Assembly (NCBI RefSeq): GCF_003234085.1
Contig: NZ_QKSD01000009.1
Location: 152,116-216,115, forward strand
DNA length: 64,000 nt
Source of the DNA: Curtobacterium sp. MCPF17_052
Lineage (GTDB): Bacteria > Actinomycetota > Actinomycetes > Actinomycetales > Microbacteriaceae
Reading direction: 5' to 3'
In this document: positions 1 through 64,000 of the stretch, one piece after another
Position numbering within the stretch: position 1 is the stretch's first letter
How the letters are laid out: the number at the start of each line of letters is the position of its first letter
Notes under the pieces: generated by a model
Told to the model about the DNA's origin: nothing
The model's input: only the letters and a program-made list of their open reading frames with translations
Database searches by the model: none
Translations under genes and position numbers: made by a program

Positions 1-1
1 C

Positions 2-907
2 GCCGGTCCCGTCCCCACCCTCGAGTGGCTGGTCGGCGTCGTGGACGAGCTCCTCGACTCGGTCGGCCGCGTCCGCGACGACGTCATCGCGTTCGGCATC
101 GGCCTGCCCGGCCCCGTCGAGTTCTCCACCGGACGTCCCGCGAACCCGCCGATCATGCCCGGCTGGGACGGGTTCGACGTCCCCGGATGGCTCCGTCAGC
201 ACGTCCGTGCCCACGTGCTCGTCGACAACGACGTGAACATCGCCGCGCTGGGGGAACGCGCGCACGGCTGGCCGGACCTCGACCACCTGCTCTTCGTCAA
301 GGTCGCCACCGGCATCGGCTCCGGCATCGTGTCGGAGGGCCGGCTCCAGCGTGGCGCACAGGGCACCGCAGGTGACATCGGGCACGTCCGTGTCTCCCGT
401 GCGGGTGACGTCCCGTGCCACTGCGGCAACACCGGTTGCCTGGAGGCCGTCGCCTCCGGCCCGGCGATCGCCCGGTCACTCCGTGCGAAGGGGCACGACG
501 TCCACACCAGCGCGGACGTCGTCGACCTGGTCGCGCGGTCCGACCTCGACGCGATCGGGGCGGTCCGCCAGGCCGGCCGCGACATCGGCGAGGTCCTCGC
601 CACCTGCGTCTCGCTGATCAACCCGTCCGTCATCGCCCTCGGCGGCTCGATCACCCAGGCCGGGGAGCACCTGCTCGCCGGCGTCCGGGAGGTCGTCTAC
701 TCCCGCTCGATGCCGCTCGCCACCGAACACCTCGTGATCGCACAGTCCCGCGCCGGGTCGATCGCCGCGCTGCAGGGCGCCGCAGCCCTCGCCATCGCGT
801 ACGCGCTCTCCCCCGCGGGCGTCGACGAGTTGGTCACCCTGGCCGAGGGGCGACAGCAACTGACCGAAGGTCGGCACCTCACCGAGGGGCGGCAGCTGGT
901 CTCCTGA
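2..907 (+). CDS. ROK family protein, 5'-truncated by the window edge
   Basis: ROK proteins are sugar kinases or NagC/XylR-type sugar-responsive repressors. The frame is already open at base 2 and reads through the first in-frame GTG (base 41), so the true start lies upstream. The visible part has the ROK zinc motif CHCGNTGCLE near residue 140 and glycine-rich segments of the ASKHA fold (GIGSGIV, ALGGS). A repressor would carry an N-terminal winged helix, which is outside the window, so kinase versus regulator cannot be decided. The C-terminus ends in short repeats (EGRQQLTEGRHLTEGRQL) beyond the usual fold. It is followed after 62 bp by the YqaJ-type gene on the same strand. Confidence 0.85.
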   Translation, partial: AGPVPTLEWLVGVVDELLDSVGRVRDDVIAFGIGLPGPVEFSTGRPANPPIMPGWDGFDVPGWLRQHVRAHVLVDNDVNIAALGERAHGWPDLDHLLFVKVATGIGSGIVSEGRLQRGAQGTAGDIGHVRVSRAGDVPCHCGNTGCLEAVASGPAIARSLRAKGHDVHTSADVVDLVARSDLDAIGAVRQAGRDIGEVLATCVSLINPSVIALGGSITQAGEHLLAGVREVVYSRSMPLATEHLVIAQSRAGSIAALQGAAALAIAYALSPAGVDELVTLAEGRQQLTEGRHLTEGRQLVS

Positions 908-969
908 CCGGCACCGTCCGGCCGCGTGCCGGTTTCGTCCCTGCCGGTGGTCGGGTGGACAATCGTGGG

Positions 970-1734
970 GTGACGATCGTGCAGCCCACTCTCTGGGGCG
1001 ACCTGGATGACGGGTGGGAGGCCCAGCCCGGCTCCGGCACGTCGGCAGCGTCCGGCACGTCGGCAGCGTCCGGCACGTCGTCCGGCCCCGGCACGTCGAC
1101 CGGCGGTCGGTCCACCGGCGCTGTTCGAGCCGCCCGCGCGCACGACACCTTCACGGCCCTCCGCGGACACACCGAGCGGATCGTCGCGCACTCCTCGGAC
1201 CGGGTCGCCTGGCTCCGCGCCCGCGCGATGGGCATCACGGCGACCGACGTCGCCCGCCTCGCCTCGCTCCGTGCCGTCGACGCGGTCGTCGCCGACAAGC
1301 GGTACGGCTCCCGGTTCGCCGGCAACGTCTACACCGAGCACGGCAAGGAACGCGAACCCGTGATCGCCTCGTGGGTGGCCGCGACGCACGGCATCCAGCC
1401 CTCCGCACACCTGTTCCACGCGGCGACGAACCGAGCACACCTGGCGACGCCGGACGGCGTCGGTCTGGACCGCGACGGACGCCTGCTCCTCGCCGAGATC
1501 AAGACGACCGCGAACGGGTTCACCCGGGTCCCCCGGCACTACATGCGGCAGGTCTGGTGGCAGCAGTACGTGCTCGGCGCGGACCGGACGCTGTTCGTGT
1601 GGGAGAAGCACGACGACTTCGTGCCCGTCGCCGACGAGCCCGAGTGCCGGTGGATCGACCGCGACGACGACGCGATCCGGGGTCTCATCGCCCTCGCGGA
1701 CCTGGTGCTCGACCGACTGCGGGACGCTCGCTGA
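970..1734 (+). CDS. YqaJ / lambda-exonuclease-like nuclease, 254 aa
   Basis: The C-terminal two thirds match the YqaJ viral recombinase fold, a PD-(D/E)XK 5'-3' exonuclease. Visible signs are an N-terminal helix rich in Arg (VAWLRARAMGITATDVARL), the conserved FAGNVYTEHGKEREP box, an Asp in TPDGVG and the EIKTT catalytic lysine motif about 20 residues later. The GTG at 970 is chosen because it opens the sequence TIVQPTLWGDL; upstream codons overlap the ROK gene tail region without recognisable protein. Residues about 18-40 are a low-complexity linker made of GTSAAS-type repeats. No phage gene or Bet/RecT-like partner is nearby, so a chromosomal role (repair, or a domesticated phage gene) is inferred only. 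Its last 50 bp overlap the convergent membrane protein gene. Confidence 0.75.
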   Translation: MTIVQPTLWGDLDDGWEAQPGSGTSAASGTSAASGTSSGPGTSTGGRSTGAVRAARAHDTFTALRGHTERIVAHSSDRVAWLRARAMGITATDVARLASLRAVDAVVADKRYGSRFAGNVYTEHGKEREPVIASWVAATHGIQPSAHLFHAATNRAHLATPDGVGLDRDGRLLLAEIKTTANGFTRVPRHYMRQVWWQQYVLGADRTLFVWEKHDDFVPVADEPECRWIDRDDDAIRGLIALADLVLDRLRDAR

Positions 1735-2335
1735 CCGGGATCAGCCGCAGTCGGGACAGCGCGACGACGATCAGTCCCATCAGGCCGATGAACACCGCGA
1801 CACCCAGGCAGTACAGCGCGACCACGCCGTAGCCGGACTCCGGGTCGAGGAACGGGTACGGCACCCAGCCGTCGGTCGCACCGCGGACGACGACCACGAC
1901 CAGCCAGACCGCCGGGTAGACCAGGAACCACCAGACGTCGCGGAAGGCCAGGCGGCTGCGGTCGGAGAACAGCAGCCAGTCCAGCACGACGTACAGCGGG
2001 ATCCACCGGTGCAGGACGTCGTTCGACCAGGACTCCCCCACGGCCTGTCCGACCTGCACCAGCAGGGTGTTGTAGACCAGGCCCGTCGTCGCGATGTACA
2101 CCGTGGCCGCACCCCGGAAGAGGTCCAGGCGGCGGCCTGACTCGCGGCGGCGCAACGCTGCGACGACGGTGAGGACCAGGACGACGGCGACCAGGATGTT
2201 CGACTGGTTCGTGAAGTACCCGAAGAAGTTCCAGAACACGAACCCGTTCTGGAGCGCCCGCTGCAGGTCGTCCACGACGGCGGCGACGATGGCGATCGCC
2301 GCAGCGAGCCGCAGGGTGTTCACGAGGATCCGCAC
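1685..2335 (-). CDS. Pr6Pr family integral membrane protein, 216 aa
   Basis: This is a polytopic membrane protein with about five or six hydrophobic segments spread over residues 5-195. It has the pattern I associate with the actinobacterial Pr6Pr family: an FWNFFGYFTNQSNIL segment near residue 35, WIPLYVVLDWLLF near 115, and WLVVVVVRGATDGWVPYPFLDP near 150. No enzymatic activity is known to me for the family. The last 50 bases are shared with the convergent YqaJ-type gene, so the basic Arg/Pro-rich C-terminal tail (RPAVGRAPGPRGR) is encoded antisense to that gene's end. Confidence 0.75.
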   Translation of the reverse strand: MRILVNTLRLAAAIAIVAAVVDDLQRALQNGFVFWNFFGYFTNQSNILVAVVLVLTVVAALRRRESGRRLDLFRGAATVYIATTGLVYNTLLVQVGQAVGESWSNDVLHRWIPLYVVLDWLLFSDRSRLAFRDVWWFLVYPAVWLVVVVVRGATDGWVPYPFLDPESGYGVVALYCLGVAVFIGLMGLIVVALSRLRLIPVSERPAVGRAPGPRGR

Positions 2336-2376
2336 GGGCCCACGGTACTGGTCCGCCGACTCGTCCGGGAACGAGG

Positions 2377-2404
2377 AACGGCCCGCACCGGAGTGCGGGC
2401 CGTT
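2377..2404 (-). terminator. Intrinsic-type hairpin after rplA
   Basis: An 11-bp perfect stem (AACGGCCCGCA / TGCGGGCCGTT) with a 6-nt loop sits 59 bp past the rplA stop. No U-tract follows, which is common in high-GC actinobacteria. Confidence 0.7.
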
Positions 2405-2462
2405 CGTGTGGTGCTGTTCTGCTGTTCTGCTGCGGATCAGGACGATCCGCCGCTGATCAGGA

Positions 2463-3152
2463 TCAGAAGACGTTGACGTCCAGCGGGATGCCCGGGCCGA
2501 AGGTCGTCGAGACGGCGCCCTTCATGATGTAACGGCCCTTCGCGGCGCTCGGCTTGAGACGGACGATCTCGTCGAGCGCGGTGCTGATGTTCTCGTCGAG
2601 CTGCTCCGGCGTGAACGAGGCCTTGCCGACGACGAAGTGCACGTTGGAGTGCTTGTCGACGCGGAACTCGATCTTGCCGCCCTTGATGTCGTTCACGGCC
2701 TGGGCCACGTTCGGCGTCACGGTACCGGTCTTCGGGTTCGGCATGAGACCACGCGGGCCGAGCACCTTGCCGAGACGACCGACCTTGCCCATGAGCTCCG
2801 GGGTGGAGACCGCGGAGTCGAACGAGGTGTAGCCCTCGGCGACCTTCGCGATGAGCTCGTCGCCACCGACCTCGTCGGCGCCGGCGGCGATGGCAGCCTC
2901 AGCGGCTGCACCCGTCGCGAAGACGATGACGCGGGCGGTCTTGCCGGTGCCGTGCGGGAGGATGACGGTGCCACGCACCATCTGGTCCGCCTTGCGGGGG
3001 TCCACGCCGAGCTTCAGTGCGACCTCGACGGTGGAGTCGGTCTTCGCAGAGCCGGTCTCCTTCGCCAGGGCGACTGCCTCGGTCGGGGTGTAGAACTTGT
3101 CGGCCTCGATCTTCGCGGCCGCGGCGCGGTACGCCTTGGACTTCTTCGCCAT
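2463..3152 (-). CDS. rplA: 50S ribosomal protein L1, 229 aa
   Basis: L1 (uL1) builds the mobile stalk next to the ribosomal E site and in many bacteria represses its own L11-L1 operon. The start [15 protein letters not shown], the length of 229 residues and the conserved [15 protein letters not shown] box near residue 125 identify it. The ATG at 3152 is preceded by AAGGAG at a good distance. It lies 80 bp after rplK in the standard rplK-rplA order and is followed by a hairpin terminator. Confidence 0.98.
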
Positions 3153-3232
3153 GGTGGTCTCCTTGCGAGATACGTGGTTGGCGAGCCGGCGCGGCTCTCC
3201 CACGGTGAGTACTGGGGTGTGGAGGGTGAGGC

Positions 3233-3664
3233 TCAGGCCTCGACCGTGATGCCCATCGAACGAGCGGTACCGGCGATGATCTTCGTCGCCTGCTCGATGT
3301 CGTTGGCGTTCAGGTCGGCCTGCTTGGTCTCGGCGATCTGACGGATCTGGTCCGCCGTGATGCGTCCGGCCTTCACCGTGTGCGGCGTCGCGGAACCCTT
3401 GTTCACACCCGCAGCCTTCTTGATGAGCTCGGCGGCCGGCGGGGTCTTGAGGATGAACGTGAACGAACGGTCCTCGTAGACGGTGATCTCCACCGGGATG
3501 ACGTTGCCGCGCTGCGACTCGGTCTGGGCGTTGTACGCCTTGCAGAACTCCATGATGTTCACGCCGTGCTGACCGAGCGCCGGACCGATCGGCGGTGCCG
3601 GGTTGGCGGCGCCCGCGTTGATCTGCAGCTTGATCAGGCCCGTGACCTTCTTCTTCGGTGCCAT
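3233..3664 (-). CDS. rplK: 50S ribosomal protein L11, 143 aa
   Basis: L11 (uL11) forms the GTPase-associated centre with 23S rRNA. The protein starts [15 protein letters not shown] and has the family length of 143 residues; [19 protein letters not shown] near residue 20 is the hallmark proline-rich segment. ATG 3664 is chosen over a possible start 10 codons upstream because AGGAGG lies about 8 nt before it. First gene of the rplK-rplA unit; a TAGACT hexamer just after nusG may be its own promoter. Confidence 0.98.
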
Positions 3665-3784
3665 GTTTCGCTTTCCTCCTGGGATCGAACGCACGGGGAT
3701 CCGTGCACTCTCCCGCGTCTCCGGCGGTTCCGGATCGCGGTGACGGACCCGCAGCGCACGAGGCGCGCGGACCCAAACTCGAAC

Positions 3785-3790
3785 AGTCTA
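3785..3790 (-). promoter_or_regulatory. Possible -10 of an rplKA promoter
   Basis: TAGACT on the minus strand lies just beyond the nusG stop, about 121 nt before the rplK ATG. The transcript would have a leader of roughly 110 nt, where an L1-binding site would be expected by analogy. A 12-bp palindrome (AGCTCTAGAGCT) overlaps the nusG stop. No convincing -35 is visible. Confidence 0.35.
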
Positions 3791-3807
3791 GTGGATGGCG
3801 TCCAGCT

Positions 3808-4923
3808 CTAGAGCTTGGTCACCTGGTCGAAGCTGAGCTCGACCGGCGTCTCGCGCTCGAAGAGCGAGACGAGCACGGTGAGCTTGCCGCTCTCCGGCTT
3901 GATCTCGGAGATCGACCCCGGCAGACCCGCGAACGAGCCCTCCTTGATGGTGATCGTCTCGCCGACCTCGAAGTCGACCTCGGCCTGGGGCTGCGCCTGT
4001 GCGGCGCCGCCACCCTTCGCGCCACCCTTGGTCGGGGCGGTCTCCGCGACCTGGACGAGGGACTTCAGCATGCCGAAGGCCTCGTCGAAGCGGAGCGGGG
4101 TCGGGTTGTGCGCGTTGCCCACGAAGCCGGTCACACCGGGGGTGTGACGGACGACCGACCACGAGTCCTCGTCGAGGTCCATGCGGACCAGCACGTAGCC
4201 GGGGATCCGGACGCGGGTGACCAGCTTGCGCTGCCCGTTCTTGATCTCGACGACGTCCTCCATCGGGACCTCGGCCTGGTAGATGTAGTCCTCCATGGAC
4301 ATCGAGACCATGCGGTTCTCGATGTTCGCCTTCACGCGGCGCTCGAAGCCCGCGTAGGAGTGGATGACGTACCACTTGCCCGGCTTCATCCGCAGTTCGG
4401 CCTTGAACGCCTCGTACGGGTCGACCTCGGACTCTTCTTCGTCGTCCTCGGCCGTGATCGTGACCTCGGTGTCGGGGGCGAGGTCGACCTCGGACTCCGG
4501 GGCGATCGCTCCGAGGGCGTCCGCGGACTCCTCGGCAGCGATGGTCTCGTTCGCCTCGGCGGCGGTCTCGTCCTCGAGCTCGGACTCTTCTTCGTCCTCG
4601 ACGGCCTCGACGGCGGCTTCGGCCTCGTCGGCGGTGTCGATCTCGAGCGCGTCGTCGACGACCGCGTCGGCCTCGGGGTCACGCGACTCGGCGAGGGCGG
4701 CGAGCGTCTCGTCGAGCTCGGCGGCTACCGTGCCGTCGTCCGGCTCGTCACTCAGACCGAGGGACTCGTCGTCCTCGTCCTCGACGGAGATCGCGCGCTC
4801 CTCGGCGGAGTCGGTCGAACGGAGTTCGCTCGTCTCGACGTCGCCTTCCTGGTTCTCCTCGACCTCGGAAGACTGCTCGGCAGCGGTCGCGAGGTCGATG
4901 TCGTCGCGGGAGTAGTCAGACAC
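3808..4923 (-). CDS. nusG: Transcription antitermination factor NusG with long acidic N-terminus, 371 aa
   Basis: NusG binds RNA polymerase through its NGN domain and ribosomal S10 or Rho through its KOW domain. Here the NGN domain begins near residue 183 ([17 protein letters not shown]) and the KOW domain near residue 318 ([17 protein letters not shown]). Residues 1-180 are an extension rich in Glu, Asp, Ser and Ala with no apparent fold; typical bacterial NusG is about 180 residues, and such extensions are common in actinobacteria. The start is GTG at 4923. It lies between secE and rplK, all on the minus strand, the normal order. Confidence 0.97.
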
Positions 4924-5093
4924 AGTCGGTTCTTTCCGTTCGATGGTGCGGATCGGGTTGGCGCTCGCGTCCCGGGCGGGGAACGGGTCGCCGTCTCCGG
5001 GAGACCGTACCCCGAGGAGGACCGGAGCGGTCGGACCTGCGGTCAGGCCGGGCGCGCCAGGAGTGCAGCGCGCCGGGGTTCATGCCGGCTGGG

Positions 5094-5369
5094 TCAGGCC
5101 GTGGGGCCGTTGCCGAACACGTAGCCGACGCCGAGACCGAACACGAAGTCGAGGACCGACACGAGGATCATCATCACGACGACGAACACGAGCACGACGC
5201 CCGTGTAGCTGAAGAGTTCCTTGCGGGTCGGTGTGACGACCTTGCGCAGTTCGCCGAAGACCTGGCGGATGAACAGTGCGATCGCGGCGAACGGGCCGCG
5301 GCGCTGTGCGCGGTCGACCTTTGCCTGGGCGACGACGTCGTCAGTCGTCTCCACGTCTTTGCTCGCCAC
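5094..5369 (-). CDS. secE: Preprotein translocase subunit SecE, 91 aa
   Basis: SecE clamps the SecY channel. The 91-residue protein has a basic amphipathic stretch containing VFGELRKVVTPTRKELFSYT, the conserved SecE signature, then a single C-terminal membrane span (VVLVFVVVMMILVSVLDFVFG). The GTG at 5369 (VASKDVETTDD) is chosen because a longer frame would run through the tRNA-Trp gene; AAGGG lies 7-8 nt before it. It sits between tRNA-Trp and nusG. Confidence 0.93.
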   Translation of the reverse strand: MASKDVETTDDVVAQAKVDRAQRRGPFAAIALFIRQVFGELRKVVTPTRKELFSYTGVVLVFVVVMMILVSVLDFVFGLGVGYVFGNGPTA

Positions 5370-5388
5370 TTCAACCCTTCCCGATGTG

Positions 5389-5461
5389 CAGGGCGGACAG
5401 GACTTGAACCTGCAACCTGCGGTTTTGGAGACCGCTGCTCTACCAATTGAGCCACCGCCCT
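5389..5461 (-). tRNA. tRNA-Trp (anticodon CCA)
   Basis: A 73-nt cloverleaf on the minus strand has acceptor AGGGCGG/CCGCCCT, discriminator G, loop CTCCAAA with anticodon CCA and a GGTTCAAGTCC T-arm. The 3' CCA is not encoded. It lies 19 bp upstream of secE, a conserved actinobacterial arrangement. Confidence 0.97.
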
Positions 5462-5601
5462 TCGGAACGTCCACCCGTACGGGATCCGGTCGTTCCAGGG
5501 AGAAGAAGTCTGATTCCGACAGACTTCAACCGCCGCAGAACAGTGTACGGGAGTCCCGACGGCGGTGTCCACTTGACGGATGCTCCGGCGCGGCGCGTCG
5601 G

Positions 5602-5607
5602 TAGGCT
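5602..5607 (+). promoter_or_regulatory. -10 TAGGCT, leaderless start of the aminotransferase gene
   Basis: TAGGCT is separated from the GTG at 5614 by 6 nt, which places transcription start at the start codon. No ribosome binding site precedes this GTG. Confidence 0.6.
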
Positions 5608-5613
5608 GACCCC

Positions 5614-6858
5614 GTGAGCACCGACGCCGCCAGCCCTCAGCCCACCGACAGCCCCGACACCAGTACACGGCCCCGCATCGCCTCCCGGATCGCCGCCATC
5701 GCCGAGTCCGCCACCCTCAAGGTCGATGCCAAGGCCAAGGCACTGAAGGCCTCCGGTCGTCCGGTGATCTCCTTCGCCGCCGGCGAGCCCGACTTCGCCA
5801 CCCCGGCACACGTCGTCGACGCGGCCGTCGTGGCGGCGCAGGACCCGGCGAACCACCGGTACACGCCGGCCACGGGCCTCCCGGACCTCAAGCGCGCCGT
5901 CGCCGACAAGACCGCGCGGGAGTCCGGCATCGCCGTCGAACCGTCGCAGGTCATCGTGACGAACGGCGGCAAGCAGGCCGTCTACCAGGCGTTCCAGACC
6001 GTGGTCGACGCCGGCGACGAGGTCCTGCTGCCGGCGCCGTACTGGACCACCTACCCCGAGGCCGTGCGGCTCGCCGGCGGTGTCCCGGTCGACGTCTTCG
6101 CCGGCAGCGAGCAGGGCTACCTGGTGACCGTCGAGCAGCTCGAGGCGGCGCGGACCCCGCGCACCAAGGCGCTGCTCTTCTGCTCCCCCTCGAACCCGAC
6201 CGGCGCCGTCTACTCGGCCGAGCAGACCCGCGCCATCGGCGAGTGGGCGCTGGAGCACGGCATCTGGGTGATCAGCGACGAGATCTACCAGGACCTCGTC
6301 TACGACGGCATCACGTTCTCCGGGGTGCTCGAGGAGGTCCCGGCCCTCGCGGACACGACCATCCTGGTCAACGGCGTCGCCAAGACGTACGCCATGACCG
6401 GCTGGCGGGTCGGGTGGATGATCGGCCCGGCTGACGCGATCAAGGCCGCGTCGAACCTCCAGTCCCACCTGTCGTCGAACGTCTCGAACGTCTCGCAGCG
6501 GGCCGCGATCGCGGCGTTGAACGGCCCGCAGGAGCCCGTCATCGCGATGCGCGACGCCTTCGACCGACGGCGGAAGGCGATCGTCGCGGGTCTCAACGCG
6601 ATCCCGGGCTTCGTGACGCCGGAACCGCAGGGCGCCTTCTACGTCTACCCCGACGTCACCGCGCTCCTCGGTCGCGAGTGGGCCGGCAGCACGCCGACCA
6701 CGACCCTCGAACTCGCCGACCTGATCCTCGAGCACGCCGAGGTCGCGGTCGTCCCCGGTGAGGCGTTCGGACCCTCCGGCTACCTGCGGCTGTCCTACGC
6801 ACTGGGCGACGACGACATCGCCGAGGGCGTCGCGCGGCTGGGTCGCTTCTTCGGCTGA
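5614..6858 (+). CDS. aspC: PLP-dependent class I aminotransferase, probably aspartate aminotransferase, 414 aa
   Basis: Fold-type I aminotransferase of the AspC/AAT subgroup, transferring the amino group of aspartate to 2-oxoglutarate. Visible features are [11 protein letters not shown] (substrate and cofactor region), SNPTG at residues 193-197, [13 protein letters not shown] (PLP-binding Asp and Tyr), the Schiff-base lysine Lys257 in [13 protein letters not shown], and a C-terminal LRLSYA segment with the carboxylate-binding Arg. About 20 N-terminal residues are a variable Ser/Thr/Pro-rich lead. It is divergent from the tRNA-Trp/secE unit and convergent with murB. The neighbourhood matches other actinobacteria. 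Exact substrate preference among amino acids is inferred from family. Confidence 0.88.
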
Positions 6859-6880
6859 CCTCGGCGCGATCACACCCCGC

Positions 6881-6950
6881 ACACCGCGCCCCGCTCCGCG
6901 CATCGCTCCCCGTCGAGACGGGGCGCGATGCACGGAGCGGGGCGCGGTGT
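6881..6950. terminator. 70-nt hairpin between convergent aminotransferase and murB genes
   Basis: An 18-bp perfect outer stem (6881-6898 with 6933-6950) encloses a 7-bp and a 5-bp stem separated by single mismatches, closed by a 6-nt loop. It can act on both strands as a bidirectional terminator. Confidence 0.65.
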
Positions 6951-7044
6951 CGTCCACGGAACGAGACCACCGAGCGTGGTGCGCGGTCGTCGGGTACGAC
7001 GGGGCGCGATCACCGGACGCGGTGCGACCTCGGCGCGCCGGACG

Positions 7045-8076
7045 TCAGCCGGACAGGTCGCCGACCACGACCGGCTCCGGGACGAGCGTCACCCCGAAGC
7101 GGTTCGCCACGGTCAGCTGCACGTACCGCGCGAGCTCGGCGACCTGGGCGGCCGTCGCTCCCCCACGGTTCGTCAGCGCCAGGGTGTGCTTCGAGGAGAT
7201 CGCCGCTCGTGACCCCGGCACGCCGTACCCACGGTGGATCCCGGCGTGCTCGATGAGCCACGCTGCGCTGAGCTTCACGTCGTCGCCGGCCGGCCAGCGC
7301 GGTGCGTCGGCGGGCATCGTCTCGGCGAACCCGGCCGACACGATCGGGTTGGTGAAGAAGGACCCGGCGCTCCAGGTGTCCGGGTCGGCGTCGTCGAGCA
7401 CCATGCCCTTCGACCCGCGGAGCCGCAACACCTCGGCGCGGACCTCGGCGGGGGCGACGCGGGTGCCGAGCTCGACGCCCAGGGACCCGGCGAGCTGGGC
7501 GTACCGCACGGGCACGCCGTCGTCGGTCGCCGTGCCGAGCCGGAACTCGACCGTCAGGACGACGCCGCGGCGCCCGTGCTTCAACGTGCTCGTGCGGTAG
7601 CCGAGCGCCAGCTCGGACGCAGGGACCCAGGAACGCTCCCCGGTCTCGGCGTCCAGGAAGTCGACCGCGGTGAGCACGTCGGACAGCTCGACCCCGTAGG
7701 CGCCGATGTTCTGCACGGGGGCGGCGCCGACCGTGCCCGGGATGCCGCTGAGGGCCTCCAGGCCGGTCCACCCGCGCTCGACGGTCGTCGCGATGAACGC
7801 GTCCCACGGCTCTCCCGCCGCGACGCGGACGGTGACCCCGTCGTCGTCGGACTCGGCGCTGACCCCGCGGGTGCGGACCACGACGACGGTGCCGGGGAAG
7901 CCCTGGTCGGCGACCAGCAGGTTGCTGCCGCCGCCGAGGACCAGCCAGTCGTCCTCGTCCGACCACGCCTCGACGACGTGGGCGACGAGGTCGTCGGTCG
8001 TGTCCGCGACCAGGAGGCGGCCGGCCGGGCCGCCGACGCGGAGGGTGGTGAGCTCGGCGAGCGTCGTGTCCGTCAC
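7045..8076 (-). CDS. murB: UDP-N-acetylmuramate dehydrogenase MurB, 343 aa
   Basis: MurB reduces UDP-GlcNAc-enolpyruvate with NADPH and FAD, the second committed step of peptidoglycan precursor synthesis in the cytosol. The FAD domain shows LGGGSNLLVADQGFPG near residue 48, GIPGTVGAAPVQNIGAYG near 110 and SELALGYRTSTLKHG; the catalytic serine lies in AGSFFTNP near residue 230. GTG 8076 is the start: it begins 2 bp after the stop of the dehydratase gene upstream, suggesting translational coupling in a three-gene operon. Confidence 0.95.
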   Translation of the reverse strand: MTDTTLAELTTLRVGGPAGRLLVADTTDDLVAHVVEAWSDEDDWLVLGGGSNLLVADQGFPGTVVVVRTRGVSAESDDDGVTVRVAAGEPWDAFIATTVERGWTGLEALSGIPGTVGAAPVQNIGAYGVELSDVLTAVDFLDAETGERSWVPASELALGYRTSTLKHGRRGVVLTVEFRLGTATDDGVPVRYAQLAGSLGVELGTRVAPAEVRAEVLRLRGSKGMVLDDADPDTWSAGSFFTNPIVSAGFAETMPADAPRWPAGDDVKLSAAWLIEHAGIHRGYGVPGSRAAISSKHTLALTNRGGATAAQVAELARYVQLTVANRFGVTLVPEPVVVGDLSG

Positions 8077-8078
8077 GG

Positions 8079-8501
8079 TCAGTGGAACGCCACCGTGACC
8101 TGTGCCTTGCCGAGCACGGTCTGCCCGGCGGCGGTCACGGTGAGGTCGATGCGCAGCGGTCGGCCCTGCTCGTCGAGTGTGCCGACCTTGGCGACGACAC
8201 CGACGTCGGCCCCGTCGATCGGGTCGACGACGACGGGACGGGTGAAGCGGACGCCGTACGATGCGACCCAGCCGCGGTCGCCGAGCCACTCGGCGACCGG
8301 CTGGACAGCCAGACCCATCGTGAGCATGCCGTGCGCCAGGACACCGGGCAGGCCGACCGACGCGGCGACGTCGTCTCGGTAGTGGATCGGGTTGAAGTCG
8401 CCGGAGGCGCCGGCGTACCGGACGAGCGAGTCGCGCGTGAGGTGCACCTGTCGCTCCGCGACGACGGTGCCGACCTGCAGGTCGGAGGCGGTGTCGGTCA
8501 T
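8079..8501 (-). CDS. MaoC-fold (R)-hydroxyacyl dehydratase, catalytic type, 140 aa
   Basis: Hot-dog-fold dehydratase. The motif YAGASGDFNPIHYRDDVAASVGLPGVLAHGMLTMGL contains the Asp-His catalytic pair of the HadB/MaoC hydratase family (given here in two pieces: SGDFNPIHYRD and GVLAHGMLTMG). In mycobacteria the HadA and HadB pair lies next to tRNA-Trp-secE, and the same neighbourhood is seen here. Whether it acts in fatty acid elongation in this organism is inferred. The ATG at 8501 overlaps the stop of the upstream partner by 4 bp. Confidence 0.85.
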   Translation of the reverse strand: MTDTASDLQVGTVVAERQVHLTRDSLVRYAGASGDFNPIHYRDDVAASVGLPGVLAHGMLTMGLAVQPVAEWLGDRGWVASYGVRFTRPVVVDPIDGADVGVVAKVGTLDEQGRPLRIDLTVTAAGQTVLGKAQVTVAFH

Positions 8502-8947
8502 GCGTCATCTCCTCGGACGACGAGGGTGGACGTGGCGGTGACGACGTGCTCACCGTCGGCGTCGACGACCGTCGACTCGGCGGTGACCATCGCGTTGCCG
8601 CCGAGGGTCTTGACGCTCGTCACGGCCAGGGTGGCGATCAGCTCGTCACCGGCGACGATCGGGCGCGCGTAGGCGAACCGCTGCTCGCCGTGCACGACGC
8701 GGGAGAAGTCGATGCCGGCGTCCGGCTCGGCGAGGAGCTGCGCGAGCGTGGCTTCCTGCACGACGACCGCGAAGGTCGCCGGTGCGACGACGTCGGCGTG
8801 CCCGGCGGCTCGGGCGGCCGCGGGGTCGGAGTGGATCGGGTTCGTCGCGAACACGGCGCGGGAGAACTCGCGCACCTTCTCGCGACCGACCAGGTACGGC
8901 GGGGCCGGCGGGAACGTCCTGCCGACGAGCTCGGGGTTCACTGACAC
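8498..8947 (-). CDS. FAS1-type MaoC-like dehydratase domain protein (HadA-like), 149 aa
   Basis: This is the partner hot-dog protein: it has the FPPAPPYLVGREKVREFSRAV entry and NPIHSDPAAARAAGHADVV segment typical of the N-terminal, substrate-binding subunit of two-chain (R)-hydroxyacyl dehydratases. It is first in the operon HadA-like, HadB-like, murB. The GTG at 8947 follows a TAGACT hexamer by 6 nt, so the operon probably starts without a leader. Confidence 0.82.
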   Translation of the reverse strand: MSVNPELVGRTFPPAPPYLVGREKVREFSRAVFATNPIHSDPAAARAAGHADVVAPATFAVVVQEATLAQLLAEPDAGIDFSRVVHGEQRFAYARPIVAGDELIATLAVTSVKTLGGNAMVTAESTVVDADGEHVVTATSTLVVRGDDA

Positions 8948-8953
8948 CGCAGC

Positions 8954-8959
8954 AGTCTA
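8954..8959 (-). promoter_or_regulatory. -10 TAGACT, leaderless start of the dehydratase-murB operon
   Basis: On the minus strand TAGACT is followed by GCTGCG and then the GTG of the HadA-like gene. Confidence 0.55.
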
Positions 8960-9002
8960 CCGAGGCCCTCGGACGCCCGGACATACATGAGTTTGCATCG
9001 GT

Positions 9003-9008
9003 TAGGCT
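9003..9008 (+). promoter_or_regulatory. -10 TAGGCT for the 135-aa hypothetical gene
   Basis: TAGGCT lies about 50 bp before the ATG at 9058, leaving a short leader containing GGGGAG. It is back to back with the dehydratase operon promoter 44 bp away. Confidence 0.45.
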
Positions 9009-9057
9009 GACGAGGCGTTGGTCGGGGGACGACCGAGCGGGCCCGCGGGGAGTGGCG

Positions 9058-9465
9058 ATGGAGACGACGACCGAGTACACGGTGCTCGAACACCACCGGT
9101 GCACCGCGGTGGAACTGGTCGACGCCGCCCTGCGCGCGCACGGGCACCACGTCGTCACCGAGAGCGGACGCCTCGTCGTCGTCGCCGGCGACCGGATCGC
9201 GACGGCGTTGTTCGGCGCGTTCGTCCGTCCCGCACGGCAGTACCGGCGGTACGAGGTCGCCCTGTCCGCGACGCCGGGCCACGCGGTGCTCACGCTGCGC
9301 CACGCGGGCCACGGAGCCGCCGTCGCGGGCGGCATGATCGGCGCGAAGCGGCGTCGGGAGGCCTGGCACCACGTCACGGCCCTCGTCGAGACGACCCTGC
9401 ACGGCGGAGGGGTCCTGCTGCACCGGACGGACCGCGTCGACGTGCCGGGCACCTCGCTGCGCTGA
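9058..9465 (+). CDS. Hypothetical protein, 135 aa
   Basis: I do not recognise a family. The protein is soluble, about 135 residues, and begins METTTEYTVLEHHRCTAVEL. It has an alternating strand-helix pattern: EHHRCTAVELVDAALRAHG, VTESGRLVVVAGDRIATAL, YRRYEVALSATPGHAVLTLR, then a Gly/Ala-rich stretch GHGAAVAGGMIGAKRRREAW and a terminal helix. The size and pattern resemble small DUF-type alpha/beta domains, but no catalytic motif is visible. ATG 9058 is used; a GTG 6 bp upstream (9052) is an alternative with GGGGAG at better spacing. It is divergent from the dehydratase-murB operon. Confidence 0.6.
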   Translation: METTTEYTVLEHHRCTAVELVDAALRAHGHHVVTESGRLVVVAGDRIATALFGAFVRPARQYRRYEVALSATPGHAVLTLRHAGHGAAVAGGMIGAKRRREAWHHVTALVETTLHGGGVLLHRTDRVDVPGTSLR

Positions 9466-9524
9466 GGCGAGCCGCGCCTCGAGCCGCGCCGAGCCGTACG
9501 GAGCCGCTCGGCGCTGTGCGCAGA

Positions 9525-9577
9525 CGCGAAAGCGACAGATGTGCGCGGTCGTCCGGGGCAGATCTGTCGGTTTGGCG
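9525..9577. repeat. CGACAGAT intergenic repeat, copy 1
   Basis: Left arm GCGAAAGCGACAGATGTGCG and right arm AGATCTGTCGGTTTGGC can pair (CGACAGAT with ATCTGTCG, extended imperfectly by AAA/TTT). The centre is GC-rich. Confidence 0.55.
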
Positions 9578-9656
9578 CCCCGATCCCACCCGACCGTGGC
9601 CGGGCTCCCCGCCGATGGCCGGTGGCGGCGCCGCCCAGACGCGCACGCGGACGCGG

Positions 9657-9710
9657 GCGCAAGAGCGACAGATGTGCGGGGCCGGACGGCGCGTACCTGT
9701 CGGTTTCGCG
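9657..9710. repeat. CGACAGAT intergenic repeat, copy 2
   Basis: It is 133 bp after copy 1 in the same orientation. It shares GAGCGACAGATGTGCG on the left and CCTGTCGGTTTCGCG on the right. Its right arm has diverged, so the hairpin is weaker. Confidence 0.55.
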
Positions 9711-9860
9711 TCCCGGTTACGGTCGTTCCCCGGCGCCGGTCCCGGTCGCCCCCGGCGCCGGCCCGGGTTCGGCGTCGGCTCAGCAGACAGCGGCCGGACG
9801 GGAGGCGCGGGACGGGTGTTCGGGGAGCGACCGACCCCGCAGGACCGGCCGGGAACGACG

Positions 9861-9888
9861 AAGGCCCGGCGCTGATGCGCCGGGCCTT
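9861..9888 (-). terminator. Terminator of the tRNA-Thr/tRNA-Met unit
   Basis: A perfect 12-bp stem (AAGGCCCGGCGC / GCGCCGGGCCTT) with loop TGAT lies 47 bp past the 3' end of tRNA-Met on the minus strand. Confidence 0.8.
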
Positions 9889-9935
9889 GCCGTCTTCACG
9901 TCGTTCCCGCTGGCGAAACTGTTCGACCAGCACGG

Positions 9936-10009
9936 TAGCGAGGGCGGGACTTGAACCCGCGACACCACGATTATGAGCCGTGTGCTCTAACCAACTGAGC
10001 TACCCCGCC
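9936..10009 (-). tRNA. tRNA-Met (anticodon CAT, elongator type)
   Basis: A 74-nt cloverleaf on the minus strand has acceptor GGCGGGG/CCTCGCT with two G-T pairs, D-arm GTAGCTCAGTTGGTTAGAGC, CTCATAA anticodon loop and GGTTCAAGTCCCG T-arm. The 1-72 pair G-T makes an initiator identity unlikely. Discriminator A. Confidence 0.93.
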
Positions 10010-10054
10010 ATGGATCCGCAGTGATCACCGCGAAGTGACGACACTGCGAGTCAG

Positions 10055-10126
<72 letters not shown>

Positions 10127-10216
10127 GAGTACCGCGAGCGGCACCACACGAGGATAGCAGACCCGCGACGGTGGTCCGGAACCGACCGTGACGCCCGGGC
10201 GTGCCGTCCGTGCGGG

Positions 10217-11434
10217 CTAGTTCGCGTTGGCCTGGAGCCACGCCAGCGGGTCCACCGGGACGCCGTCGATGCGGATCTCGAGGTGCAGGTGCGGGCCGGT
10301 CGAGTTGCCAGTGCTGCCGACCAGGCCGAGGGTCTGGCCGACCTTCACCTGCTCGCCCTGCACGACCTGGAACGAGTTGTCGAGCATGTGCCCGTAGACG
10401 CTGACGAACTGCTTGCCGTCGACGTCGTGCTCGATCCAGACGTCGTTGCCGAAGCCGCCGTCGTTCGCCTGCACCTTGATGACGGTCCCGTCGGCCACGG
10501 CTCCGATCGCGGTGCCGGCGCCGGGGGCGAAGTCGACGCCCTGGTGGAACGTCGAGCAGAACGAGCACCCGGCGACCTGCCGTCCACCGAAGCCCGAGGA
10601 GATCGGCACGCCGACCGGGAACGGCCACTGGATCGTGCCGTTCGCGTCATTCGTGAACGTCGAGGAATCGGTCGCCGTACCGGCGGCCGGGGTGACGCTC
10701 CGCTGTGCTTCGGACACGGTGTACGCGTCGCGGTCCACGGGACCCTCGACGGCGTCACCGACGGACAGCGACTGCGCGTCCTGCACCGAGGCACGGACGG
10801 TCGCGGCGCCCGGCTGTGGGACGTAGAGGGCCTGTGCCGGCAGCGAGGTCGAGACCACGAGACCAGCGGTGAAGAGCAGCGCGCCGACGACCGTGACGCG
10901 GGACGCCGTCCGACGGAAGGACGCCCCGGAGGCCCGGGTCGCACGACCGGGAGCGGGAACGGTGCGCGCGATGTGCCGCGTGGCACGGTCCACCCGAGGG
11001 CCGTCGGCGATCATCGGAACGGTCGGGGCGGCGGCGCGGGCGGCCTTCGGGGTCGCGGTGCGTGTGGCCCGCTTCGTCGAAGGGGCCCGTCGTGCAGCGG
11101 CGGGACGAGTGGCAGCCGGCGCCGGAGTGGTCTCGGCGAGCGGCGCGACGACCGGCGACGACGGTGCCGGCGGCGTCAGCGGTGCCGCGCTCGAGGCGGG
11201 GAGGACCGGCGACGAGGGGGCCGGCGGCGTCGCGGGGCCGGAGCCGACGGGCGCCGGACGAGCCGCGTCACGGGAGGTCCCGGCAGCCGAGCGGTCCACG
11301 GCGGACCGACGGCGGGACGTCTTCGCGGCGGCACGTTCGGCTTCGATCCGAGCTCGTCTCGTCAGGTGCACGGACGGCACCGCCCCGGGGGCGGTGCGGT
11401 CGATGGTCGTGGGCGTCTGCGAGGAGTCGAGCAT
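10217..11434 (-). CDS. M23 family metallopeptidase with N-terminal low-complexity region, 405 aa
   Basis: LytM-type zinc endopeptidase acting on peptidoglycan outside the cell. Residues 1-175 are rich in Ala, Pro, Thr, Arg with no fold visible; a single membrane span follows at about 180-198 (VTVVGALLFTAGLVVSTSL). The peptidase domain occupies about 270-400, with zinc motifs HQGVD (His297, Asp301) and HLHLE (His382, His384), and GGFGNDVWIEHD between. The tail ends DPLAWLQANAN, typical of the family. ATG 11434 is the only good methionine; an AGGA about 14 nt upstream is weak. A TAGCGT hexamer at about 11504-11509 on the minus strand could be its -10. Confidence 0.88.
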   Translation of the reverse strand: MLDSSQTPTTIDRTAPGAVPSVHLTRRARIEAERAAAKTSRRRSAVDRSAAGTSRDAARPAPVGSGPATPPAPSSPVLPASSAAPLTPPAPSSPVVAPLAETTPAPAATRPAAARRAPSTKRATRTATPKAARAAAPTVPMIADGPRVDRATRHIARTVPAPGRATRASGASFRRTASRVTVVGALLFTAGLVVSTSLPAQALYVPQPGAATVRASVQDAQSLSVGDAVEGPVDRDAYTVSEAQRSVTPAAGTATDSSTFTNDANGTIQWPFPVGVPISSGFGGRQVAGCSFCSTFHQGVDFAPGAGTAIGAVADGTVIKVQANDGGFGNDVWIEHDVDGKQFVSVYGHMLDNSFQVVQGEQVKVGQTLGLVGSTGNSTGPHLHLEIRIDGVPVDPLAWLQANAN

Positions 11435-11615
11435 GCGTTCGGTGATGATCCTGAGTTCGAGGCACGGGCGCTCGTCGGTAACGAGCAGGTAACGGGACTC
11501 ATGAACGCTAGCAAAGGACCCCGGTCCTCGCCAGTCGCCTGCACGCCTGTGCACGCCCCCCAGAGCGGGTGTCGAGCACGGGGACGTCCGCGGGAGCGTC
11601 AGCGCGTGGCCGGAC

Positions 11616-12449
11616 TCAGGACCCCAGGACGTCGTCCTCGAGCGTGCGGACGAGGGTGGCGAGGTCCTCGACGATGCTCGGCGCGGCGAAGAGGAAGGAC
11701 CGCGTGTCGCCGACCTCCCACGTTCGGACGTCCGCCCCGGCAGCGGCCGCCACGATCGAACCGGCTGCCATGTCCCACGGGTTGATGCCCCGCTCGTAGT
11801 AGGCGTCGACCGTGCCGGACGCCACGGCGCAGCAGTCCAGCGCGGCTGCTCCGGCGCGGCGCACGTCCCGCACCTCGGTGATGAGTCCGGCGAGGACGGC
11901 CGCCTGCTCCCACCGACGCTCGGCCGTGTAGCCGAAGCCCGTGGCGACGAGCGTCTCGGCCAGGGACTCCGGCGTGGCGACCGCGATCGGCCGCCCGTCC
12001 AGGCTCGCCGCTCCCCCGGCGACCGCGCGGTACACCTGCCCGGTGGCCGGGGCGATGACGACACCGGCGACGGGCTCCCACATCGCCGGGTCGGGCACGC
12101 CGCGGACGACGCCGATGCTCACCGCGTAGACGGGGCTGCCGTAGAGGTAGTTGACGGTGCCGTCGATGGGGTCGACCACCCAGGTGAGGCCGGAGGTGCC
12201 GGAGGCGGCGCCGGACTCCTCGCCGAAGAAGGCGTCGTCGGGGCGTGCTTCGACGATGCGTCGGCGGATCAGCGCCTCGACCTCGCGGTCGGCAGCGGTC
12301 ACGACGTCCGCGATGCTCGACTTGCGGTCCGCGACCTCGACCCCTTCGGCGCGGCGCTGCGCGGCGAGCGTGGCGGCTTCGCGGGCGATCGCCTCCGCCA
12401 GGTCGGCGAGGGCATCAGGAGCAGCGGACACGACCGAGGGGTTCGACAT
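11616..12449 (-). CDS. Inositol monophosphatase family protein, 277 aa
   Basis: Mg-dependent phosphatase of the IMPase/CysQ/HisN superfamily. Motifs are FFGEESG (metal-binding Glu), WVVDPIDGTVNYLYG (Asp-Pro-Ile-Asp-Gly-Thr metal and phosphate site) and the C-terminal GINPWDMAAGSIVAAAAGA. Substrate may be inositol-1-phosphate or histidinol phosphate; actinobacterial HisN belongs to this fold and cannot be separated by eye. ATG 12449 gives the start MSNPSVVSAAPDALADLA. It runs towards the M23 gene, 181 bp downstream. Confidence 0.88.
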   Translation of the reverse strand: MSNPSVVSAAPDALADLAEAIAREAATLAAQRRAEGVEVADRKSSIADVVTAADREVEALIRRRIVEARPDDAFFGEESGAASGTSGLTWVVDPIDGTVNYLYGSPVYAVSIGVVRGVPDPAMWEPVAGVVIAPATGQVYRAVAGGAASLDGRPIAVATPESLAETLVATGFGYTAERRWEQAAVLAGLITEVRDVRRAGAAALDCCAVASGTVDAYYERGINPWDMAAGSIVAAAAGADVRTWEVGDTRSFLFAAPSIVEDLATLVRTLEDDVLGS

Positions 12450-12516
12450 ACCCCGATCCTGCCCCACCGCAGCTCTGCCGCAGCCCCGGCTCCGCGGGAG
12501 CACCGGCAGCAACGCG

Positions 12517-12544
12517 AATGGCCCCGTCCGGAGACGGGGCCATT
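12517..12544 (-). terminator. Terminator of tRNA-Tyr
   Basis: A perfect 12-bp stem (AATGGCCCCGTC / GACGGGGCCATT) with a 4-nt loop lies 33 bp past the tRNA 3' end on the minus strand. Confidence 0.8.
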
Positions 12545-12577
12545 CCGACGAGCCGACAGAGGACTGCGGCTGACACG

Positions 12578-12660
12578 TGGCGAGTGAGGGATTCGAACCC
12601 CCGGAGGCATACGCCGGCTGATTTACAGTCAGATCCCTTTGGCCGCTTGGGTAACTCGCC
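12578..12660 (-). tRNA. tRNA-Tyr (anticodon GTA)
   Basis: An 83-nt class II tRNA on the minus strand with a long variable arm. Acceptor GGCGAGT/ACTCGCC, anticodon loop CTGTAAA with GTA, T-arm GGTTCGAATCC, discriminator A. Confidence 0.96.
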
Positions 12661-12807
12661 ATGTGCGCACCCGGCCCGTGTCGTCACCGACCGAAGGCGC
12701 GGTGAAGAGCATAGCCGATGTTCGGAGGTGGTCGCGACCACGGCCGGACGGGAGGTCCTCGCACCGGGCCGGGTCGGGCCTCCGGTACGGGGCGGCGTGG
12801 CGCCCGA

Positions 12808-12813
12808 TAGGCT
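12808..12813 (+). promoter_or_regulatory. -10 TAGGCT, leaderless start of yajQ
   Basis: TAGGCT is followed by 7 nt and the ATG at 12821; no Shine-Dalgarno is visible. Confidence 0.6.
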
Positions 12814-12820
12814 GGCCGGT

Positions 12821-13309
12821 ATGGCAGACAGCTCCTTCGACGTGGTCAGCAAGGTCGACAAGATGGAGGCGGAGAACGCCCTCAACCAGGCGGCGAAGGA
12901 GATCGAGCAGCGGTACGACTTCAAGGGTGTCGGTGCGTCCGTCGCGTTCAGTGGCGAGGACGTCCTCATCAAGGCCTCGACCGAGGAGCGTGCCCTGGCC
13001 GTCCTCGACGTGCTGCAGACGAAGGCAATCAAGCGCGGCATCAGCCTGAAGAGCCTGGACGCCGGCGAGCCGTTCCCCTCGGGCAAGGAGTTCCGCATCG
13101 AGGTGAAGTTCAAGAACGGCATCGAGCAGGACATCGCGAAGAAGATCGGTGCGGTGATCCGTGCCGAGGCGCCGAAGACCGTGAAGAGCCAGGTGCAGGG
13201 CGACGAGCTGCGCGTCTCCTCGAAGAGCCGCGACGACCTGCAACAGACCATCCAGCTGCTCAAGGGCCAGGAGTTCGACGTCCCCCTGCAGTTCATCAAC
13301 TTCCGCTGA
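12821..13309 (+). CDS. yajQ: YajQ family nucleotide-binding protein, 162 aa
   Basis: YajQ proteins are small two-domain RNA-recognition-like folds; some bind cyclic di-GMP and some act as phage or transcription cofactors. The start ADSSFDVVSKVDKMEAENAL, the RYDFKGV segment near residue 33, and the end DVPLQFINFR match the family at its usual length of about 160 residues. It is followed after 34 bp by the cardiolipin synthase gene. Cyclic di-GMP binding is a property of some homologues and is not shown by the sequence. Confidence 0.92.
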   Translation: MADSSFDVVSKVDKMEAENALNQAAKEIEQRYDFKGVGASVAFSGEDVLIKASTEERALAVLDVLQTKAIKRGISLKSLDAGEPFPSGKEFRIEVKFKNGIEQDIAKKIGAVIRAEAPKTVKSQVQGDELRVSSKSRDDLQQTIQLLKGQEFDVPLQFINFR

Positions 13310-13343
13310 CCGCGCTCCCCCGCGCAGAGACAGGCCCGACACC

Positions 13344-14804
13344 GTGGAGCACTGGCTCGTCGTTGCGCTGATCATCGTCCTGGTCCTGTTGGACCTGGCG
13401 ATCCGCGCCTTCTCACTCGTCATCGTCCCGATCAACCGGAAGCCGCAGACGGCGACGGGCTGGTTGCTGGCGATCTTCCTCATCCCCTACATCGGGTTCG
13501 TCCTGTTCCTCCTGCTCGGGTCCACGAAGCTCCCCCGGGCCCGCCGCGAGAAGCAGACCGAGATCAACCGTTACATCCTCGAGCAGACCGAGGGCATCGA
13601 GCGGGTGCGCCGCGACCACCCGTGGCCGACGTGGCTCGAGAGCATCACGAAGTTGAACCGGCAGCTCGGGTCGATGCCGCTGGTCGGCGGCAACCAGGCC
13701 GAGCTGTACCCCCACTACGACGACGCCTTCGCGGAGATGACGCACGCCGTCGACGCCGCGCGCCGGTTCGTGCACGTGGAGTTCTACATCGCGTCCCTCG
13801 ACGACACCACACGGCCGTTCTTCGAGTCGCTGGCACGTGCGCAGGCACGTGGCGTGACGGTCCGGTTCCTCATGGACCACTGGGCGAGCAAGAGCTACCC
13901 GTACTTCAAGGACACCCTGGCGTTCCTCGACGCGGCGGGCATCGAGTGGCACCTGATGCTGCCGCTGCTGCCGCTGGAGGGGAAGTTCCAGCGTCCGGAC
14001 CTCCGGAACCACCGGAAGATCCTGGTGGTCGACGGGTCGGTGGCGTTCACGGGGTCGCAGAACCTCATCGACCGTTCGTACGACACCAAGGCCAACATCG
14101 AGCGCGGGCTGCGGTGGCGCGACCTGTTCGCCCGGTTCGAGGGCCCCGTCGTCGCGGGCATCAACGCCCTGTTCGTCACCGACTGGTACAGCGAGACCGA
14201 CGAGCTGCTGCTCCGCGAGAGCGACCCCGTGCACCGGGCGGACCGGCAGGACTCCCTGGACTGCCAGGTCGTGCCGTCCGGGCCGGGCTTCGACGGTGAG
14301 AACAACCTGCGGCTGTTCAACGCCCTGCTGTACTCGGCGCAGAAGCGGGTGTCGATCACGTCGCCGTACTTCGTTCCCGACGACTCGATGCTCTACGCGA
14401 TCACGACGACCGCGCAGCGCGGGGTCGAGGTCGAGCTGTTCGTCGGCGAGATCGGCGACCACGCGATGACGTGGCACGCCCAGCGCTCCTACTACGAGGG
14501 GCTGCTCCGGGCGGGCGTGCGGATCTGGCTGTACCGTGCGCCGACCGTGCTGCACGCCAAGCACTTCACGATCGACGACGACGTCGCGGTGATCGGGTCG
14601 AGCAACATGGACATGCGCTCGTTCACCCTGAACCTCGAGATCTCGGTGATGGTGCGCGGGAAGTCCTTCGTGGACGCGCTGCGGGACGTCCAGGACGACT
14701 ACCGCGCCGCCAGCCGCGAGCTGACGCTCGACGAGTGGCTCACCCGACCGCGTCGGTCGCGGGTGTTCGACAACGTGGCGCGGTTGACGGCAGCGTTGCA
14801 GTAG
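13344..14804 (+). CDS. cls: Cardiolipin synthase (phospholipase D type), 486 aa
   Basis: Membrane enzyme joining two phosphatidylglycerols, or PG and CDP-diacylglycerol, into cardiolipin. Two N-terminal membrane spans (residues 4-30 and about 40-60) form the PLDc_N part, then two phospholipase D domains follow with HKD motifs: NHRKILVVDGSVAFTGSQN near residue 226 and LHAKHFTIDDDVAVIGSSN near residue 402. The start is GTG (VEHWLVVALIIVL). The length of 486 fits ClsA-like enzymes. The gene ends 46 bp before the convergent acyltransferase-like gene. Confidence 0.92.
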   Translation: MEHWLVVALIIVLVLLDLAIRAFSLVIVPINRKPQTATGWLLAIFLIPYIGFVLFLLLGSTKLPRARREKQTEINRYILEQTEGIERVRRDHPWPTWLESITKLNRQLGSMPLVGGNQAELYPHYDDAFAEMTHAVDAARRFVHVEFYIASLDDTTRPFFESLARAQARGVTVRFLMDHWASKSYPYFKDTLAFLDAAGIEWHLMLPLLPLEGKFQRPDLRNHRKILVVDGSVAFTGSQNLIDRSYDTKANIERGLRWRDLFARFEGPVVAGINALFVTDWYSETDELLLRESDPVHRADRQDSLDCQVVPSGPGFDGENNLRLFNALLYSAQKRVSITSPYFVPDDSMLYAITTTAQRGVEVELFVGEIGDHAMTWHAQRSYYEGLLRAGVRIWLYRAPTVLHAKHFTIDDDVAVIGSSNMDMRSFTLNLEISVMVRGKSFVDALRDVQDDYRAASRELTLDEWLTRPRRSRVFDNVARLTAALQ

Positions 14805-14849
14805 CGGTCGGCCGGGAGGCCCGCCCCACGCTCGCCCCGTCGCCACGGG

Positions 14850-16028
14850 TCAGGTGGTGGGCGCGGGCACCGCCGCGGCGATCCTCGCGGTCAGTCGTTC
14901 GAGCGGCCCGCGTCCGAGGAACCGTCGCCACACCATCGCGAACAGCACCGCGCCGACCACGAACCCCCACCAGGTGGAGGGTCCCTGCGGCATGTCGGGC
15001 CACAGGGCGATGACGACCAGGTGCAGCGCGTAGACGGTCAGCGGCATCGACCCCACCGCCGCCAGGGGGAACGCGATCCGGGTGACGAGCGGCCCGTGTC
15101 CGTCGACGAGCAGCCGGCACAGGGCGATCACGGCGACGGCGACGGCAGCGGTGCCGGCCACGTCCACGATCGACGACGAATGGTCACGCGGTGAGAGGAA
15201 CACCTGCGCGAACGTCTGACCGGCGTCGGAGCCGGACGGCACGAACGGCACGCCGGGGAAGGCGTACGTCGTGTCGAACGGGATCGGCGCAGCGGCGTTC
15301 CCGACGACGTACGCAGCGGCCGCGACCACGATGCCGGACACGAGGAGCAGGACCTGCCGCATCGAGCCTCCCCCCACCAGCACAACCCAGGCGCCGCCGG
15401 CGTGTCGCCCGGGAGCCGGCGGTGTGGACCCGGGTCGGGACCGCGCGACGGCGAGCCCGACCAGCACGTACGCGGCGAAGGTGACGACGGGGTAGACCAG
15501 CCCGAGCTGGACGCCGAACATGCCCGCCTCGGCGTAGAGCGGCAGGATCGCCAGCGCGACCGGTGCCGCTGCGACCGCGCAGGCCACGGCGAGCAGGAAC
15601 AGTGCCCACGGCCGCCAGCGGAGCACGGGCAGGGCCAACAGGAACAGGGCGCCGTAGGTGGGCAGCACCACGTAGACCGGCGTCTGCAGGGCCATCAGCA
15701 GCAGCCCGACGACGACCACCACGACCGCGCGGAGTGCCAGGCGGGCCCGGACCCGACCGATGTCGGGCGGCCCGGGCGGTCGGTCCCGGCCGCTGACGAG
15801 TCCGATCGACACCCCGGCGAGCACCGCGAAGAGCGCGGCGGACCGGCCGTTCACGACGGCGCCGAAGCTCGTCGGGTCCGCCCAGTCGACGTTCTCGGCG
15901 ACGTCACCGACGTGCGCGGCCATCATCCCGAAGAGGGCGAGGGACCGGGCCACGTCGACCCCGACGAGCCGGCCGGACGACGCAACGCCCGGCACCCCAC
16001 GTCGGGGTACCGGGCGCAGCGTCGTCAT
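14850..16028 (-). CDS. Heparan-alpha-glucosaminide N-acetyltransferase-like membrane protein, 392 aa
   Basis: Polytopic membrane protein with about ten hydrophobic segments. The N-terminal GRLVGVDVARSLALFGMMAAHV is the signature of the DUF1624/DUF418 acyltransferase-related family; the paired GRSAALFAVLAGVSIGLV segment follows. Prokaryotic members are thought to transfer acyl groups to cell-envelope glycans, but substrates are largely unknown. It begins 19 bp after the FprA-type reductase on the same strand and may be the last gene of the menG-polyprenyl synthase-reductase run. Confidence 0.75.
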   Translation of the reverse strand: MTTLRPVPRRGVPGVASSGRLVGVDVARSLALFGMMAAHVGDVAENVDWADPTSFGAVVNGRSAALFAVLAGVSIGLVSGRDRPPGPPDIGRVRARLALRAVVVVVVGLLLMALQTPVYVVLPTYGALFLLALPVLRWRPWALFLLAVACAVAAAPVALAILPLYAEAGMFGVQLGLVYPVVTFAAYVLVGLAVARSRPGSTPPAPGRHAGGAWVVLVGGGSMRQVLLLVSGIVVAAAAYVVGNAAAPIPFDTTYAFPGVPFVPSGSDAGQTFAQVFLSPRDHSSSIVDVAGTAAVAVAVIALCRLLVDGHGPLVTRIAFPLAAVGSMPLTVYALHLVVIALWPDMPQGPSTWWGFVVGAVLFAMVWRRFLGRGPLERLTARIAAAVPAPTT

Positions 16029-16047
16029 GCTCGGACCTGCGAGGCGC

Positions 16048-17424
16048 TCAGGCTTGCGAGTCGGCGCGGGAGCGGCGCAGCGAGACGTCGATCATCTCGT
16101 CGCGGGGCACGACCTTGACGCGCGCACGGCCCTCGGGCTCGCCGAGTGCGATCTCGTGCTGGTCGAGGGCATGCCACCCGTCCAGGTCGGTGAAGTCGAC
16201 GCCGCGTTCGCGGAGCAGTGCCGGGATCGCCTCTTCCGAGGGGTCCTCCGGGCTCCACCAGGTGCCCTGGTCGGTGACCACGTGCTGCACGGTCTCCATC
16301 GCGTCGGACTTGGTGTGCCCGATCAGGCCGACCGGTCCGCGCTTGATCCACCCGGTGGCGTAGACGCCCGGGAGGCGGTTGCCGTCGGTGTCGAGGACCT
16401 GACCCTCGTGGTTCGGGATGACCCCGTAGCGCTCGTCGAACGGCACGCCGGGCAGGGGTGACCCGACGTAACCGACCGCGCGGTAGAGGGCCTGGATCGG
16501 GATCTCGCGGATCTCGCCCGTTCCCTCGACGCCGCCCTGGCCGTCCGGACGGGTGCGCTCGTACCGGATGGCGCGGAGCGCACCGTCGTCGTCGCCGAGC
16601 AGTTCGAGCGGCTTGGCGTAGAAGTGCAGGTGCAGGCGACGGCTGGCGGTGCCGACCTCGCGCGTGCGCCACTGCTGCAGCACGCGGTCGATGACGGTGA
16701 CCTGCTTGTTCGTCGCGATCGCGAGCTTCGAGGCCTCGTCGTGGTCGAAGTCCTCGTCGTACACGACCATGTCGACGTCGCGCAGTTCGCCGAGTTCACG
16801 CAGCTCCAGCGGCGTGAACTTCACCTGCGCCGGTCCACGACGTCCGAAGACGTGGACGTCGGTGACCGGCGAAGCCTTGAGGCCCTCGTACACGTTGGCC
16901 GGGATCTCGGTCGGCAGCAGGTCGTCGGCGTGCTTCGCCAGGATGCGGGACACGTCGAGCGCGACGTTGCCGTTGCCGATGACCGCGACGCTCTCGGCCG
17001 TGAGCGGCCAGGTGCGGGGGACGTCGGGGTGCCCGTCGAACCAGCTGACGAAGTCGGCGGCGCCGTAGGACCCGTCGAGGTCGATGCCGGGGATGTCCAG
17101 GTCGGCGTCCTTGATCGCGCCGGTCGAGAAGACGACCGCGTTGTAGTGACGCTTCAGGTCCTCGAGCGTGATGTCCTCGCCGAAGCGGACGTTGCCGAAG
17201 ATCCGGATGTCGCCGCGGTCCAGGACGTCGCGGAGGGCGTTGATGATCCCCTTGATGCGGGGGTGGTCGGGCGCGACGCCGTAGCGCACCAGACCGTACG
17301 GGGCCGGGAGCTGCTCGAACAGGTCGATCGAGACGTCGAAGCCGCGCGCCTCCCGCAGGAGGATGTCCGCGGCGTAGATGCCGGCCGGACCGGCGCCGAC
17401 GATGGCGAGTCGGAGGGTGGGCAC
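16048..17424 (-). CDS. fprA: FAD-dependent ferredoxin/adrenodoxin-type NADP reductase (FprA-like), 458 aa
   Basis: Flavoprotein moving electrons between NADPH and ferredoxin. FAD-binding LAIVGAGPAGIYAADILL lies at the N-terminus and PAPYGLVRYGVAPDHP follows; the NADP site AVIGNGNVALDVSRIL is near residue 150. C-terminal GVYATGWIKRGPVGLIGHTK is the adrenodoxin-reductase family signature. The start is GTG at 17424 (VPTLRLAIVGAG). It lies 25 bp after the polyprenyl diphosphate synthase gene, so one transcript from menG is likely. Confidence 0.9.
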   Translation of the reverse strand: MPTLRLAIVGAGPAGIYAADILLREARGFDVSIDLFEQLPAPYGLVRYGVAPDHPRIKGIINALRDVLDRGDIRIFGNVRFGEDITLEDLKRHYNAVVFSTGAIKDADLDIPGIDLDGSYGAADFVSWFDGHPDVPRTWPLTAESVAVIGNGNVALDVSRILAKHADDLLPTEIPANVYEGLKASPVTDVHVFGRRGPAQVKFTPLELRELGELRDVDMVVYDEDFDHDEASKLAIATNKQVTVIDRVLQQWRTREVGTASRRLHLHFYAKPLELLGDDDGALRAIRYERTRPDGQGGVEGTGEIREIPIQALYRAVGYVGSPLPGVPFDERYGVIPNHEGQVLDTDGNRLPGVYATGWIKRGPVGLIGHTKSDAMETVQHVVTDQGTWWSPEDPSEEAIPALLRERGVDFTDLDGWHALDQHEIALGEPEGRARVKVVPRDEMIDVSLRRSRADSQA

Positions 17425-17449
17425 TGATCGGTCTCCAGTTTCGTTCGGG

Positions 17450-18526
17450 TCAGCGGCTGCGGTCGACGACCGTCTCCGCGAACCGGGTGAGGGCTCGTTT
17501 GACGGTGCCGTCCGGCAGGGGCGCCAGGGCGGCGACCGCTTCGTCGGCCCAGCTCGCGGCGAGGGCACGGGTCGCCAGGGTCGCATCGTGCGCGCGGAGC
17601 TCGGCGACGGCGCTCTGGTACGCGTCCGAGTGGACGGCGTCGTCGGGTGCGTCCCGGACGTTGCGCTCGATGCGGGCGAGGAGGGCCGCGGCACCCTCGT
17701 CGGTGGCGGCACGACGACGGAGCTGCAGCAGGGGCAGCGTGTCCACGCCGGCACGGAGGTCGTTGCCGGCGATCTTGCCGGTCTTGTCCTTCGCCGGTGC
17801 CAGGTCGATGACGTCGTCGACGAGCTGGAAGGCGACGCCGACCTTCTCACCGAAGGTGCCGACGGCCTCGAGCAGGGACCGGTCGGCGCCGGAGAACAAG
17901 ACGCCGGCGCGGGCGGCGGTCGCGATGAGGGACCCGGTCTTGTCGCTGAGCACCTGGATGTAGTGCTCGACCGGGTCGTCCTCCGGCTGCGGGCCGGTCG
18001 TCTCGTGGAGCTGGCCCATGCAGAGGCGCTGGAAGGTCTCCGCCTGCATCCGGATGCCCTCGGGCCCCAGGTCCGCGGTGATGAGCGAGGCACGGGCGAA
18101 GAGCAGGTCCCCCGTGAGGATCGCGATGTTGTTGCCGTAGGTGACGTGGGCGGCCGGGACACCGCGGCGAACCGGCGCCTCGTCCATCACGTCGTCGTGG
18201 TACAGCGACGCCAGGTGCGTCATCTCGACGCTGACCGCGGCCTTGACCACGTGGTCGGTCACGCCGTCGCCGAGCTGCGCGATGAGCAGCGTCAGGGTCG
18301 GACGGATGCGCTTGCCACCCGCGGCGAGCAGGTACCGGCTGGTGGTGTCGGCCAGGGTGTCGGCGGAGCGCATGGCGTCCTCGAGCCCCTGCTCGACGTG
18401 TTCGAGCCCGTCGTCGACGGCGGCGATGAAACGACGGTCGGCCGGGGTGGCGAACAGACGCTCGCCGATGCCCAGGGACGCTCGGAGACTCGGTGCGCGT
18501 CGGGCGACCGGGACACTCGGGTTCAA
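17450..18526 (-). CDS. Polyprenyl diphosphate synthase (trans), 358 aa
   Basis: Condenses isopentenyl diphosphate onto an allylic primer to make the long menaquinone side chain. The first aspartate-rich motif is DDVMD in HLASLYHDDVMDEAPVRRG, the second DDVID in QLVDDVIDLAPAKDKTGK. GGKRIRPTLTLL and GNNIAILTGDLLFARA are family boxes. The start is TTG at 18526, supported by GGAG 7 nt upstream. It lies 48 bp downstream of menG. Chain length cannot be read from sequence; menaquinones of this group often carry 9-12 isoprene units. Confidence 0.92.
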   Translation of the reverse strand: MNPSVPVARRAPSLRASLGIGERLFATPADRRFIAAVDDGLEHVEQGLEDAMRSADTLADTTSRYLLAAGGKRIRPTLTLLIAQLGDGVTDHVVKAAVSVEMTHLASLYHDDVMDEAPVRRGVPAAHVTYGNNIAILTGDLLFARASLITADLGPEGIRMQAETFQRLCMGQLHETTGPQPEDDPVEHYIQVLSDKTGSLIATAARAGVLFSGADRSLLEAVGTFGEKVGVAFQLVDDVIDLAPAKDKTGKIAGNDLRAGVDTLPLLQLRRRAATDEGAAALLARIERNVRDAPDDAVHSDAYQSAVAELRAHDATLATRALAASWADEAVAALAPLPDGTVKRALTRFAETVVDRSR

Positions 18527-18574
18527 CTGCTGCTCCGTACTCGCGGGGTGGCGGTGGGGACCTGGGCCGCGGGC

Positions 18575-19363
18575 CTAGGCCTCGGGCTCCACGCGGGGCT
18601 GCTCACCCGTGGGCTGGTGCTCGCGGCGTGCCTTCGCACGGCGGGCGGCGGACTCGCGCACGCTGCCCTCGACGGGCTTGCGACCGCGGTGCAGGGCGAC
18701 GATGCCGGCGGTCAGGTTGCGGTGCGCGACCATCGTGAAGCCGACGCCGCGGAGCCACTGGCTGAGGACCTGCTGGTCCGGCCAGGCCTCGATGGACTCG
18801 GCGAGGTAGCGGTAGGCGGCCGGGTTGCTGCTCGAGAGCCTGGCGATGCCCGGCAGGACGCGCTTGAGGTACGTGTTGTAGCCGAAGCGCAGTGCGGCGA
18901 ACGGCGGCGTGGAGAACTCGCAGATGACCAGACGACCGCCGGGCTTGAGGACCCGCAGCATCTCGGTCAGGGCCTGCATCGGGTCGTTGACGTTGCGCAG
19001 TCCGAACGAGATCGTGACCGCGTCGAACGACTCGTCCGAGAAGGGCAGGTGCTCGGCGTCGCCCTCGACGAAGGTGATCTCGGGGTGGCGTTCGCGGCCG
19101 ACCGCGATCATGCCGGACGACAGGTCGAGGGCGGTGACCTCCGCGCCCTTCTTCGCCAGGGCCGCGGAACTGGTCCCGGTGCCGGCAGCGAGGTCGAGCA
19201 CACGCTCGCCCGGCTGGGGGTCGACGGCCTTGACCGTCGCGACGCGCCACAGCGGTGCGTTGCCCGCCGACAGGATGTCGTTGGTCAGGTCGTACTTCGC
19301 TGCGACGTCGTCGAACATGGCCGCCACTTCGTCCGGCCGCTTCTGCATGTCCGCTCTGCTCAC
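18575..19363 (-). CDS. menG: Demethylmenaquinone methyltransferase MenG/UbiE, 262 aa
   Basis: SAM-dependent C-methylation of demethylmenaquinone, the last step of menaquinone synthesis. The start MSRADMQKRPDEVAAMFDDV matches MenG; VLDLAAGTGTSS is the SAM motif, SFGLRNVNDP and CEFSTPP are UbiE-type boxes. The last 35 residues form a charged tail. GTG 19363 is chosen over ATG 19348 because TAGGAT lies 6 nt before it. It is divergent from menF and leads the polyprenyl synthase-fprA run. Confidence 0.95.
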   Translation of the reverse strand: MSRADMQKRPDEVAAMFDDVAAKYDLTNDILSAGNAPLWRVATVKAVDPQPGERVLDLAAGTGTSSAALAKKGAEVTALDLSSGMIAVGRERHPEITFVEGDAEHLPFSDESFDAVTISFGLRNVNDPMQALTEMLRVLKPGGRLVICEFSTPPFAALRFGYNTYLKRVLPGIARLSSSNPAAYRYLAESIEAWPDQQVLSQWLRGVGFTMVAHRNLTAGIVALHRGRKPVEGSVRESAARRAKARREHQPTGEQPRVEPEA

Positions 19364-19369
19364 CCGGTC

Positions 19370-19375
19370 ATCCTA
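19370..19375 (-). promoter_or_regulatory. -10 TAGGAT, leaderless start of menG
   Basis: On the minus strand TAGGAT, then GACCGG, then the GTG of menG. Confidence 0.6.
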
Positions 19376-19442
19376 GAGGCCGCGGCCCGACGCTTCCCGG
19401 TAGGCGTGCAGGAGCGCGACACCCCGGGCGCGCCCTGACGCG

Positions 19443-19448
19443 TAACAT
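19443..19448 (+). promoter_or_regulatory. -10 TAACAT, leaderless start of menF
   Basis: TAACAT, then CGGTCC, then the GTG at 19455. It faces away from the menG promoter across about 70 bp. Confidence 0.55.
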
Positions 19449-19454
19449 CGGTCC

Positions 19455-20714
19455 GTGACCCGTCCCACCACAGCGGTCCGGCCGCTCACGGTCTCGACCC
19501 GCATCCTCGACGACCCGGGCGCCGTGCTCCGCCACACCCTCGCCGGAGCGCCGTTGGCCTTCGTGCGGGGCGGTGACGGGATCGTCGGGATCGGCGAGGC
19601 CATGCGCTTCGAGTTCTCCGGCCCGACCCGGATGCGCGACGCCTCCGCCCGGTGGCGGCAGATCGTCGCCGCCGCGGTGGTCGACGACCCGGTGCGGCTC
19701 CGTGGCAGCGGACTGGTGGCGTTCGGGACGTTCGCGTTCGCCGACGACTCGAGCGCGACGAGTGTCCTCATCGTGCCGCGGGTCGTGGTCGGCCGGCGGC
19801 GTGGTCGGGCGTGGATCACCGCGGTCGACACCACCGACGCCCCGGCTCCCCTGCCGTTCACGAGCACCTCGGTCCCGGTCCCCCGCGTCGGCCCGCACGT
19901 CTCCGTCGCACTCCGGCCCGGTGCGGTCGACGAGGACGCCTACGCCGCGTCGGTCGCCGCCGCGGTCACCGCGATCACGGCCGGACGCGCGCAGAAGGTC
20001 GTCCTGGCCCGCGACCTGGTCGGCACCCTGCCGCCCGGCGCCGACCGCCGTGCCCTGCTGCTCGACCTGGCCGCCGCTTACCCGACGTGCGTGACCTTCG
20101 CCGTCGACGGGCTCATCGGGGCGACCCCGGAGACACTCGCCCGCACCGAGGGACGCACCCTCACCGCCCGGGTCCTCGCCGGCAGTGCCGCCCGGGGGAC
20201 GGACGCCGAGAGCGACCGGGTCGCCGCCGAGACCCTCGCCGCGAGCACGAAGGACCTCGAGGAGCACGCGTTCGCGATCTCGAGCCTGGTCGCCTCGCTG
20301 CGGCCGATCGCAGCCGACCTCCGGGTGGACCCCGAGCCGTTCCGCCTGCAGCTGCCGAACGTCTGGCACCTCGCCAGCGACGTCGAGGCCGTCCTGCCCG
20401 CCGGTGTGACCGCACTCGACGTCGCCGACGTGCTGCACCCGACCGCGGCCGTCGCCGGGACCCCCACCGACGTCGCGGTGCGGCTCGTCGCCGAGCTGGA
20501 GGGTGTGGACCGCGGACGCTACGCCGGTCCCGTCGGCTGGCTCGGCGCCTCCGGGGACGGTGAGTGGATGCTCGCACTCCGCAGCGCACAGATCGAGGAC
20601 GACGGCACGGTCCGCGCGTGGGCCGGCGCCGGGATCGTCGCGGGCTCTGAGCCGGCTCGGGAGGTCGCGGAGACGCGGCTGAAGTTCCGACCGATCGTCG
20701 ACGCCCTGGCCTGA
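19455..20714 (+). CDS. menF: Isochorismate synthase, 419 aa
   Basis: Converts chorismate to isochorismate, the entry to menaquinone synthesis. The C-terminal chorismate-binding domain shows QKVVLARDLVG, FAVDGLIGATPETLARTEG, TARVLAGSAARG, STKDLEEHAFAI and WLGASGDGEWMLALRSAQ, with GAGIVAGSEPAREVAET at the end. Length fits MenF/EntC enzymes. The menaquinone setting makes MenF rather than a siderophore EntC the better call. It is convergent with menD, separated by 40 bp. Confidence 0.93.
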   Translation: MTRPTTAVRPLTVSTRILDDPGAVLRHTLAGAPLAFVRGGDGIVGIGEAMRFEFSGPTRMRDASARWRQIVAAAVVDDPVRLRGSGLVAFGTFAFADDSSATSVLIVPRVVVGRRRGRAWITAVDTTDAPAPLPFTSTSVPVPRVGPHVSVALRPGAVDEDAYAASVAAAVTAITAGRAQKVVLARDLVGTLPPGADRRALLLDLAAAYPTCVTFAVDGLIGATPETLARTEGRTLTARVLAGSAARGTDAESDRVAAETLAASTKDLEEHAFAISSLVASLRPIAADLRVDPEPFRLQLPNVWHLASDVEAVLPAGVTALDVADVLHPTAAVAGTPTDVAVRLVAELEGVDRGRYAGPVGWLGASGDGEWMLALRSAQIEDDGTVRAWAGAGIVAGSEPAREVAETRLKFRPIVDALA

Positions 20715-20754
20715 CAGCGGCACCGGTACCGGCACCGGCCGGAGCCGTCGCCGG

Positions 20755-22644
20755 TCAATCGGCCAGCGGCACCTCGATGACCACGCGCTCGGCGGGGTCG
20801 GTGAGGACCCGTTCCAGGTCGCCCCAGGTCTCGGCGCGGCGGTACTCCCAGCCGAGGCCGGTCACGACGCGTTCGACGTCGACGTGCTGCGGCGTCGTCA
20901 TCATCCGCCGCATGTCCTCGGGTGCGGTCGTCGCCGCCACCTCGAGTCCGCGGAAGATCGCACCGCCACCGTCGTTGCCGACGACGACCTGCAGCCGCGG
21001 GCGCGCCTCCTCGGTCCCGGTGACGAGTCCGCCGAGGTCGTGCAGGAAGGTGAGGTCCCCCACCACCACCCGGGTCGTACCGACGGCGCCGGACCCGGCC
21101 TCGAGCGCCGTCGCGATGCCGAGGGCGGTCGAGATCGTGCCGTCGATGCCCGCCAGCCCGCGGTTGGCGTGCACGCGGATCTTCTTGCCCGCGACGGTCG
21201 TGTCCGCGACCCGGATGATCTGCGAGGCACCGAACACCAGACGGTCGTGCGGCCAGGTGGCACCCCACACCGCCTCGGCGAGCATCGCACGGTCGACGGG
21301 CCGACGGCGGAGCGCGACCTCGTCCTTCAGGAACCGGTTCCGCTCGGCGCGGTCCTCGGACCGCTTCGCGTCGAGGTCCGGTCCGGCGTCGCCCTCGCCG
21401 AGCAGCGAGCGGCTCGCCGCGACCCAGCGGCCGACCCACGCCCGGTGCGCCGGCCCGGTCCGCCCGGTGACGCGGACGTCCGAGACGACCTGCGTCGCGG
21501 CGTCCGGCCGGGAGGCCCGTGCCGGGTCGTACACGTCGGCTCCGGCACCGCGGACCACGACCGTCTCGACGTCGGCGCGCTGCAGGAGCGCCGGGACCTC
21601 GCGACTGAGGGTCGGGTGGCCGAGGACGACCGCGCGCCGCACCCGGCCGCCGAAGTCGTCGTCCCGGAGCAACTCGCGGTAGGCGGCCGCCAGGTTCCGG
21701 CCGAACCGGGCACCGCTCGACACCTCGGCCAGGAGCGGCGCACCGAGTTCCCACGCGATCCGCTCGGCGTCTGCGCCGGCGTCGTGTCCGGCGATCACCA
21801 CGGTCGCGGGGTCGTCGTCGGGGGCGAGCTCCGCGACCGGCAGCGGGGTGGTCGTCCGCCGGGTCGCGTACGCGCGGTCCACCTGGTCGTCGGGCACGCC
21901 GTCGACCCGGTCGAGACCGGCGCTGAGGGGCTCGCGGAAGGCGAGGTCGAGCTGCACCGGACCGGGTTGCCCGGTGTGCCCCGCAGCGGCGGCGACGGCT
22001 TCGCGCACCAGACCGCGGACGGTGGCGCGGACGTCGTCGTCGACACCGTGCGCGCTCGGTGCCTGGACGTCGCGGACGAACGACACGGCCGGCCCGAAGA
22101 CCCCGGGCTGCACGGTGGTCTGGTTGCTGCCGATGCCGCGCAGTTCGGCCGGGCGGTCGGCGGAGACGACGATCATCGGCACACCCGAGTGGTGCGCCTC
22201 GAGCACGGCGGGGTGGAGGTTCACGACCGCTGTCCCCGAGGTCGTGACGACCGCGGCGGGGCGACCGGACTCGACGGCCAGACCGAGCGCGAAGAACCCG
22301 GCGGTCCGCTCGTCGAGGCGCACGTGCACCGTGATGCCACCGGCGCGCTCGAGGGCGACCGCGGCGAGGGCCAGGGCCTGCGACCGCGACCCCGGACTGA
22401 CCACGACGTCGGTCACACCGGCGCGGGCGAGTTCCTGCAGGAAGGCGAGGGCGAAGTCCGTCGCGGGGCTGCCGGAACTGCCCGAGCCCGGCTGCCCGTC
22501 AGCGGCAGCGCCGTCAGCGGCAGCGCCGTCAGCGACAGCGCCATCAGCGGCAGCGCCGTCAGCGATCGGGGCGGCCGTCGTCGTCGCCGTCGTGGAACTG
22601 TTCTTCGAGGGATCGGAGGGTCGCGTCGTCCTGGTCCTTGTCAT
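20755..22644 (-). CDS. menD: SEPHCHC synthase MenD with repeat-bearing N-terminal extension, 629 aa
   Basis: Thiamine-diphosphate enzyme adding a 2-oxoglutarate-derived succinyl semialdehyde unit to isochorismate. The core begins near residue 55 with PATDFALAFLQELARAGVTD and SPGSRSQ; TSGTAVVNLHPAVLEA and SADRPAELRGIGSNQTT are family boxes; the C-terminal diphosphate site lies in VVVGDLTFLHDLGG and GNDGGGAIF. Residues about 30-50 are AAADG repeats. ATG 22644 (GGAAGAG upstream) is the only start codon before the core, so the gene must overlap the upstream membrane protein gene by 86 bp. Confidence 0.94.
   Translation of the reverse strand: MTRTRTTRPSDPSKNSSTTATTTAAPIADGAAADGAVADGAAADGAAADGQPGSGSSGSPATDFALAFLQELARAGVTDVVVSPGSRSQALALAAVALERAGGITVHVRLDERTAGFFALGLAVESGRPAAVVTTSGTAVVNLHPAVLEAHHSGVPMIVVSADRPAELRGIGSNQTTVQPGVFGPAVSFVRDVQAPSAHGVDDDVRATVRGLVREAVAAAAGHTGQPGPVQLDLAFREPLSAGLDRVDGVPDDQVDRAYATRRTTTPLPVAELAPDDDPATVVIAGHDAGADAERIAWELGAPLLAEVSSGARFGRNLAAAYRELLRDDDFGGRVRRAVVLGHPTLSREVPALLQRADVETVVVRGAGADVYDPARASRPDAATQVVSDVRVTGRTGPAHRAWVGRWVAASRSLLGEGDAGPDLDAKRSEDRAERNRFLKDEVALRRRPVDRAMLAEAVWGATWPHDRLVFGASQIIRVADTTVAGKKIRVHANRGLAGIDGTISTALGIATALEAGSGAVGTTRVVVGDLTFLHDLGGLVTGTEEARPRLQVVVGNDGGGAIFRGLEVAATTAPEDMRRMMTTPQHVDVERVVTGLGWEYRRAETWGDLERVLTDPAERVVIEVPLAD
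22498..22569 (-). repeat. 15-bp tandem repeat in menD 5' end
   Basis: Four full copies and one partial copy of GTCAGCGGCAGCGCC (plus strand) encode ADGAA-type units in MenD. The final copy runs into the 3' end of the overlapping membrane protein gene. Confidence 0.8.
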
Positions 22645-22930
22645 CGCTCTTCCGCCCGGGAGGCGTCGTGCCACCGAGGAAGTCAGGGTCGTCTTCGGGA
22701 CCACGGTACCCGGCACCACCGCCACCGTTGCCTCGCTGTCCCGCGGCGGGGGTCCGGCCGAGCAGGAACCACAGCACGCCGCCGAGGACGGGCAGGACGA
22801 CGACCAACAGGACCCAGATGCCCTTGCGCAGGGAGCGGACGCGGGTCCGCGGCATGGTGGCGCAGTCGATCAGGGCGAACACCGTGAACGCCACGGCGGC
22901 GACGACGATGACGAGCCACAACCTGACCAT
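22559..22930 (-). CDS. PLD nuclease N-terminal-like membrane protein, 123 aa
   Basis: Two membrane spans (residues 4-24 and about 38-60) carry the PLDc_N pattern: VFALIDCATMPRTRVRSLRKGIWVLLVVVLPVLGGVLWFLLGR (FALIDC and GGVLWFLLGR are the key parts). The cytoplasmic tail from about 62 is Gly, Asp and Glu rich and ends DGDDDGRPDR. Such small proteins are common and uncharacterised in actinobacteria. The start is ATG 22930; the gene's last 86 bp are also the first 86 bp of menD in another frame. Confidence 0.78.
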   Translation of the reverse strand: MVRLWLVIVVAAVAFTVFALIDCATMPRTRVRSLRKGIWVLLVVVLPVLGGVLWFLLGRTPAAGQRGNGGGGAGYRGPEDDPDFLGGTTPPGRKSDDKDQDDATLRSLEEQFHDGDDDGRPDR

Positions 22931-23000
22931 CCTCGAAGTCTAGGTCGGGAGGCTGTGACCGCCCTGGCCTTCGTCCGGTCGCCGTGGAGACCGGCGTCCG

Positions 23001-23006
23001 TACACT
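23001..23006 (+). promoter_or_regulatory. -10 TACACT, leaderless start of the DUF4229 gene
   Basis: TACACT, then TGCAGG, then the GTG at 23013. Confidence 0.55.
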
Positions 23007-23012
23007 TGCAGG

Positions 23013-23309
23013 GTGAAAGCGTGGCTCGTCTACACCCTGGCTCGGCTCGGCATCTTCGTCGTCGCACTCGTCGTGCTGCTCGTGATCGGGCTGCCCTGGT
23101 ACTGGGCGGCGATCGGGGCGGCACTCATCGGCCTGCTCGTCTCGTACATCGCACTCCCGGGGTTGCGCGGCGCCGTGACGACCACCATCGCCGAGCGCCG
23201 TGCCCGTCCCGAGCGCGATGCGGACAGCGACTTCGAGGACGATTTCGTCGACACCGCCGACGCGACCGACACCGACGTCACGCTCCGGAAGCACCCCGAC
23301 GAGGCCTGA
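23013..23309 (+). CDS. DUF4229-like membrane protein, 98 aa
   Basis: Two membrane spans (residues 6-24 and 28-48) end with a basic, then acidic cytoplasmic tail (ERRARPERDADSDFEDDF). The start MKAWLVYTLARLGIFVVALV matches DUF4229 proteins, which sit beside menaquinone genes in many actinobacteria; the function is unknown. Divergent from the PLDc_N-like gene and convergent with menA. Confidence 0.7.
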   Translation: MKAWLVYTLARLGIFVVALVVLLVIGLPWYWAAIGAALIGLLVSYIALPGLRGAVTTTIAERRARPERDADSDFEDDFVDTADATDTDVTLRKHPDEA

Positions 23310-23371
23310 CCGACAGCGACCGGCCGACAGCACCCGGCCGACGGTTCCCGTCGGACGGCGCCCGCCCGCAG

Positions 23372-24367
23372 CTACGGCTGGACGGCGAGCGTGACGCCGA
23401 GCACCACGCCGTACGCCAGCGCCGAGAACGACGACAGCTGCAGGGCCGTGATGAGCTCGCGCGGCTTCCGCGACGTCACCCCGATCAGCAGCGCCGGCAG
23501 CGCGAGCAGCAGCGAGAAGTACGTGAAGCCGGACCGGAAGTACAGCAGCACGAACCAGACCAGCACGACGTAGGGCAGCAGCAGGAAGAGCGCGAAGAGC
23601 ACCCGCGCCACCGGCCCGCCGACCACGACGGCGAGCGTGCGCTTGCCAGCCGCGGTGTCCTCGTCGATGTCGCGGATGTTGTTCACCATGAGCACCGCGC
23701 ACGCGAACAGGCCGGCAGCCACGGCCGCTGCCCACCCGCTGAGGGTCGCCTGCCCGATCAGCACGTGCTGGGTGCCGAGGACCGCGACGAGTCCGAAGAA
23801 CACGAAGACGAAGACCTCGCCCAGGGCGTTGTACCCGTAGGGCTTCTTGCCGCCGGTGTAGAACCAGGCGGCGACGATCGCGGCCGCGCCCACGAGCAGG
23901 AGCCACCAGAGCTGGGTGAGCGCCACGATGATGATGCCGGCGACGGCGGCCAGCCCGAAGAACGTCAGCGCGACGGTGAGCACGGTGCGGGGCTTCGCGA
24001 GGCCCGCTCCGGTCAGCCGGGCGGGGCCGACGCGGAACTCGTCCGTGCCGCGCACCCCGTCGGAGTAGTCGTTGCTGTAGTTCACACCGATCTGCAGGAA
24101 CAGCGCGACGGCGAGCGCGAGCAGGGCGATCGCCAGGTGTGCGTCCGTACCGAGGAAGGCGCCGAAGTCACCGGTCGCCTTGCTGTCGACGTAGGCCACT
24201 GCGGTGCCGAGCACCACGGGCACGACGCCGAGGGTCAGGGTCCGCAGACGCGCCCCGCCGATCCAGTCGCGTGCGGTCGCCCGCCGGACGGTGCGCTGCG
24301 GGGCAGCGGCCTTCGCCGGGTTGCCGGACCGGCCCTTCGGACGTGTCGTGTTCTTCGCTCGTGCCAC
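23372..24367 (-). CDS. menA: 1,4-dihydroxy-2-naphthoate polyprenyltransferase MenA, 331 aa
   Basis: UbiA-family membrane enzyme attaching the polyprenyl chain to dihydroxynaphthoate. About eight or nine hydrophobic segments are present. The first aspartate-rich motif is in NYSNDYSDGVRGTDE near residue 95 and the second in NNIRDIDEDTAAGKRTLAV near residue 220. GTG 24367 is preferred to TTG 24376 because TACGAT lies 8 nt before it. It is downstream of menE by 80 bp with its own likely promoter. Confidence 0.94.
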   Translation of the reverse strand: MARAKNTTRPKGRSGNPAKAAAPQRTVRRATARDWIGGARLRTLTLGVVPVVLGTAVAYVDSKATGDFGAFLGTDAHLAIALLALAVALFLQIGVNYSNDYSDGVRGTDEFRVGPARLTGAGLAKPRTVLTVALTFFGLAAVAGIIIVALTQLWWLLLVGAAAIVAAWFYTGGKKPYGYNALGEVFVFVFFGLVAVLGTQHVLIGQATLSGWAAAVAAGLFACAVLMVNNIRDIDEDTAAGKRTLAVVVGGPVARVLFALFLLLPYVVLVWFVLLYFRSGFTYFSLLLALPALLIGVTSRKPRELITALQLSSFSALAYGVVLGVTLAVQP

Positions 24368-24375
24368 GACCGCCA

Positions 24376-24381
24376 ATCGTA
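24376..24381 (-). promoter_or_regulatory. -10 TACGAT, leaderless start of menA
   Basis: On the minus strand TACGAT is followed by 8 nt and the GTG at 24367, which is why that start is preferred. Confidence 0.5.
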
Positions 24382-24447
24382 CCGGCGAGTGACGTGCCGC
24401 CCGTGCGGACCGGCCGCCGGGTGGGTGTCAGGGCCGGGAGGCCCGGT

Positions 24448-25584
24448 TCAGCCTCGCGGGTCGGCCAGCGTCCGCACCGCGCGCCGGTCGGGTTTGCCGG
24501 ACGCCAGCATCGGCATCCGGTCCACGAGGATCACCTCGACCGGTCGGGCCGCCCGTCCGAGGGTGTCTCCGACGCGGGAGCGGACGAGCTGGAGGTCGAC
24601 GGGCTGCTCGGTCACGACGACCGGCACTTCGCCCCACTCCCCCGACGTCCGCCTGGTGACGACGGCACCGTGCTGCCCGGGGAGCTCCCGCACGATCCGC
24701 TCGACCGCGCCGAGCGGCACCTTCTCGCCCCCGGAGATGACGACGTCGTCGAGACGGCCGGTGACCCGGACCCGACCGTCGACGATCGTCGCGGCGTCAC
24801 CGGTGCGGTACCAGCGGTGCCCGTCGCGTTCGGTGAAGGTCGCTGCCGTCCGCGCCGGGTCGTCGAGGTACCCCTCGGCGAGCATCGGACCGGTCAGCTG
24901 CAGTTCCCCGTCGACGAGCTCGGCGTGGACCGTGCCCAGCGGCGCACCGTCGTACACACAGCCGCCGCTGGTCTCGCTCGCGCCGTAGGTCGTCACCACG
25001 CGGATACCGGCGGCACGGGCACGCTCCCGCAGGGCCGTCGGCGTCGCCTGACCGCCCACCAGGACCGCGTCGAACCGGCCGAGCGCCGCCGTCGCCCGCG
25101 GGTCGTCGAGGACCCGGGCGAGCTGCACCGGCACCAGCGACGTGTACCGCCGAGGTGCCGCGGGTCCGACCACGAGCCGGTCGGCCGCGTCCGTGAACGC
25201 GCCCGCGTCGAAGTGCCCGGACGGCAGCACGACGGGGGTCGTCCCCGCGGCGATCGACCGCGTCAGGACGTTGAGCCCGGCGATGTAGTGCGTCGGCAGC
25301 GCGAGGACCCAGACGCCCGGTCCGCCGAGGGCGGCGTCCGCGGCAGCGGCCCCGGCGAGCAGCGCGTCCGCGGAGAGGGCGACACGCTTGCCGGTCCCGG
25401 TGGAGCCGCTCGTCTCGACGACCAGGGCGACCCGCTGCGGGACGGCGGCCGGTGGCGGTGTCGGCAGCGCCGGAGCCCCCTCGGCGACCGGGGCCAGCGC
25501 GGGGCCGCCGGCGAGTGCCGCCTCCAGTCCGCGCAGCACCGCCATCGGGTCGGACGCACCCAGCGCGACGAGCGGACGGGCCAT
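24448..25584 (-). CDS. menE: o-Succinylbenzoate-CoA ligase MenE, 378 aa
   Basis: Adenylate-forming enzyme activating o-succinylbenzoate with ATP and CoA. The P-loop-like motif VETSGSTGTGKRVALS lies near residue 57; YGASETSGGCVYDG, YRTGDAATI, GRLDDVVISGGEKV and the catalytic-lysine end LASGKPDRRAVR follow. At 378 residues it is shorter than 500-residue MenE because the N-terminal domain is reduced, a form usual in actinobacteria. Its ATG shares one base with the menB stop (TGATG), so the two are coupled. Confidence 0.92.
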   Translation of the reverse strand: MARPLVALGASDPMAVLRGLEAALAGGPALAPVAEGAPALPTPPPAAVPQRVALVVETSGSTGTGKRVALSADALLAGAAAADAALGGPGVWVLALPTHYIAGLNVLTRSIAAGTTPVVLPSGHFDAGAFTDAADRLVVGPAAPRRYTSLVPVQLARVLDDPRATAALGRFDAVLVGGQATPTALRERARAAGIRVVTTYGASETSGGCVYDGAPLGTVHAELVDGELQLTGPMLAEGYLDDPARTAATFTERDGHRWYRTGDAATIVDGRVRVTGRLDDVVISGGEKVPLGAVERIVRELPGQHGAVVTRRTSGEWGEVPVVVTEQPVDLQLVRSRVGDTLGRAARPVEVILVDRMPMLASGKPDRRAVRTLADPRG

Positions 25585-26513
25585 CAGTAGTGCCAGGGGA
25601 ACGCGGTCCAGTCGGGCGAGCGCTTCTCGAGGAACGAGTCGCGGCCCTCGACGGCCTCGTCGGTGCCGTAGGCGAGGCGTGTGGCCTCACCGGCGAAGAC
25701 CTGCTGGCCGACCATGCCGTCGTCCACCGCGTTGAAGGCGTACTTGAGCATCCGGATCGCCGTCGGGGACTTGCCGAGGATCGTGTCGCCCCAGCGGATC
25801 GCCTCGCGCTCCAGGTCCTCGTGCGGCACCACCCTGTTGACGGCACCCATCTCGTACGCACGCTGGGCGGAGTACTCCTCGGCGAGGAAGAAGACCTCGC
25901 GCGCGAGCTTCTGGCCGATCTGCTTCGCGTAGTAGGCGCTGCCGTAGCCGCCGTCGAACGACCCGACGTCGGCGTCCGTCTGCTTGAACCTGCCGTGCTC
26001 GGCGCTGGCGATCGTCAGGTCGCAGATCGCGTGGAGGGAGTGTCCACCGCCGGCGGCCCACCCGGGCACGACCGCGATGACGACCTTCGGCATCATCCGG
26101 ATCAGCCGCTGGACCTCGAGGATGTGCAAGCGGCCCATCGAGGCCTGCGCGGCAGCGGGATCGACGCCCTCGGGCGGAGCACCCTCGTCGCCGACGTACT
26201 GGTAGCCGCTCCGTCCCCGGATGCGCTGGTCGCCCCCGGAGCAGAACGCCCACCCGCCGTCCTTCGGGCTCGGTCCGTTGCCGGTCAGCAGCACGACCCC
26301 GACGCGCGGGTCCTGGCGGGCGTCGTCGAGGGCGCGGTACAGCTCGTCGACGGTCCGCGGGCGGAAGGCGTTGCGCACCTCGGGGCGGTCGAAGGCGACG
26401 CGCACCATGCCGCCGGAGACGTGCTTGTGGTACGTGATGTCGGTGAACCGCTCGGCGATCGGAGCGGTGGTCCAGACGTCGGGGTCGAACAGGTCGGAGA
26501 CGGCAGAGGGCAT
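25584..26513 (-). CDS. menB: 1,4-dihydroxy-2-naphthoyl-CoA synthase MenB, 309 aa
   Basis: Crotonase-fold enzyme closing the second ring of the naphthoquinone. WAFCSGGDQRIRGRSGYQYV and WAAGGGHSLHAICDLTIAS provide the oxyanion-hole glycines, and ADVGSFDGGYGSAYYAKQIG is the MenB-type Asp-containing box. The C-terminus ends SPDWTAFPWHY, where the terminal Tyr region is conserved in MenB. First gene of the menB-menE pair. Confidence 0.96.
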   Translation of the reverse strand: MPSAVSDLFDPDVWTTAPIAERFTDITYHKHVSGGMVRVAFDRPEVRNAFRPRTVDELYRALDDARQDPRVGVVLLTGNGPSPKDGGWAFCSGGDQRIRGRSGYQYVGDEGAPPEGVDPAAAQASMGRLHILEVQRLIRMMPKVVIAVVPGWAAGGGHSLHAICDLTIASAEHGRFKQTDADVGSFDGGYGSAYYAKQIGQKLAREVFFLAEEYSAQRAYEMGAVNRVVPHEDLEREAIRWGDTILGKSPTAIRMLKYAFNAVDDGMVGQQVFAGEATRLAYGTDEAVEGRDSFLEKRSPDWTAFPWHY

Positions 26514-26563
26514 GCTCCGAACCTACCGCTGGGCTCCTGCCCGGGCCGTCGCGTGCCGGCTGT

Positions 26564-26941
26564 CTAGTCGCCGCCCATGCCGGAGAGCATCTCGGGAGCG
26601 ACGATGACGAGCAGGACGATGAGGATCACCGGGTTGGCGAAGAACGCCAGGACCACGCCGATGACGCCGTACCAGCGGCCGAACGACCCGACCGCGGCGA
26701 TGAAGCCCAGGACCGCGGCGACCAGGGTGAGGAACACCACGACGAAGCAGATGCCGAACGCGAAGGTCGTGTCACCGCCCACGAACACCGCGAAGGCGCT
26801 GGCGTCCACCGCGGCGGCGACCACCGCGAGGCCGAGGGCGATCTTGCCGGTGATCGGGTTCTTCCGACGACGAGCTGCAGGCTGCCGGGTGACGTCGACG
26901 GTGCCCTGACGCATCAGTCGCGCGAACTCGTCCGTCGCCAC
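26564..26941 (-). CDS. Hypothetical membrane protein, 125 aa
   Basis: No family recognised. The first 35 residues are cytoplasmic (VATDEFARLMRQGTVDVTRQ, then a basic RRRKNPITGK), followed by about three membrane spans at residues 33-54, 58-82 and 90-113, giving an overall look like small DUF4190-type proteins. GTG 26941 is supported by GAGGAGG just upstream. It is divergent from menC, 148 bp apart, and 50 bp upstream of menB. Confidence 0.65.
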   Translation of the reverse strand: MATDEFARLMRQGTVDVTRQPAARRRKNPITGKIALGLAVVAAAVDASAFAVFVGGDTTFAFGICFVVVFLTLVAAVLGFIAAVGSFGRWYGVIGVVLAFFANPVILIVLLVIVAPEMLSGMGGD

Positions 26942-27089
26942 CGAGCCTCCTCGTCCGTCCTGGCCGGCGATCCTGATCGGCACCGGCACCGCCGACCGGT
27001 GGTCGACCGCAGCGATGCTAGTGCGCTGCCCTGGCGGTCCCCTCGGAGGAACCGTGAGGCGCCCTGGACGCCCCTGCGAAGATGGCCGG

Positions 27090-28112
27090 GTGCCCGATGT
27101 GACCCCGCAGGACCCGTTCGTCCCCGCCGACGTGCCCGAGCTCCGCGACCTGCTTCCGACCGCCCGGGTCGTCGCCCTGCCGATGCGGGTCCGGTTCCGC
27201 GGCATCACCGTCCGCGAGGCGCTCGTGTTCCGCGGTCCCGAGGGCTGGACCGAGTTCTCCCCCTTCGTCGAGTACGACGACACCGAGTCGGCCGCCTGGC
27301 TCCGCGCCGCGGTCGACTTCGGTTGGACCCGGCACGAGCCCGGCGCCGACAGCGTCCCCGTCAACGCCACGGTGCCCGCGATCGCCGCCGCGGACGTCGC
27401 GGACCTGCTCCGTCGCTACCCCGGCTGCACCACCGCGAAGGTGAAGGTCGCCGAACCCGGCACGACGATCGAGGACGACGTCGCCCGGGTCGCCGCGGTC
27501 CGCCGCGTGATGGGCGACGACGCCGACGTGCGGATCGACGCGAACGGCCTGTGGTCCCTCGACCAGGCGACCACCGCCCTCGAGCAGCTGGCACCGTTCC
27601 GACTGCAGTACGCCGAGCAGCCCGTCGCCGCCGTCGCGGACCTCGCCGCGCTGCGCACCCGGGTCGCCGGTCTCGGAGTCCGGATCGCCGCGGACGAGAG
27701 CGTCCGGAAGGCGTCCGACCCGCTCGCCGTCGCCCGTGCCGGCGCCGCGGACGTACTGATCGTCAAGGCGCAGCCCCTCGGCGGGATCACCGCGGCGCAG
27801 GCCGTGATGGCCGAGGCCGGACTGCCCTGCGTGGTCTCCAGCGCGATCGACACCTCGGTCGGCCTGGGCATGGGGGCGTTCCTGGCGTCGCGGGCGATGG
27901 CCCCCGGCTACGCGGCCGGACTGGGCACCGCGGCGATGTTCACGGGAGACCTCACCGCCGAGCCGCTGCTGCCGGTCGGGGGCCGCGTCGCCGTGCGTCG
28001 GGTCGAGCCGGATCCCGACCTCCTCGACCAGTGGGCAGCCTCCCCCGAGCGGACCGGGTGGTGGCTGGCGCGGCTCCGGCGCGTGCACGCGCTGCTCGTG
28101 GCTCGTCCGTAG
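27090..28112 (+). CDS. menC: o-Succinylbenzoate synthase MenC, 340 aa
   Basis: Enolase-superfamily dehydratase. The second catalytic Lys lies in TAKVKVAEPG near residue 118, metal ligands in VRIDANG, YAEQP and IAADESVRK, and the third lysine in LIVKAQPLGGI near residue 225. GTG 27090 (VPDVTPQDPF) gives the family length; longer in-frame starts run into the divergent gene's promoter. It is the only men gene here beside menF on the plus strand. Confidence 0.93.
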   Translation: MPDVTPQDPFVPADVPELRDLLPTARVVALPMRVRFRGITVREALVFRGPEGWTEFSPFVEYDDTESAAWLRAAVDFGWTRHEPGADSVPVNATVPAIAAADVADLLRRYPGCTTAKVKVAEPGTTIEDDVARVAAVRRVMGDDADVRIDANGLWSLDQATTALEQLAPFRLQYAEQPVAAVADLAALRTRVAGLGVRIAADESVRKASDPLAVARAGAADVLIVKAQPLGGITAAQAVMAEAGLPCVVSSAIDTSVGLGMGAFLASRAMAPGYAAGLGTAAMFTGDLTAEPLLPVGGRVAVRRVEPDPDLLDQWAASPERTGWWLARLRRVHALLVARP

Positions 28113-28126
28113 GCCCGCCGCACGGA

Positions 28127-28170
28127 CGGACGGGAGGCCCGACACCAGCTGGTGTCGGGCCTCCCGTCCG
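28127..28170. terminator. 44-bp perfect palindrome between menC and ccsB
   Basis: The two 22-nt arms (CGGACGGGAGGCCCGACACC and its complement, plus AG/CT at the centre) are perfectly complementary. Convergent genes on both sides make it a bidirectional terminator. Confidence 0.8.
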
Positions 28171-28203
28171 CCTGCGACCCGTCTGGGGAGCCGGGCCGTC
28201 CGG

Positions 28204-29217
28204 TCACAGACCGGAGTAGCTGTGCAGCCCCTTGAAGAAGACGTTGACGACCGAGAAGTTGAACATCACAGCGGCGAAGCCGATGAGCGCGAGCCACGAC
28301 GACCGGGCGCCACGCCAGCCGCGGGTCGCCCGCGCGTGGATGTAGCCGGCGTAGAGGACCCAGATGATGAACGTCCAGACCTCCTTCGTGTCCCACCCCC
28401 AGTAGCGACCCCAGGCCCGCTCGGCCCAGATGGCACCGGCGATGAGCGTGAAGGTCCAGAGCACGAAGCCGACGAGGATCACGCGGTAGCTGAGCACCTC
28501 GAGCCGGTCGGCGTCGGGCAGCGTCTCCATGAAACGGAGACCGCGCGAGACCGGACGGCCCTGGCGATACGTCTGGACCAGCTGGGACACCGCCAGGCCG
28601 GCGCCGAGGGCGAAGAACCCGGTGCCGGCGATGGCGACGAAGACGTGGATGACGAGCCAGTAGGACTCGAGCGCGGGCACCAGCGGGCGCACCGGCACGT
28701 AGTAGTTCACGGTCGCGATGCCGAGCAGGATGATCACCAGGCCGGTGATGAACACCCCGAGGAACTTGAGGTCCTGCCAGAACTGCACGAGCAGGAACAC
28801 GGCGATGATCAGGCCCGTGCCCGTCAGCGAGAACTCGAACATGTTGCCCCACGGCACACGGTCGGCCGCGATGCCGCGGAGCACGATCGCGCCGATGTGG
28901 ACGACGAGGGCCAGGATCGTCATCGCCATGCCGACGCGCTCGAACTTCGAGCCACGCTGGCCACCGCCGCCGACGTCGTCACCGTCACGCTTCTGCTGGA
29001 CACGTTCGAGGACGACGGTGCCGCCCTGGACGGTCGCGACCGTGGTGGCGGTCGCGTCGTCACGGTCCGAGGACGAACCACCGCGGGTGGTCTCGAGCCC
29101 GACGTCGCCGGCACGCTTCGCCATGTCGAGCGCGAAGGAGATGAACGCGATGACGTAGACCGCCATCGCGGAGTACGTCAGCACGACCGAGTAGGTCGCA
29201 AGGGTCGTCGTGTTCAC
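28204..29217 (-). CDS. ccsB: Cytochrome c biogenesis protein CcsB/ResC (heme handling), 337 aa
   Basis: System II membrane partner of ResB that carries heme outward and attaches it to apocytochrome c. The tryptophan-rich WWD motif is WGRYWGWDTKEVWTFIIW near residue 265, with flanking His residues (VVHIG, VIHVFVAIAG, IHARATRG). A hydrophilic insert of about 60 residues follows the first span, rich in Gly, Asp and Arg. GTG 29217 overlaps the resB stop by 4 bp. Last gene of the cytochrome c run. Confidence 0.93.
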   Translation of the reverse strand: MNTTTLATYSVVLTYSAMAVYVIAFISFALDMAKRAGDVGLETTRGGSSSDRDDATATTVATVQGGTVVLERVQQKRDGDDVGGGGQRGSKFERVGMAMTILALVVHIGAIVLRGIAADRVPWGNMFEFSLTGTGLIIAVFLLVQFWQDLKFLGVFITGLVIILLGIATVNYYVPVRPLVPALESYWLVIHVFVAIAGTGFFALGAGLAVSQLVQTYRQGRPVSRGLRFMETLPDADRLEVLSYRVILVGFVLWTFTLIAGAIWAERAWGRYWGWDTKEVWTFIIWVLYAGYIHARATRGWRGARSSWLALIGFAAVMFNFSVVNVFFKGLHSYSGL

Positions 29218-30953
29218 TTGCTGATCCTAACGCCGAGGTCCGACATGTGCTTCTGGGCGATGTCCGCGACCGCGCGTTCGAGGTTGGGGTCCTCGCCGCG
29301 GGCGAGCCCGGCGTACTCGAGGTCGAACCCGCCGTCCTCGGCCCCGGTCCGGCGCACCGCCTTGACCCACACGCGACGGCGCGGGACGAACAGCGAGGTG
29401 AGCAGGCCGAGGACCGACAGGATCGCGAAGAAGGCGACCCAGAGCTGTGACGGGTCGTGGTGCACGTCGAGGGACACGTACCGCTTGACCCCGTCGAACG
29501 TGATCGAACCGGCGCCGTCCGGCAGCTGCTTCGTCTGACCGGGCTTCATCGCGATGCTCGCCGTGTCGGACTGCCGGCCCGCGATCTGCTGCAGGCCCTT
29601 GGTCGAGAGCTGGTAGACGCTCTGCGGCACGCCGTCGTCGAGGCCGAGGTCGCCGGTGTACACCTGCAACGACAGCATCGGGTTCTTGACGTCCGGGTAG
29701 TTCGAGGTGAAGGCGCCGGCGTTGGTGCCGCTGGTCTGCTGCACGGCGGTCGGGTAGAAGAACCCGATCATGCCGAGCTGGTCGGGCGACGCGTCCGGCA
29801 CCTTGATGACACCGGTGGAGGTGTAGTTCCCGTCCTCGGGCAGGAACGGCACGACGTCCTGGAACGCCACGTTGCCCTTGCCGTCGCGGACGGTGACCTG
29901 CATCGCGTACCCGTTGCCGAGCAGGTAGACGTTCGTCCCGCCGATCGCCAGCGGCTCGTTCACGCCGAGGCGGCTCGTCTTCGCGGTGCCGTCCTTCGTG
30001 CGTGCCGTGACGGTGGCCGAGTAGTCGGTCGCCTGGCCGAGGGCGTCGAGGTTCGTCTCCTCGTACTTCGTCGTGAACCGGTCGAGGGTCAGGTTGTAGC
30101 CCTTGAGGTCCGACTGCGAGAACCAGCGTCCGGGGTTGAACGAGTCGTACGAGCCGAGGACGTTGGTGAACGTCTGCCCCTCGACCAGCAGCCGCTGCCC
30201 GGTGTAGCTGAACCCGCCGCCCAGGCCGACCGCGAGCAGCACGCCGACGAGCGCCGCGTGGAACACCAGGTTGCCGGTCTCGCGCAGGTACCCGCGTTCG
30301 GCGCTGACCGAGTCACCGAACCGCTCGACGCGGTAGCCCGACTTCCGCAGCTGCGTCATGGCCGTCGTGACCGCGTGGTCGACGGTCGGGAGGCCCGTGG
30401 TCGCGCCCGCATCGCCGTCGACGGTCTCGGGACTGATCGTCACGGACCGGTAGCCGGCCAGGCGGCCGAGTCGCGCCGGGGTCCTCGGCGGCCGGGTGCG
30501 GAGCGCCTGCCAGTGGTGCCGGGTGCGCGGCACGATGCAGCCGATGAGCGAGATGAAGAGGAGCAGGTAGATCGCCGAGAACCACACCGAGGTGTAGGTG
30601 TCGAAGACCTGCAGTTTCTCGAGCACCGGGGACAGTTGCGGGTGGCTGTTCTTGTACTGCACGACGCCGTTGGGGTCCGCCTGGGTCTGCGGCACGAGGG
30701 AACCCGGGATCGCCGCGAGGGCGAGGAGCATGAGCAGGAAGAGCGCCGTCCGCATGCTCGTCAGCTGCCGCCAGGCGAACCGGAGGGAGCCGACCAGACC
30801 GAGCTTCGGCTGCGTGACGCCGTCGGACTCGTCGACCACGACGGGCGTGCCGTCGACGTGGTCGGACGGGCGCTGCGGGTCGGACGAGCTGTCGGCGCCG
30901 GTGGTGCCGGCGTCCGTCCGGCCGTCTTCGTCGATGTCAGACCGCGGGGACAT
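29214..30953 (-). CDS. resB: Cytochrome c biogenesis protein ResB, 579 aa
   Basis: System II apocytochrome-heme ligation component. Membrane spans lie near residue 55 (ALFLLMLLALAAIPGSLVPQ), near 120, near 210 and near 515, with a large extracytoplasmic domain between the last two. LGLVGSLRFAWRQLTSMRTALFLL is the conserved N-terminal start. The first 40 residues are acidic and variable. Its end overlaps ccsB by 4 bp and its start overlaps ccdA by 17 bp. Confidence 0.93.
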   Translation of the reverse strand: MSPRSDIDEDGRTDAGTTGADSSSDPQRPSDHVDGTPVVVDESDGVTQPKLGLVGSLRFAWRQLTSMRTALFLLMLLALAAIPGSLVPQTQADPNGVVQYKNSHPQLSPVLEKLQVFDTYTSVWFSAIYLLLFISLIGCIVPRTRHHWQALRTRPPRTPARLGRLAGYRSVTISPETVDGDAGATTGLPTVDHAVTTAMTQLRKSGYRVERFGDSVSAERGYLRETGNLVFHAALVGVLLAVGLGGGFSYTGQRLLVEGQTFTNVLGSYDSFNPGRWFSQSDLKGYNLTLDRFTTKYEETNLDALGQATDYSATVTARTKDGTAKTSRLGVNEPLAIGGTNVYLLGNGYAMQVTVRDGKGNVAFQDVVPFLPEDGNYTSTGVIKVPDASPDQLGMIGFFYPTAVQQTSGTNAGAFTSNYPDVKNPMLSLQVYTGDLGLDDGVPQSVYQLSTKGLQQIAGRQSDTASIAMKPGQTKQLPDGAGSITFDGVKRYVSLDVHHDPSQLWVAFFAILSVLGLLTSLFVPRRRVWVKAVRRTGAEDGGFDLEYAGLARGEDPNLERAVADIAQKHMSDLGVRISK

Positions 30954-31683
30954 AGCTCTGGATCACCGCCCCGACGCTCGACATGACGGCCGACCAGATG
31001 CCGGTGACCATGAGCAGACCGATGACGATCAGGATCGCTCCTCCGATGATGTTGACGGTGCGCATGTGCCGCTTGACGACACCGATCGCGCCCGAGGCCC
31101 AGCCGGCGCCGAGGGCGACGAGCAGGAACGGGACGCCGAGTCCGATGCAGTACGCGATGCCGAGCACGACGCCCTGCCACGCGCTGCCGGACTGGAAGCT
31201 GATGAGGTTGATGGCCGCCAGGGTCGGACCGATGCAGGGCGTCCACCCGAGTGCGAAGACGATGCCGAGCAGCGGTGCGCCGAGCAGACCGGTGCGGGGG
31301 GTGAAGTTCGTCTTGACGGTCCGCTGCAGGAACGTGAACCGGCCGATGAACACCAGCCCCATCGCGATCACGACGATGCCCATGAGCTGGACGATGAGGT
31401 CACGCCAGCGCACCAGCCAGAAGCCGACGGCGCCGGCGGCCGCGGACCCGAGGACGAAGATGACCGTGAAGCCGAGCACGAAGAGGAGCACACCGAGCAG
31501 CACCCGTCCGCGGGAGTGGCGGCTGCCGTCCGCGATGCCGCTGACGTAACCGAGGTAGCCCGGCACGAGGGGAAGGACGCACGGCGACAGGAAGGACACC
31601 AGCCCGGCGAGCGCCGCCACCGGCAGGCCGACGAGGAGCTGCCCGCTGAAGATCGCGTCGGCGAAGGGGTTCCCGCTGGACAC
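30937..31683 (-). CDS. ccdA: Cytochrome c biogenesis / thiol-disulfide transporter CcdA, 248 aa
   Basis: DsbD-like membrane protein passing electrons from thioredoxin to ResA. About six membrane spans; the two redox cysteines sit in SFLSPCVLPLVPGYLGYVSG near residue 30 and GWTPCIGPTLAAINL near residue 145. GTG 31683 begins 3 bp after the resA stop. The four genes resA, ccdA, resB, ccsB form one operon behind the histidine phosphatase gene. Confidence 0.94.
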   Translation of the reverse strand: MSSGNPFADAIFSGQLLVGLPVAALAGLVSFLSPCVLPLVPGYLGYVSGIADGSRHSRGRVLLGVLLFVLGFTVIFVLGSAAAGAVGFWLVRWRDLIVQLMGIVVIAMGLVFIGRFTFLQRTVKTNFTPRTGLLGAPLLGIVFALGWTPCIGPTLAAINLISFQSGSAWQGVVLGIAYCIGLGVPFLLVALGAGWASGAIGVVKRHMRTVNIIGGAILIVIGLLMVTGIWSAVMSSVGAVIQSYVPAV

Positions 31684-31686
31684 GGG

Positions 31687-32328
31687 TCAGGACGCCTTGC
31701 CGGTGAGCTCGTCGTCCACCAGGGTCTTCAGGATGCTCGGCCCGTCGACGGCTCCGAGCACGCGGGCCGCGACCCGGCCCCGCTTGTCGAGGACGATCGT
31801 GGTCGGCACGGCGTTCGGGGCGATCTCGCCGGAGAGCGCGAGCTGCATGGTGCCGGTGCGGGCGTCGAGCACGGTCGGGTAGTGGACGCCGAACTTCCGC
31901 TCGAACGCCTTCGCGGTGCCGGCCTCGTCGCGGACGTTGACGCCGATGAAGTGGACGTCGTCGTCGGCGAACTCGTCCTGGACCGTGTTGAGGTGCCCGG
32001 CTTCGGCGCGGCAGGGCGGGCAGCCGGCGTACCAGAAGTTGATGACCACGACGTCGCCGCGCATGGCCTTCGCCGAGAGTTCGTCACCGTCCATCGACTT
32101 CGCGGTGAAGTCGATCGGGTCGGTCCGCTTGTCGACCGCGACCTCGGTCACCGCTCCGGTGCCGGAGATGTAGTTCTGGGTGCTGCCCTTGCCGTACTGC
32201 TGGGCGAGTGAACCGTCGGCCGAGGTGCACCCGACCAGCACGAGTGCGGCGGCGAGGGCGATCGCGGCGGCCCCGGTGGTCCGGAGACGTGTGGTGCGGA
32301 CACGGCTCGATCGGGTTGTGCGGGTCAC
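31687..32328 (-). CDS. resA: TlpA/ResA-like thioredoxin lipoprotein, 213 aa
   Basis: Extracytoplasmic thiol-disulfide reductase keeping apocytochrome c cysteines reduced. The signal sequence has an Arg-rich start, a hydrophobic stretch and lipobox LVGC near residue 34. The redox motif CPPC is in FWYAGCPPCRAEAGHL near residue 103, and the cis-proline region AVPTTIVLDKRG follows. GTG 32328 has AGGAG upstream and overlaps the phosphatase stop by 4 bp. Confidence 0.92.
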   Translation of the reverse strand: MTRTTRSSRVRTTRLRTTGAAAIALAAALVLVGCTSADGSLAQQYGKGSTQNYISGTGAVTEVAVDKRTDPIDFTAKSMDGDELSAKAMRGDVVVINFWYAGCPPCRAEAGHLNTVQDEFADDDVHFIGVNVRDEAGTAKAFERKFGVHYPTVLDARTGTMQLALSGEIAPNAVPTTIVLDKRGRVAARVLGAVDGPSILKTLVDDELTGKAS

Positions 32329-32981
32329 ACTGCTCCTTCGTCGACGGCTGACCCGCGGAGGTCGGCCGCCGGGTCCGCGTACCCGACCTCGGTGAAGCGA
32401 CCGGCGGCGGTGTCGGGTACCCGCTGGAGGCTCGTGATGCTGGACAGGTCGCAGCGGCGCTTGCGCGGGTCGTGCCAGAGCGGCTCCCCCGCCAGGCGTC
32501 GGTGCACCATCCAGATCGGCAGTTGGTGGCTGACGAGGACGACGTCCCCGCCGTCGACGCTCTCCCACGCGGTGGCGACGGCGGCGAGCATGCGGTTCGC
32601 GATCGACTCGTACGCCTCCCCCCAGCTCGGTCGCCAGGGGTTCGCGATCCACGGCCACTCCGCCGGGCGGCGGACGGAGCGCTTGGTGAACCCGGGGGGC
32701 TGACCCTCGTACCGGTTCGTCGGCTCGATCAGGCGTTCGTCGAGACGGACGTCCAGTCCGTACGCGGCTGCCCAGGGAGCGGCGGACTCCTGCGTGCGCT
32801 GCAGCGGCGAGGCGACGATCGCGCGGACGTCGACCCCGGCGTCCTTCCAGGCGGCGGCGGACGCCCCGGCCATCCGGGTGCCGAGCTCGCTCAGACCGAA
32901 GCCCGGGAGCCGCCCGTAGAGCACACGGTCGGGGTTGTGGACCTCGCCGTGGCGCACGAGGTGGATCGTGTTCGCGGGCAT
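32325..32981 (-). CDS. Histidine phosphatase family protein, 218 aa
   Basis: Phosphoglycerate-mutase-like fold with catalytic LVRHGEVHNP near residue 7, SPLQRTQESA, and the second histidine in LVSHQLPIWM. Substrate unknown; the same gene precedes the cytochrome c operon in other actinobacteria. ATG 32981 (MPANTIHLVRHGE) is used because TACACT sits 7 nt before it. It is the first gene of the run into resA. Confidence 0.88.
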   Translation of the reverse strand: MPANTIHLVRHGEVHNPDRVLYGRLPGFGLSELGTRMAGASAAAWKDAGVDVRAIVASPLQRTQESAAPWAAAYGLDVRLDERLIEPTNRYEGQPPGFTKRSVRRPAEWPWIANPWRPSWGEAYESIANRMLAAVATAWESVDGGDVVLVSHQLPIWMVHRRLAGEPLWHDPRKRRCDLSSITSLQRVPDTAAGRFTEVGYADPAADLRGSAVDEGAV

Positions 32982-32988
32982 GGGTTCC

Positions 32989-32994
32989 AGTGTA
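32989..32994 (-). promoter_or_regulatory. -10 TACACT, leaderless start of the phosphatase-cytochrome c operon
   Basis: On the minus strand TACACT, then GGAACCC, then the ATG at 32981. Confidence 0.55.
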
Positions 32995-33059
32995 GGTCGG
33001 TCCGGCTCACCCACCCGCCGCACAGCAGATCCACGGCTGCACGACCGTTCAGCGGGCCG

Positions 33060-34550
33060 TCACCCGAGGTGGCCGGAGAGCCGTCCGTGCAGGGCGATCG
33101 ACGCGGTGTCCAGGTTGACGACCTCGACGCTCGAACCGTGCTTGGCGAACCGCTGCTCGACCCCGTCGAGGGCGGCCACGGTGCTGGCGTCGAAGACGTG
33201 CGCGTCGGTCATGTCGATGACCACGTGTTCCGGGTCCTCGGCGTACGAGAACCGCGTGACCAGGTCGTTCGACGACGCGAAGAACAGGGCACCGCGGACC
33301 CGGTAGCGGACCGTGTGCTCGTCGACCGGCTCGCGGACGACCTCGACCACGTGCGCGACCCGGCGTGCGAAGACGAGCGCCGCGACGACCACACCGGCCA
33401 GGACCCCGGTCGCCAGGTTGTTCGTCGCCAGGACCACCAGCACGGTGATGACCATCACGGCGGTCTCCCCCAGGGGCATCCGGCGGAGCGTGCGGGGGCG
33501 GACGCTGTGCCAGTCGAAGGTCGCGACGCAGACCATGAGCATGACGGCGGTCAGCGCGGCCATCGGGATCTCGGCGACCACGTCGTGCAGCACGATCGTG
33601 AGCACCAGGATCGCGGCCCCCGCGGTGAAGGTCGACACCCGCGTCCGGGCGCCGGCGGTCTTCACGTTGACGACGGTCTGGCCGATCATCGCGCACCCGC
33701 CGGTGCCGCCGAAGAAGGCCGAGGCGATGTTCGCGATGCCCTGGCCCCACGACTCCCGCCAGGCGCTCGACCGGGTCTCGGTGACGGCGTCGACGAGCTG
33801 GGCGGTGAGCAGGGTCTCGATGAGCCCGACGATCGCGACGCCGAACGCGTACGGCGCGATGAGCCGCAGGGTGTCGAGCGTGAACGGCACCGTCACACCG
33901 TTGAACCCGGGCAGCGCGGTCGGCAGCGCGCCCTCGTCACCGACGGTCGGGACCGCGACACCGAACAGGATCGTGATGCCGGTGATCACGATCACGGCGA
34001 TGAGCGGTGCCGGGACCGCCCTGGTGAGGAACGGGACACCGATGATGAGCCCGATGCCGAGCGCGGTCAGCGGCCAGACGACGAACGGGACGTCGTCACC
34101 GAACAGGTTGGGCAGCTGCGCGGTGAAGATCAGGATCGCGAGCGCGTTCACGAAGGCGACGTTCACGCTCCGCGGGATGAAGCGCATCAGCCGGGCGACC
34201 CCGAGGAACCCGAGCACGAGCTGGAAGACGCCGCCGAGCACGATCGTCGGGACCAGGTAGGCGACGCCGTGGTCGCGCACGAGCGGGGCGATGACCAGCG
34301 CGACGGACCCCGCGGCGGCGGAGATCATCGCCGGACGCCCACCCACGATCGAGATGACGATCGCGAAGACCACGCTCGAGAAGAGCCCGACGGCCGGATC
34401 GACACCCGCGACGACCGAGAACGAGATCGCCTCGGGGATGAGGGCGAGCGCGGTGACGATCCCGGCCAGGACCTCGCGGGTCAGGAGGCGCGGCGAACGC
34501 AGGGCGGACAGGACGCTCGTCGCGCCGGGGACGGTGCTGGTCATCGACAT
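33060..34550 (-). CDS. SulP family inorganic anion transporter, 496 aa
   Basis: SLC26/SulP transporter, carrying sulfate, bicarbonate or related anions. About ten to twelve membrane spans fill residues 25-390, with ALALIPEAISFSVVAGVDP and the FFGGTGGCAMIGQTVVNVKT box near residue 270. The C-terminal STAS domain (about 400-496) contains VVIDMTDAHVFDASTVAAL. The start MSMTSTVPG at 34550 follows TAGAGT by 8 nt. The substrate is not readable. It is divergent from a MerR regulator gene across 76 bp. Confidence 0.9.
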   Translation of the reverse strand: MSMTSTVPGATSVLSALRSPRLLTREVLAGIVTALALIPEAISFSVVAGVDPAVGLFSSVVFAIVISIVGGRPAMISAAAGSVALVIAPLVRDHGVAYLVPTIVLGGVFQLVLGFLGVARLMRFIPRSVNVAFVNALAILIFTAQLPNLFGDDVPFVVWPLTALGIGLIIGVPFLTRAVPAPLIAVIVITGITILFGVAVPTVGDEGALPTALPGFNGVTVPFTLDTLRLIAPYAFGVAIVGLIETLLTAQLVDAVTETRSSAWRESWGQGIANIASAFFGGTGGCAMIGQTVVNVKTAGARTRVSTFTAGAAILVLTIVLHDVVAEIPMAALTAVMLMVCVATFDWHSVRPRTLRRMPLGETAVMVITVLVVLATNNLATGVLAGVVVAALVFARRVAHVVEVVREPVDEHTVRYRVRGALFFASSNDLVTRFSYAEDPEHVVIDMTDAHVFDASTVAALDGVEQRFAKHGSSVEVVNLDTASIALHGRLSGHLG

Positions 34551-34558
34551 CGGCGGCG

Positions 34559-34564
34559 ACTCTA
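34559..34564 (-). promoter_or_regulatory. -10 TAGAGT, leaderless start of the SulP gene
   Basis: On the minus strand TAGAGT, 8 nt, then the ATG at 34550. It lies in the 76-bp space shared with merR. Confidence 0.45.
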
Positions 34565-34626
34565 CCGCCACGTGAGGGTTGCCGCGACCCGGGCACGCTC
34601 TCCACCGGCTCTGCCACGATGTCGAC

Positions 34627-35025
34627 ATGACCGCCCCCGACGCCCCCGCCACCATGCACATCGGCGAACTCGCCGAACGCACCGGGATGTCGCTCCGGTC
34701 GATCCGGCACTACGACGAGGTCGGGCTCCTGGTGCCGAGCGGTCGGACGTCCGGCGGGTTCCGGGTGTACACCGCCGGGGACCTCGAGCGCCTGCTCGTC
34801 ATCCGTCGCATGAAACCCCTCGGGTTCACGCTCGAGGAGATGGCCGGACTGCTCAGGGTGGTCGACGGACTGGCCACGGCGGACCCCACCGAGGCACCGG
34901 CACTGGCAGGACGGCTCGACGAGTTCCTGGCCGACGCACGAGCCCGGCACGCCAGGTTGCTGGAGCGGGCCGCGATGGCCGAGGAGTTCATCGGCACCCT
35001 CGGACGACTGCGCTCCTCGGTCTGA
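34627..35025 (+). CDS. MerR family transcriptional regulator, 132 aa
   Basis: DNA-binding winged helix at residues 10-80 with MHIGELAERTGMSLRSIRHYDE and GFRVYTAGDLERLLVIRRMK, then a coiled-coil dimer helix (ARHARLLERAAMAEEFIGTL). No metal-binding cysteines are present, so it is more likely a drug- or redox-type sensor. Divergent orientation suggests it regulates the SulP gene, which is inference. The stop codon lies within the first unit of a 19-bp tandem repeat. Confidence 0.88.
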   Translation: MTAPDAPATMHIGELAERTGMSLRSIRHYDEVGLLVPSGRTSGGFRVYTAGDLERLLVIRRMKPLGFTLEEMAGLLRVVDGLATADPTEAPALAGRLDEFLADARARHARLLERAAMAEEFIGTLGRLRSSV

Positions 35026-35064
35026 CCTGCGCTCCTCGGTCTGACCTGCGCTCCTCGGTCTGAT
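35008..35064 (+). repeat. Three tandem 19-bp repeats at the merR 3' end
   Basis: Unit CTGCGCTCCTCGGTCTGAC occurs at 35008-35026, 35027-35045 and 35046-35064 (last base T). The first unit contains the merR stop codon and each unit carries an in-phase copy of LRSSV-stop in its own frame. Confidence 0.9.
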
Positions 35065-35309
35065 CCGTCCCGTCGGCGACTGCTGCCGGTGCGAGGTGGC
35101 CAGGCCGCAGCACCCGGGACCCTCCGTCATGGGTCCCTCCCCGTGTCGTTCCGCGACCTGGCCACGACGACGACGGTAGGAGCCTGGCGGAGCCGGGACG
35201 GGCCTCCCGTCCGTCCTTGTGGATGAGTGCTGCGACCCGTCCCGCTGTGCAGGAGAGGGCACCGACGAACCGCAGCACTCCCCGTCACCCCACGGGCGCG
35301 CCCGGCCGG

Positions 35310-35315
35310 TAGACT
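35310..35315 (+). promoter_or_regulatory. -10 TAGACT, leaderless start of aspS
   Basis: TAGACT, 8 nt, then the GTG at 35324. The 240 bp between the merR repeats and this site show no gene; a GACGGGCCTCCCGTC hairpin-like sequence lies near 35200. Confidence 0.55.
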
Positions 35316-35323
35316 CGACGACC

Positions 35324-36664
35324 GTGATCGAACGCACCCGCATCGCCGACCTCGCAAGCCTCCCCGACGGCCCCGTCTCCGTGGCCGGATGGGTCGAGAC
35401 CGTCCGCGATCAGAAGAAGGTGCAGTTCGTCGTCCTCCGCGACGAGAGCGGCGCCGTCCAGCTGGTCAACCCCGCCACCCGTGAAGCCGTCGAGGGGGAC
35501 GACACCTCCGCCGCGGCCCTCGCCACCACCGAGTCCGTCTCGGGCCTGGCGCACGGGTCGTTCATCCACGTGACCGGCACCCTCAAGCACGACGAGCGCG
35601 TCAAGCTCGGCGGGCTCGAGGTCAAGGTCGGCACCCTGACCGTGGTGAGCGCCGCGATCCCGGAGACGCCGATCGCCGACGACTCCTCGCTCGACAAGCG
35701 CCTCGACTGGCGCTTCCTCGACCTGCGCAACCGCAAGCAGAACCTGATCTTCCGCATCCAGACCACGCTGGAGCACGCGTTCCGCACGTACTGGGTCGAG
35801 CGGGACTACATCGAGATCCACACGCCGAAGCTGATGGCGTCGGCCTCGGAGTCCCGCGCCGAGCTCTTCCAGCTCGAGTACTTCGAGACCACCGCGTACC
35901 TGGCGCAGTCGCCGCAGAACTTCAAGCAGATGGCACAGCCCGCCGGCTTCGGTGCCGTGTTCGAGATCGCGGACGCCTTCCGAGCGGACCCGTCCTTCAC
36001 CTCCCGGCACGCGACCGAGTTCACCAGCGTCGACGCCGAGTTCTCGTGGATCGAGTCCCACGAGGACGTCATGGCGATGCACGAAGAGGTCCTGGTGGCC
36101 GGCATCACCGCCGTCAAGGAGAAGTACGGCGACGCCATCCAGGAGGTCTTCGGCTTCGAGCTGCAGGTCCCGTCCACGCCGTTCCCCCGCGTCACCCTGG
36201 CCGAGGCCCGGAAGATCGTCGCCGACAGCGGCTACGAGGTCGTCCGCGCCGACGGCGACCTGGACCCCGAGGGCGAGCGTCGCGTGTCGGCCTGGGCGAA
36301 GGAGCACCACGGCTCGGAGTTCGTCTTCGTCACCGACTACGACGCCTCGATCCGCCCGTATTACCACATGCGTCACGCTGACGACCCGACGCTCACGAAC
36401 AGCTACGACCTGCTGTTCAACGGCGCCGAGATCTCGACGGGCGCCCAGCGTGAGCACCGGGTCGACGTCCTCACCGCCCAGGCGGAGGAGAAGGGCCTGG
36501 ACCCCGCCGAGCTCGGCTGGTACCTCGACTTCTTCCGCTACGGCGTCCCGCCGCACGGTGGCTTCGGCATGGGTCTGGCCCGTGTGCTGATGCTCATGCT
36601 CGGCGAGCCGTCCATCCGCGAGGTCACCTACCTGTTCCGCGGTCCGACCCGTCTCACGCCCTAG
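35324..36664 (+). CDS. aspS: Aspartyl-tRNA synthetase, archaeal/non-discriminating type, 446 aa
   Basis: Class II synthetase with an N-terminal OB-fold (VSVAGWVETVRDQKKVQFVV) and a catalytic domain carrying LDWRFLDLRNRKQNLIFRIQ, FEIADAFRADPS (motif 2) and GFGMGLARVLMLML (motif 3). It lacks the bacterial GAD insertion and, at 446 residues, matches archaeal-type AspRS rather than the roughly 590-residue bacterial form. Such enzymes often charge both tRNA-Asp and tRNA-Asn, with GatCAB making Asn-tRNA. The sequence itself does not settle discrimination. GTG 35324 fits the promoter spacing. Confidence 0.93.
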   Translation: MIERTRIADLASLPDGPVSVAGWVETVRDQKKVQFVVLRDESGAVQLVNPATREAVEGDDTSAAALATTESVSGLAHGSFIHVTGTLKHDERVKLGGLEVKVGTLTVVSAAIPETPIADDSSLDKRLDWRFLDLRNRKQNLIFRIQTTLEHAFRTYWVERDYIEIHTPKLMASASESRAELFQLEYFETTAYLAQSPQNFKQMAQPAGFGAVFEIADAFRADPSFTSRHATEFTSVDAEFSWIESHEDVMAMHEEVLVAGITAVKEKYGDAIQEVFGFELQVPSTPFPRVTLAEARKIVADSGYEVVRADGDLDPEGERRVSAWAKEHHGSEFVFVTDYDASIRPYYHMRHADDPTLTNSYDLLFNGAEISTGAQREHRVDVLTAQAEEKGLDPAELGWYLDFFRYGVPPHGGFGMGLARVLMLMLGEPSIREVTYLFRGPTRLTP

Positions 36665-36690
36665 GCACTCCGGCGGCGCGGACCGCCCTC

Positions 36691-36750
36691 GCACAACAGG
36701 AACCGGCTCGAACCACGGACATCCGTGGTTCGAGCCGGTTTCCGTTGTGC
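36691..36750. terminator. 60-nt hairpin after aspS
   Basis: A perfect 19-bp inner stem (36701-36719 with 36722-36740) is extended by GCACAAC/GTTGTGC after one mismatch. Placed between convergent aspS and the Dabb gene, it can end both transcripts. Confidence 0.75.
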
Positions 36751-36842
36751 GGTGCCACGGCGCACCGCGCGGGCGCACCGCGCGGGCGCGGCGGCGCGGG
36801 GGCGGGCGCGGGGGCGTCGGCGCCGAACCGTCAGGGCCGGAG

Positions 36843-37136
36843 TCAGTCCTGCCAGTCGATGGCCGCGCGGCTCGTCACCATCGCCCGGATCTCGGCAGCG
36901 GCGGCCTGGTGCTCGGGGTGGAACTGGTACTCGTCGAGCCCGGCGAGGTCGTCGAAGGTCGCGACGACCGCCAGGTCCTGGTTCTTCCCCGGGTAGGCGA
37001 CGTTCTCGACGACCTCGAGCGACCGGACCGACCCGATGACGCCGACCAGACCGGTCAGCAGCTCACGGACGCGTGCGACGGCCACCGCACGGTCCAGGTC
37101 CTCACGCAGGGTCCAGGAGACGACGTGACGGATCAT
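36843..37136 (-). CDS. Dabb (stress-responsive A/B barrel) domain protein, 97 aa
   Basis: Small dimeric ferredoxin-like barrel domain. IRHVVSWTLRED and the C-terminal HPEHQAAAAEIRAMVTSRAAIDW are typical of Dabb proteins. Biochemical role is usually unknown. The ATG at 37136 overlaps the glutaredoxin-like stop by 4 bp. Confidence 0.85.
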   Translation of the reverse strand: MIRHVVSWTLREDLDRAVAVARVRELLTGLVGVIGSVRSLEVVENVAYPGKNQDLAVVATFDDLAGLDEYQFHPEHQAAAAEIRAMVTSRAAIDWQD

Positions 37137-37387
37137 GCGTGGGCCCCCGCGAGTTCGATCGCCCGGGCGAGTCGCTCGGCGTCGACGTGCCAGTTGCTGT
37201 GCACGCGGCCGTCGACGAGCACGACGGGGATGTCCTCCGCGTACTCCTCCCGGAGTGCGTCGTCATCGAGGATCGACCGCTCCTGGAGGGTCGTGCCGGG
37301 GTGGGCGGACACGACCTGTTCCACGACGGGTCGCGCGTCGTCACAGAGGTGGCATCCGGGCTTGGTCAGGAGCGTCACAGCGGGCAT
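37133..37387 (-). CDS. Glutaredoxin family protein, 84 aa
   Basis: Thioredoxin-fold redox protein with the CHLC active site in TLLTKPGCHLCDDARPVVEQ and a cis-Pro in DIPVVLVDGRV. DUF836/Grx-like single domains such as this occur in actinobacteria next to redox-sensing repressors. Coupled to the Dabb gene by overlap. Confidence 0.88.
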   Translation of the reverse strand: MPAVTLLTKPGCHLCDDARPVVEQVVSAHPGTTLQERSILDDDALREEYAEDIPVVLVDGRVHSNWHVDAERLARAIELAGAHA

Positions 37388-37497
37388 GGCACCAGGGTAG
37401 TCCGGCGGGACCTCCGGCTGCCGAGCAGCCCGTCATCCGCGGAACGGCAGGCATCGAGGCCGGTCCGGCCGGCGACGACCGGGCCCGGGAAATGCGA

Positions 37498-37519
37498 AAG
37501 CCCCGGCGAACCGGGGCTT
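37498..37519 (-). terminator. Terminator after the bS22 gene
   Basis: A 9-bp stem AAGCCCCGG/CCGGGGCTT with a TTCG tetraloop on the minus strand lies 20 bp past the stop. Confidence 0.75.
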
Positions 37520-37538
37520 CTGCGGCAAGTCTTGCGAC

Positions 37539-37637
37539 TTACTTCTTGTTGCGACGCTGGTGACGCGTCTTGCGAAGGAGCTTGCGGTGCTTCTTCTTCG
37601 CCATGCGCTTGCGACGCTTCTTGATGACAGAACCCAT
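37539..37637 (-). CDS. Small ribosomal protein bS22 / AURKAIP1-COX24 domain protein, 32 aa
   Basis: A 32-codon gene starting [20 protein letters not shown] and ending RHQRRNKK, nearly half Lys and Arg. This matches the actinobacterial mini ribosomal protein bS22, seen in the mycobacterial 30S subunit (Rv0500B). The start is ATG 37637, with GAGGTCC upstream as a weak ribosome site. Together with the small HTH gene upstream and proC nearby it mirrors the Rv0500-Rv0500A-Rv0500B neighbourhood of Mycobacterium. Confidence 0.92.
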
Positions 37638-37784
37638 GTGGACCTCGCTCGGACTGATGGTGATGTACGGACACCGGGCCGATGAAGCCGCGGAAAATCA
37701 ACCTGCCCGAGTCTACCGGAGGGCTGTCGCGATGTCGAACGGCGCCGGGACGGACGATGGACGCCCGGGGCGGAGGGGTCGGGG

Positions 37785-37979
37785 TCAGCCGACGTCGGCG
37801 ATGCCGCCGCGGAGGAGTTCCGCGACCGCCGACTCGGGGACCCGGAAGGACCGACCGAACCGGATCGCGGGGAGCTCACCGGCGTGCACCATGCGGTAGA
37901 CGGTCATCTTGGAGACCCGCATCATCTCGGCGACCTCCGCGACGGTGAGGAATCGCACGTCGTCGAAACTGCCGGTCAT
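37785..37979 (-). CDS. Helix-turn-helix protein (MerR/excisionase-like), 64 aa
   Basis: One small winged-helix domain: FLTVAEVAEMMRVSKMTVYR then HAGELPAIRFGRSFRVPESA. It resembles phage excisionases and the Rv0500A-type HTH protein; lack of any integrase nearby favours the latter. ATG 37979 is used, with GGCGGATC upstream. It lies 147 bp before bS22 on the same strand. Confidence 0.85.
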   Translation of the reverse strand: MTGSFDDVRFLTVAEVAEMMRVSKMTVYRMVHAGELPAIRFGRSFRVPESAVAELLRGGIADVG

Positions 37980-38066
37980 GATCCGCCTTCGGGTGGCTTG
38001 CTTGTTGTGACCTGTGTGGTCTCTGGACACTGTAGAGGCGCGTGAGCCTCGCTGTCCAGCAGCTGC

Positions 38067-38582
38067 TCAGTCGTCCTCGGGCCGCTTCGTGAACCGGCGC
38101 CGGCTGCGGTCGACGACACGCTCCCAGCCCTGCTGCGCGCCGGTGAACGCGACGGTCGCACGGTGCGACGCCTCGGCCATCACGCGGCCGAGTTCGGTGC
38201 CCACCTCGACGGTCGCCTTGCCGGCCGGACCGCTCCGTCGGAAGGACACCGGCTGGCCGTCGAGCGTCCACGACGTCGTCGCCGGTGTGCCGTCGGCGTC
38301 CACCGCGTTCGTGAACGGGACCACCCACTCCTCGATGCCGAGCAGCGGTTCCGGGTTCAGGCGGTAGTAGCGGTGCTGACCCTCTTCGCGGCTGGTGACG
38401 AGCCCGATGTCCCGGAGCACCCGGAGGTGCTTGGACACGGTGGGCTGCGTCACGCCGAGCCGCAACACGAGCTGTCCGACACTGAGCTCGCCGCCGGTCG
38501 CGTCCGCCCCGTATGCGGTGAGCAGTTCGCCCAGCAGTGCACGCCGGGTCGGGTCCGCGACGACGCTGAAGATGTCGGCCAT
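38067..38582 (-). CDS. ArsR family transcriptional regulator, 171 aa
   Basis: The winged helix near residues 3-95 includes DPTRRALLGELL, LGVTQPTVSKHLRVLRDIGL and EEGQHRYYRLNPEPL, without an obvious metal-binding cysteine set. The C-terminal 75 residues carry a region rich in charged residues that is not a recognised domain to me. It lies divergent from trkH across 72 bp, so a role in potassium uptake control is possible but unproven. Confidence 0.85.
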   Translation of the reverse strand: MADIFSVVADPTRRALLGELLTAYGADATGGELSVGQLVLRLGVTQPTVSKHLRVLRDIGLVTSREEGQHRYYRLNPEPLLGIEEWVVPFTNAVDADGTPATTSWTLDGQPVSFRRSGPAGKATVEVGTELGRVMAEASHRATVAFTGAQQGWERVVDRSRRRFTKRPEDD

Positions 38583-38654
38583 GGGGAGAGGCTAACCGCC
38601 GCGGTGCGGATGTACCATGACGCTCTGTCCCGCCCATGTCCCCGGAGGCATACG

Positions 38655-40091
38655 ATGCTCGATCGCTCCGAGCCGGTCCCCGCCCTGGGCACCGCGTCGG
38701 CCCGGCGACGCCCCGGCCGGATCACCACCGCGCTCCGATCGTCGCCCTCCCGCCTGGCGATCCTCGTCTTCATCGTCCTCATCTTCCTGTTCACGGCGCT
38801 GTTCATGACGCCGATGGCCGCGGCGGACGGCACGACCACTCACTTCTCCGACGCCCTGTTCACCGCGGCCAGCGTCGTCTGCGTCACCGGGCTCGCGACG
38901 GTCGACATGGCGACGCACTGGTCGGTGTTCGGCAAGGTCCTGGTCGTCATCGGGACACAGATCGGTGCGCTCGGGGTGCTCACCTTCGCGTCGATCCTCG
39001 GCCTGGTCGTCACGCGGCGGCTGGGCCTCCGCGCGAAGCTCATCGCCGCGGGTGACTCGAACCCGCTGCGGACGCACCACGGCGCCGTCCCGGAAGGACA
39101 GGCGGTGCGGCTCGGCGACGTCGGCACGCTGCTGCTCACCGTCGCGGTGAGCACCCTGTCGATCGAGATCGTCCTGGGCATCCTGCTCCTGCCGAGCGTC
39201 CTGGTGACCGGCATCCCGTTCTGGTCGGCGGTCGGGGACTCCTTCTACTACGCGGCGATGGCGTTCACGAACACCGGGTTCGCGCCGAACGCCGACGGAC
39301 TCGACCCGTTCGCGCACGACTACTGGTTCCTCAGCCTGCTCATGGTCGGCGTCGTGGCCGGCTCGATCGGTTTCCCGGTGATCCGCACGCTGACCAAGCA
39401 GCTGCGCTCCCCCAGGCGCTGGCCGATCCACGTGAAGCTGACACTGGTGACGAGCGGCATCCTGCTGCTCGGCGGTGCCGTCACGTACATCGCACTCGAG
39501 GCCTCGAACCCCGCCACCTTCGGTCGTGAGGGTGCGGGGCGCACGGCCTTCCAGGCGCTGTTCCTGTCGACGATGACCCGGTCCGGTGGGTTCTCGCTCG
39601 TCGACTTCGACGAGCTGCACGGGTCGAGCCTCCTGGTCACGGACATGCTCATGTTCATCGGCGGCGGCTCCGCCTCCACGGCCGGCGGCATCAAGGTCAC
39701 GACGCTCGCGGTGCTCTTCCTGGCGGCCGTCGCGGAGGCCCGTGGTCGGCAGAGCATGGAGGCGTTCGGCCGCCGGATCCCCAGTGACGTCCTCCGCGTC
39801 GCCGTGGCGATCGTCCTGTGGGGTGCCACCATCGTCGCGGTCGCCACCGTCGTGCTGCTGCAGATCACGCACGAGCCGCTCGACCGGGTCCTGTTCGAGG
39901 TGATCTCCGCGTTCGCGACGTGCGGGCTGTCCTCCGGGGTGTCCGGCGACCTGCCGGACTCCGGCAAGTACGTGCTCGCCGCGACGATGTTCCTCGGGCG
40001 GGTCGGTACAGTGACCATCGCCGCCGCGCTCGCAGCGAGTCAGAGCCGGCAGCTGTTCAGTCGTCCCGAGGAGAGGCCGATCGTTGGCTGA
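38655..40091 (+). CDS. trkH: Trk/Ktr potassium transporter membrane subunit, 478 aa
   Basis: SKT-type K+ translocating subunit with four selectivity-filter loops visible: CVTGLAT near residue 80, NTGFAPN near 206, TRSGGFS near 310 and TCGLSSG near 420. There are about eight to ten membrane spans. ATG 38655 is preceded by GGAGG at 8 nt. It overlaps trkA by 8 bp; the pair is better described as TrkH/KtrB and TrkA/KtrA without deciding between subfamilies. Confidence 0.93.
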   Translation: MLDRSEPVPALGTASARRRPGRITTALRSSPSRLAILVFIVLIFLFTALFMTPMAAADGTTTHFSDALFTAASVVCVTGLATVDMATHWSVFGKVLVVIGTQIGALGVLTFASILGLVVTRRLGLRAKLIAAGDSNPLRTHHGAVPEGQAVRLGDVGTLLLTVAVSTLSIEIVLGILLLPSVLVTGIPFWSAVGDSFYYAAMAFTNTGFAPNADGLDPFAHDYWFLSLLMVGVVAGSIGFPVIRTLTKQLRSPRRWPIHVKLTLVTSGILLLGGAVTYIALEASNPATFGREGAGRTAFQALFLSTMTRSGGFSLVDFDELHGSSLLVTDMLMFIGGGSASTAGGIKVTTLAVLFLAAVAEARGRQSMEAFGRRIPSDVLRVAVAIVLWGATIVAVATVVLLQITHEPLDRVLFEVISAFATCGLSSGVSGDLPDSGKYVLAATMFLGRVGTVTIAAALAASQSRQLFSRPEERPIVG

Positions 40092-40779
40092 CCGAAACCG
40101 CACGCACCACCAGCAGGGTCCCGTCAGCCACGACGCGCCCGTGCTGGTCATCGGCCTCGGCCGCTTCGGCGCCGCCACCGCCGGGCAGCTCGAGCGCCAG
40201 GGCCGGGACGTCCTGGTCGTCGACACCGACGCCGCCCTGGTGCAGAAGTGGTCGGACCGGGTCACCCACGCGGTGCAGGCGGACGCGACAGACATGGACG
40301 CGCTCCGGCAGATCGGCGCGCAGGACTTCGCGATCGCCGTCGTCGGGACCGGATCGGACCTCGAGTCGAGCGTGCTCATCACGGCGAACCTCGTGGACCT
40401 CGGGGTGCCGCAGATCTGGGCGAAGGCGATCAGCCGGTCGCACGGCACGATCCTCAGCCGCATCGGCGCGAACCACGTGGTCTACCCGGAGCGCGAGGCC
40501 GGCGAGCGGACGGCGCACCTGGTGTCCGGCCGGATGCTCGACTTCATCGAGTTCGACGACGACTTCGCCGTGGTCAAGATGTTCCCGCCGCGAGCCGTCC
40601 GCGGCCGGGACCTGGCGACGACGGTGATCCGCACACGCTTCGGCCTGACGGTGCTCGGGATCAAGCCGCCCGGGCAGGCCTTCGTGCCGGCGACGCCGGA
40701 CAGTGTCATCGGCGAGGACGACCTCATCATCGTCTCCGGCACCGAGACCGACCTCGAACGGTTCGCCGCGCTCGAGTAG
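40084..40779 (+). CDS. trkA: Trk/Ktr potassium uptake regulatory subunit (RCK), 231 aa
   Basis: Cytosolic RCK/TrkA_N nucleotide-binding domain with VIGLGRFGAATAGQLERQG near residue 22 and a C-terminal TrkA_C domain (about 155-231). A single RCK unit suits a KtrA-like ring gating TrkH. TTG 40084 with GAGGAGAGG upstream is the start and lies inside the trkH end. Confidence 0.93.
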   Translation: MADRNRTHHQQGPVSHDAPVLVIGLGRFGAATAGQLERQGRDVLVVDTDAALVQKWSDRVTHAVQADATDMDALRQIGAQDFAIAVVGTGSDLESSVLITANLVDLGVPQIWAKAISRSHGTILSRIGANHVVYPEREAGERTAHLVSGRMLDFIEFDDDFAVVKMFPPRAVRGRDLATTVIRTRFGLTVLGIKPPGQAFVPATPDSVIGEDDLIIVSGTETDLERFAALE

Positions 40780-40803
40780 CCCCCTCGGCTGGCCGCCCCG
40801 CCG

Positions 40804-41634
40804 TCAGAGCCGGGACAGTTCCTCTGCCCGGGCGACGGCCGCGCGGGCGGCGTGCTCGAGCGTCCCGGCCAGGTCTGCGTCCTGCAGCACGGCGATCGCC
40901 CGCTCGGTGGTGCCCTTCGGGCTCGTCACCGCCCGGCGCAGGTCCGCCGGCTCGCTGCCGGAGCGGGCGAGGAGCTCGACGGCTCCCCGGACGGTGCCCT
41001 GCACCATGGTGCGCGCCTGCTCGTGGGTGAACCCGAGCGCCTCGGCGGCCTGCTGCCACTGCTCGACGAGCAGGAAGACGTAGGCGGGTCCGGAGCCGGA
41101 CACCGCGGACAGCGCATCCAGCTGCGCCTCGGGGACCTCGATGACCTCGCCCGAGACGGCGAACACGTGCGCGGCCAGCGCCGTCGCGGCCACGTCCGCC
41201 GACGCTCCGGCGCTGATGCCGGTCACCCCGAGGCCGACGCCGATCGGGGTGTTCGGCAGCGCGCGCACCACCCGGACACCGGCGGGCACGTGGGCCTCCA
41301 TCGTGGTGGTGGTCACGCCGACGGCGACGCTGACGACGACCGCGTCGGGCGCCAGGTCCGCTGCGACCTCGTCGAGCAGGTCCACGATGCCGAAGGGCTT
41401 CACCCCGAGCACGACGAGTCCGGCGCCGCGGACCGCCGCCCGGTTGGCGTCGGGTTCGGTCTCGGTCGCGGTGGCGTCGAGCCCGACGGCACGGTGTGCG
41501 GCGGCCGAGGACTCCGAGCGGGTGGTCACCACGACGGTGTCGGGCGCCACGCCGGCGGCCAGGAGGCCCTGCAGGACCGCGCCGGACATGGAACCGACGC
41601 CGAGCATGGCGACGCGGGGCAGTTCGATGGTCAT
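40804..41634 (-). CDS. proC: Pyrroline-5-carboxylate reductase, 276 aa
   Basis: Final step of proline synthesis, NADPH-dependent. VAMLGVGSMSGAVLQGLL is the dinucleotide site, VVLGVKPFGIVDLL and VRALPNTPIGVGLGVTGI are family boxes, and AVSGSGPAYVFLLVEQW with VQGTVRGAVELL is the dimer/substrate signature. ATG 41634 follows TAGGTT by 7 nt. Convergent with trkA, divergent from the CDF gene. Confidence 0.95.
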   Translation of the reverse strand: MTIELPRVAMLGVGSMSGAVLQGLLAAGVAPDTVVVTTRSESSAAAHRAVGLDATATETEPDANRAAVRGAGLVVLGVKPFGIVDLLDEVAADLAPDAVVVSVAVGVTTTTMEAHVPAGVRVVRALPNTPIGVGLGVTGISAGASADVAATALAAHVFAVSGEVIEVPEAQLDALSAVSGSGPAYVFLLVEQWQQAAEALGFTHEQARTMVQGTVRGAVELLARSGSEPADLRRAVTSPKGTTERAIAVLQDADLAGTLEHAARAAVARAEELSRL

Positions 41635-41641
41635 GGTCCCC

Positions 41642-41647
41642 AACCTA
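41642..41647 (-). promoter_or_regulatory. -10 TAGGTT, leaderless start of proC
   Basis: On the minus strand TAGGTT, GGGGACC, then the ATG at 41634. A plus-strand TAGGAT near 41665 probably serves the divergent CDF gene. Confidence 0.5.
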
Positions 41648-41709
41648 GCGAGGACCGGCAGCCTAGGATCGTGGTCCAGGTCGGGTGAGAGAAGGGGTCG
41701 GACAGCCAC

Positions 41710-42666
41710 ATGAGCGCTTCCGGAGGGACGAAGGCGATCTTCGCCGCACTCGGTGCGAACATCGGGATCGCGATCGTGAAGTTCATCGCCGCGGCGATCA
41801 GTGGATCCGCTTCGATGCTCGCGGAAGGGGTGCACTCCCTCGCGGACTCCGCGAACCAGCTGCTCCTGCTGCTCGGCGGCCGGAAGGCGAAGAAGGCCGC
41901 GGACGAGGAGCACCCGTTCGGCCACGGCCGTGAGCGCTACGTGTACGCCTTCGTCGTCTCGATCGTGCTGTTCTCGGTGGGCGGGGTGTTCTCGCTCTAC
42001 GAGGGCATCGAGAAGTTCGCCCACCCGCACCCGCTCGAGAACTGGTGGCTGCCGATGGTGGTGCTCGTCATCGCGATCGGGCTCGAGGGCTTCTCGCTCC
42101 GGACCGCCCTCAAGGAAGCCGCACCGCACAAGGGCGGACAGTCCTGGATCCAGTTCGTCCGCCGCGCCAAGGCCCCGGAACTGCCGGTCGTCATGCTCGA
42201 GGACACCGCGGCCCTGATCGGCCTGGTCTTCGCGCTGTTCGGCGTCGGTCTGACGGCGATCACCGGCAACGGGGTGTTCGACGCGATCGGCACGGTCCTC
42301 ATCGCCGTGCTGCTCATCGCCGTGGCGCTCGTGCTCGGCGTCGAGACGAAGAGCCTGCTGGTCGGCGAGGGTGCCGGTCCCGGCGACGTCGCCCGCATCA
42401 AGCAGGCCGTGCTCGACGGCCCGGAGGTCGACTCGATCATCCACCTCAAGACCCTCTACCTCGGGCCGGAGGAGCTGATGGTCGGCGTGAAGGTCGCCGT
42501 CGACGGGGATCGCCGTCTCGGTGACGTCGCCGCCGGCATCGACACGGTGGAGCAGCGGGTCCGTGCAGCCGTCCCGATCGCCCGGGTGATCTACATCGAG
42601 CCGGACGTCCGCCGAGACGGCCCGCACCCGTCGACCGAGGCGATCGTCCTGCGCGCAGCCGACTGA
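41710..42666 (+). CDS. Cation diffusion facilitator family transporter, 318 aa
   Basis: Metal/H+ antiporter. Metal-binding signatures are [20 protein letters not shown] near residue 36 and [17 protein letters not shown] near 160, among about six membrane spans. A His-containing loop [10 protein letters not shown] is present. The C-terminal cytosolic domain (about 215-318) is typical. Zn or Mn export is likely but metal identity is not readable. A 20-bp gap separates its end from the convergent tadA. Confidence 0.9.
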
Positions 42667-42685
42667 CGGCGCGACACGGCCGGGC

Positions 42686-43153
42686 TCAGCGTCGCTCGGC
42701 GAAGAACGCGTCGAGCACCGCGGCGCACTCGTCCTCGAGCACGCCCGCGACCACCTCGGCCCGGTGCGGCAGCCGACGGTCCCGCGCGATGTCGTAGACG
42801 CTGCCGCTCGCGCCGGCCTTCGGGTCCCAGGCGCCGAAGACGATCCGAGGCACCCGCGCCGCGAGGGCCGCGCCCGCGCACATCGGGCACGGCTCGAGCG
42901 TCACGACGAGGGTGTGCCCGGCCAGGTGCCAGTCACCGGTGACCGCCGCCGCGGCGCGGAGCGCGAGGACCTCGGCGTGCGCGGTCGGGTCCTGGCGGGC
43001 CTCCCGCTCGTTCCGTCCGACCGCGACCACCGCACCGTCGGCGTCGAGGACGACGGCACCGACCGGGACGTCGTCGGTCGTGAGACAGGCGCGGGCCTCG
43101 TCCAGTGCACGTTCCATCGCGGGGACGAAGGGCCGGTGCGCCGGGTGCTCCAC
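42686..43153 (-). CDS. tadA: tRNA adenosine(34) deaminase TadA, 155 aa
   Basis: Zinc deaminase making inosine at the wobble position of tRNA-Arg(ACG). The zinc and proton-transfer motif HAEVLAL is near residue 66 and [14 protein letters not shown] near residue 95; [12 protein letters not shown] is the family entry. GTG 43153 ([20 protein letters not shown]) is preferred over ATG 43117 because GGAG lies 5 nt before it. Divergent from upp. Confidence 0.9.
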
Positions 43154-43206
43154 GGGTGCTCCGATCGTCCGGTGGGACCGCGACCGCCGGGAGTGGTGCG
43201 GCACGG

Positions 43207-43212
43207 TACGCT
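43207..43212 (+). promoter_or_regulatory. -10 TACGCT, leaderless start of upp
   Basis: TACGCT, CGACCCT, then the ATG at 43220. Confidence 0.55.
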
Positions 43213-43219
43213 CGACCCT

Positions 43220-43855
43220 ATGCGAGTCCACGTCGCCGACCACCCGCTCATCACCCACAAGCTCTCGGTGCTCCGCGACCGGACCACTCCCTCCCCCACC
43301 TTCCGGGCCCTGACGGAGGAGCTCGTCACGCTCCTGGCGTACGAGGCCACGCGCAACGTCCGGGTGACGGCCACGCCGATCACCACCCCGGTCGCGCAGA
43401 CGATGGGCGTCGCGATCGCGAAGCCGCGTCCGCTCGTCGTCCCGATCCTCCGCGCCGGCCTCGGCATGCTCGAGGGCATGGTCAAGCTCGTCCCCACGGC
43501 CGAGGTCGGGTTCCTCGGCATGGCCCGGAACGAGGTCACCTTCGAGCCGCAGACGTACGCCGAGCGCCTGCCCGACGACCTGTCGAACCGGCAGTGCTTC
43601 GTGCTCGACCCGATGCTCGCGACCGGTGGGACACTCGCCGCGGCGATCGACTTCCTGTTCGAACGCGGTGCCGTCGACGTGACCTGCGTCTGCATCCTCG
43701 GCGCGCCCGAGGGCCTCGCCGCGCTCGAGAAGGCCGTCGGCGACCGTGACGTGACCATCGTCCTGGGTGCGCTCGACGAGCGTCTCGACGAGAACGGCTA
43801 CATCGTGCCCGGTCTCGGCGACGCCGGCGACCGCCTCTACGGCCTGGCCGAGTAG
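43220..43855 (+). CDS. upp: Uracil phosphoribosyltransferase, 211 aa
   Basis: Pyrimidine salvage: uracil plus PRPP gives UMP. The start [20 protein letters not shown], the [14 protein letters not shown] box and the PRPP-binding [18 protein letters not shown] near residue 130, with [17 protein letters not shown] at the C-terminus, identify it at the usual length. Confidence 0.97.
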
Positions 43856-43870
43856 CCACCGCACTCCATT

Positions 43871-43911
43871 GACGGGAGGCCCCCCACCGGACCGGTGGGG
43901 GGCCTCCCGTC
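43871..43911 (+). terminator. Terminator after upp
   Basis: A 20-bp stem GACGGGAGGCCCCCCACCGG with its complement around a single A (practically a 3-5 nt loop) lies 16 bp past the stop. Confidence 0.8.
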
Positions 43912-43940
43912 CGTCGTCTCCGCGACTGTCCGCAATCGTC

Positions 43941-43987
43941 ACCGTCCGCGCGGACGGTTGACACGGCGTTGGTATACCGCCGATACT
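43941..43987 (+). promoter_or_regulatory. Operator-like palindrome overlapping a consensus promoter
   Basis: ACCGTCCGCGCGGACGGT (43941-43958) is an 18-bp perfect palindrome whose last base begins a consensus -35, TTGACA (43958-43963). After 18 nt containing GGTATACC (43971-43978) comes GATACT (43982-43987) as the -10. Six nt later is the ATG of the 33-codon ORF. The match is far stronger than at other genes here. Confidence 0.75.
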
Positions 43988-43993
43988 CATGCC

Positions 43994-44095
43994 ATGACTG
44001 CAACCGTGTCCACTCGCGCCCTCCACGAGGCCTCGGGGACCGTCGGCATCATGATGCCGACCACGGCGGTCATGCGTTGTCGAATGTGTGCCTGA
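43994..44095 (+). CDS. Leaderless short ORF, 33 aa, candidate regulatory leader peptide
   Basis: I do not recognise a family. The ORF reads MTATVSTRALHEASGTVGIM then MPTTAVMRCRMCA, ending with two cysteines and two arginines in the last six codons. It is short, has no Shine-Dalgarno, and starts 6 nt after a consensus -10, so it is probably translated from a leaderless mRNA. Codons 17-23 lie in a 20-bp perfect palindrome (44042-44061). 273 bp separate it from the winged-helix regulator on the same strand. Short leaderless Cys-ended ORFs work as attenuators in mycobacteria; application to this ORF is inference. Confidence 0.55.
   Translation: MTATVSTRALHEASGTVGIMMPTTAVMRCRMCA
44042..44061 (+). 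promoter_or_regulatory. 20-bp perfect palindrome inside the leader ORF
   Basis: GTCGGCATCATGATGCCGAC can form a hairpin in RNA or bind a protein dimer in DNA. It spans the Met-Met codons of the leader ORF. Confidence 0.6.
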
Positions 44096-44368
44096 TCGGT
44101 ACCCGTTCCAGCCGGATCCCCCGCGACACCACCCCCGTCGCACGCGCGTGATCCCCCGGTGACGACCCCGTCGACGACGCGCACCACCGTCACGAGGTCG
44201 GACCCCGCTCCCCCGGAACCGCCCCGGTCCTCACGGACCGCAGGGCCACTCGGTGAACGCTGCTGCAGCGACCGCCGTCGTGGCCACGGCTGATCCGGGC
44301 CGACGCATTCGACACCGGCCGAAGCACCACCACACCGCTCGGCCCCTGCACCACCCGGAGACCGCACC

Positions 44369-45166
44369 ATGTCGCTCACCATCGCCCAGCCCCGCACCAC
44401 CCCCGATCTCCACAGCGCCGCGTCGACCACGACCGACCTCGGCAGCGTCACCCCGATCCGCGGCCGTCGCCCCGCGGCCCTGCCGGCCCAGCCTGCCCGT
44501 CCGGTCACCGACCGCGCCACCGTCCCGACCAGCCCGATCGTCGCCCCGGCCCGCAACCGTGCGCTGCCGGAGGGCACGGAGGCCCGCGGGTTCGCCCTCT
44601 ACGTCGGACTCGACGAGGCCGCGGCCGCTGCCGCCGGCACGACCCTGGCCGCCGTCGTCGAGCAGCTGAAGGCGTTGACCGCCCAGCTCGTCCCGACCGC
44701 CGAGACGTACGCGGCGGTCGCCGTCGCTGCCGAGGGGTCCGGCGGGCGTGACGTCGACGTGGTCCGCCTGGCCCTGCAGGACCGTTCGGCGGTCGCGGCG
44801 CGCAAACAGACCGAGAAGCCCGAGCCGGAGGAGACCGGGGTCGTCATCGACATCTCCCGGAAGCGCGTCGTCCTCGACGGCGAAGCGGCTCCGCTCACCT
44901 TCAAGGAGTTCGAGCTGCTGCAGTTCCTGGTCCTCCGTGAGGGCCGCACGGTGGACCGCTCGGCCATCATCGAGGGCCTGTGGTCCGACGGCGAGGACGA
45001 GGCCCCGAACGAGCGCACCATCGACGTGCACGTCCGGCGCCTCCGGTCGAAGCTCGGCGCCTTCGAGGAGATCGTCCGCACGGTCCGCGGTGTCGGGTAC
45101 CGGTTCGACCGCCACGCCGACGTCTCGGTCCGCTACGCCTCCACCCCCTCCCCCGACCTCTTCTGA
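44369..45166 (+). CDS. Orphan winged-helix (OmpR/PhoB-type) regulator without receiver domain, 265 aa
   Basis: The C-terminal third (about 157-247) is a PhoB-like DNA-binding domain: PLTFKEFELLQFLVLREGRT, NERTIDVHVRRLRSKLG (recognition helix) and VRTVRGVGYRF. There is no phosphoacceptor receiver domain. Residues 1-65 are Pro/Ala/Thr-rich; 72-140 form a compact alpha/beta-like segment (ARGFALYVGLDEAAAAAAG, then an Ala/Val-rich helix and VDVVRLALQDR) that I cannot assign. ATG 44369 has GGAG 8 nt upstream. Its 273-bp leader starts after the short ORF. DNA-binding is family knowledge; its signal and targets are unknown. Confidence 0.8.
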   Translation: MSLTIAQPRTTPDLHSAASTTTDLGSVTPIRGRRPAALPAQPARPVTDRATVPTSPIVAPARNRALPEGTEARGFALYVGLDEAAAAAAGTTLAAVVEQLKALTAQLVPTAETYAAVAVAAEGSGGRDVDVVRLALQDRSAVAARKQTEKPEPEETGVVIDISRKRVVLDGEAAPLTFKEFELLQFLVLREGRTVDRSAIIEGLWSDGEDEAPNERTIDVHVRRLRSKLGAFEEIVRTVRGVGYRFDRHADVSVRYASTPSPDLF

Positions 45167-45242
45167 ACCTGCTCTCGTGCGCCGATCGGACAACTCGCAG
45201 GATTCGTCGGCGAGGCGCCCTTCCCCGGCGTTACCGCACCGT

Positions 45243-45248
45243 TATACA
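45243..45248 (+). promoter_or_regulatory. -10-like TATACA before a possible small RNA
   Basis: TATACA occurs in CCGTTATACAGTCGG, 77 bp after the regulator stop. No -35 is convincing. The following 75 nt have distinctly lower GC than the flanks. Confidence 0.35.
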
Positions 45249-45254
45249 GTCGGT

Positions 45255-45360
45255 CGTGCAGACGGTGTTTGCTGTGGCACCGGCTGTGGAATGTGATTGC
45301 AGGAATCTCTTGGTGCAAGGGAGCGGGCCGGTCGTCCACCAGGACGGCCGGCCCGCGTTC
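45255..45360 (+). ncRNA. Candidate small RNA or attenuated leader between regulator and marR
   Basis: A promoter-like hexamer and a strong terminator hairpin (45323-45356) bound about 105 nt of low-GC sequence with no start codon and ribosome site combination of note. It could instead be an attenuated leader of the MarR operon, whose own TAGGGT lies near 45379. Confidence 0.3.
45323..45356 (+). terminator. Strong hairpin upstream of marR
   Basis: A 15-bp stem GCGGGCCGGTCGTCC / GGACGGCCGGCCCGC with one G-T pair and loop ACCA is followed by GTTCTGTGT. Confidence 0.7.
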
Positions 45361-45413
45361 TGTGTCCGACCCCGTCGGTAGGGTGGTGGTCCACCAGACG
45401 GAGGGAAAGACCC

Positions 45414-45902
45414 GTGAGCGATCACCGCACCGAGAAGGCCACAGCGGTCGCGGCATGGGAGTCGTTGTTCCGCGCCCAGGTCACCGTCATGCGGAACCTC
45501 AACACCGAGTTCCCGTCGGCCGAGATCTCGTTCAACGAGTACGACGTGTGCTTCAACCTGTCGACGCAGCCCGGCCGTCGCTGCCGGATGCGTGACCTGA
45601 CCGGTCACCTCCTGCTCACGCAGCCGAGTGTCAGCCGGCTGGTCGACCGACTCGCCGCGAAGGGCATCGTCGAGAAGCAGCCGGACCCGACGGACGCCCG
45701 CGGGGTGATCGTCGCCCTCACGCCGCACGGGTTCGACGTGTACCGCGCGGTCGCGGTGCAGCACGCCTCCACCATCGCGGCGCAGGTCGGCGCCGGGCTC
45801 GACGACGCCGAGCTCCGGACGCTCACCGAGCTCTGCACGAAGCTCCGCGTGGGCGCAGCGGCGACCACGACGACCCGTCGCTCGGTCGGGAGCCCGGCAT
45901 GA
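45414..45902 (+). CDS. MarR family transcriptional regulator, 162 aa
   Basis: Winged helix of the MarR type: FNEYDVCFNLSTQPGRRCRMRDL and LTQPSVSRLVDRLAAKGIVEKQ, with the wing DPTDARGVIVALTPHG. GTG 45414 has GGAGGGAAAG upstream. Its end overlaps the photolyase ATG by 4 bp, so the regulator is co-transcribed with photolyase and a hydrolase. Two cysteines (Cys47 region and Cys134 region) might allow redox sensing, which is a guess. Confidence 0.9.
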   Translation: MSDHRTEKATAVAAWESLFRAQVTVMRNLNTEFPSAEISFNEYDVCFNLSTQPGRRCRMRDLTGHLLLTQPSVSRLVDRLAAKGIVEKQPDPTDARGVIVALTPHGFDVYRAVAVQHASTIAAQVGAGLDDAELRTLTELCTKLRVGAAATTTTRRSVGSPA

Positions 45903-47248
45903 GCGGCTCCGTCGTCTGGCTGCGCGACGACCTGCGACTGGCGGACAACCCGGCGCTCCGCTCCGCCACCGACCGCGACGGACCGGTGACGGTCGTCTAC
46001 GTGCTCGACGAGCAGAGCGACGGCATCCGCCCGTTCGGTGCCGCGGCACGGTGGTGGCTCCACCAGTCCCTGAGCGCGCTCGCTGCAGACCTCCGCGAGT
46101 ACGGTTCGCGGCTCGTGCTCCGTCGCGGGCCGGCGGCCGAGGTCGTCCCCGCCCTCGTGACGGAGACCGGTGCGGACGCCGTGTTCTGGAACAGGCGGTA
46201 CGGCCTGGTGGAGCGAGAGCTCGACGCCGGGATCAAGGCCGGCCTGATCGCCAGCGGTGTCGAAGCGCACAGCGCGGCGGCCAACCTGCTCTGGGAACCC
46301 TGGACGGTCCTCAGCGGCAAGGGTGAGCCGTTCAAGGTCTTCACGCCGTTCTGGCGTGCGGCACAGGCGATGCCCGAACCCCGGCACCCGTGGGCCGAAC
46401 CGGACACCATCGCGGCGCCGCCGGACGTGGCGTCCGACGCCCTCGACGACTGGGCGCTGCTGCCGACGGCACCGGACTGGGCCGGCGGCATGCGGGACGC
46501 CTGGACCCCGGGCGAACACGGCGCGTCCGACCGGCTCGAGCGGTTCATCGACGAGGCCCTCGCCGACTACGACCAGCGGGACGAACCCGCGCAGGCCGCG
46601 ACGAGCAGTCTGTCCCCGCACCTGCGCTGGGGCGAGATCAGCCCGTACCAGGTCTGGCACCGGATGCACGAGACGCTGGAGCCCGACCAGCGCCGGGCCG
46701 CACCCGCGTTCCTCCGGCAGCTCGCGTGGCGGGAGTTCAACTGGAACGAGTACTTCCACTGCGACGACATCGCGCGCACCAACGTCCGGCGGGAGTTCGA
46801 CGCGTTCCCGTGGCGCGACGCCTCGCAGACAGAGCTCGACCGCTGGCGGCACGGCACCACGGGCTTCGACCTGGTCGACGCCGGCATGCGGGAGCTCTGG
46901 CACACCGGCGCCATGCACAACCGGGTCCGCCTGGCCACGGCGAGCTTCCTCGTGAAGAACATGCTCGTCGACTGGCGCACGGGCGAGCAGTGGTTCTGGG
47001 ACACCCTCGTCGACGCCGACGCTGCCAACAACGCGGCGAACTGGCAGTGGGTCGCGGGCTCCGGCTTCGACGCCGCGCCGTACTTCCGCGTGTTCAACCC
47101 GGACCGGCAACTCGAGCGCTTCGACCCGCACCGGGAGTACGTCCGCCGATGGGTGCCGGCCGACGAGGAGCGCCCGGAGCCGATGGTCGACCTCAAGGCC
47201 ACACGGCAGCGTGCCCTCGACGCCTACGCCGAGATGCGGCGCGCATGA
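45899..47248 (+). CDS. phr: Deoxyribodipyrimidine photo-lyase (class I), 449 aa
   Basis: FAD and antenna-chromophore enzyme that repairs UV-induced cyclobutane dimers with light. The antenna domain starts SVVWLRDDLRLADNPAL; the FAD domain includes SSLSPHLRWGEISPYQVW, FLRQLAWREFNWNEYF, GFDLVDAGMRELWHTGAMHN and ADAANNAANWQWVAGSGFDA. Ends near PMVDLKATRQRALDAY, the family's C-terminus. 4-bp overlaps at both ends place it in a three-gene operon. Confidence 0.95.
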   Translation: MSGSVVWLRDDLRLADNPALRSATDRDGPVTVVYVLDEQSDGIRPFGAAARWWLHQSLSALAADLREYGSRLVLRRGPAAEVVPALVTETGADAVFWNRRYGLVERELDAGIKAGLIASGVEAHSAAANLLWEPWTVLSGKGEPFKVFTPFWRAAQAMPEPRHPWAEPDTIAAPPDVASDALDDWALLPTAPDWAGGMRDAWTPGEHGASDRLERFIDEALADYDQRDEPAQAATSSLSPHLRWGEISPYQVWHRMHETLEPDQRRAAPAFLRQLAWREFNWNEYFHCDDIARTNVRREFDAFPWRDASQTELDRWRHGTTGFDLVDAGMRELWHTGAMHNRVRLATASFLVKNMLVDWRTGEQWFWDTLVDADAANNAANWQWVAGSGFDAAPYFRVFNPDRQLERFDPHREYVRRWVPADEERPEPMVDLKATRQRALDAYAEMRRA

Positions 47249-48738
47249 CCCGGCCGTCACCCGCGGTGATCGACGTGGTCGACGCGCTGCACCGGCAGCG
47301 CGTGGCGGACGGCATCGCACCGAGCAGCGTCTGGGGCGTGTTCGACCGGGACGGGCTCGTCGCCTCCGGTGGCGCCGGTGACCGCGGGGACGGCACGGCG
47401 CCGGACGCCGACACCGTGTACCGGATCGCGTCGTGCACGAAGAGCGTCACCGCGACGACGCTCCTCGGTCTCGTCGGGGAGGGGCTGCTCTCCCTCGACG
47501 ACCCGGTCACCGACTTCGTGCCGGCGTTCCGCTCCGTCGTCCTGCCCACGGCGGACTCCCCCGTCCCCACGGTCCGGATGCTCCTGACGATGTCGGCGGG
47601 CTTCCCGACCGACGACCCGTGGGGTGACCGTCAGGAGAGCATCTCCGACGACGACCTCGACGACGTGCTGCGCGCCGGACTGCTGTTCGACTCGGTCCCG
47701 GGAACGCGCTTCGCCTACTCGAACCTCGGGTACGCGCTGCTCGGCCGGGTGGTCGCCGTCGCCGCCGGAGCACCGTTCACCGCCGTCGCCACCGAGCGGG
47801 TCCTCCGGCCCCTCGGACTCGACGACACCGTGTTCGCCGCACGGGCCGCCCGGGGTCACGTGGTCACCGGGTACCGACGGCACGGCTCGGAGTGGGAAGC
47901 CCTGACGACCCCGGGACCGGGAGCGTTCTCGCCCATCGGTGGGCTGTTCTCCACCGTCCGGGACCTCGCCCGGTGGGGTTCCTGGCTCGCCGCCGCGTTC
48001 GAGGGCACGGCGCCGCCGTTCCCGCGAGACCCCGCGGCAGCGGTCACGGCCACGACCACGGACGGCGACCTGGCCGGGCCGCTGGGGAGAGCCGAGCGCC
48101 GGGCGATGCAGCAGGCGATGCGGATGATCCCGGCCGAGGCCCTGCCCGGCTCGACGCGGGCGACCGGGTACGGCTCCGGCCTGTTCGTCGAGCACGACCC
48201 CGTCGTCGGGTCGATCGTGTCGCACTCCGGCGGCTACCCGGGGTTCTCGGCACACATGCGGTGGTCGGTGTCGACCGGCATCGGTGTCGTCGCCTTCGAG
48301 AACGCCACCCAGGCGAAGGTGTCGGCAGCGGCCATCCAGGCGCACGACCTCGTCCTCGCGGACGTCCGGTCCGCCGGGGGTACGGCCGCGACGCGGGTGC
48401 CGACGACCACGGTGTCCCCGGAGACGCGAGCGGCGCAGGGAGCCGTCCAGGGCCTCCTGGCCGACTGGGACGACGAGCGGGCCGCGTCGATCTGCACGCC
48501 GAACGTCCCGATGGACCTGCCGTGGGACCGCCGACGTGCGGCGTGGGCCACCGCGGTCGAGGCGGTCGGCGCCGACCTCGGCGCGACACCCGTCGCCGAG
48601 GAGTCGAGCACGCCGACGCACCTGCGGTGGTGGCTGCCCGGCGAGCGTGGTCGCCTGCGCGTCGAGATCCGGCTCGCGCCGCTCGCCGCGGGACTGGTGC
48701 AGACGCTGACCGTCCGGGCGGAGCCGACGCCCGCCTGA
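47245..48738 (+). CDS. Serine hydrolase of the beta-lactamase/esterase family, 497 aa
   Basis: Penicillin-binding-protein-like fold. Catalytic SCTK (RIASCTKSVTATTLLGLV) near residue 72, Tyr-Ser-Asn (FAYSNLGYALLGRV) near 158, and HSGGYPGFS near 328 represent the three active-site motifs. A further C-terminal domain (about 390-497) is of unknown type. No signal peptide is seen, so it is probably cytosolic, an esterase or peptidase-like enzyme rather than a drug-resistance beta-lactamase. Overlaps phr by 4 bp. Confidence 0.85.
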   Translation: MTRPSPAVIDVVDALHRQRVADGIAPSSVWGVFDRDGLVASGGAGDRGDGTAPDADTVYRIASCTKSVTATTLLGLVGEGLLSLDDPVTDFVPAFRSVVLPTADSPVPTVRMLLTMSAGFPTDDPWGDRQESISDDDLDDVLRAGLLFDSVPGTRFAYSNLGYALLGRVVAVAAGAPFTAVATERVLRPLGLDDTVFAARAARGHVVTGYRRHGSEWEALTTPGPGAFSPIGGLFSTVRDLARWGSWLAAAFEGTAPPFPRDPAAAVTATTTDGDLAGPLGRAERRAMQQAMRMIPAEALPGSTRATGYGSGLFVEHDPVVGSIVSHSGGYPGFSAHMRWSVSTGIGVVAFENATQAKVSAAAIQAHDLVLADVRSAGGTAATRVPTTTVSPETRAAQGAVQGLLADWDDERAASICTPNVPMDLPWDRRRAAWATAVEAVGADLGATPVAEESSTPTHLRWWLPGERGRLRVEIRLAPLAAGLVQTLTVRAEPTPA

Positions 48739-48861
48739 CCTCGGGGTCCTGAGGCGGGCCCGGAACCGGGACCACGGCGATCGGTGCCGTCCGGTAACAT
48801 GACACATGTCCGCGCGGTTCCCGTTGCGGTCAGCCGTCCGTCCACCGCCCCGGAAGAGACC

Positions 48862-49437
48862 ATGCCACGCAAACCGGACCCGACGCTCAAGCCCGCGATC
48901 GTCTGCAAGGTCACGGACCACCTCCAAAGCACCCGCATCGAGGACGTCTCCGTCCGCAGCCTCGGTCGGGTCCTCGGGACCAGCGCGTACCCGATCGTCT
49001 ACCACTTCGGCTCCCGAGACGGCCTGATCGACGCCGTCGTCGAGCACCTGAGCGGCCCGGTCCTCGCGGTCTGCCTCGATCCCGCGTCGGACGAACGCGC
49101 CCTGGCCGAGTACGTCGTCCACGTGTTCGGCGCCCTGCACGTCAGGGAGCGCTTCCTGGCGGCACGCCTGACCTTCGAGCTCGGCGCGGTCGAGTACCTG
49201 TCGGGTCATGACCGGCACCGGCGCCTGCACCGGACGCACGTCGAGACGCTCACCGCGTGGTGCCGGGAGCACGGGGCATGCGACGACGAGGCGGTCCGGC
49301 TGGCCCGCGGTGCCGTCCTCGCTGCCCGGGGCGTGCAGTGGGGTGCGGTCCTCGACGGCGACGTCGATCACACGGACGACGCCCTCCGTGGGGTGGCTCG
49401 GCGGCTGGCGGCCGAGATCGGCGTCGGTGTGCGCTGA
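48862..49437 (+). CDS. TetR-type transcriptional regulator, 191 aa
   Basis: N-terminal HTH in residues 10-55: IEDVSVRSLGRVLGTSAYPI and VYHFGSRDGLIDAVVEHL, a TetR-like pattern. The ligand domain is Ala/Leu-rich with WCREHGACDDEAVRLARGAV. ATG 48862 with GGAAGAG upstream is used; a TAACAT hexamer 60 bp earlier is a possible -10 with a ~55-nt leader, though in-frame upstream codons (48799) are also possible. Confidence 0.75.
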   Translation: MPRKPDPTLKPAIVCKVTDHLQSTRIEDVSVRSLGRVLGTSAYPIVYHFGSRDGLIDAVVEHLSGPVLAVCLDPASDERALAEYVVHVFGALHVRERFLAARLTFELGAVEYLSGHDRHRRLHRTHVETLTAWCREHGACDDEAVRLARGAVLAARGVQWGAVLDGDVDHTDDALRGVARRLAAEIGVGVR

Positions 49438-49467
49438 CCCTCCGTCAGGACGTCAGGTGGCGACCAC

Positions 49468-49511
49468 ATGACGGGAGGCCCGGTACCAGCTGGTACCGGG
49501 CCTCCCGTCAT
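49468..49511. terminator. 44-bp perfect palindrome between TetR gene and sodA
   Basis: Arms of 22 nt (ATGACGGGAGGCCCGGTACC with AG/CT at the centre) pair perfectly; an outer GGCGACCAC/GTGGTCGCC can add 9 bp. Convergent genes on either side support a bidirectional terminator. Confidence 0.8.
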
Positions 49512-49546
49512 CAGGTGGTCGCCTCAGCGACCCGCGTCGCGCACGC

Positions 49547-50161
49547 TCAGAGCGTGACGAAGCTCTGCGACTTGGCGTTCTCGAAGCGCGCGGCGACGTT
49601 CTCCCAGTCGACGATGTTCCACACGGCCTTGACGTAGTCCGCCTTGACGTTGAGGTAGTCGAGGTAGAAGGCGTGCTCCCACATGTCGAGCATGAAGATC
49701 GGGACGAGGCCGAAGGGGATGTTGCCCTGCTGGTCGAACAGCTGGAACGTGGCGAGCTTCTGGCCCACGACGTCCCAGGCGAGGACGGACCAGCCGGAGC
49801 CCTGGATGCCGTTCGCGACGGCGGCGAACTGGGCCTGGAACTTCTCGAACGAGCCGAAGAACTCGTCGATGGCGGCGGCGAGCTCGCCCTCCGGGACCTT
49901 GGTGTCCGGGCCGAGGTTGGTCCAGAAGATCGAGTGGTTGACGTGGCCACCGAGGTGGAACGCCAGGTCCTTCTCGAGCTTGTTGACCGCACCGAAGTTC
50001 CCGGACTCGCGGGCTTCGCCGAGCTGCTGCAGGGCGGTGTTCGCACCGGTGACGTAGGCCTGGTGGTGCTTGTCGTGGTGCAGCTGCATGATCTTGCCGC
50101 TGATGTGCGGCTCGAGGGCGGCGTAGTCGTACGGGAGCTCGGGCAGGGTGTACTCAGCCAT
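49547..50161 (-). CDS. sodA: Superoxide dismutase (Mn/Fe type), 204 aa
   Basis: Converts superoxide to oxygen and peroxide. Metal ligands: His28 (LHHDKHHQAYV), His76 (GGHVNHSIFW), and the Asp and His of FMLDMWEHAFYLDY near residues 160-170. AWDVVGQKL and GPDTKVPEGELAAAI are usual features. Gln in GIQGSGWSVLAW near 150 region favours a manganese type, but metal use cannot be fixed by eye. RBS AAAGGACC precedes ATG 50161. Confidence 0.96.
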   Translation of the reverse strand: MAEYTLPELPYDYAALEPHISGKIMQLHHDKHHQAYVTGANTALQQLGEARESGNFGAVNKLEKDLAFHLGGHVNHSIFWTNLGPDTKVPEGELAAAIDEFFGSFEKFQAQFAAVANGIQGSGWSVLAWDVVGQKLATFQLFDQQGNIPFGLVPIFMLDMWEHAFYLDYLNVKADYVKAVWNIVDWENVAARFENAKSQSFVTL

Positions 50162-50206
50162 GGGCGGTCCTTTCGATCGGTGGTGTGGGGTGCGGGGCTC
50201 CGCGGC

Positions 50207-50773
50207 TCACGAGAGCCGGGAACGATCGGTCAGGGAGTGGAATTCCCGGTTGTGGTAGACCAGCGGCTCACCGCGGTCGAGCCCGACGACGATGTCGAGC
50301 ACCTCGGCGACGACGACGGTCGAGCCGCCGATCGGCGTGGTCGAGAGCGGCCGGCAGCGCAGTGCGCTGGCGGCGTCGGGCAGGTAGCGGTCCCCCGAGG
50401 GGAGCCTGCCCCAGATGGGGTCGTCGGCTGCGGGGCTGCCGGTGGAGGCGAAGCGCTTGGCGAGGGCGACACCGCGGGCGTCCATCAGGTGGACGACGAA
50501 CAGCGGCGCGCCGAGCACGACCCCGGCGGACCCGGAGTTGGTCGAGAGCGAGAACACCAGGACGGGCGGGTCGACCGCGACCGAGGCGACGCTCGACGCG
50601 GTGAGACCGGTCGGTCCGTCGGGGCCCTCGGCGGTGATCACGGCGACTCCGGCCGGGTGGCCGCGGAAGGCGTCCTTGTACGCGGCGGTGATGTCGGCCG
50701 TGGTGGCGTCCACCTCGGGCGGGGCGGCGGGGGTGCCGGGCTGGGGGACGTCGACCGGAGCGGCGTCGGGCAT
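50207..50773 (-). CDS. Flavin reductase-like domain protein, 188 aa
   Basis: FMN-binding split-barrel NAD(P)H:flavin reductase. FRGHPAGVAVITAEGPDGPTG begins the domain near residue 36; PPVLVFSLSTNSGSA and FVVHLMDARGVALAKRFAS are family segments; residues 1-30 are a Pro/Ala-rich lead. It probably supplies reduced FMN to an oxygenase, but none is adjacent. ATG 50773 is used; GAGGAAC is about 15 nt upstream. Confidence 0.85.
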   Translation of the reverse strand: MPDAAPVDVPQPGTPAAPPEVDATTADITAAYKDAFRGHPAGVAVITAEGPDGPTGLTASSVASVAVDPPVLVFSLSTNSGSAGVVLGAPLFVVHLMDARGVALAKRFASTGSPAADDPIWGRLPSGDRYLPDAASALRCRPLSTTPIGGSTVVVAEVLDIVVGLDRGEPLVYHNREFHSLTDRSRLS

Positions 50774-50907
50774 GTCAGTCGTGGTCGTTCCTCGTTCGTG
50801 GGTGCGGCCGCGGTCGTCGCGGCCACCTCCCAACGTAGGACCTGCGCCCGGGTGCCGGTCCATGATTCACAGGATCGGCCCATCCCGGGCGTGCCGCGAC
50901 GGCCGGG

Positions 50908-52431
50908 TCAGCGACGCCGCAGCATCACGACGGCGCCCGCTGCGGCGACGACCATGAGCGCCGCCGCGACGCCCGCCGTCGTCGTCACACCCGAGTCGAA
51001 GGCGGCACGGGCCGATTCCAGGAGCGCCTGCCCTGCCGACCCGCCGAGCTGCGTCGCCGCGGTGACGGCACCGCCGAGGGTCTCTCCCGCCGCGGTGTGC
51101 GCCGTCGAGGACAGTCCGTCCGGCACGACGACGTGGGCTCGGTAGGCCGTGGCCAGGATCGTGCCGAGGACGGCGGTACCGAGCACGGCGCCGATCTCGT
51201 ACGCGGTCTCCGAGATCGCCGACGCCGCACCGGACTTGTGTGCCGGGGCGGTCGAGATGATGAGGTCGTTCGTGACGGTCTCGGACGCGCCGATGCCGAT
51301 GCCGAGCAGCACGAACGCGAACGCCAGCGCGGCGATCGAGGCGTGGTGGCCGAGCACCGCGACGAGGGCGTACGCGGCCGCCGAGAACAGCAGCGACACG
51401 GACACGACCCAGCGCGGAGCGACACGGGCGACGACGGGCACCACGGCGAGGCCCGCGATGATCGTCAGCACCGCGCCGGGCACGAGCACCACGCCGCTGG
51501 CGAACGGGTCGAGTCCGGCCACGAGCTGCAGGTGCTGGGCGATGAAGAACAGGAACCCGGTGAGCGAGAACATCGCCGCCATGTTCATCAGCACGCTGCC
51601 GGTGAACGCGGTGCTGCGGAACAGGCGCATGTCGAGCATCGGCGTGCGGGAGCGCAGCTGACGGCGGACGAACGCGATGCCGCAGAGCACCCCGACGGCG
51701 ACCATCGCGATCGCCAGACCGCGCTCCTCCGGGTGCACGAGGGACTTGATCGCCCAGACCGTCGGGGCGAGGGCGCCGAGGGACAGCAGCATGCTCGGGA
51801 CGTCCACCGGCCCGGGCTCCGGGTCGCGGGACTCCGGCACGCAGAACGGCACGGCGACGAGCATCACGACGAGGATCGGCACGGCGACGAGGAAGACGCT
51901 GCCCCAGTGGAAGTGCGCGAGCAGCACGCCGCCGACGAGCGGGCCGAGGGCGTTGCCGGCGGCGAACATCGTCGACCAGACCGCGAGCGCCAGCCGTCGT
52001 TCGCCGGCGTCGGGGAACACGTTGCGGATGATCGACAGCGTCGCGGGCATGAGCATCGCGCCGAAGACACCCATCGCGAGCCGGGCCGCGACGAGCATCC
52101 AGGCCTCGGTGGCGAAGGCCGCCACGGCGGAGAGCAGCGCGAAGCCGGTCGCGCCGACCACCAGGATCCGGCGCCGTCCGATGCGGTCACCGACGCTGCC
52201 CATCACGACGAGCAGCCCGGCCAGGACGAGCGGGTACGCGTCGACCATCCAGAGCTGCGTGGTGGCGTCCGGGTGCAGGGCGCGGGAGATCGAGGGCAGC
52301 GCGAAGCTCAGGACGGTGTTGTCGACCGAGATGAGCAGCACCGGCAGCATGAGCACCGCGAGCGCGGCGAACCGGGAGCCACGACTGGTGGTGATCCGGG
52401 TGGCGACGGGGCTGGTGAGCAGGGCGGACAT
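50908..52431 (-). CDS. DHA2-type MFS drug/H+ antiporter, 507 aa
   Basis: Fourteen-span major facilitator of the QacA/EmrB type. Motif A GSVGDRIGRRRILVVGATGF is in the 2-3 loop, motif C-like LGPLVGGVLLAHFHWGSVFL follows, and a D1-type LISVDNTVLSFALPSISRAL is near residue 33. It is expected to export cationic or hydrophobic drugs; the substrate is unknown. Two palindromes lie across its promoter. Confidence 0.9.
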   Translation of the reverse strand: MSALLTSPVATRITTSRGSRFAALAVLMLPVLLISVDNTVLSFALPSISRALHPDATTQLWMVDAYPLVLAGLLVVMGSVGDRIGRRRILVVGATGFALLSAVAAFATEAWMLVAARLAMGVFGAMLMPATLSIIRNVFPDAGERRLALAVWSTMFAAGNALGPLVGGVLLAHFHWGSVFLVAVPILVVMLVAVPFCVPESRDPEPGPVDVPSMLLSLGALAPTVWAIKSLVHPEERGLAIAMVAVGVLCGIAFVRRQLRSRTPMLDMRLFRSTAFTGSVLMNMAAMFSLTGFLFFIAQHLQLVAGLDPFASGVVLVPGAVLTIIAGLAVVPVVARVAPRWVVSVSLLFSAAAYALVAVLGHHASIAALAFAFVLLGIGIGASETVTNDLIISTAPAHKSGAASAISETAYEIGAVLGTAVLGTILATAYRAHVVVPDGLSSTAHTAAGETLGGAVTAATQLGGSAGQALLESARAAFDSGVTTTAGVAAALMVVAAAGAVVMLRRR

Positions 52432-52535
52432 GGCGGACTCCAGGACTTCGAGCGTGTCGCGCTGGCCACCCGCAGGGGCTGAGCGCAGACGAGACGGGAC
52501 GCGGAAGTCGTCACGCGCCCCGTCAGGGTCCCGTT

Positions 52536-52541
52536 AGTGTA
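52536..52541 (-). promoter_or_regulatory. -10 TACACT for the MFS gene
   Basis: On the minus strand TACACT is preceded 18 nt upstream by TTGCAA, giving a plausible sigma-70-type promoter, with a leader of about 100 nt to the ATG at 52431. Exact ends depend on which T is taken as first. Confidence 0.5.
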
Positions 52542-52574
52542 CCGTCCAGACGGTTGTGGTTGCAAATGCAACCA
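52541..52574. promoter_or_regulatory. Two palindromes across the MFS promoter
   Basis: ACCGTCCAGACGGT (52541-52554) lies between the -35 and -10, adjoining the -10, and TGGTTGCAAATGCAACCA (52557-52574) covers the -35 TTGCAA. Both are perfect apart from 2-nt spacers. They look like binding sites for a dimeric repressor, perhaps TetR type. Confidence 0.6.
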
Positions 52575-52582
52575 ACGCCAAT

Positions 52583-52618
52583 CGGGAGGCGCGGATCCGG
52601 GCCGCCCCGCGCCTCCCG
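52583..52618 (-). terminator. Terminator after the LacI gene
   Basis: A 12-bp stem CGGGAGGCGCGG / CCGCGCCTCCCG with a 12-nt loop, 40 bp past the LacI stop on the minus strand. Confidence 0.7.
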
Positions 52619-52658
52619 TCCGCCGGTCGGTTGTTCGATCGGCCGGTTGGTCAGCCGC

Positions 52659-53681
52659 TCACGCTGACTCGCGCACCACCAGCCGGTGCCGGACCACCCG
52701 CTCCACAGCCGGTCCGGACCGCGGCAGCGACCCGTCGAGCATGCCGAGCGCCAGGTCCACCGCGTGGCGGGCCACCTCGTCGAGGTCGACCGCGAGCGTG
52801 GTGAGGGTCGGCGCGACGAGCGTGCCGAGCGTCAGGCCGTCGATCCCGACCACGCGGACGCGGTCCGGGACCTCGACACCGGCGCGACGGCAGGCGGCGA
52901 GCACCCCGAGCGCCATCACGTCGTTGAACGCGACGACCGCGTCGAGACGGGCGTGCCGCGCGAGTGCTGCGGCGGTGCCCGCGGCACCGGCATCGGCGGA
53001 GGCAGCCTCGGCGTGCAGGTGCTCGGGCAGGTACCCCCGTCGGCGCAGGGCGTCGAGCAGGAGCGCACCGCGGGTGCTCGGCTCGCCCGGTGCCTCGGCG
53101 GAGGGCGGTGCATCGAGGACGAGCGGGTGCTTGACGCCGACCGCCACCAGGTGGTCCGCGAGGCTCTCCACCGCCCCCTCCGGGTCGAGCCGGACGGCAC
53201 CGCGGGCGGGCGGGCCGTGCGGGTCGAGCTCGACGACCGGCACCGAGCCGAGCCGTTCGATCCACTCCCCAGCGCGGGTACCGAGGGAACCGATGACGAC
53301 GTCGGTCTGCGCACCGAGGTCCTGCACCGACCGGTCGGAGTCACCGGCGAGACCGACGTCGGCGAGCATCACGTTCCAGCCGCGCGCGGCCGCCAGCCGG
53401 AGGACCGCGGCGGCGAGTTCCGGCGAGTACGGGTTCCGGAGGTCGTCGACGAGCAGCCCGAGCTGGTGGGTGCCGCCCGACACGAGCCCCCGCCCGAAGC
53501 GGGACGGGCGGTAGTCGAGCTGCTCCGCGGCGGCGAGGACCCGCCCCTTCGTGGCGTCGCTGATCCCCGGCAGGCCGTTCACCGCACGGGTCACGGTCTG
53601 CCGGGACACCCCGGCGGCGGCTGCGACGTCGAGGATCGTCGCGCGGCCGCTGGTGCCGGTCAGCTGCGGAGGTCGAGCCAT
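52659..53681 (-). CDS. LacI family transcriptional regulator, 340 aa
   Basis: N-terminal HTH TILDVAAAAGVSRQTVTRAVNGLPGISDATKGRV (ILDVAAAAGVSRQTVTRAV is the DNA-contacting part) and a hinge LDYRPSRFGRGL. The sugar-binding core has GLLVDDLRNPYSPEL, AFNDVMALGVLAACR and VRVVGIDGLTLG. ATG 53681 overlaps the upstream oxidoreductase gene by 22 bp. It is the natural repressor for the two operators upstream of that gene, which is inference from position and symmetry. Confidence 0.93.
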   Translation of the reverse strand: MARPPQLTGTSGRATILDVAAAAGVSRQTVTRAVNGLPGISDATKGRVLAAAEQLDYRPSRFGRGLVSGGTHQLGLLVDDLRNPYSPELAAAVLRLAAARGWNVMLADVGLAGDSDRSVQDLGAQTDVVIGSLGTRAGEWIERLGSVPVVELDPHGPPARGAVRLDPEGAVESLADHLVAVGVKHPLVLDAPPSAEAPGEPSTRGALLLDALRRRGYLPEHLHAEAASADAGAAGTAAALARHARLDAVVAFNDVMALGVLAACRRAGVEVPDRVRVVGIDGLTLGTLVAPTLTTLAVDLDEVARHAVDLALGMLDGSLPRSGPAVERVVRHRLVVRESA

Positions 53682-55687
53682 GCCACCTGCTCGGGCGTGA
53701 GGTCGACGGTCAGGCCGAGCATCGACGAACGCGCTTCGGCGATGGTCCGCGGGCCGAACAGCGGGAAGGTCGGGAACGGCTGGTGCAGCACGTACGCCAG
53801 GGCGATCGCGGTCGCCGGGACGCCGTACTGCCCCCCGAGTTCCTCGGCGCGGCGGAGGCGCTCGAAGTTCGCGTCCGAGTAGTAGCAGCGGACGAGTTCG
53901 GCGTCGCTCGTGTCGTCCGGACGGGCCCGACCGGTGAAGAAGCCGCGCGCCTGCGAGGACCACGGCAGCAGCGGGATCTGGCGCTCCTCGAGCCAGCGCT
54001 TCGACTCCGGGTCGGTGACGTGCTCGCACCCGGCCCAGGGGACGTCGAGGGCCTCCGCCAGACCGAAGTGGTTGCTGAGCACCTCGAACCCGTGCCTGCC
54101 GTTCGCCGCGGCCCAGGCGTTCGCCTCGTCGAACCGGGCGGGGGTCCAGTTCGACCCGCCGAAGACCCGGATGCGCCCGGCGCGGCGGTGTTCGTCGAGG
54201 ACGTCGACGAACTCCCCCACCGGGATGTCCGGGTTGTCCCGGTGCATCATGTAGACGTCCGCGTAGTCGGTGCCCTGGCGCTCCAGGCTCTCGAGCAGCT
54301 GACGGGTGAGTGACTCCGGGTCGCAGTACGGCGTGTGTGCGCCCTTGGTGATGACGACGACGTCCTCGCGGATGCCGCGGTTGCGGACCCAGGCGCCGAA
54401 GCGGCCCTCGAGCACGCCGCCGCCGTAGACGTACCCGGTGTCGAAGGCGGTCCCGCCCTGCTCCACGAAGTGGTCGAAGATCGCGCTCGCGTGGGCCAGG
54501 TCCGGCTGGTTGTCGACGCCCATCACCAGGCGCGAGACGCGCTTGTCGATGCCGGGCAGCTCGCCGTACGTCATCGGGGCGTCGGGCGCGACGGTGAGCG
54601 GGCGGCCGCTGACCGTGGGGATGTCGGCGGTCTCGGCCTCGAACGGGTAGCGCAGGCCGATCGCGGCGCGCCAGCGGTCGAGGGTGCGGGCGGCGGCCAG
54701 GCTCTCGTCGGTGGTCATCTGCGGCGCGTCGACCCGGCCGGCGCGCAGGGCGTCGATGGTGGCGTCGGCCTCCAGCCCGTAGGGGGCGGCACCGGCGAAG
54801 GACGTCTCGGCAGGTGGGGCGTCGACGGTCCGGACCTCGATGACCGGGTCGCCGCCGATGGTCCACGGGTCGCGGAGCACGATCGTGCCGCGGGTGCCGT
54901 GCACGACGACCGCGTTCGTGTCCTCGACGCGGACGCCGGTCCGGAGGCTCGCGGTGATGCCCGACGCGTACGTCGCGCTGGCGACGGTCCACTCGTCGAC
55001 GCCCGTCGGACCGAGCGTCCCGACGGCGTGCAGCTCGACGGGTTCGGCGACCGCGACCCCGGTCGCGGCCTGCACGACCGCCGCGGTCATGGTGACCGGG
55101 TAGCAGCCGACGTCGAGGATCCCGCCGCCGGCGGTCTCGACGTCGAAGAGCCGGCCGGAGCGCTCCTCGGTGCGGAACGCGAACGACGCGTCGACGTGGG
55201 TGACCGTGCCGACCGTGCCGTCGCGGACCAGGTCGAGGAAGGCCGCGGTCTGCGGGTGGAAGCGGTACATGAACGCCTCGACCAACGGCAGTCCGGCCTG
55301 TCGTGCGGCGTCGACGAGCGCCATCGTCGTGCCGTGGTTCGGTGTGAGCGGCTTCTCGCAGAGCACGGCCTTGCCTGCCCGCAGTGCGGCGAGGACGAGG
55401 GCCGCGTGCCCGGTGTGCACGGTCGCGACGTAGACGGCGTCCACCCGGGGGTCGGCGAGGACGTCGTCGTAGGTGCCCGCCACCACGTCGGCGAACCCGT
55501 GCTCGGCGGCCTCGTCCGCGAAGGCCTGCGCCCGCTCGACCGACGAACTGCCGGCGGCGACGAGTCGGCCGCTGCTCGTCGACAGCTGCGAGAGGAACCG
55601 TCGGGCGATCCCCCCGGGGCCGAGGACCGCCCAGCCGGGGGTCGTGTCGTTCGTGGTGGGCGTGGGGGTCGCGGTCTGCGCTGACAT
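53660..55687 (-). CDS. Fused Gfo/Idh/MocA oxidoreductase and aldo-keto reductase, 675 aa
   Basis: One frame holds two enzymes. Residues 17-355 are a Gfo/Idh/MocA dehydrogenase: WAVLGPGGIARRFLSQL (NAD site), VLCEKPLTPNHGTTMALVD with EKP at 111-113, and DVGCYPVTM. Residues about 372-675 are an aldo-keto reductase: YGELPGIDKRVSRLVMG, FDTGYVYG (Asp416, Tyr421), VVVITKGAH (Lys448), MMHRDNPDIPVGEF (His482), a full tetrad. The linker 355-372 is short. Such enzymes oxidise and reduce sugars or polyols; a two-step sugar conversion is inferred. The start ATG 55687 follows a clear promoter with LacI-type operators. Confidence 0.9.
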   Translation of the reverse strand: MSAQTATPTPTTNDTTPGWAVLGPGGIARRFLSQLSTSSGRLVAAGSSSVERAQAFADEAAEHGFADVVAGTYDDVLADPRVDAVYVATVHTGHAALVLAALRAGKAVLCEKPLTPNHGTTMALVDAARQAGLPLVEAFMYRFHPQTAAFLDLVRDGTVGTVTHVDASFAFRTEERSGRLFDVETAGGGILDVGCYPVTMTAAVVQAATGVAVAEPVELHAVGTLGPTGVDEWTVASATYASGITASLRTGVRVEDTNAVVVHGTRGTIVLRDPWTIGGDPVIEVRTVDAPPAETSFAGAAPYGLEADATIDALRAGRVDAPQMTTDESLAAARTLDRWRAAIGLRYPFEAETADIPTVSGRPLTVAPDAPMTYGELPGIDKRVSRLVMGVDNQPDLAHASAIFDHFVEQGGTAFDTGYVYGGGVLEGRFGAWVRNRGIREDVVVITKGAHTPYCDPESLTRQLLESLERQGTDYADVYMMHRDNPDIPVGEFVDVLDEHRRAGRIRVFGGSNWTPARFDEANAWAAANGRHGFEVLSNHFGLAEALDVPWAGCEHVTDPESKRWLEERQIPLLPWSSQARGFFTGRARPDDTSDAELVRCYYSDANFERLRRAEELGGQYGVPATAIALAYVLHQPFPTFPLFGPRTIAEARSSMLGLTVDLTPEQVAWLDLRS

Positions 55688-55702
55688 GCGGATCCTGTTC
55701 GT

Positions 55703-55716
55703 CGTGAACCTTCACG
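55703..55716. promoter_or_regulatory. LacI-type operator 1
   Basis: CGTGAACCTTCACG differs from operator 2 only at the centre. It lies downstream of the fused gene's -10, close to the expected start of transcription. Confidence 0.75.
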
Positions 55717-55725
55717 GTCGCGGCG

Positions 55726-55731
55726 AGGCTA
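55726..55731 (-). promoter_or_regulatory. -10 TAGCCT of the fused oxidoreductase gene
   Basis: It pairs with TTGTTC at 55749-55754 (minus strand) with 17 bp spacing. Confidence 0.6.
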
Positions 55732-55748
55732 TCCGGTACAGACCCGCG

Positions 55749-55754
55749 GAACAA
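55749..55754 (-). promoter_or_regulatory. -35 TTGTTC of the fused oxidoreductase gene
   Basis: Seventeen bp from the -10 and just inside operator 2, so a repressor there would cover the upstream edge of the promoter. Confidence 0.6.
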
Positions 55755-55758
55755 GGGA

Positions 55759-55774
55759 CCGTGAACGTTCACGG
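55759..55774. promoter_or_regulatory. LacI-type operator 2
   Basis: CCGTGAACGTTCACGG is a perfect 16-bp palindrome with the central CG step usual for LacI proteins. Centre-to-centre distance from operator 1 is 57 bp. It also lies 25 bp before the -10 of the divergent TetR gene. Confidence 0.8.
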
Positions 55775-55798
55775 AGCACACTGCCCCCGGCGTGTCCC

Positions 55799-55804
55799 TA
55801 GACT
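55799..55804 (+). promoter_or_regulatory. -10 TAGACT, leaderless start of the TetR gene
   Basis: TAGACT, CGTGCGC, then the ATG at 55812. Confidence 0.55.
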
Positions 55805-55811
55805 CGTGCGC

Positions 55812-56360
55812 ATGGCCAGTGCTCGCGACCGCGTCCTCGACAGCTTCGTCGCCATCGTGTGCGAGGAGGGCGAACGTCCCGCCACCCTCGACGCCGTCGC
55901 CGCGCGCGCCGGTGTCTCGAAGGGCGGACTGCTCTACCACTTCGGTTCCAAGGCCGCCCTGGTCGAGGGACTGTGCGAACGGCTCGCCGACCTGTCCGCC
56001 CTGGACATCGAACGGATGCGCGCTGCCGAGGACGGCCCGGCCCGCTACTTCGTCGAGAACTGTCAGTTCGTCGGCAGCGAGCTCGACCTCGCCCTGCTCG
56101 CGGCCTCGCGCCTGCAGCAGGCCGGGTACGAAGAGGCCGGCCGGACCCTGGACGAGACCGAGAACGCCTGGCTCGCCACCCTCGTCGACGCGCTGGACGA
56201 CGTCCCCACCGCGCAGGCGGTCAAGCTCCTCGGCGACGGGCTCTACCACGCGGCGTCACTCGGGGCCGCGAGCGACGTCCGTCCCGACCGGGCCTCGGTC
56301 GACATGGCGGCACTGCTCCAGGTCGTCGACCGCCTGATCGCGACGAAACCGGCTGCGTGA
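55812..56360 (+). CDS. TetR family regulator, 182 aa
   Basis: HTH at residues 10-50: RVLDSFVAIVCEEGERPATL and AGVSKGGLLYHFGSKAALVEGL, the TetR fingerprint. The ligand domain contains VENCQFVGSELDLALLAASRL and the TetR_C DUF-like helix. It is divergent from the fused oxidoreductase across 124 bp, where the second LacI operator lies close to its promoter. Its ligand and targets are unknown. Confidence 0.9.
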   Translation: MASARDRVLDSFVAIVCEEGERPATLDAVAARAGVSKGGLLYHFGSKAALVEGLCERLADLSALDIERMRAAEDGPARYFVENCQFVGSELDLALLAASRLQQAGYEEAGRTLDETENAWLATLVDALDDVPTAQAVKLLGDGLYHAASLGAASDVRPDRASVDMAALLQVVDRLIATKPAA

Positions 56361-56382
56361 ACGGTCGCTCCCGGTCCTGGGG

Positions 56383-56388
56383 ATAGAC
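56383..56388 (+). promoter_or_regulatory. -10 TAGACT of the small membrane protein gene
   Basis: TAGACT in GGGATAGACTGG lies about 40 nt before the GTG at 56428; GGAGG sits 7 nt before it. Exact phase of the hexamer is uncertain by one base. Confidence 0.5.
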
Positions 56389-56427
56389 TGGCCGCGATCC
56401 ACCCGCTCGATTCCCGGAGGTACCACC

Positions 56428-56598
56428 GTGGGCCGCGTCCTCGCTGCTGTTTTCTCGATCCTGCTGCTGCTGGTGTCGATGTACCTGTTCGGGTTCGCGT
56501 TCCAGGTCGACTCCGGCCAGGCCTTCGTGTTCATCGCCGGTGTGCTGCTGATGAGCCTCTCCTTCTTCCTGCCGATCCACGTGTTCGGCAAGCGGTAG
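56428..56598 (+). CDS. Small membrane protein, 56 aa
   Basis: Two membrane spans: residues 4-27 (VLAAVFSILLLLVSMYLFGF) and 33-51 (FVFIAGVLLMSLSFFLPIHV), with a short polar turn QVDSGQ and a basic end FGKR. GTG 56428 has CCCGGAGG at 7 nt. I do not recognise a named family. The gene is flanked by its own promoter and a strong terminator, which supports a real transcript. Confidence 0.7.
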   Translation: MGRVLAAVFSILLLLVSMYLFGFAFQVDSGQAFVFIAGVLLMSLSFFLPIHVFGKR

Positions 56599-56612
56599 CC
56601 ACACACCGCCAC

Positions 56613-56656
56613 ACGCAGAACGGCCCCGCACCTGATGGTGTGGGGCCGTTCTGCGT
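56613..56656. terminator. Terminator between the small membrane protein gene and ribH
   Basis: A 20-bp stem from ACGCAGAACGGCCCCGCACC with one G-T pair and loop TGAT. Convergent genes make it usable on both strands. Confidence 0.8.
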
Positions 56657-56692
56657 CGTACCGGTGCACGACGGTGGACGAACGCCGTCCCG

Positions 56693-57172
56693 CTACACGG
56701 AGGCGCGCAGCCCCCGCAGCGTGACGGCCGTGGCGATCGCCGCGTGCGCGGCCTCGGCGCCCTTGTCCTCCTTCGACCCGGGCAGTCCGGCGCGGTCGAT
56801 CCCCTGCTGCTCGTCGTCCAGGGTCAGCACGCCGAAGCCGACGGGCTTGCCGGTGTCGATCGCGACCTTCGTCAGCCCGCTCGTCGCCGCGTCCGAGACG
56901 TACTCGAAGTGCGGGGTCCCGCCGCGGATGATCACGCCGAGGGCGACCGCTGCGTCGAAGCCGGACTCGAGGGCGGCCTTCGCGACCACCGGGAGCTCGA
57001 AGCTACCCGGGACGGGGACGACCTGCGCGGTGGCACCGAGGCGTTCGATCTCGCGCTGCGCCCCTGCGAGCAGTCCGTTCGCGATGACGTCGTGCCACCG
57101 TCCGGCGATGACCGCGACCCGGATGCCGCTGCCGTCGACGAGCTCGCGCTCCGCCGCTCCTGCTCCGCTCAT
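56693..57172 (-). CDS. ribH: 6,7-dimethyl-8-ribityllumazine synthase, 159 aa
   Basis: Condenses dihydroxybutanone phosphate with the ribityl pyrimidine to lumazine. [49 protein letters not shown] and [18 protein letters not shown] are the standard motifs. ATG 57172 overlaps the ribB stop by 4 bp. Confidence 0.96.
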
Positions 57173-57864
57173 GCGTGTGTCCCTTCGGTGTGGGCGACGT
57201 CCGTCGCCCGGTCGGCTGCGTCGAGCCAGGCGGCCAACGCGGCGATGGTGATGACGGGCACGCCCTCGCGTGCCCCGAGTCCGACGAGTTCCGGCAGGCG
57301 CATCATGCCGCCGTGCTCGTCGACGATCTCGCAGATCGCCGCCGCGGGCCGGAGTCCGGCGGCGGTGACGAGGTCGATCGCGGCTTCGGTGTGCCCCGCG
57401 CGCTCCCGGACGCCACCCGGGCGTGCCCGCAACGGGACGACGTGTCCCGGTCGGTGCAGGTCCTCGCGGACCGAACCCGGGTCGGCGAGGACCCGGAGCG
57501 TCCGTGCGCGGTCGTGGGCACTGATGCCGGTCGTGACACCGACGGCCGCATCGACCGTGACGGTGTAGGCGGTGCCGCGGACGTCCTCGTTGTGCTGGAC
57601 CATCGGCGGCAGGTCGAGGGCGTCGGCGATCTCGGCGCTGACCGGCGCGCAGATGAACCCGGACGAGTGCGCGACCGTCCACGCGATCCACTCCGGGGTC
57701 GCGAGTTCCGCGGAGAGGACGACGTCGCCCTCGTTCTCGCGGTGCTCGTCGTCGGCCACGATGACCGGACGGCCGGCGGCGATGGCCACGATCGCCTGCT
57801 CGACCGAGGACAGGCCGGGGTCGTCGGCGAGGGTCGGCACGACGGGAGCGGTGTCGGCGACCAT
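57169..57864 (-). CDS. ribB: 3,4-dihydroxy-2-butanone 4-phosphate synthase, 231 aa (stand-alone RibB)
   Basis: Makes the four-carbon precursor of lumazine from ribulose 5-phosphate. [19 protein letters not shown] carries the metal and substrate acids, with His where Asp is usual in [47 protein letters not shown] and [16 protein letters not shown] follow. At 231 residues it lacks the C-terminal GTP cyclohydrolase II domain of RibBA proteins. Stop and ATG share a base with ribE. Confidence 0.94.
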
Positions 57865-58529
57865 CAGCGGGCCTCCGCCCCGACCGGAGCACCGGCAGCA
57901 CCGGCAGCACCGGCAGCAGCGTCGAGCCGCAGCATCCGGCGGACGTGCCGGGCCAGGACGTCGGTCTCGATGTTGACGCGGTCCCCCGGCACCCGTGCAC
58001 CGAGCGTCGTGGCGGCCAGGGTCTCCGGGATGAGGCTGACCTCGAACCAGGCGGCGTCCGGTGCGACGGACTCCGGCGACACCGCGCTGACGGTCAGCGA
58101 GACACCGTCGATCGCGATCGAGCCCTTGTCGACCACGAGCGGGCTGAGTTCCGGCGTCAGCGCGAACCGCACCCGCCGCCAGCCGTCCCCGTCGTCGGTG
58201 AGGAGGACGGTCGCGGTGCCGTCGATGTGACCCTGCACGATGTGACCGCCGAGCCGGTCCCCGACCGAGGCCGCACGCTCCAGGTTCACCCGGTCGCCGG
58301 CCCGCAACGACCCGTGCGCGCTCATGTCGAGGGTCTGCTTCATGACGAACGCCGTGAAGGTCTCCGGGCTCTGCTCGACGACGGTCAGGCAGACGCCCGA
58401 GACCGAGATGGAGTCGCCGTGCTGCGCGTCGGAGACGACGAGCGGGCCACGGACGGTGAGCGCGACGGAGTCGCCTCGTTCGTCGACGGCGGTGACGGTG
58501 CCGAGTTCCTCGATGATGCCGGTGAACAC
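57864..58529 (-). CDS. ribE: Riboflavin synthase alpha chain, 221 aa
   Basis: Dismutates two lumazines to riboflavin. It starts [11 protein letters not shown], typical; the paired barrel halves contain [12 protein letters not shown] and [11 protein letters not shown] in the first and [13 protein letters not shown] in the second. The start GTG 58529 has GAGAGGAC upstream. The C-terminus carries AAGAAGAAGA from a 9-bp tandem repeat. First gene after the FMN riboswitch. Confidence 0.94.
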
Positions 58530-58616
58530 TGGTGTCCTCTCAACGGGACTCCGGGTGCGCGCGACGGTCGTCGGCGGACGGCAGGCGGGATCGCGGAACG
58601 ACCATCACCTTCCGTC

Positions 58617-58748
58617 AGCGCTTCCTCCCGTCCGGACTCTCACCGTCGGTCCTGGGATTGCACCAGGTCAACCCCGCACCGGGCGGACCCGGCGCGGCGC
58701 TCGTGGACTGTCACCACCGGTTCGGACTTGCACCGACCCCGGAGCGCT
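58617..58748 (-). promoter_or_regulatory. FMN riboswitch (RFN element)
   Basis: On the minus strand the element contains the conserved GGGGTCGGTGCAAGTCCGAA and CCGGTGGTGACAGTCC boxes, a central GGTGCAATCCCAGGACCGAC arm and closing GGTGAGAGTCCGGACGGGAGG. AGCGCT pairs close the helix at 58743-58748 and 58617-58622. FMN binding is expected to reduce ribE-ribB-ribH expression; about 87 nt of expression platform separate it from ribE. Confidence 0.93.
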
Positions 58749-58852
58749 TGCGTGTCACCGACGATACCCCAGCACCCCGACCGTCGTGGGCGGATGGTCC
58801 GCCGGGCGTCACGCGGCGTCTCGGGGGTGCACCGGGCCTCCCGTCCGGCGGC

Positions 58853-61363
58853 TCAGCTGCGTCCGCGGACCAGTGCCAACGCCTGCCGGAGCGACAGGTC
58901 GGGCAGGTAGGCGCGGACCACCGCGACGCCGATGGCGGGCAGCGCGACCGGGTCCGGGTAGGCGAGGACGAGCGGTTCGAGTCCCGGGCCGAACTTCCGC
59001 TTGAACCGGAGCAGCGACCGGAACCCGTAGACCGGCTCGAGGACGCCGCCGACGAGTTCGAGCAGGGTCTCGACGCCGTCCCCGGTGGTTGCGCCACCGG
59101 GCGTGCGGGCGAGCGGCGCGGCGGAGAGGCCGAGTCGTTCGACGCCCTGGTCGCGCATCACCTCGGCAGCGGAGGCCACCAGGAACTCCATCACGCCGTT
59201 CGGGGCGTCGCTCCGGCGCCGCATGACGTCGAGCGTCCAGCCGACCACGCGGCCCGCACGGTGGGACGGCAACCAGCTCGTGACCCCGAGGACCGTGCCC
59301 TCGGCGTCCTGCGCGACGAGGGTCCGGACGGCCGGGTCCCGCATCTCGTCGAGGCTGCCGAGCGTGAAGCCCATCTCGGGGAGTTCACGATCGGCGACCC
59401 ATTCCTCGGAGATGGCCTCGATCTGCCGGGTGGTCGCCACGGGCAGGTCCTGCCACGACGACCAGGTGGCGGTGAACCCGGAGCGACGGGCCTTGTTGAC
59501 GGCGGTGCGGACGTCCTGCTTCCGGCTGCCGCTCGTGGTCCAGGCACGCGGGTCGAACGCGGCGTCCTCGGCGACCGGCAGGGTGCGCCAGCCGAGCCGG
59601 GTGAGGGCCGCGGCGCTGGTCGTGTCGATGCCGTGGAAGACCGCCGTCCAGCCGTTGTCGTCGCAGTACCGGGCGAACTCGGTGAGCGCCGGTCCGCGCG
59701 CGTCCGGCCAGCCGAACGGGCCGAGGGCGACCGCGACGGCACCGGTCCGTCGGTAGGCGACGCCGGCGCGACCGTCAGCGCTGAACCAGTGCGCGCTGCC
59801 CGGCCACGTCGCCATCCAGCCGAAGGTGTCGCCGCCACCCGCCACGAGCAGCGCGCGGGCACGCTCACGGTCCGCGGCGGACACGTCGGAGTCGGCTGCG
59901 CCGGGTGTCGCACCGGCGGGACGGATCGCGGCGACGGCCACGACGGCCCACAGCAGCGGGCCGACGAGGCCCAGCACCGTCCGGAGACCGGGGTCCCGGA
60001 TCGGCAGGTCACGGTGGTGCACGACCGGTGACAGCGGTCCGAGGACGGCGACGACCAGGCCGAGCGGGTCGTGCACCCGCACCGGTGACGCGTCGGCGAC
60101 GACGAAGACGACCGTCGCCAGGACAGCTGCCGCGACCAGGATCGTCACGCTGAAGGTGACGACGCGGCTCCGGGCGACCGCGACCGTGAACGACCGCCGC
60201 AGCAGCAGCAGGACGAGCCCGGTGAGGAGCGGGACCGCGATCGACGCGGCGATCGACAGGACCACGACGACGTCGTCCTCGGACCCGCGGAGTTGCTCGA
60301 CCCGACCGGGCACGTGGGTGTAGGTCACGGCGGCGGCGATCCCGGTGACGGTGTCGACCACCACGACGAGCCACACCGCGAAGCGGCTGCCACGGAACAG
60401 GCCGACCGCCCCGACGACGAGCACGAGCAGTGGTGCGATCGCGAGCAGCAGGGACCAGGGGTCCGTCGCACGGAAGGTCAGCAGGCGGTGCAGGCACTCC
60501 CCGGCGACGCCGTCGGCGCGACAGGCGGAGGGCTGGTCCGCCGGGCCCATCCCGACGACCGCGGCGAGCGGCGCGAGCAGACCGACCCGGGCGCGCGACA
60601 CCAGCGCGATCACCGGTCCGACCGCCGACACCAGGACGACCGTCCCGAGCAGCACCCGGGTCTCGCGGTGGGAGCTGCGGGTCCAGCCGGTGCGCTTCGG
60701 GGTGCGTCGGAACACCTCGCCGAGTCCCCAGCCGGCGGCCGTGGCGACGACGGCGGAGAGGTCGGCGGTGTGTCCGGCGTAGAGGAAGAGCGTGAGGACG
60801 ACCGCCAGCGCGTTGACCCGGATCCGACGACGCCAGAGCGGGCCGGCGAAGGCACTCGCCGTGGTGACCGTCCCCAGGATCGCCGTCCACGGGTCGAGGC
60901 CCTCGGCCCCGGAGAGCAGGGCGGCACCACGGTGCCCGTCCGGGTCGACGAGGCCGACGACGGCTGCGGCCGCCGCCCCGATGACACTCGTCGCCAGGAA
61001 GGCGGAGACGGTGCGCCGCGAGCCCATCAGCCGTTCGGAGGCTCCGACCAGCACGACGACACCGGCGAGCGTCAGGACCAGCGCGAGGACACCGGTGGTG
61101 ACGGCGAACACCCGGAAGGGCACGAGGGCGTCCGGCACGTGTCGGCCCTGGGCGAACCGCAGCGACGCGGCGGTGATCGACGCCAGCAGCACCAGGACCA
61201 GGACGACGGCCGTGACCGGCTGTCGCGTGACGGCGTGCCGGACGGACCGGGAGGCCCGCCCCACGTCACGCAGGACGCGCGCGGCGGCCGGGTGGCCGAC
61301 CTCATGCGGCGGGGCCGCGGGCTGCTCCGGAGCGGCGGTGTCGGGCGCGCCCTTCGCGGTCAT
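58853..61363 (-). CDS. DUF2156 lipid aminoacyltransferase (MprF/LysX-like), 836 aa
   Basis: The N-terminal half (about 50-510) has about ten to twelve membrane spans (VTAVVLVLVLLASITAASLR, VFAVTTGVLALVLTLAGVVVL and others). The C-terminal half (about 545-836) is the phosphatidylglycerol aminoacyltransferase domain: FGWMATWPGSAHWFSADGRA, AVALGPFGWPD, RLGWRTLPVAEDAAFDP and NGVMEFLVASAAEVMRDQG. It would attach Lys or Ala from aminoacyl-tRNA to membrane lipid. Its ATG overlaps the stop of the esterase gene by 4 bp. Amino acid specificity is not readable. Confidence 0.85.
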   Translation of the reverse strand: MTAKGAPDTAAPEQPAAPPHEVGHPAAARVLRDVGRASRSVRHAVTRQPVTAVVLVLVLLASITAASLRFAQGRHVPDALVPFRVFAVTTGVLALVLTLAGVVVLVGASERLMGSRRTVSAFLATSVIGAAAAAVVGLVDPDGHRGAALLSGAEGLDPWTAILGTVTTASAFAGPLWRRRIRVNALAVVLTLFLYAGHTADLSAVVATAAGWGLGEVFRRTPKRTGWTRSSHRETRVLLGTVVLVSAVGPVIALVSRARVGLLAPLAAVVGMGPADQPSACRADGVAGECLHRLLTFRATDPWSLLLAIAPLLVLVVGAVGLFRGSRFAVWLVVVVDTVTGIAAAVTYTHVPGRVEQLRGSEDDVVVVLSIAASIAVPLLTGLVLLLLRRSFTVAVARSRVVTFSVTILVAAAVLATVVFVVADASPVRVHDPLGLVVAVLGPLSPVVHHRDLPIRDPGLRTVLGLVGPLLWAVVAVAAIRPAGATPGAADSDVSAADRERARALLVAGGGDTFGWMATWPGSAHWFSADGRAGVAYRRTGAVAVALGPFGWPDARGPALTEFARYCDDNGWTAVFHGIDTTSAAALTRLGWRTLPVAEDAAFDPRAWTTSGSRKQDVRTAVNKARRSGFTATWSSWQDLPVATTRQIEAISEEWVADRELPEMGFTLGSLDEMRDPAVRTLVAQDAEGTVLGVTSWLPSHRAGRVVGWTLDVMRRRSDAPNGVMEFLVASAAEVMRDQGVERLGLSAAPLARTPGGATTGDGVETLLELVGGVLEPVYGFRSLLRFKRKFGPGLEPLVLAYPDPVALPAIGVAVVRAYLPDLSLRQALALVRGRS

Positions 61364-62736
61364 CGACGGACCCCGTCCACGGGCAGTCCGAGGTGGGCGA
61401 TCACGGTGGGGAGGCCGTGGCCCAGGACGTACCGGACGGTGTTCCAGTCGTGAGCCGAGCCGGGCGACACGATGAGGGTGGTGGCCATCCCGGCGCGTTC
61501 CGACGCGGCGCGGAGCGCGAGCGTCGAGGCCTCGTAGGGAGCGTCGTCCTCGCCGTAGCCGAACACGGTGAGGTGGTCGTGGTACGGCGTGTGGGCGGCG
61601 AGCAGGGCCTCCGGGGTGGCCCGGAGGTAGGCCGGACGGGAGCCGCCGAACCCGACCGCGATCGTGTGCTCGAGGTCGCCGTTCGCCGGGGCGAGCTCGC
61701 TGGAGATCGCGAGGGTGGTGCCGAACACCTCGGGGTACGCGCTCGAGAACTGCACGGCGCAGGTCGCCCCCTGCGAGAAGCCGCCGATGCCCCACGCCGC
61801 GCTGCCCGAGGCCACGTCGAGGTGCTCGTGGATCCACCGGACCGTGTCGGTCATCACGTAGGTCGCACTCCGCCCGAGACGACGGCTGTCGACGCACATC
61901 GGGTTGTGGCCCGGAGCCCCCAGTTGGTCGGGCGAGACGACGATCGGCGCGATGCCGTGGTGCGCCGCGGCGTAGTGGTCGAGGAAGGACCCGAGCCGGC
62001 CGGTCTGGAACATGTCGGCCGGCTGCCCGGGCTGCCCGGAGAGCGCGACGAGGACCGGCAGGGTCGGCGGGTCCGCGACCTGCGCGGCCGGCGGCAGCCA
62101 GACGACGGCGGGGCGGGCGTGGAAGTGCGAGACCGTCGCGGGGATGCGGACCGCGATGGTGCGGCCACGATCGGGCATCCCCTCCGGTGCGGTCCACGTC
62201 GCCGCGTCGACGACCCGTGCGCCGGGCCTGGCCGCGTGCTGGTGGTCCAGGGTGCCGATCGGGTAGGGGTTCGGCGTGACGGCCTCGCCGATGGTCCGGT
62301 ACGCCCCGAAGTCGACGTTGATGCCGAGGCCCGCGGTGAGGGCGACCGCGAGGGCAGCTCCGAGCCCGACGATCCGGCGACCGTTGCCGCCCTGGACCAG
62401 GACGACCAGGAACAGGAGGACGGCGGCCACCGTGAACGCGACCCACATGCGCGTGACGGCCGTGAAGGACACGCCGAAGCGGTCCTGGACGTCACCGAAC
62501 CACCAGACGGCGACCAGGCCGATGCCGGCGCCGACCGCGATCGCCGCGATCCGGACGAGCACGGCCGGGACGCCTCGGTCCCGCCGTCGCCTCACCGGGT
62601 GGTCGGTCGCGCCGGCGTCCTTCGCCCGACCGCGCGGTCCGAAGACCGTCACGAGGACGAGGACGACGGCGACCACGTCCACCGGCACGAGCACGGCCGG
62701 GAGGACGATCGGGAGCTGGAGCACGTCGGATGGCAC
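61360..62736 (-). CDS. Membrane-anchored alpha/beta-hydrolase esterase, 458 aa
   Basis: Residues 1-145 hold three to four membrane spans (LPIVLPAVLVPVDVVAVVLV, VRIAAIAVGAGIGLVAVWWF, FTVAAVLLFLVVLVQG). The C-terminal esterase domain has nucleophile motif GIGGFSQGATCAVQF near residue 305, PVLVALSGQPGQPADM near 235, and a late His in VSPGSAHDWNTVRYVLG near 440. It resembles Esterase D/antigen 85-like enzymes. Paired with the aminoacyl-lipid synthase, it could hydrolyse aminoacyl-phosphatidylglycerol as in Corynebacterium AlaPGH; that is inference. Confidence 0.8.
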   Translation of the reverse strand: MPSDVLQLPIVLPAVLVPVDVVAVVLVLVTVFGPRGRAKDAGATDHPVRRRRDRGVPAVLVRIAAIAVGAGIGLVAVWWFGDVQDRFGVSFTAVTRMWVAFTVAAVLLFLVVLVQGGNGRRIVGLGAALAVALTAGLGINVDFGAYRTIGEAVTPNPYPIGTLDHQHAARPGARVVDAATWTAPEGMPDRGRTIAVRIPATVSHFHARPAVVWLPPAAQVADPPTLPVLVALSGQPGQPADMFQTGRLGSFLDHYAAAHHGIAPIVVSPDQLGAPGHNPMCVDSRRLGRSATYVMTDTVRWIHEHLDVASGSAAWGIGGFSQGATCAVQFSSAYPEVFGTTLAISSELAPANGDLEHTIAVGFGGSRPAYLRATPEALLAAHTPYHDHLTVFGYGEDDAPYEASTLALRAASERAGMATTLIVSPGSAHDWNTVRYVLGHGLPTVIAHLGLPVDGVRR

Positions 62737-62934
62737 GGGTTCATCGTGCTGCCGTCCAGCTGACGCACAGCCACTGGTCGGCTGCCGCTGTGTTCAGCAA
62801 GGGCCGACGCTCGCCCAGGAGGCGCACAGCACTCCCCAGGACCGGTCCTGGTCACGACTCGTCACCGCGGGTCCGCCCCTTTGGAACCAGGGCGGCCGGG
62901 CCAGCTCGTCCGGGTCGGGCTCGGCCGGGCAGGC

Positions 62935-62971
62935 GGCTGCGGAGCCCCGGGGATCCCGGTGCTCCGCAGCC
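62935..62971 (-). terminator. Terminator after the LAxTG surface protein gene
   Basis: An 11-bp stem GGCTGCGGAGC/GCTCCGCAGCC with a 15-nt interior containing CCGGG/CCCGG lies 17 bp past the stop on the minus strand. Confidence 0.75.
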
Positions 62972-62987
62972 GTTCAGCGGTTCGGCG

Positions 62988-64000
62988 TCAGTGGCGGCGC
63001 CGCAGGGACATCGTCCCGAGACCGGCCAGGAGCAGCAGCAGTGCTGCGAGGGCCGGGAGGACCGGCCGGTCCGCTCCCGTGTAGGCGAGCGTGCCGGTGG
63101 TACCGGTGGCCGTGCGGGTCGTGCTGACCCCGCTGCCCGTCGACGTGGAGTCGACCGCGGTGGCTGCGGCACGGGGCGTGACCTCTGCCACCGGGGTGAC
63201 CAGCGCGGCCGGGGTGGCCGGGACGGTCGTGGCCGGGGTGGCCGTGGCCGGGGTGGTGACCGGGGTGGTGACCGGGGTGGTGGTACCGGGAGTCGTACCC
63301 GTCTCGGGGGTGACTCCGGTGCCGGGGCCCGTGGTGCCCGGCGTCGTGGTGCCCGGGTCGGTCGTGCCCGGCGTCGTGGTACCCGGGTCGGTCGTGCCCG
63401 GCGTCGTGGTGCCCGGGTCGGTCGTGCCCGGCGTCGTGGTGCCCGGGGTGCTGCTGGAACCGTCGCCGATGACGCCGACGCCGTTCCCACCGACGGTGAC
63501 CGGGATGGTGATCACCGGGATGATCTGCGTGCCGGAGCCGATGCCGCCCTCACCCGAGGTCGTGCCACCCGAAGCCGGCGTCGTGCCGGTGCTCGTGCCG
63601 GAGCCGGTGGTCGAGCCACCGGTGCTTGTGCCGTCACCGACCACACCGATGCCGTTCCCACCGATCGTGACGGGGACGTCGATCACCGGGATGACCTGCG
63701 TGCCGGAACCGATGCCGTCCTCGCCGGAGGTCGTGCCCCCGCCGACGGGCGTCGTGCCGGTGCTCGTGCCGGAGCCGGTGGTCGAGCCACCGGTGCTCGT
63801 GCCGTCACCGATCACACCGATGCCGTTCCCACCGATCGTGACCGGGACGTCGATCACCGGGATGACCTGCGTGCCGGAACCGACGCCGCCCTCGCCGGAG
63901 GTCGTGCCCCCGCCGACGGGCGTCGTGCCGGTGCTCGTGCCGGAGCCGGTGGTCGAGCCACCGGTGCTTGTGCCGTCACCGACCACACCGATGCCGTTCC
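62988..64000 (-). CDS. Repeat-rich LAxTG-anchored surface protein, 5'-truncated
   Basis: The C-terminal 337 codons are visible; the frame stays open to the window edge, so the start is outside. The end is a class E-type sortase signal: LAYTGADRP, hydrophobic VLPALAALLLLLAGLGTM, then SLRRRH. Before it are PGTTTPGTTDP repeats and a Thr/Pro/Val stretch, then at least three near-identical 57-residue repeats containing GDGTSTGGSTTGSGTSTG and PVTIGGNGIG. Such repeats form extended, often glycosylated stalks or adhesins. Function unknown beyond surface display. Confidence 0.85.
   Translation of the reverse strand, partial: NGIGVVGDGTSTGGSTTGSGTSTGTTPVGGGTTSGEGGVGSGTQVIPVIDVPVTIGGNGIGVIGDGTSTGGSTTGSGTSTGTTPVGGGTTSGEDGIGSGTQVIPVIDVPVTIGGNGIGVVGDGTSTGGSTTGSGTSTGTTPASGGTTSGEGGIGSGTQIIPVITIPVTVGGNGVGVIGDGSSSTPGTTTPGTTDPGTTTPGTTDPGTTTPGTTDPGTTTPGTTGPGTGVTPETGTTPGTTTPVTTPVTTPATATPATTVPATPAALVTPVAEVTPRAAATAVDSTSTGSGVSTTRTATGTTGTLAYTGADRPVLPALAALLLLLAGLGTMSLRRRH
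63304..63450 (-). repeat. Tandem PGTTDPGTTT-coding repeats
   Basis: A 30-bp unit (plus strand GTCGTGGTGCCCGGGTCGGT then CGTGCCCGGC) occurs about four times with single-base differences. Confidence 0.8.
63475..64000 (-). repeat. 171-bp tandem repeats, at least three units
   Basis: The sequence CCGATGCCGTTCCCACCGA recurs at 63646, 63817 and 63988, exactly 171 bp apart, with a diverged copy at 63475. Each unit encodes 57 residues. The array is cut by the window edge. Confidence 0.92.

Follow-up and report, generated by a model that had tools for sequence, protein, structure and literature searches.

A conserved leader ORF with a leaderless-type promoter upstream of an orphan winged-helix regulator gene in Microbacteriaceae

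How is the gene of an orphan winged-helix regulator of Curtobacterium sp. MCPF17_052 controlled, and does the short cysteine-containing ORF that lies 273 nt upstream of it take part? The locus belongs to a stretch of 64,000 nucleotides (the window, to which all coordinates refer). A preliminary description of it proposed an operator palindrome, a consensus promoter, a leaderless leader ORF containing a second palindrome, and control of the regulator by attenuation. Every element that it named lies where it had been placed; the upstream palindrome overlaps the −35 element by one base. The features are:

42686-43153, − strand: deaminase gene, which we take to be tadA-like, beside its Pfam match; two genes upstream
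43220-43855: upp, upstream of the leader
43941-43958, no strand: 18-bp perfect palindrome ACCGTCCGCGCGGACGGT, operator-like, read from the sequence
43958-43963, + strand: −35 element TTGACA (sequence and promoter scan)
43982-43987, + strand: −10 element GATACT (sequence and promoter scan)
43994-44095, + strand: leader ORF of 33 codons plus TGA, MTATVSTRALHEASGTVGIMMPTTAVMRCRMCA, a conserved peptide ending in M-R-C-R-M-C-A
44042-44061, + strand: leader segment A, a 20-bp perfect palindrome (codons V-G-I-M-M-P plus two bases)
44078-44089, + strand: leader core B, TGTCGAATGTGT, with the invariant CGA-AUG at 44081-44086
44096-44368, + strand: leader-regulator gap of 273 nt (C 47%, G 27%), holding no promoter-like site
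44303-44314, + strand: anti-core ACGCATTCGACA, a 12-nt complement of core B with one G-U
44356-44361, + strand: probable Shine-Dalgarno sequence CGGAGA of the regulator, from the sequence
44369-45166, + strand: orphan winged-helix regulator (OmpR/PhoB-type DNA-binding domain), from PF00486 and the alignment

Promoter of the leader and the upstream palindrome

The −35 and −10 elements are separated by a spacer of 18 nt. As the −10 element ends 6 nt 5′ of the ATG at 43994, the transcript probably begins on the leader start codon; from this promoter spacing we predict that transcription starts at the A of the ATG or its neighbour, which would make the leader leaderless. The leader promoter is the sole match to TTGACA-N16-18-[TCG]A[TC]ANT on both strands of the 64-kb window and the only promoter-like site that the promoter scan found in 43800-45400 (mean of 0.0 in shuffles); this strict TTGACA-type pattern was also the only check on the statement that the promoters of most other genes are weaker. 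A transcription start inside the gap had been named as an argument against control by the leader, and the consensus scan found no promoter there. The same layout recurs in relatives: 105 of the 132 thinned loci have TTGAC 28-46 nt 5′ of the leader start (94 of them at 36-37 nt) vs. 4 of 527 control windows; a −10-like hexamer ends 5-9 nt before the leader start in 88 of the 132; and a Shine-Dalgarno-like tetramer precedes the start in three.

Perfect palindromes of at least 18 bp number four in the window, two of them being 44-bp terminator-like repeats, vs. a mean of 1.4 and a maximum of 3 in 20 shuffles. The last base of the 18-bp palindrome is the first T of TTGACA, and hence the two elements share one base. 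It is kept in all 31 Curtobacterium loci (mismatches among its nine pairs: none in 6 loci, one in 22, two in 3); in the other Microbacteriaceae genera examined it was not seen by eye, and it therefore probably lies outside the common module. Its 16-bp core has three exact sites in the strain's own genome, and by eye no −35 element follows the two besides this one. The palindrome of the proposed operator holds within the genus and finds no counterpart by eye in the other genera examined, and we regard the palindrome as a genus-specific operator candidate in Curtobacterium. At other Microbacteriaceae loci, L032, L033 and L035 among them, inverted repeats TGCAAG...CTTGCA or TGCAAGATAGTTGC overlap the −10 element of the leader promoter and stand in place of the Curtobacterium palindrome.

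Conservation of the leader and its regulator

The regulator had been described as lacking a receiver domain, which the domain searches bear out: PF00486 (Trans_reg_C; residues 172-246, 75.7 bits) is its one Pfam match, no receiver domain was matched in Pfam, and the NCBIfam matches, among the 25 listed, all lie within the C-terminal half only. It has the C-terminal winged-helix DNA-binding domain in common with OmpR/PhoB response regulators (PF00486) and, unlike them, a separate N-terminal region that is conserved in the alignment and holds no receiver; the mean pLDDT of the predicted structure, 57, was too low for a fold search. The regulator occurs in 59 of 60 genomes of the genus (in G009 the best match is a paralogue at 42%) and in 147 of 150 genomes of the family (E up to 1e-30). 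A 149-genome sample of the order yielded it in 17 genomes of three other families, two of these 17 matching in the DNA-binding domain only; the family f6 (10 genomes) is Arthrobacter-like by its protein names. On its 3′ side the regulator is followed by a MarR-type gene and a photolyase gene. Between the regulator and the MarR-type gene we noted a conserved, unannotated small-RNA-like block at 45230-45360 (+ strand), which runs CGTTACC...CGTTATA, then GTTTGCTGTGGCA...GGAATGTGATTGCAGGA...CTCTTGGTGCAAGGGAG, then a strong terminator hairpin; 38 of the 58 oriented loci, several other genera among them, have its central motif no more than 1.4 kb downstream, and the block matches no Rfam family at its gathering score.

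Of the 146 Microbacteriaceae genomes whose upstream DNA was read, 135 have a leader with the same 3′ core, and the expectation that the ORF would be conserved upstream of the same regulator in this family is strongly upheld. These 146, drawn from the 147 family genomes with the regulator, were read as 30, 100 and 16 loci, in which the R-M-core leader was present in 30, 97 and 8, respectively; the eight genomes of the last group that have none are all 1.1-1.8 Mb in size. Of the three loci without it among the 100, L115 keeps the first half of the leader peptide and has lost the core, and at L163 and L167 upp directly precedes the regulator. All 31 Curtobacterium loci read have the leader, at a length of 32-39 codons, and a leader with the CGA-AUG core is also present in 7 of the 10 f6 genomes; six of these leaders end in CCRM or CRRM plus H-A or Q-A, and one in GRRMPR. 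On this strong comparative evidence, the ORF is a real and widely conserved regulatory leader. Rfam gave no match for it at gathering score, sub-threshold ones only; NCBIfam gave none; and literature searches, whose coverage extends to few subscription papers, returned no title on it.

The usual leader peptide reads M-T-x5-L-T-S-x-E-A-x-G-x-A-G-M-M-M-P-x3-V-M-C-C-R-M-C-[A/R], and Curtobacterium has M-R-C-R-M-C-A at its end. Under a scan that itself demanded one Cys near the end, the last nine residues of the 132 thinned leaders contain three Cys codons in 90, two in 29, one in 8 and four to six in 5; some small-genome lineages end the leader in a run of Cys, e.g. CRMCCCC. The Cys pair takes the form CCRM in 101 of 162 relatives; in the window leader the Cys codons are codons 29 and 32 (C-R-M-C) and are not adjacent. 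The scan accepted any Arg codon at the core Arg position, and this codon is CGA in 162 of 162 leaders; in the regulator genes, CGA accounts for 51 of 882 Arg codons. CGAATG is invariant in the 132 thinned loci, and the further leaders found have the same form. Given that the wobble base of the Cys codons drifts in the same leaders (TGT 341, TGC 131), CGA is not merely inherited unchanged. This poses a codon puzzle: across some 80 genera in the sample, one rare Arg codon never changes while the adjacent Cys codons vary in their wobble base.

Three further observations concern short ORFs of this kind. The leader of L156 (genome G157), near base 985 in the oriented sequence, has only eight codons, VILRRMCA, with the core intact; this is perhaps the smallest unit retained by selection. 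L189 and L190 (family f7) have the same regulator, and the short Cys-containing ORF upstream of it is another one (QRMPMLCVRDLTC), which may be a leader of unrelated type. Of eight core copies read away from the regulator, one alone is leader-like by its frame, ending in RCCRMCW, and there the opposite strand carries a long open frame.

Complementarity between the leader and the regulator start region

The strongest signs of a function at the RNA level lie in the base complementarity between the leader and the start region of the regulator, which takes two forms. In the window, core B pairs over 12 bases with the anti-core, which is exact in 30 of 31 Curtobacterium loci at about 35-66 nt before the regulator (start at −66 in the window). 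This pairing dominates the predicted ensemble of the window RNA, with 11.4 of the 12 anti-core bases paired, and the anti-core ends 55 nt 5′ of the start codon, off the Shine-Dalgarno sequence. For five of the seven f6 leaders, the regulator start is preceded by GCATTCGA at 43-48 nt; a run of at least 7, such as ATTCGACA, falls between the Shine-Dalgarno sequence and the ATG in 19 of 132 loci. In other genera it is the Met codons of segment A (GATGATG) that complement CATCATC, beside the Shine-Dalgarno sequence or over the start codon. CATCATC occurs at −36 to +3 in 48 of 132 loci vs. 4 of 128 in the neighbouring control window, and it accompanies a leader GATGATG in 47 of the 48 (Fisher p 7e-7, uncorrected for kinship); 43 of the 50 segment-A matches of at least 8 lie within 40 nt of the regulator start. 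Segment A of the window leader itself has no CATCATC-type partner, its best run being 7 nt.

The complementarity is specific to the antiparallel sense: among the 132 thinned loci, runs of at least 8 were found for segment A as the reverse complement in 45, vs. 4 direct, 2 complement and 0 reverse, and for core B in 23, vs. 0 in each of the other three senses. Core complementarity of at least 8 was present in 25 of 132 loci vs. 3.2 in shuffled gaps; shuffle counts throughout overstate significance, since related sequences are not independent. Across the 132 loci the two anti-elements largely exclude one another (both in 3, anti-A only in 45, anti-B only in 28, neither in 56). In their predicted ensembles, 72 of 131 non-Curtobacterium loci have more than three core bases paired with the 90 nt that immediately precede the regulator; for a 30-nt N-terminal segment of the leader the number is 19. 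Own leaders outnumber leaders swapped between species in runs of at least 8, both for segment A (45 vs. a mean of 33.9 and a maximum of 44; 131 loci) and for core B (29 vs. 18.0 and 25); the covariation is modest, as most of the complementarity survives the swaps.

Other calculations set bounds on this picture. A family-wide duplex of the core was rejected, the mean z of the duplex score over the 132 loci being only −0.16, and we therefore claim core pairing only where a run was found. The global fold of the window leader is not unusual (z of −0.50). When the core was masked as by a stalled ribosome, the computed opening cost of the regulator ribosome site was not lowered; it rose slightly, by a mean of 0.44 kcal/mol in 31 Curtobacterium loci and 0.47 in 131 others (from 4.7 to 5.2 in the window). 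The attenuation that had been proposed for this locus is supported by the complementarity of leader and regulator start; the computed opening of the ribosome site counts against it. The 20-bp palindrome that had been pointed out inside the ORF fares less well: as a conserved RNA hairpin it was rejected, with 249 of 344 cells paired vs. 264 of 344 in a control slid by one base. This comparison used the 86 of 132 leaders with MMM, in which one pair alone stood out from column shuffles; stems of at least 7 in 131 leaders numbered 32 vs. 24.3 in codon shuffles. The palindrome shows no clear covariation and is not clearly conserved as a hairpin, and its Met codons are the very segment that complements CATCATC at the regulator ribosome site in other genera.

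Proposed mechanism, related systems and alternatives

We propose, at a probability of roughly 60%, that the leader peptide gene controls the orphan regulator by ribosome-dependent attenuation, a model that takes conservation, leaderless-type layout, codon invariance and strand-specific complementarity from the comparisons above. Transcription would begin at the leader's own ATG, as the promoter spacing suggests, so that a ribosome starts at the 5′ end of the RNA. With plentiful Cys-tRNA, the ribosome would read the Cys and CGA codons, terminate and depart; the freed core TGTCGAATG would then pair with ATTCGACA or GCATTCGA near the regulator start or, alternatively, the freed Met-codon segment would pair with CATCATC beside the Shine-Dalgarno sequence; and either pairing would reduce expression of the regulator. 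With scarce Cys-tRNA or slow reading of CGA, the ribosome would park on the core and block pairing, and the regulator would be made. For the direction of this control, for Cys as the signal, and for translation rather than Rho-dependent termination as the controlled step, the model is what we infer.

Leaderless polycysteine attenuator ORFs of mycobacteria were reportedly described by Canestrari et al. in 2020. The accessible parts of the literature describe contiguous Cys codons and attenuation via elongation speed in mycobacteria (PMC9031893), Cys-rich leaderless ORFs (PMC4633059, PMC9094748), and translation attenuation in which pairing of the uORF with downstream RNA occludes the Shine-Dalgarno sequence and stalling unmasks it, a scheme stated to govern M. 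smegmatis cysteine genes (PMC13236596). By these partial accounts, the window leader is like the mycobacterial attenuators in being a short, leaderless actinobacterial ORF that carries 3′-terminal Cys codons and precedes the gene that it would control, and we propose for it the same control through the reading speed of Cys codons and ORF/downstream pairing. It is unlike those described there in that it precedes a transcription factor rather than a known cysteine-metabolism gene; its relatives have Cys codons mostly as a pair before the invariant CGA-AUG; and it has two alternative pairing segments and occurs in other bacterial families. In the window, the sequence predicts a leaderless start, contiguous Cys codons are absent, and the downstream gene encodes a DNA-binding regulator, which could still act on sulfur genes. 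As its Cys codons are non-contiguous and its target is a transcription factor, we do not file the leader as a polycysteine attenuator; it is best read as probably working like one. A comparison of sulfur genes in 27 genomes revealed no visible link with leader presence (cysE in 25 of 27, PAPS reductase in 8 of 27); the strain's own genome is 77% complete.

The intrinsic terminator that follows the leader ORF in trp/ilv-type attenuation was not found between the leader and the regulator on the + strand of the window. The whiB7 leader, which responds to ribosome-targeting drugs, likewise has a transcription terminator, whereas none was found here. The whiB7 leader of mycobacteria, mentioned in PMC13236596, is also a leader ORF that controls a transcription-factor gene. 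Another short leader ORF, with a tandem pair of conserved Cys codons, is the Cys attenuator uORFC-8-2 of Rhodobacterales (PMC8632094); it ends in an intrinsic terminator and precedes cysS, in contrast to the window gap, in which no terminator was found.

It is possible, if unlikely, that the gap serves as a Rho-loading site and that termination before the regulator depends on where the leader ribosome stands or on the leader pairing. Consistent with this, C exceeds G in 161 of the 162 gaps (in 139 the C/G ratio is 1.5 or higher), the window gap has no intrinsic terminator-like site between leader and regulator on the + strand, and the Curtobacterium pairing encloses a C-rich stretch rather than the Shine-Dalgarno sequence. 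However, the regulator gene itself also has a C excess over its first 150 coding nt (mean C 0.467, G 0.264); and many anti-elements lie at the ribosome site, a position that fits translation better.

We consider it doubtful that the leader is a nascent-peptide arrest sequence or a sensor of ribosome stress (antibiotic-type, like whiB7 or Arg-Leu-Arg leaders) rather than of an amino acid. The C-terminal [C/R]RM is strongly conserved as peptide, the core is able to stand alone in the eight-codon leader, and RCR in the window resembles the arrest motif R-x-R; yet the invariance reaches the codon level (CGA in 162 of 162), and the commonest form outside Curtobacterium is CCRM, not RxR. A Bacillales leader with Arg-Leu-Arg, described in the accessible part of PMC8632094, would also fit this reading.

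Neither Cys sensing nor pairing fully explains the invariance of CGA, because CGA also persists in leaders whose core lacks a visible partner. CGA is read by the tRNA-Arg with inosine at position 34, made by TadA, and the second gene upstream encodes a tadA-like deaminase. As a long shot, the single invariant CGA codon might be the sensor, in place of the Cys codons or beside them, and the leader would then report the state of tRNA-Arg (its inosine modification or charging) to a family-wide transcription factor.

It is very improbable that the complementary segments are inverted DNA operator half-sites for the regulator or another protein with an incidental ORF. In favour of this, the regulator is a DNA-binding protein and, in Curtobacterium, the promoter has an operator-like palindrome beside it. 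Against it, the peptide of the ORF is conserved, and two unrelated pairs, GATGATG/CATCATC and TGTCGAATG/ATTCGACA, substitute for one another in different lineages, as suits pairing rather than a single binding motif.

Ribosome-dependent attenuation, our preferred reading, would extend leaderless attenuation past mycobacteria and to a regulator gene. A translated leader is here tied to an uncharacterised transcription factor that is nearly universal in Microbacteriaceae and has relatives in an Arthrobacter-like family, and the link gives a concrete handle on what the regulator senses.

Several other elements were seen in the window. Two perfect 44-bp palindromes, at 28127-28170 and 49468-49511, are built around GGGAGGCCC...GGGCCTCCC and are probably bidirectional terminators; a similar palindrome, odd-centred, lies past upp at about 43873-43912. 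An FMN riboswitch lies at 58616-58749 on the − strand (78.9 bits).
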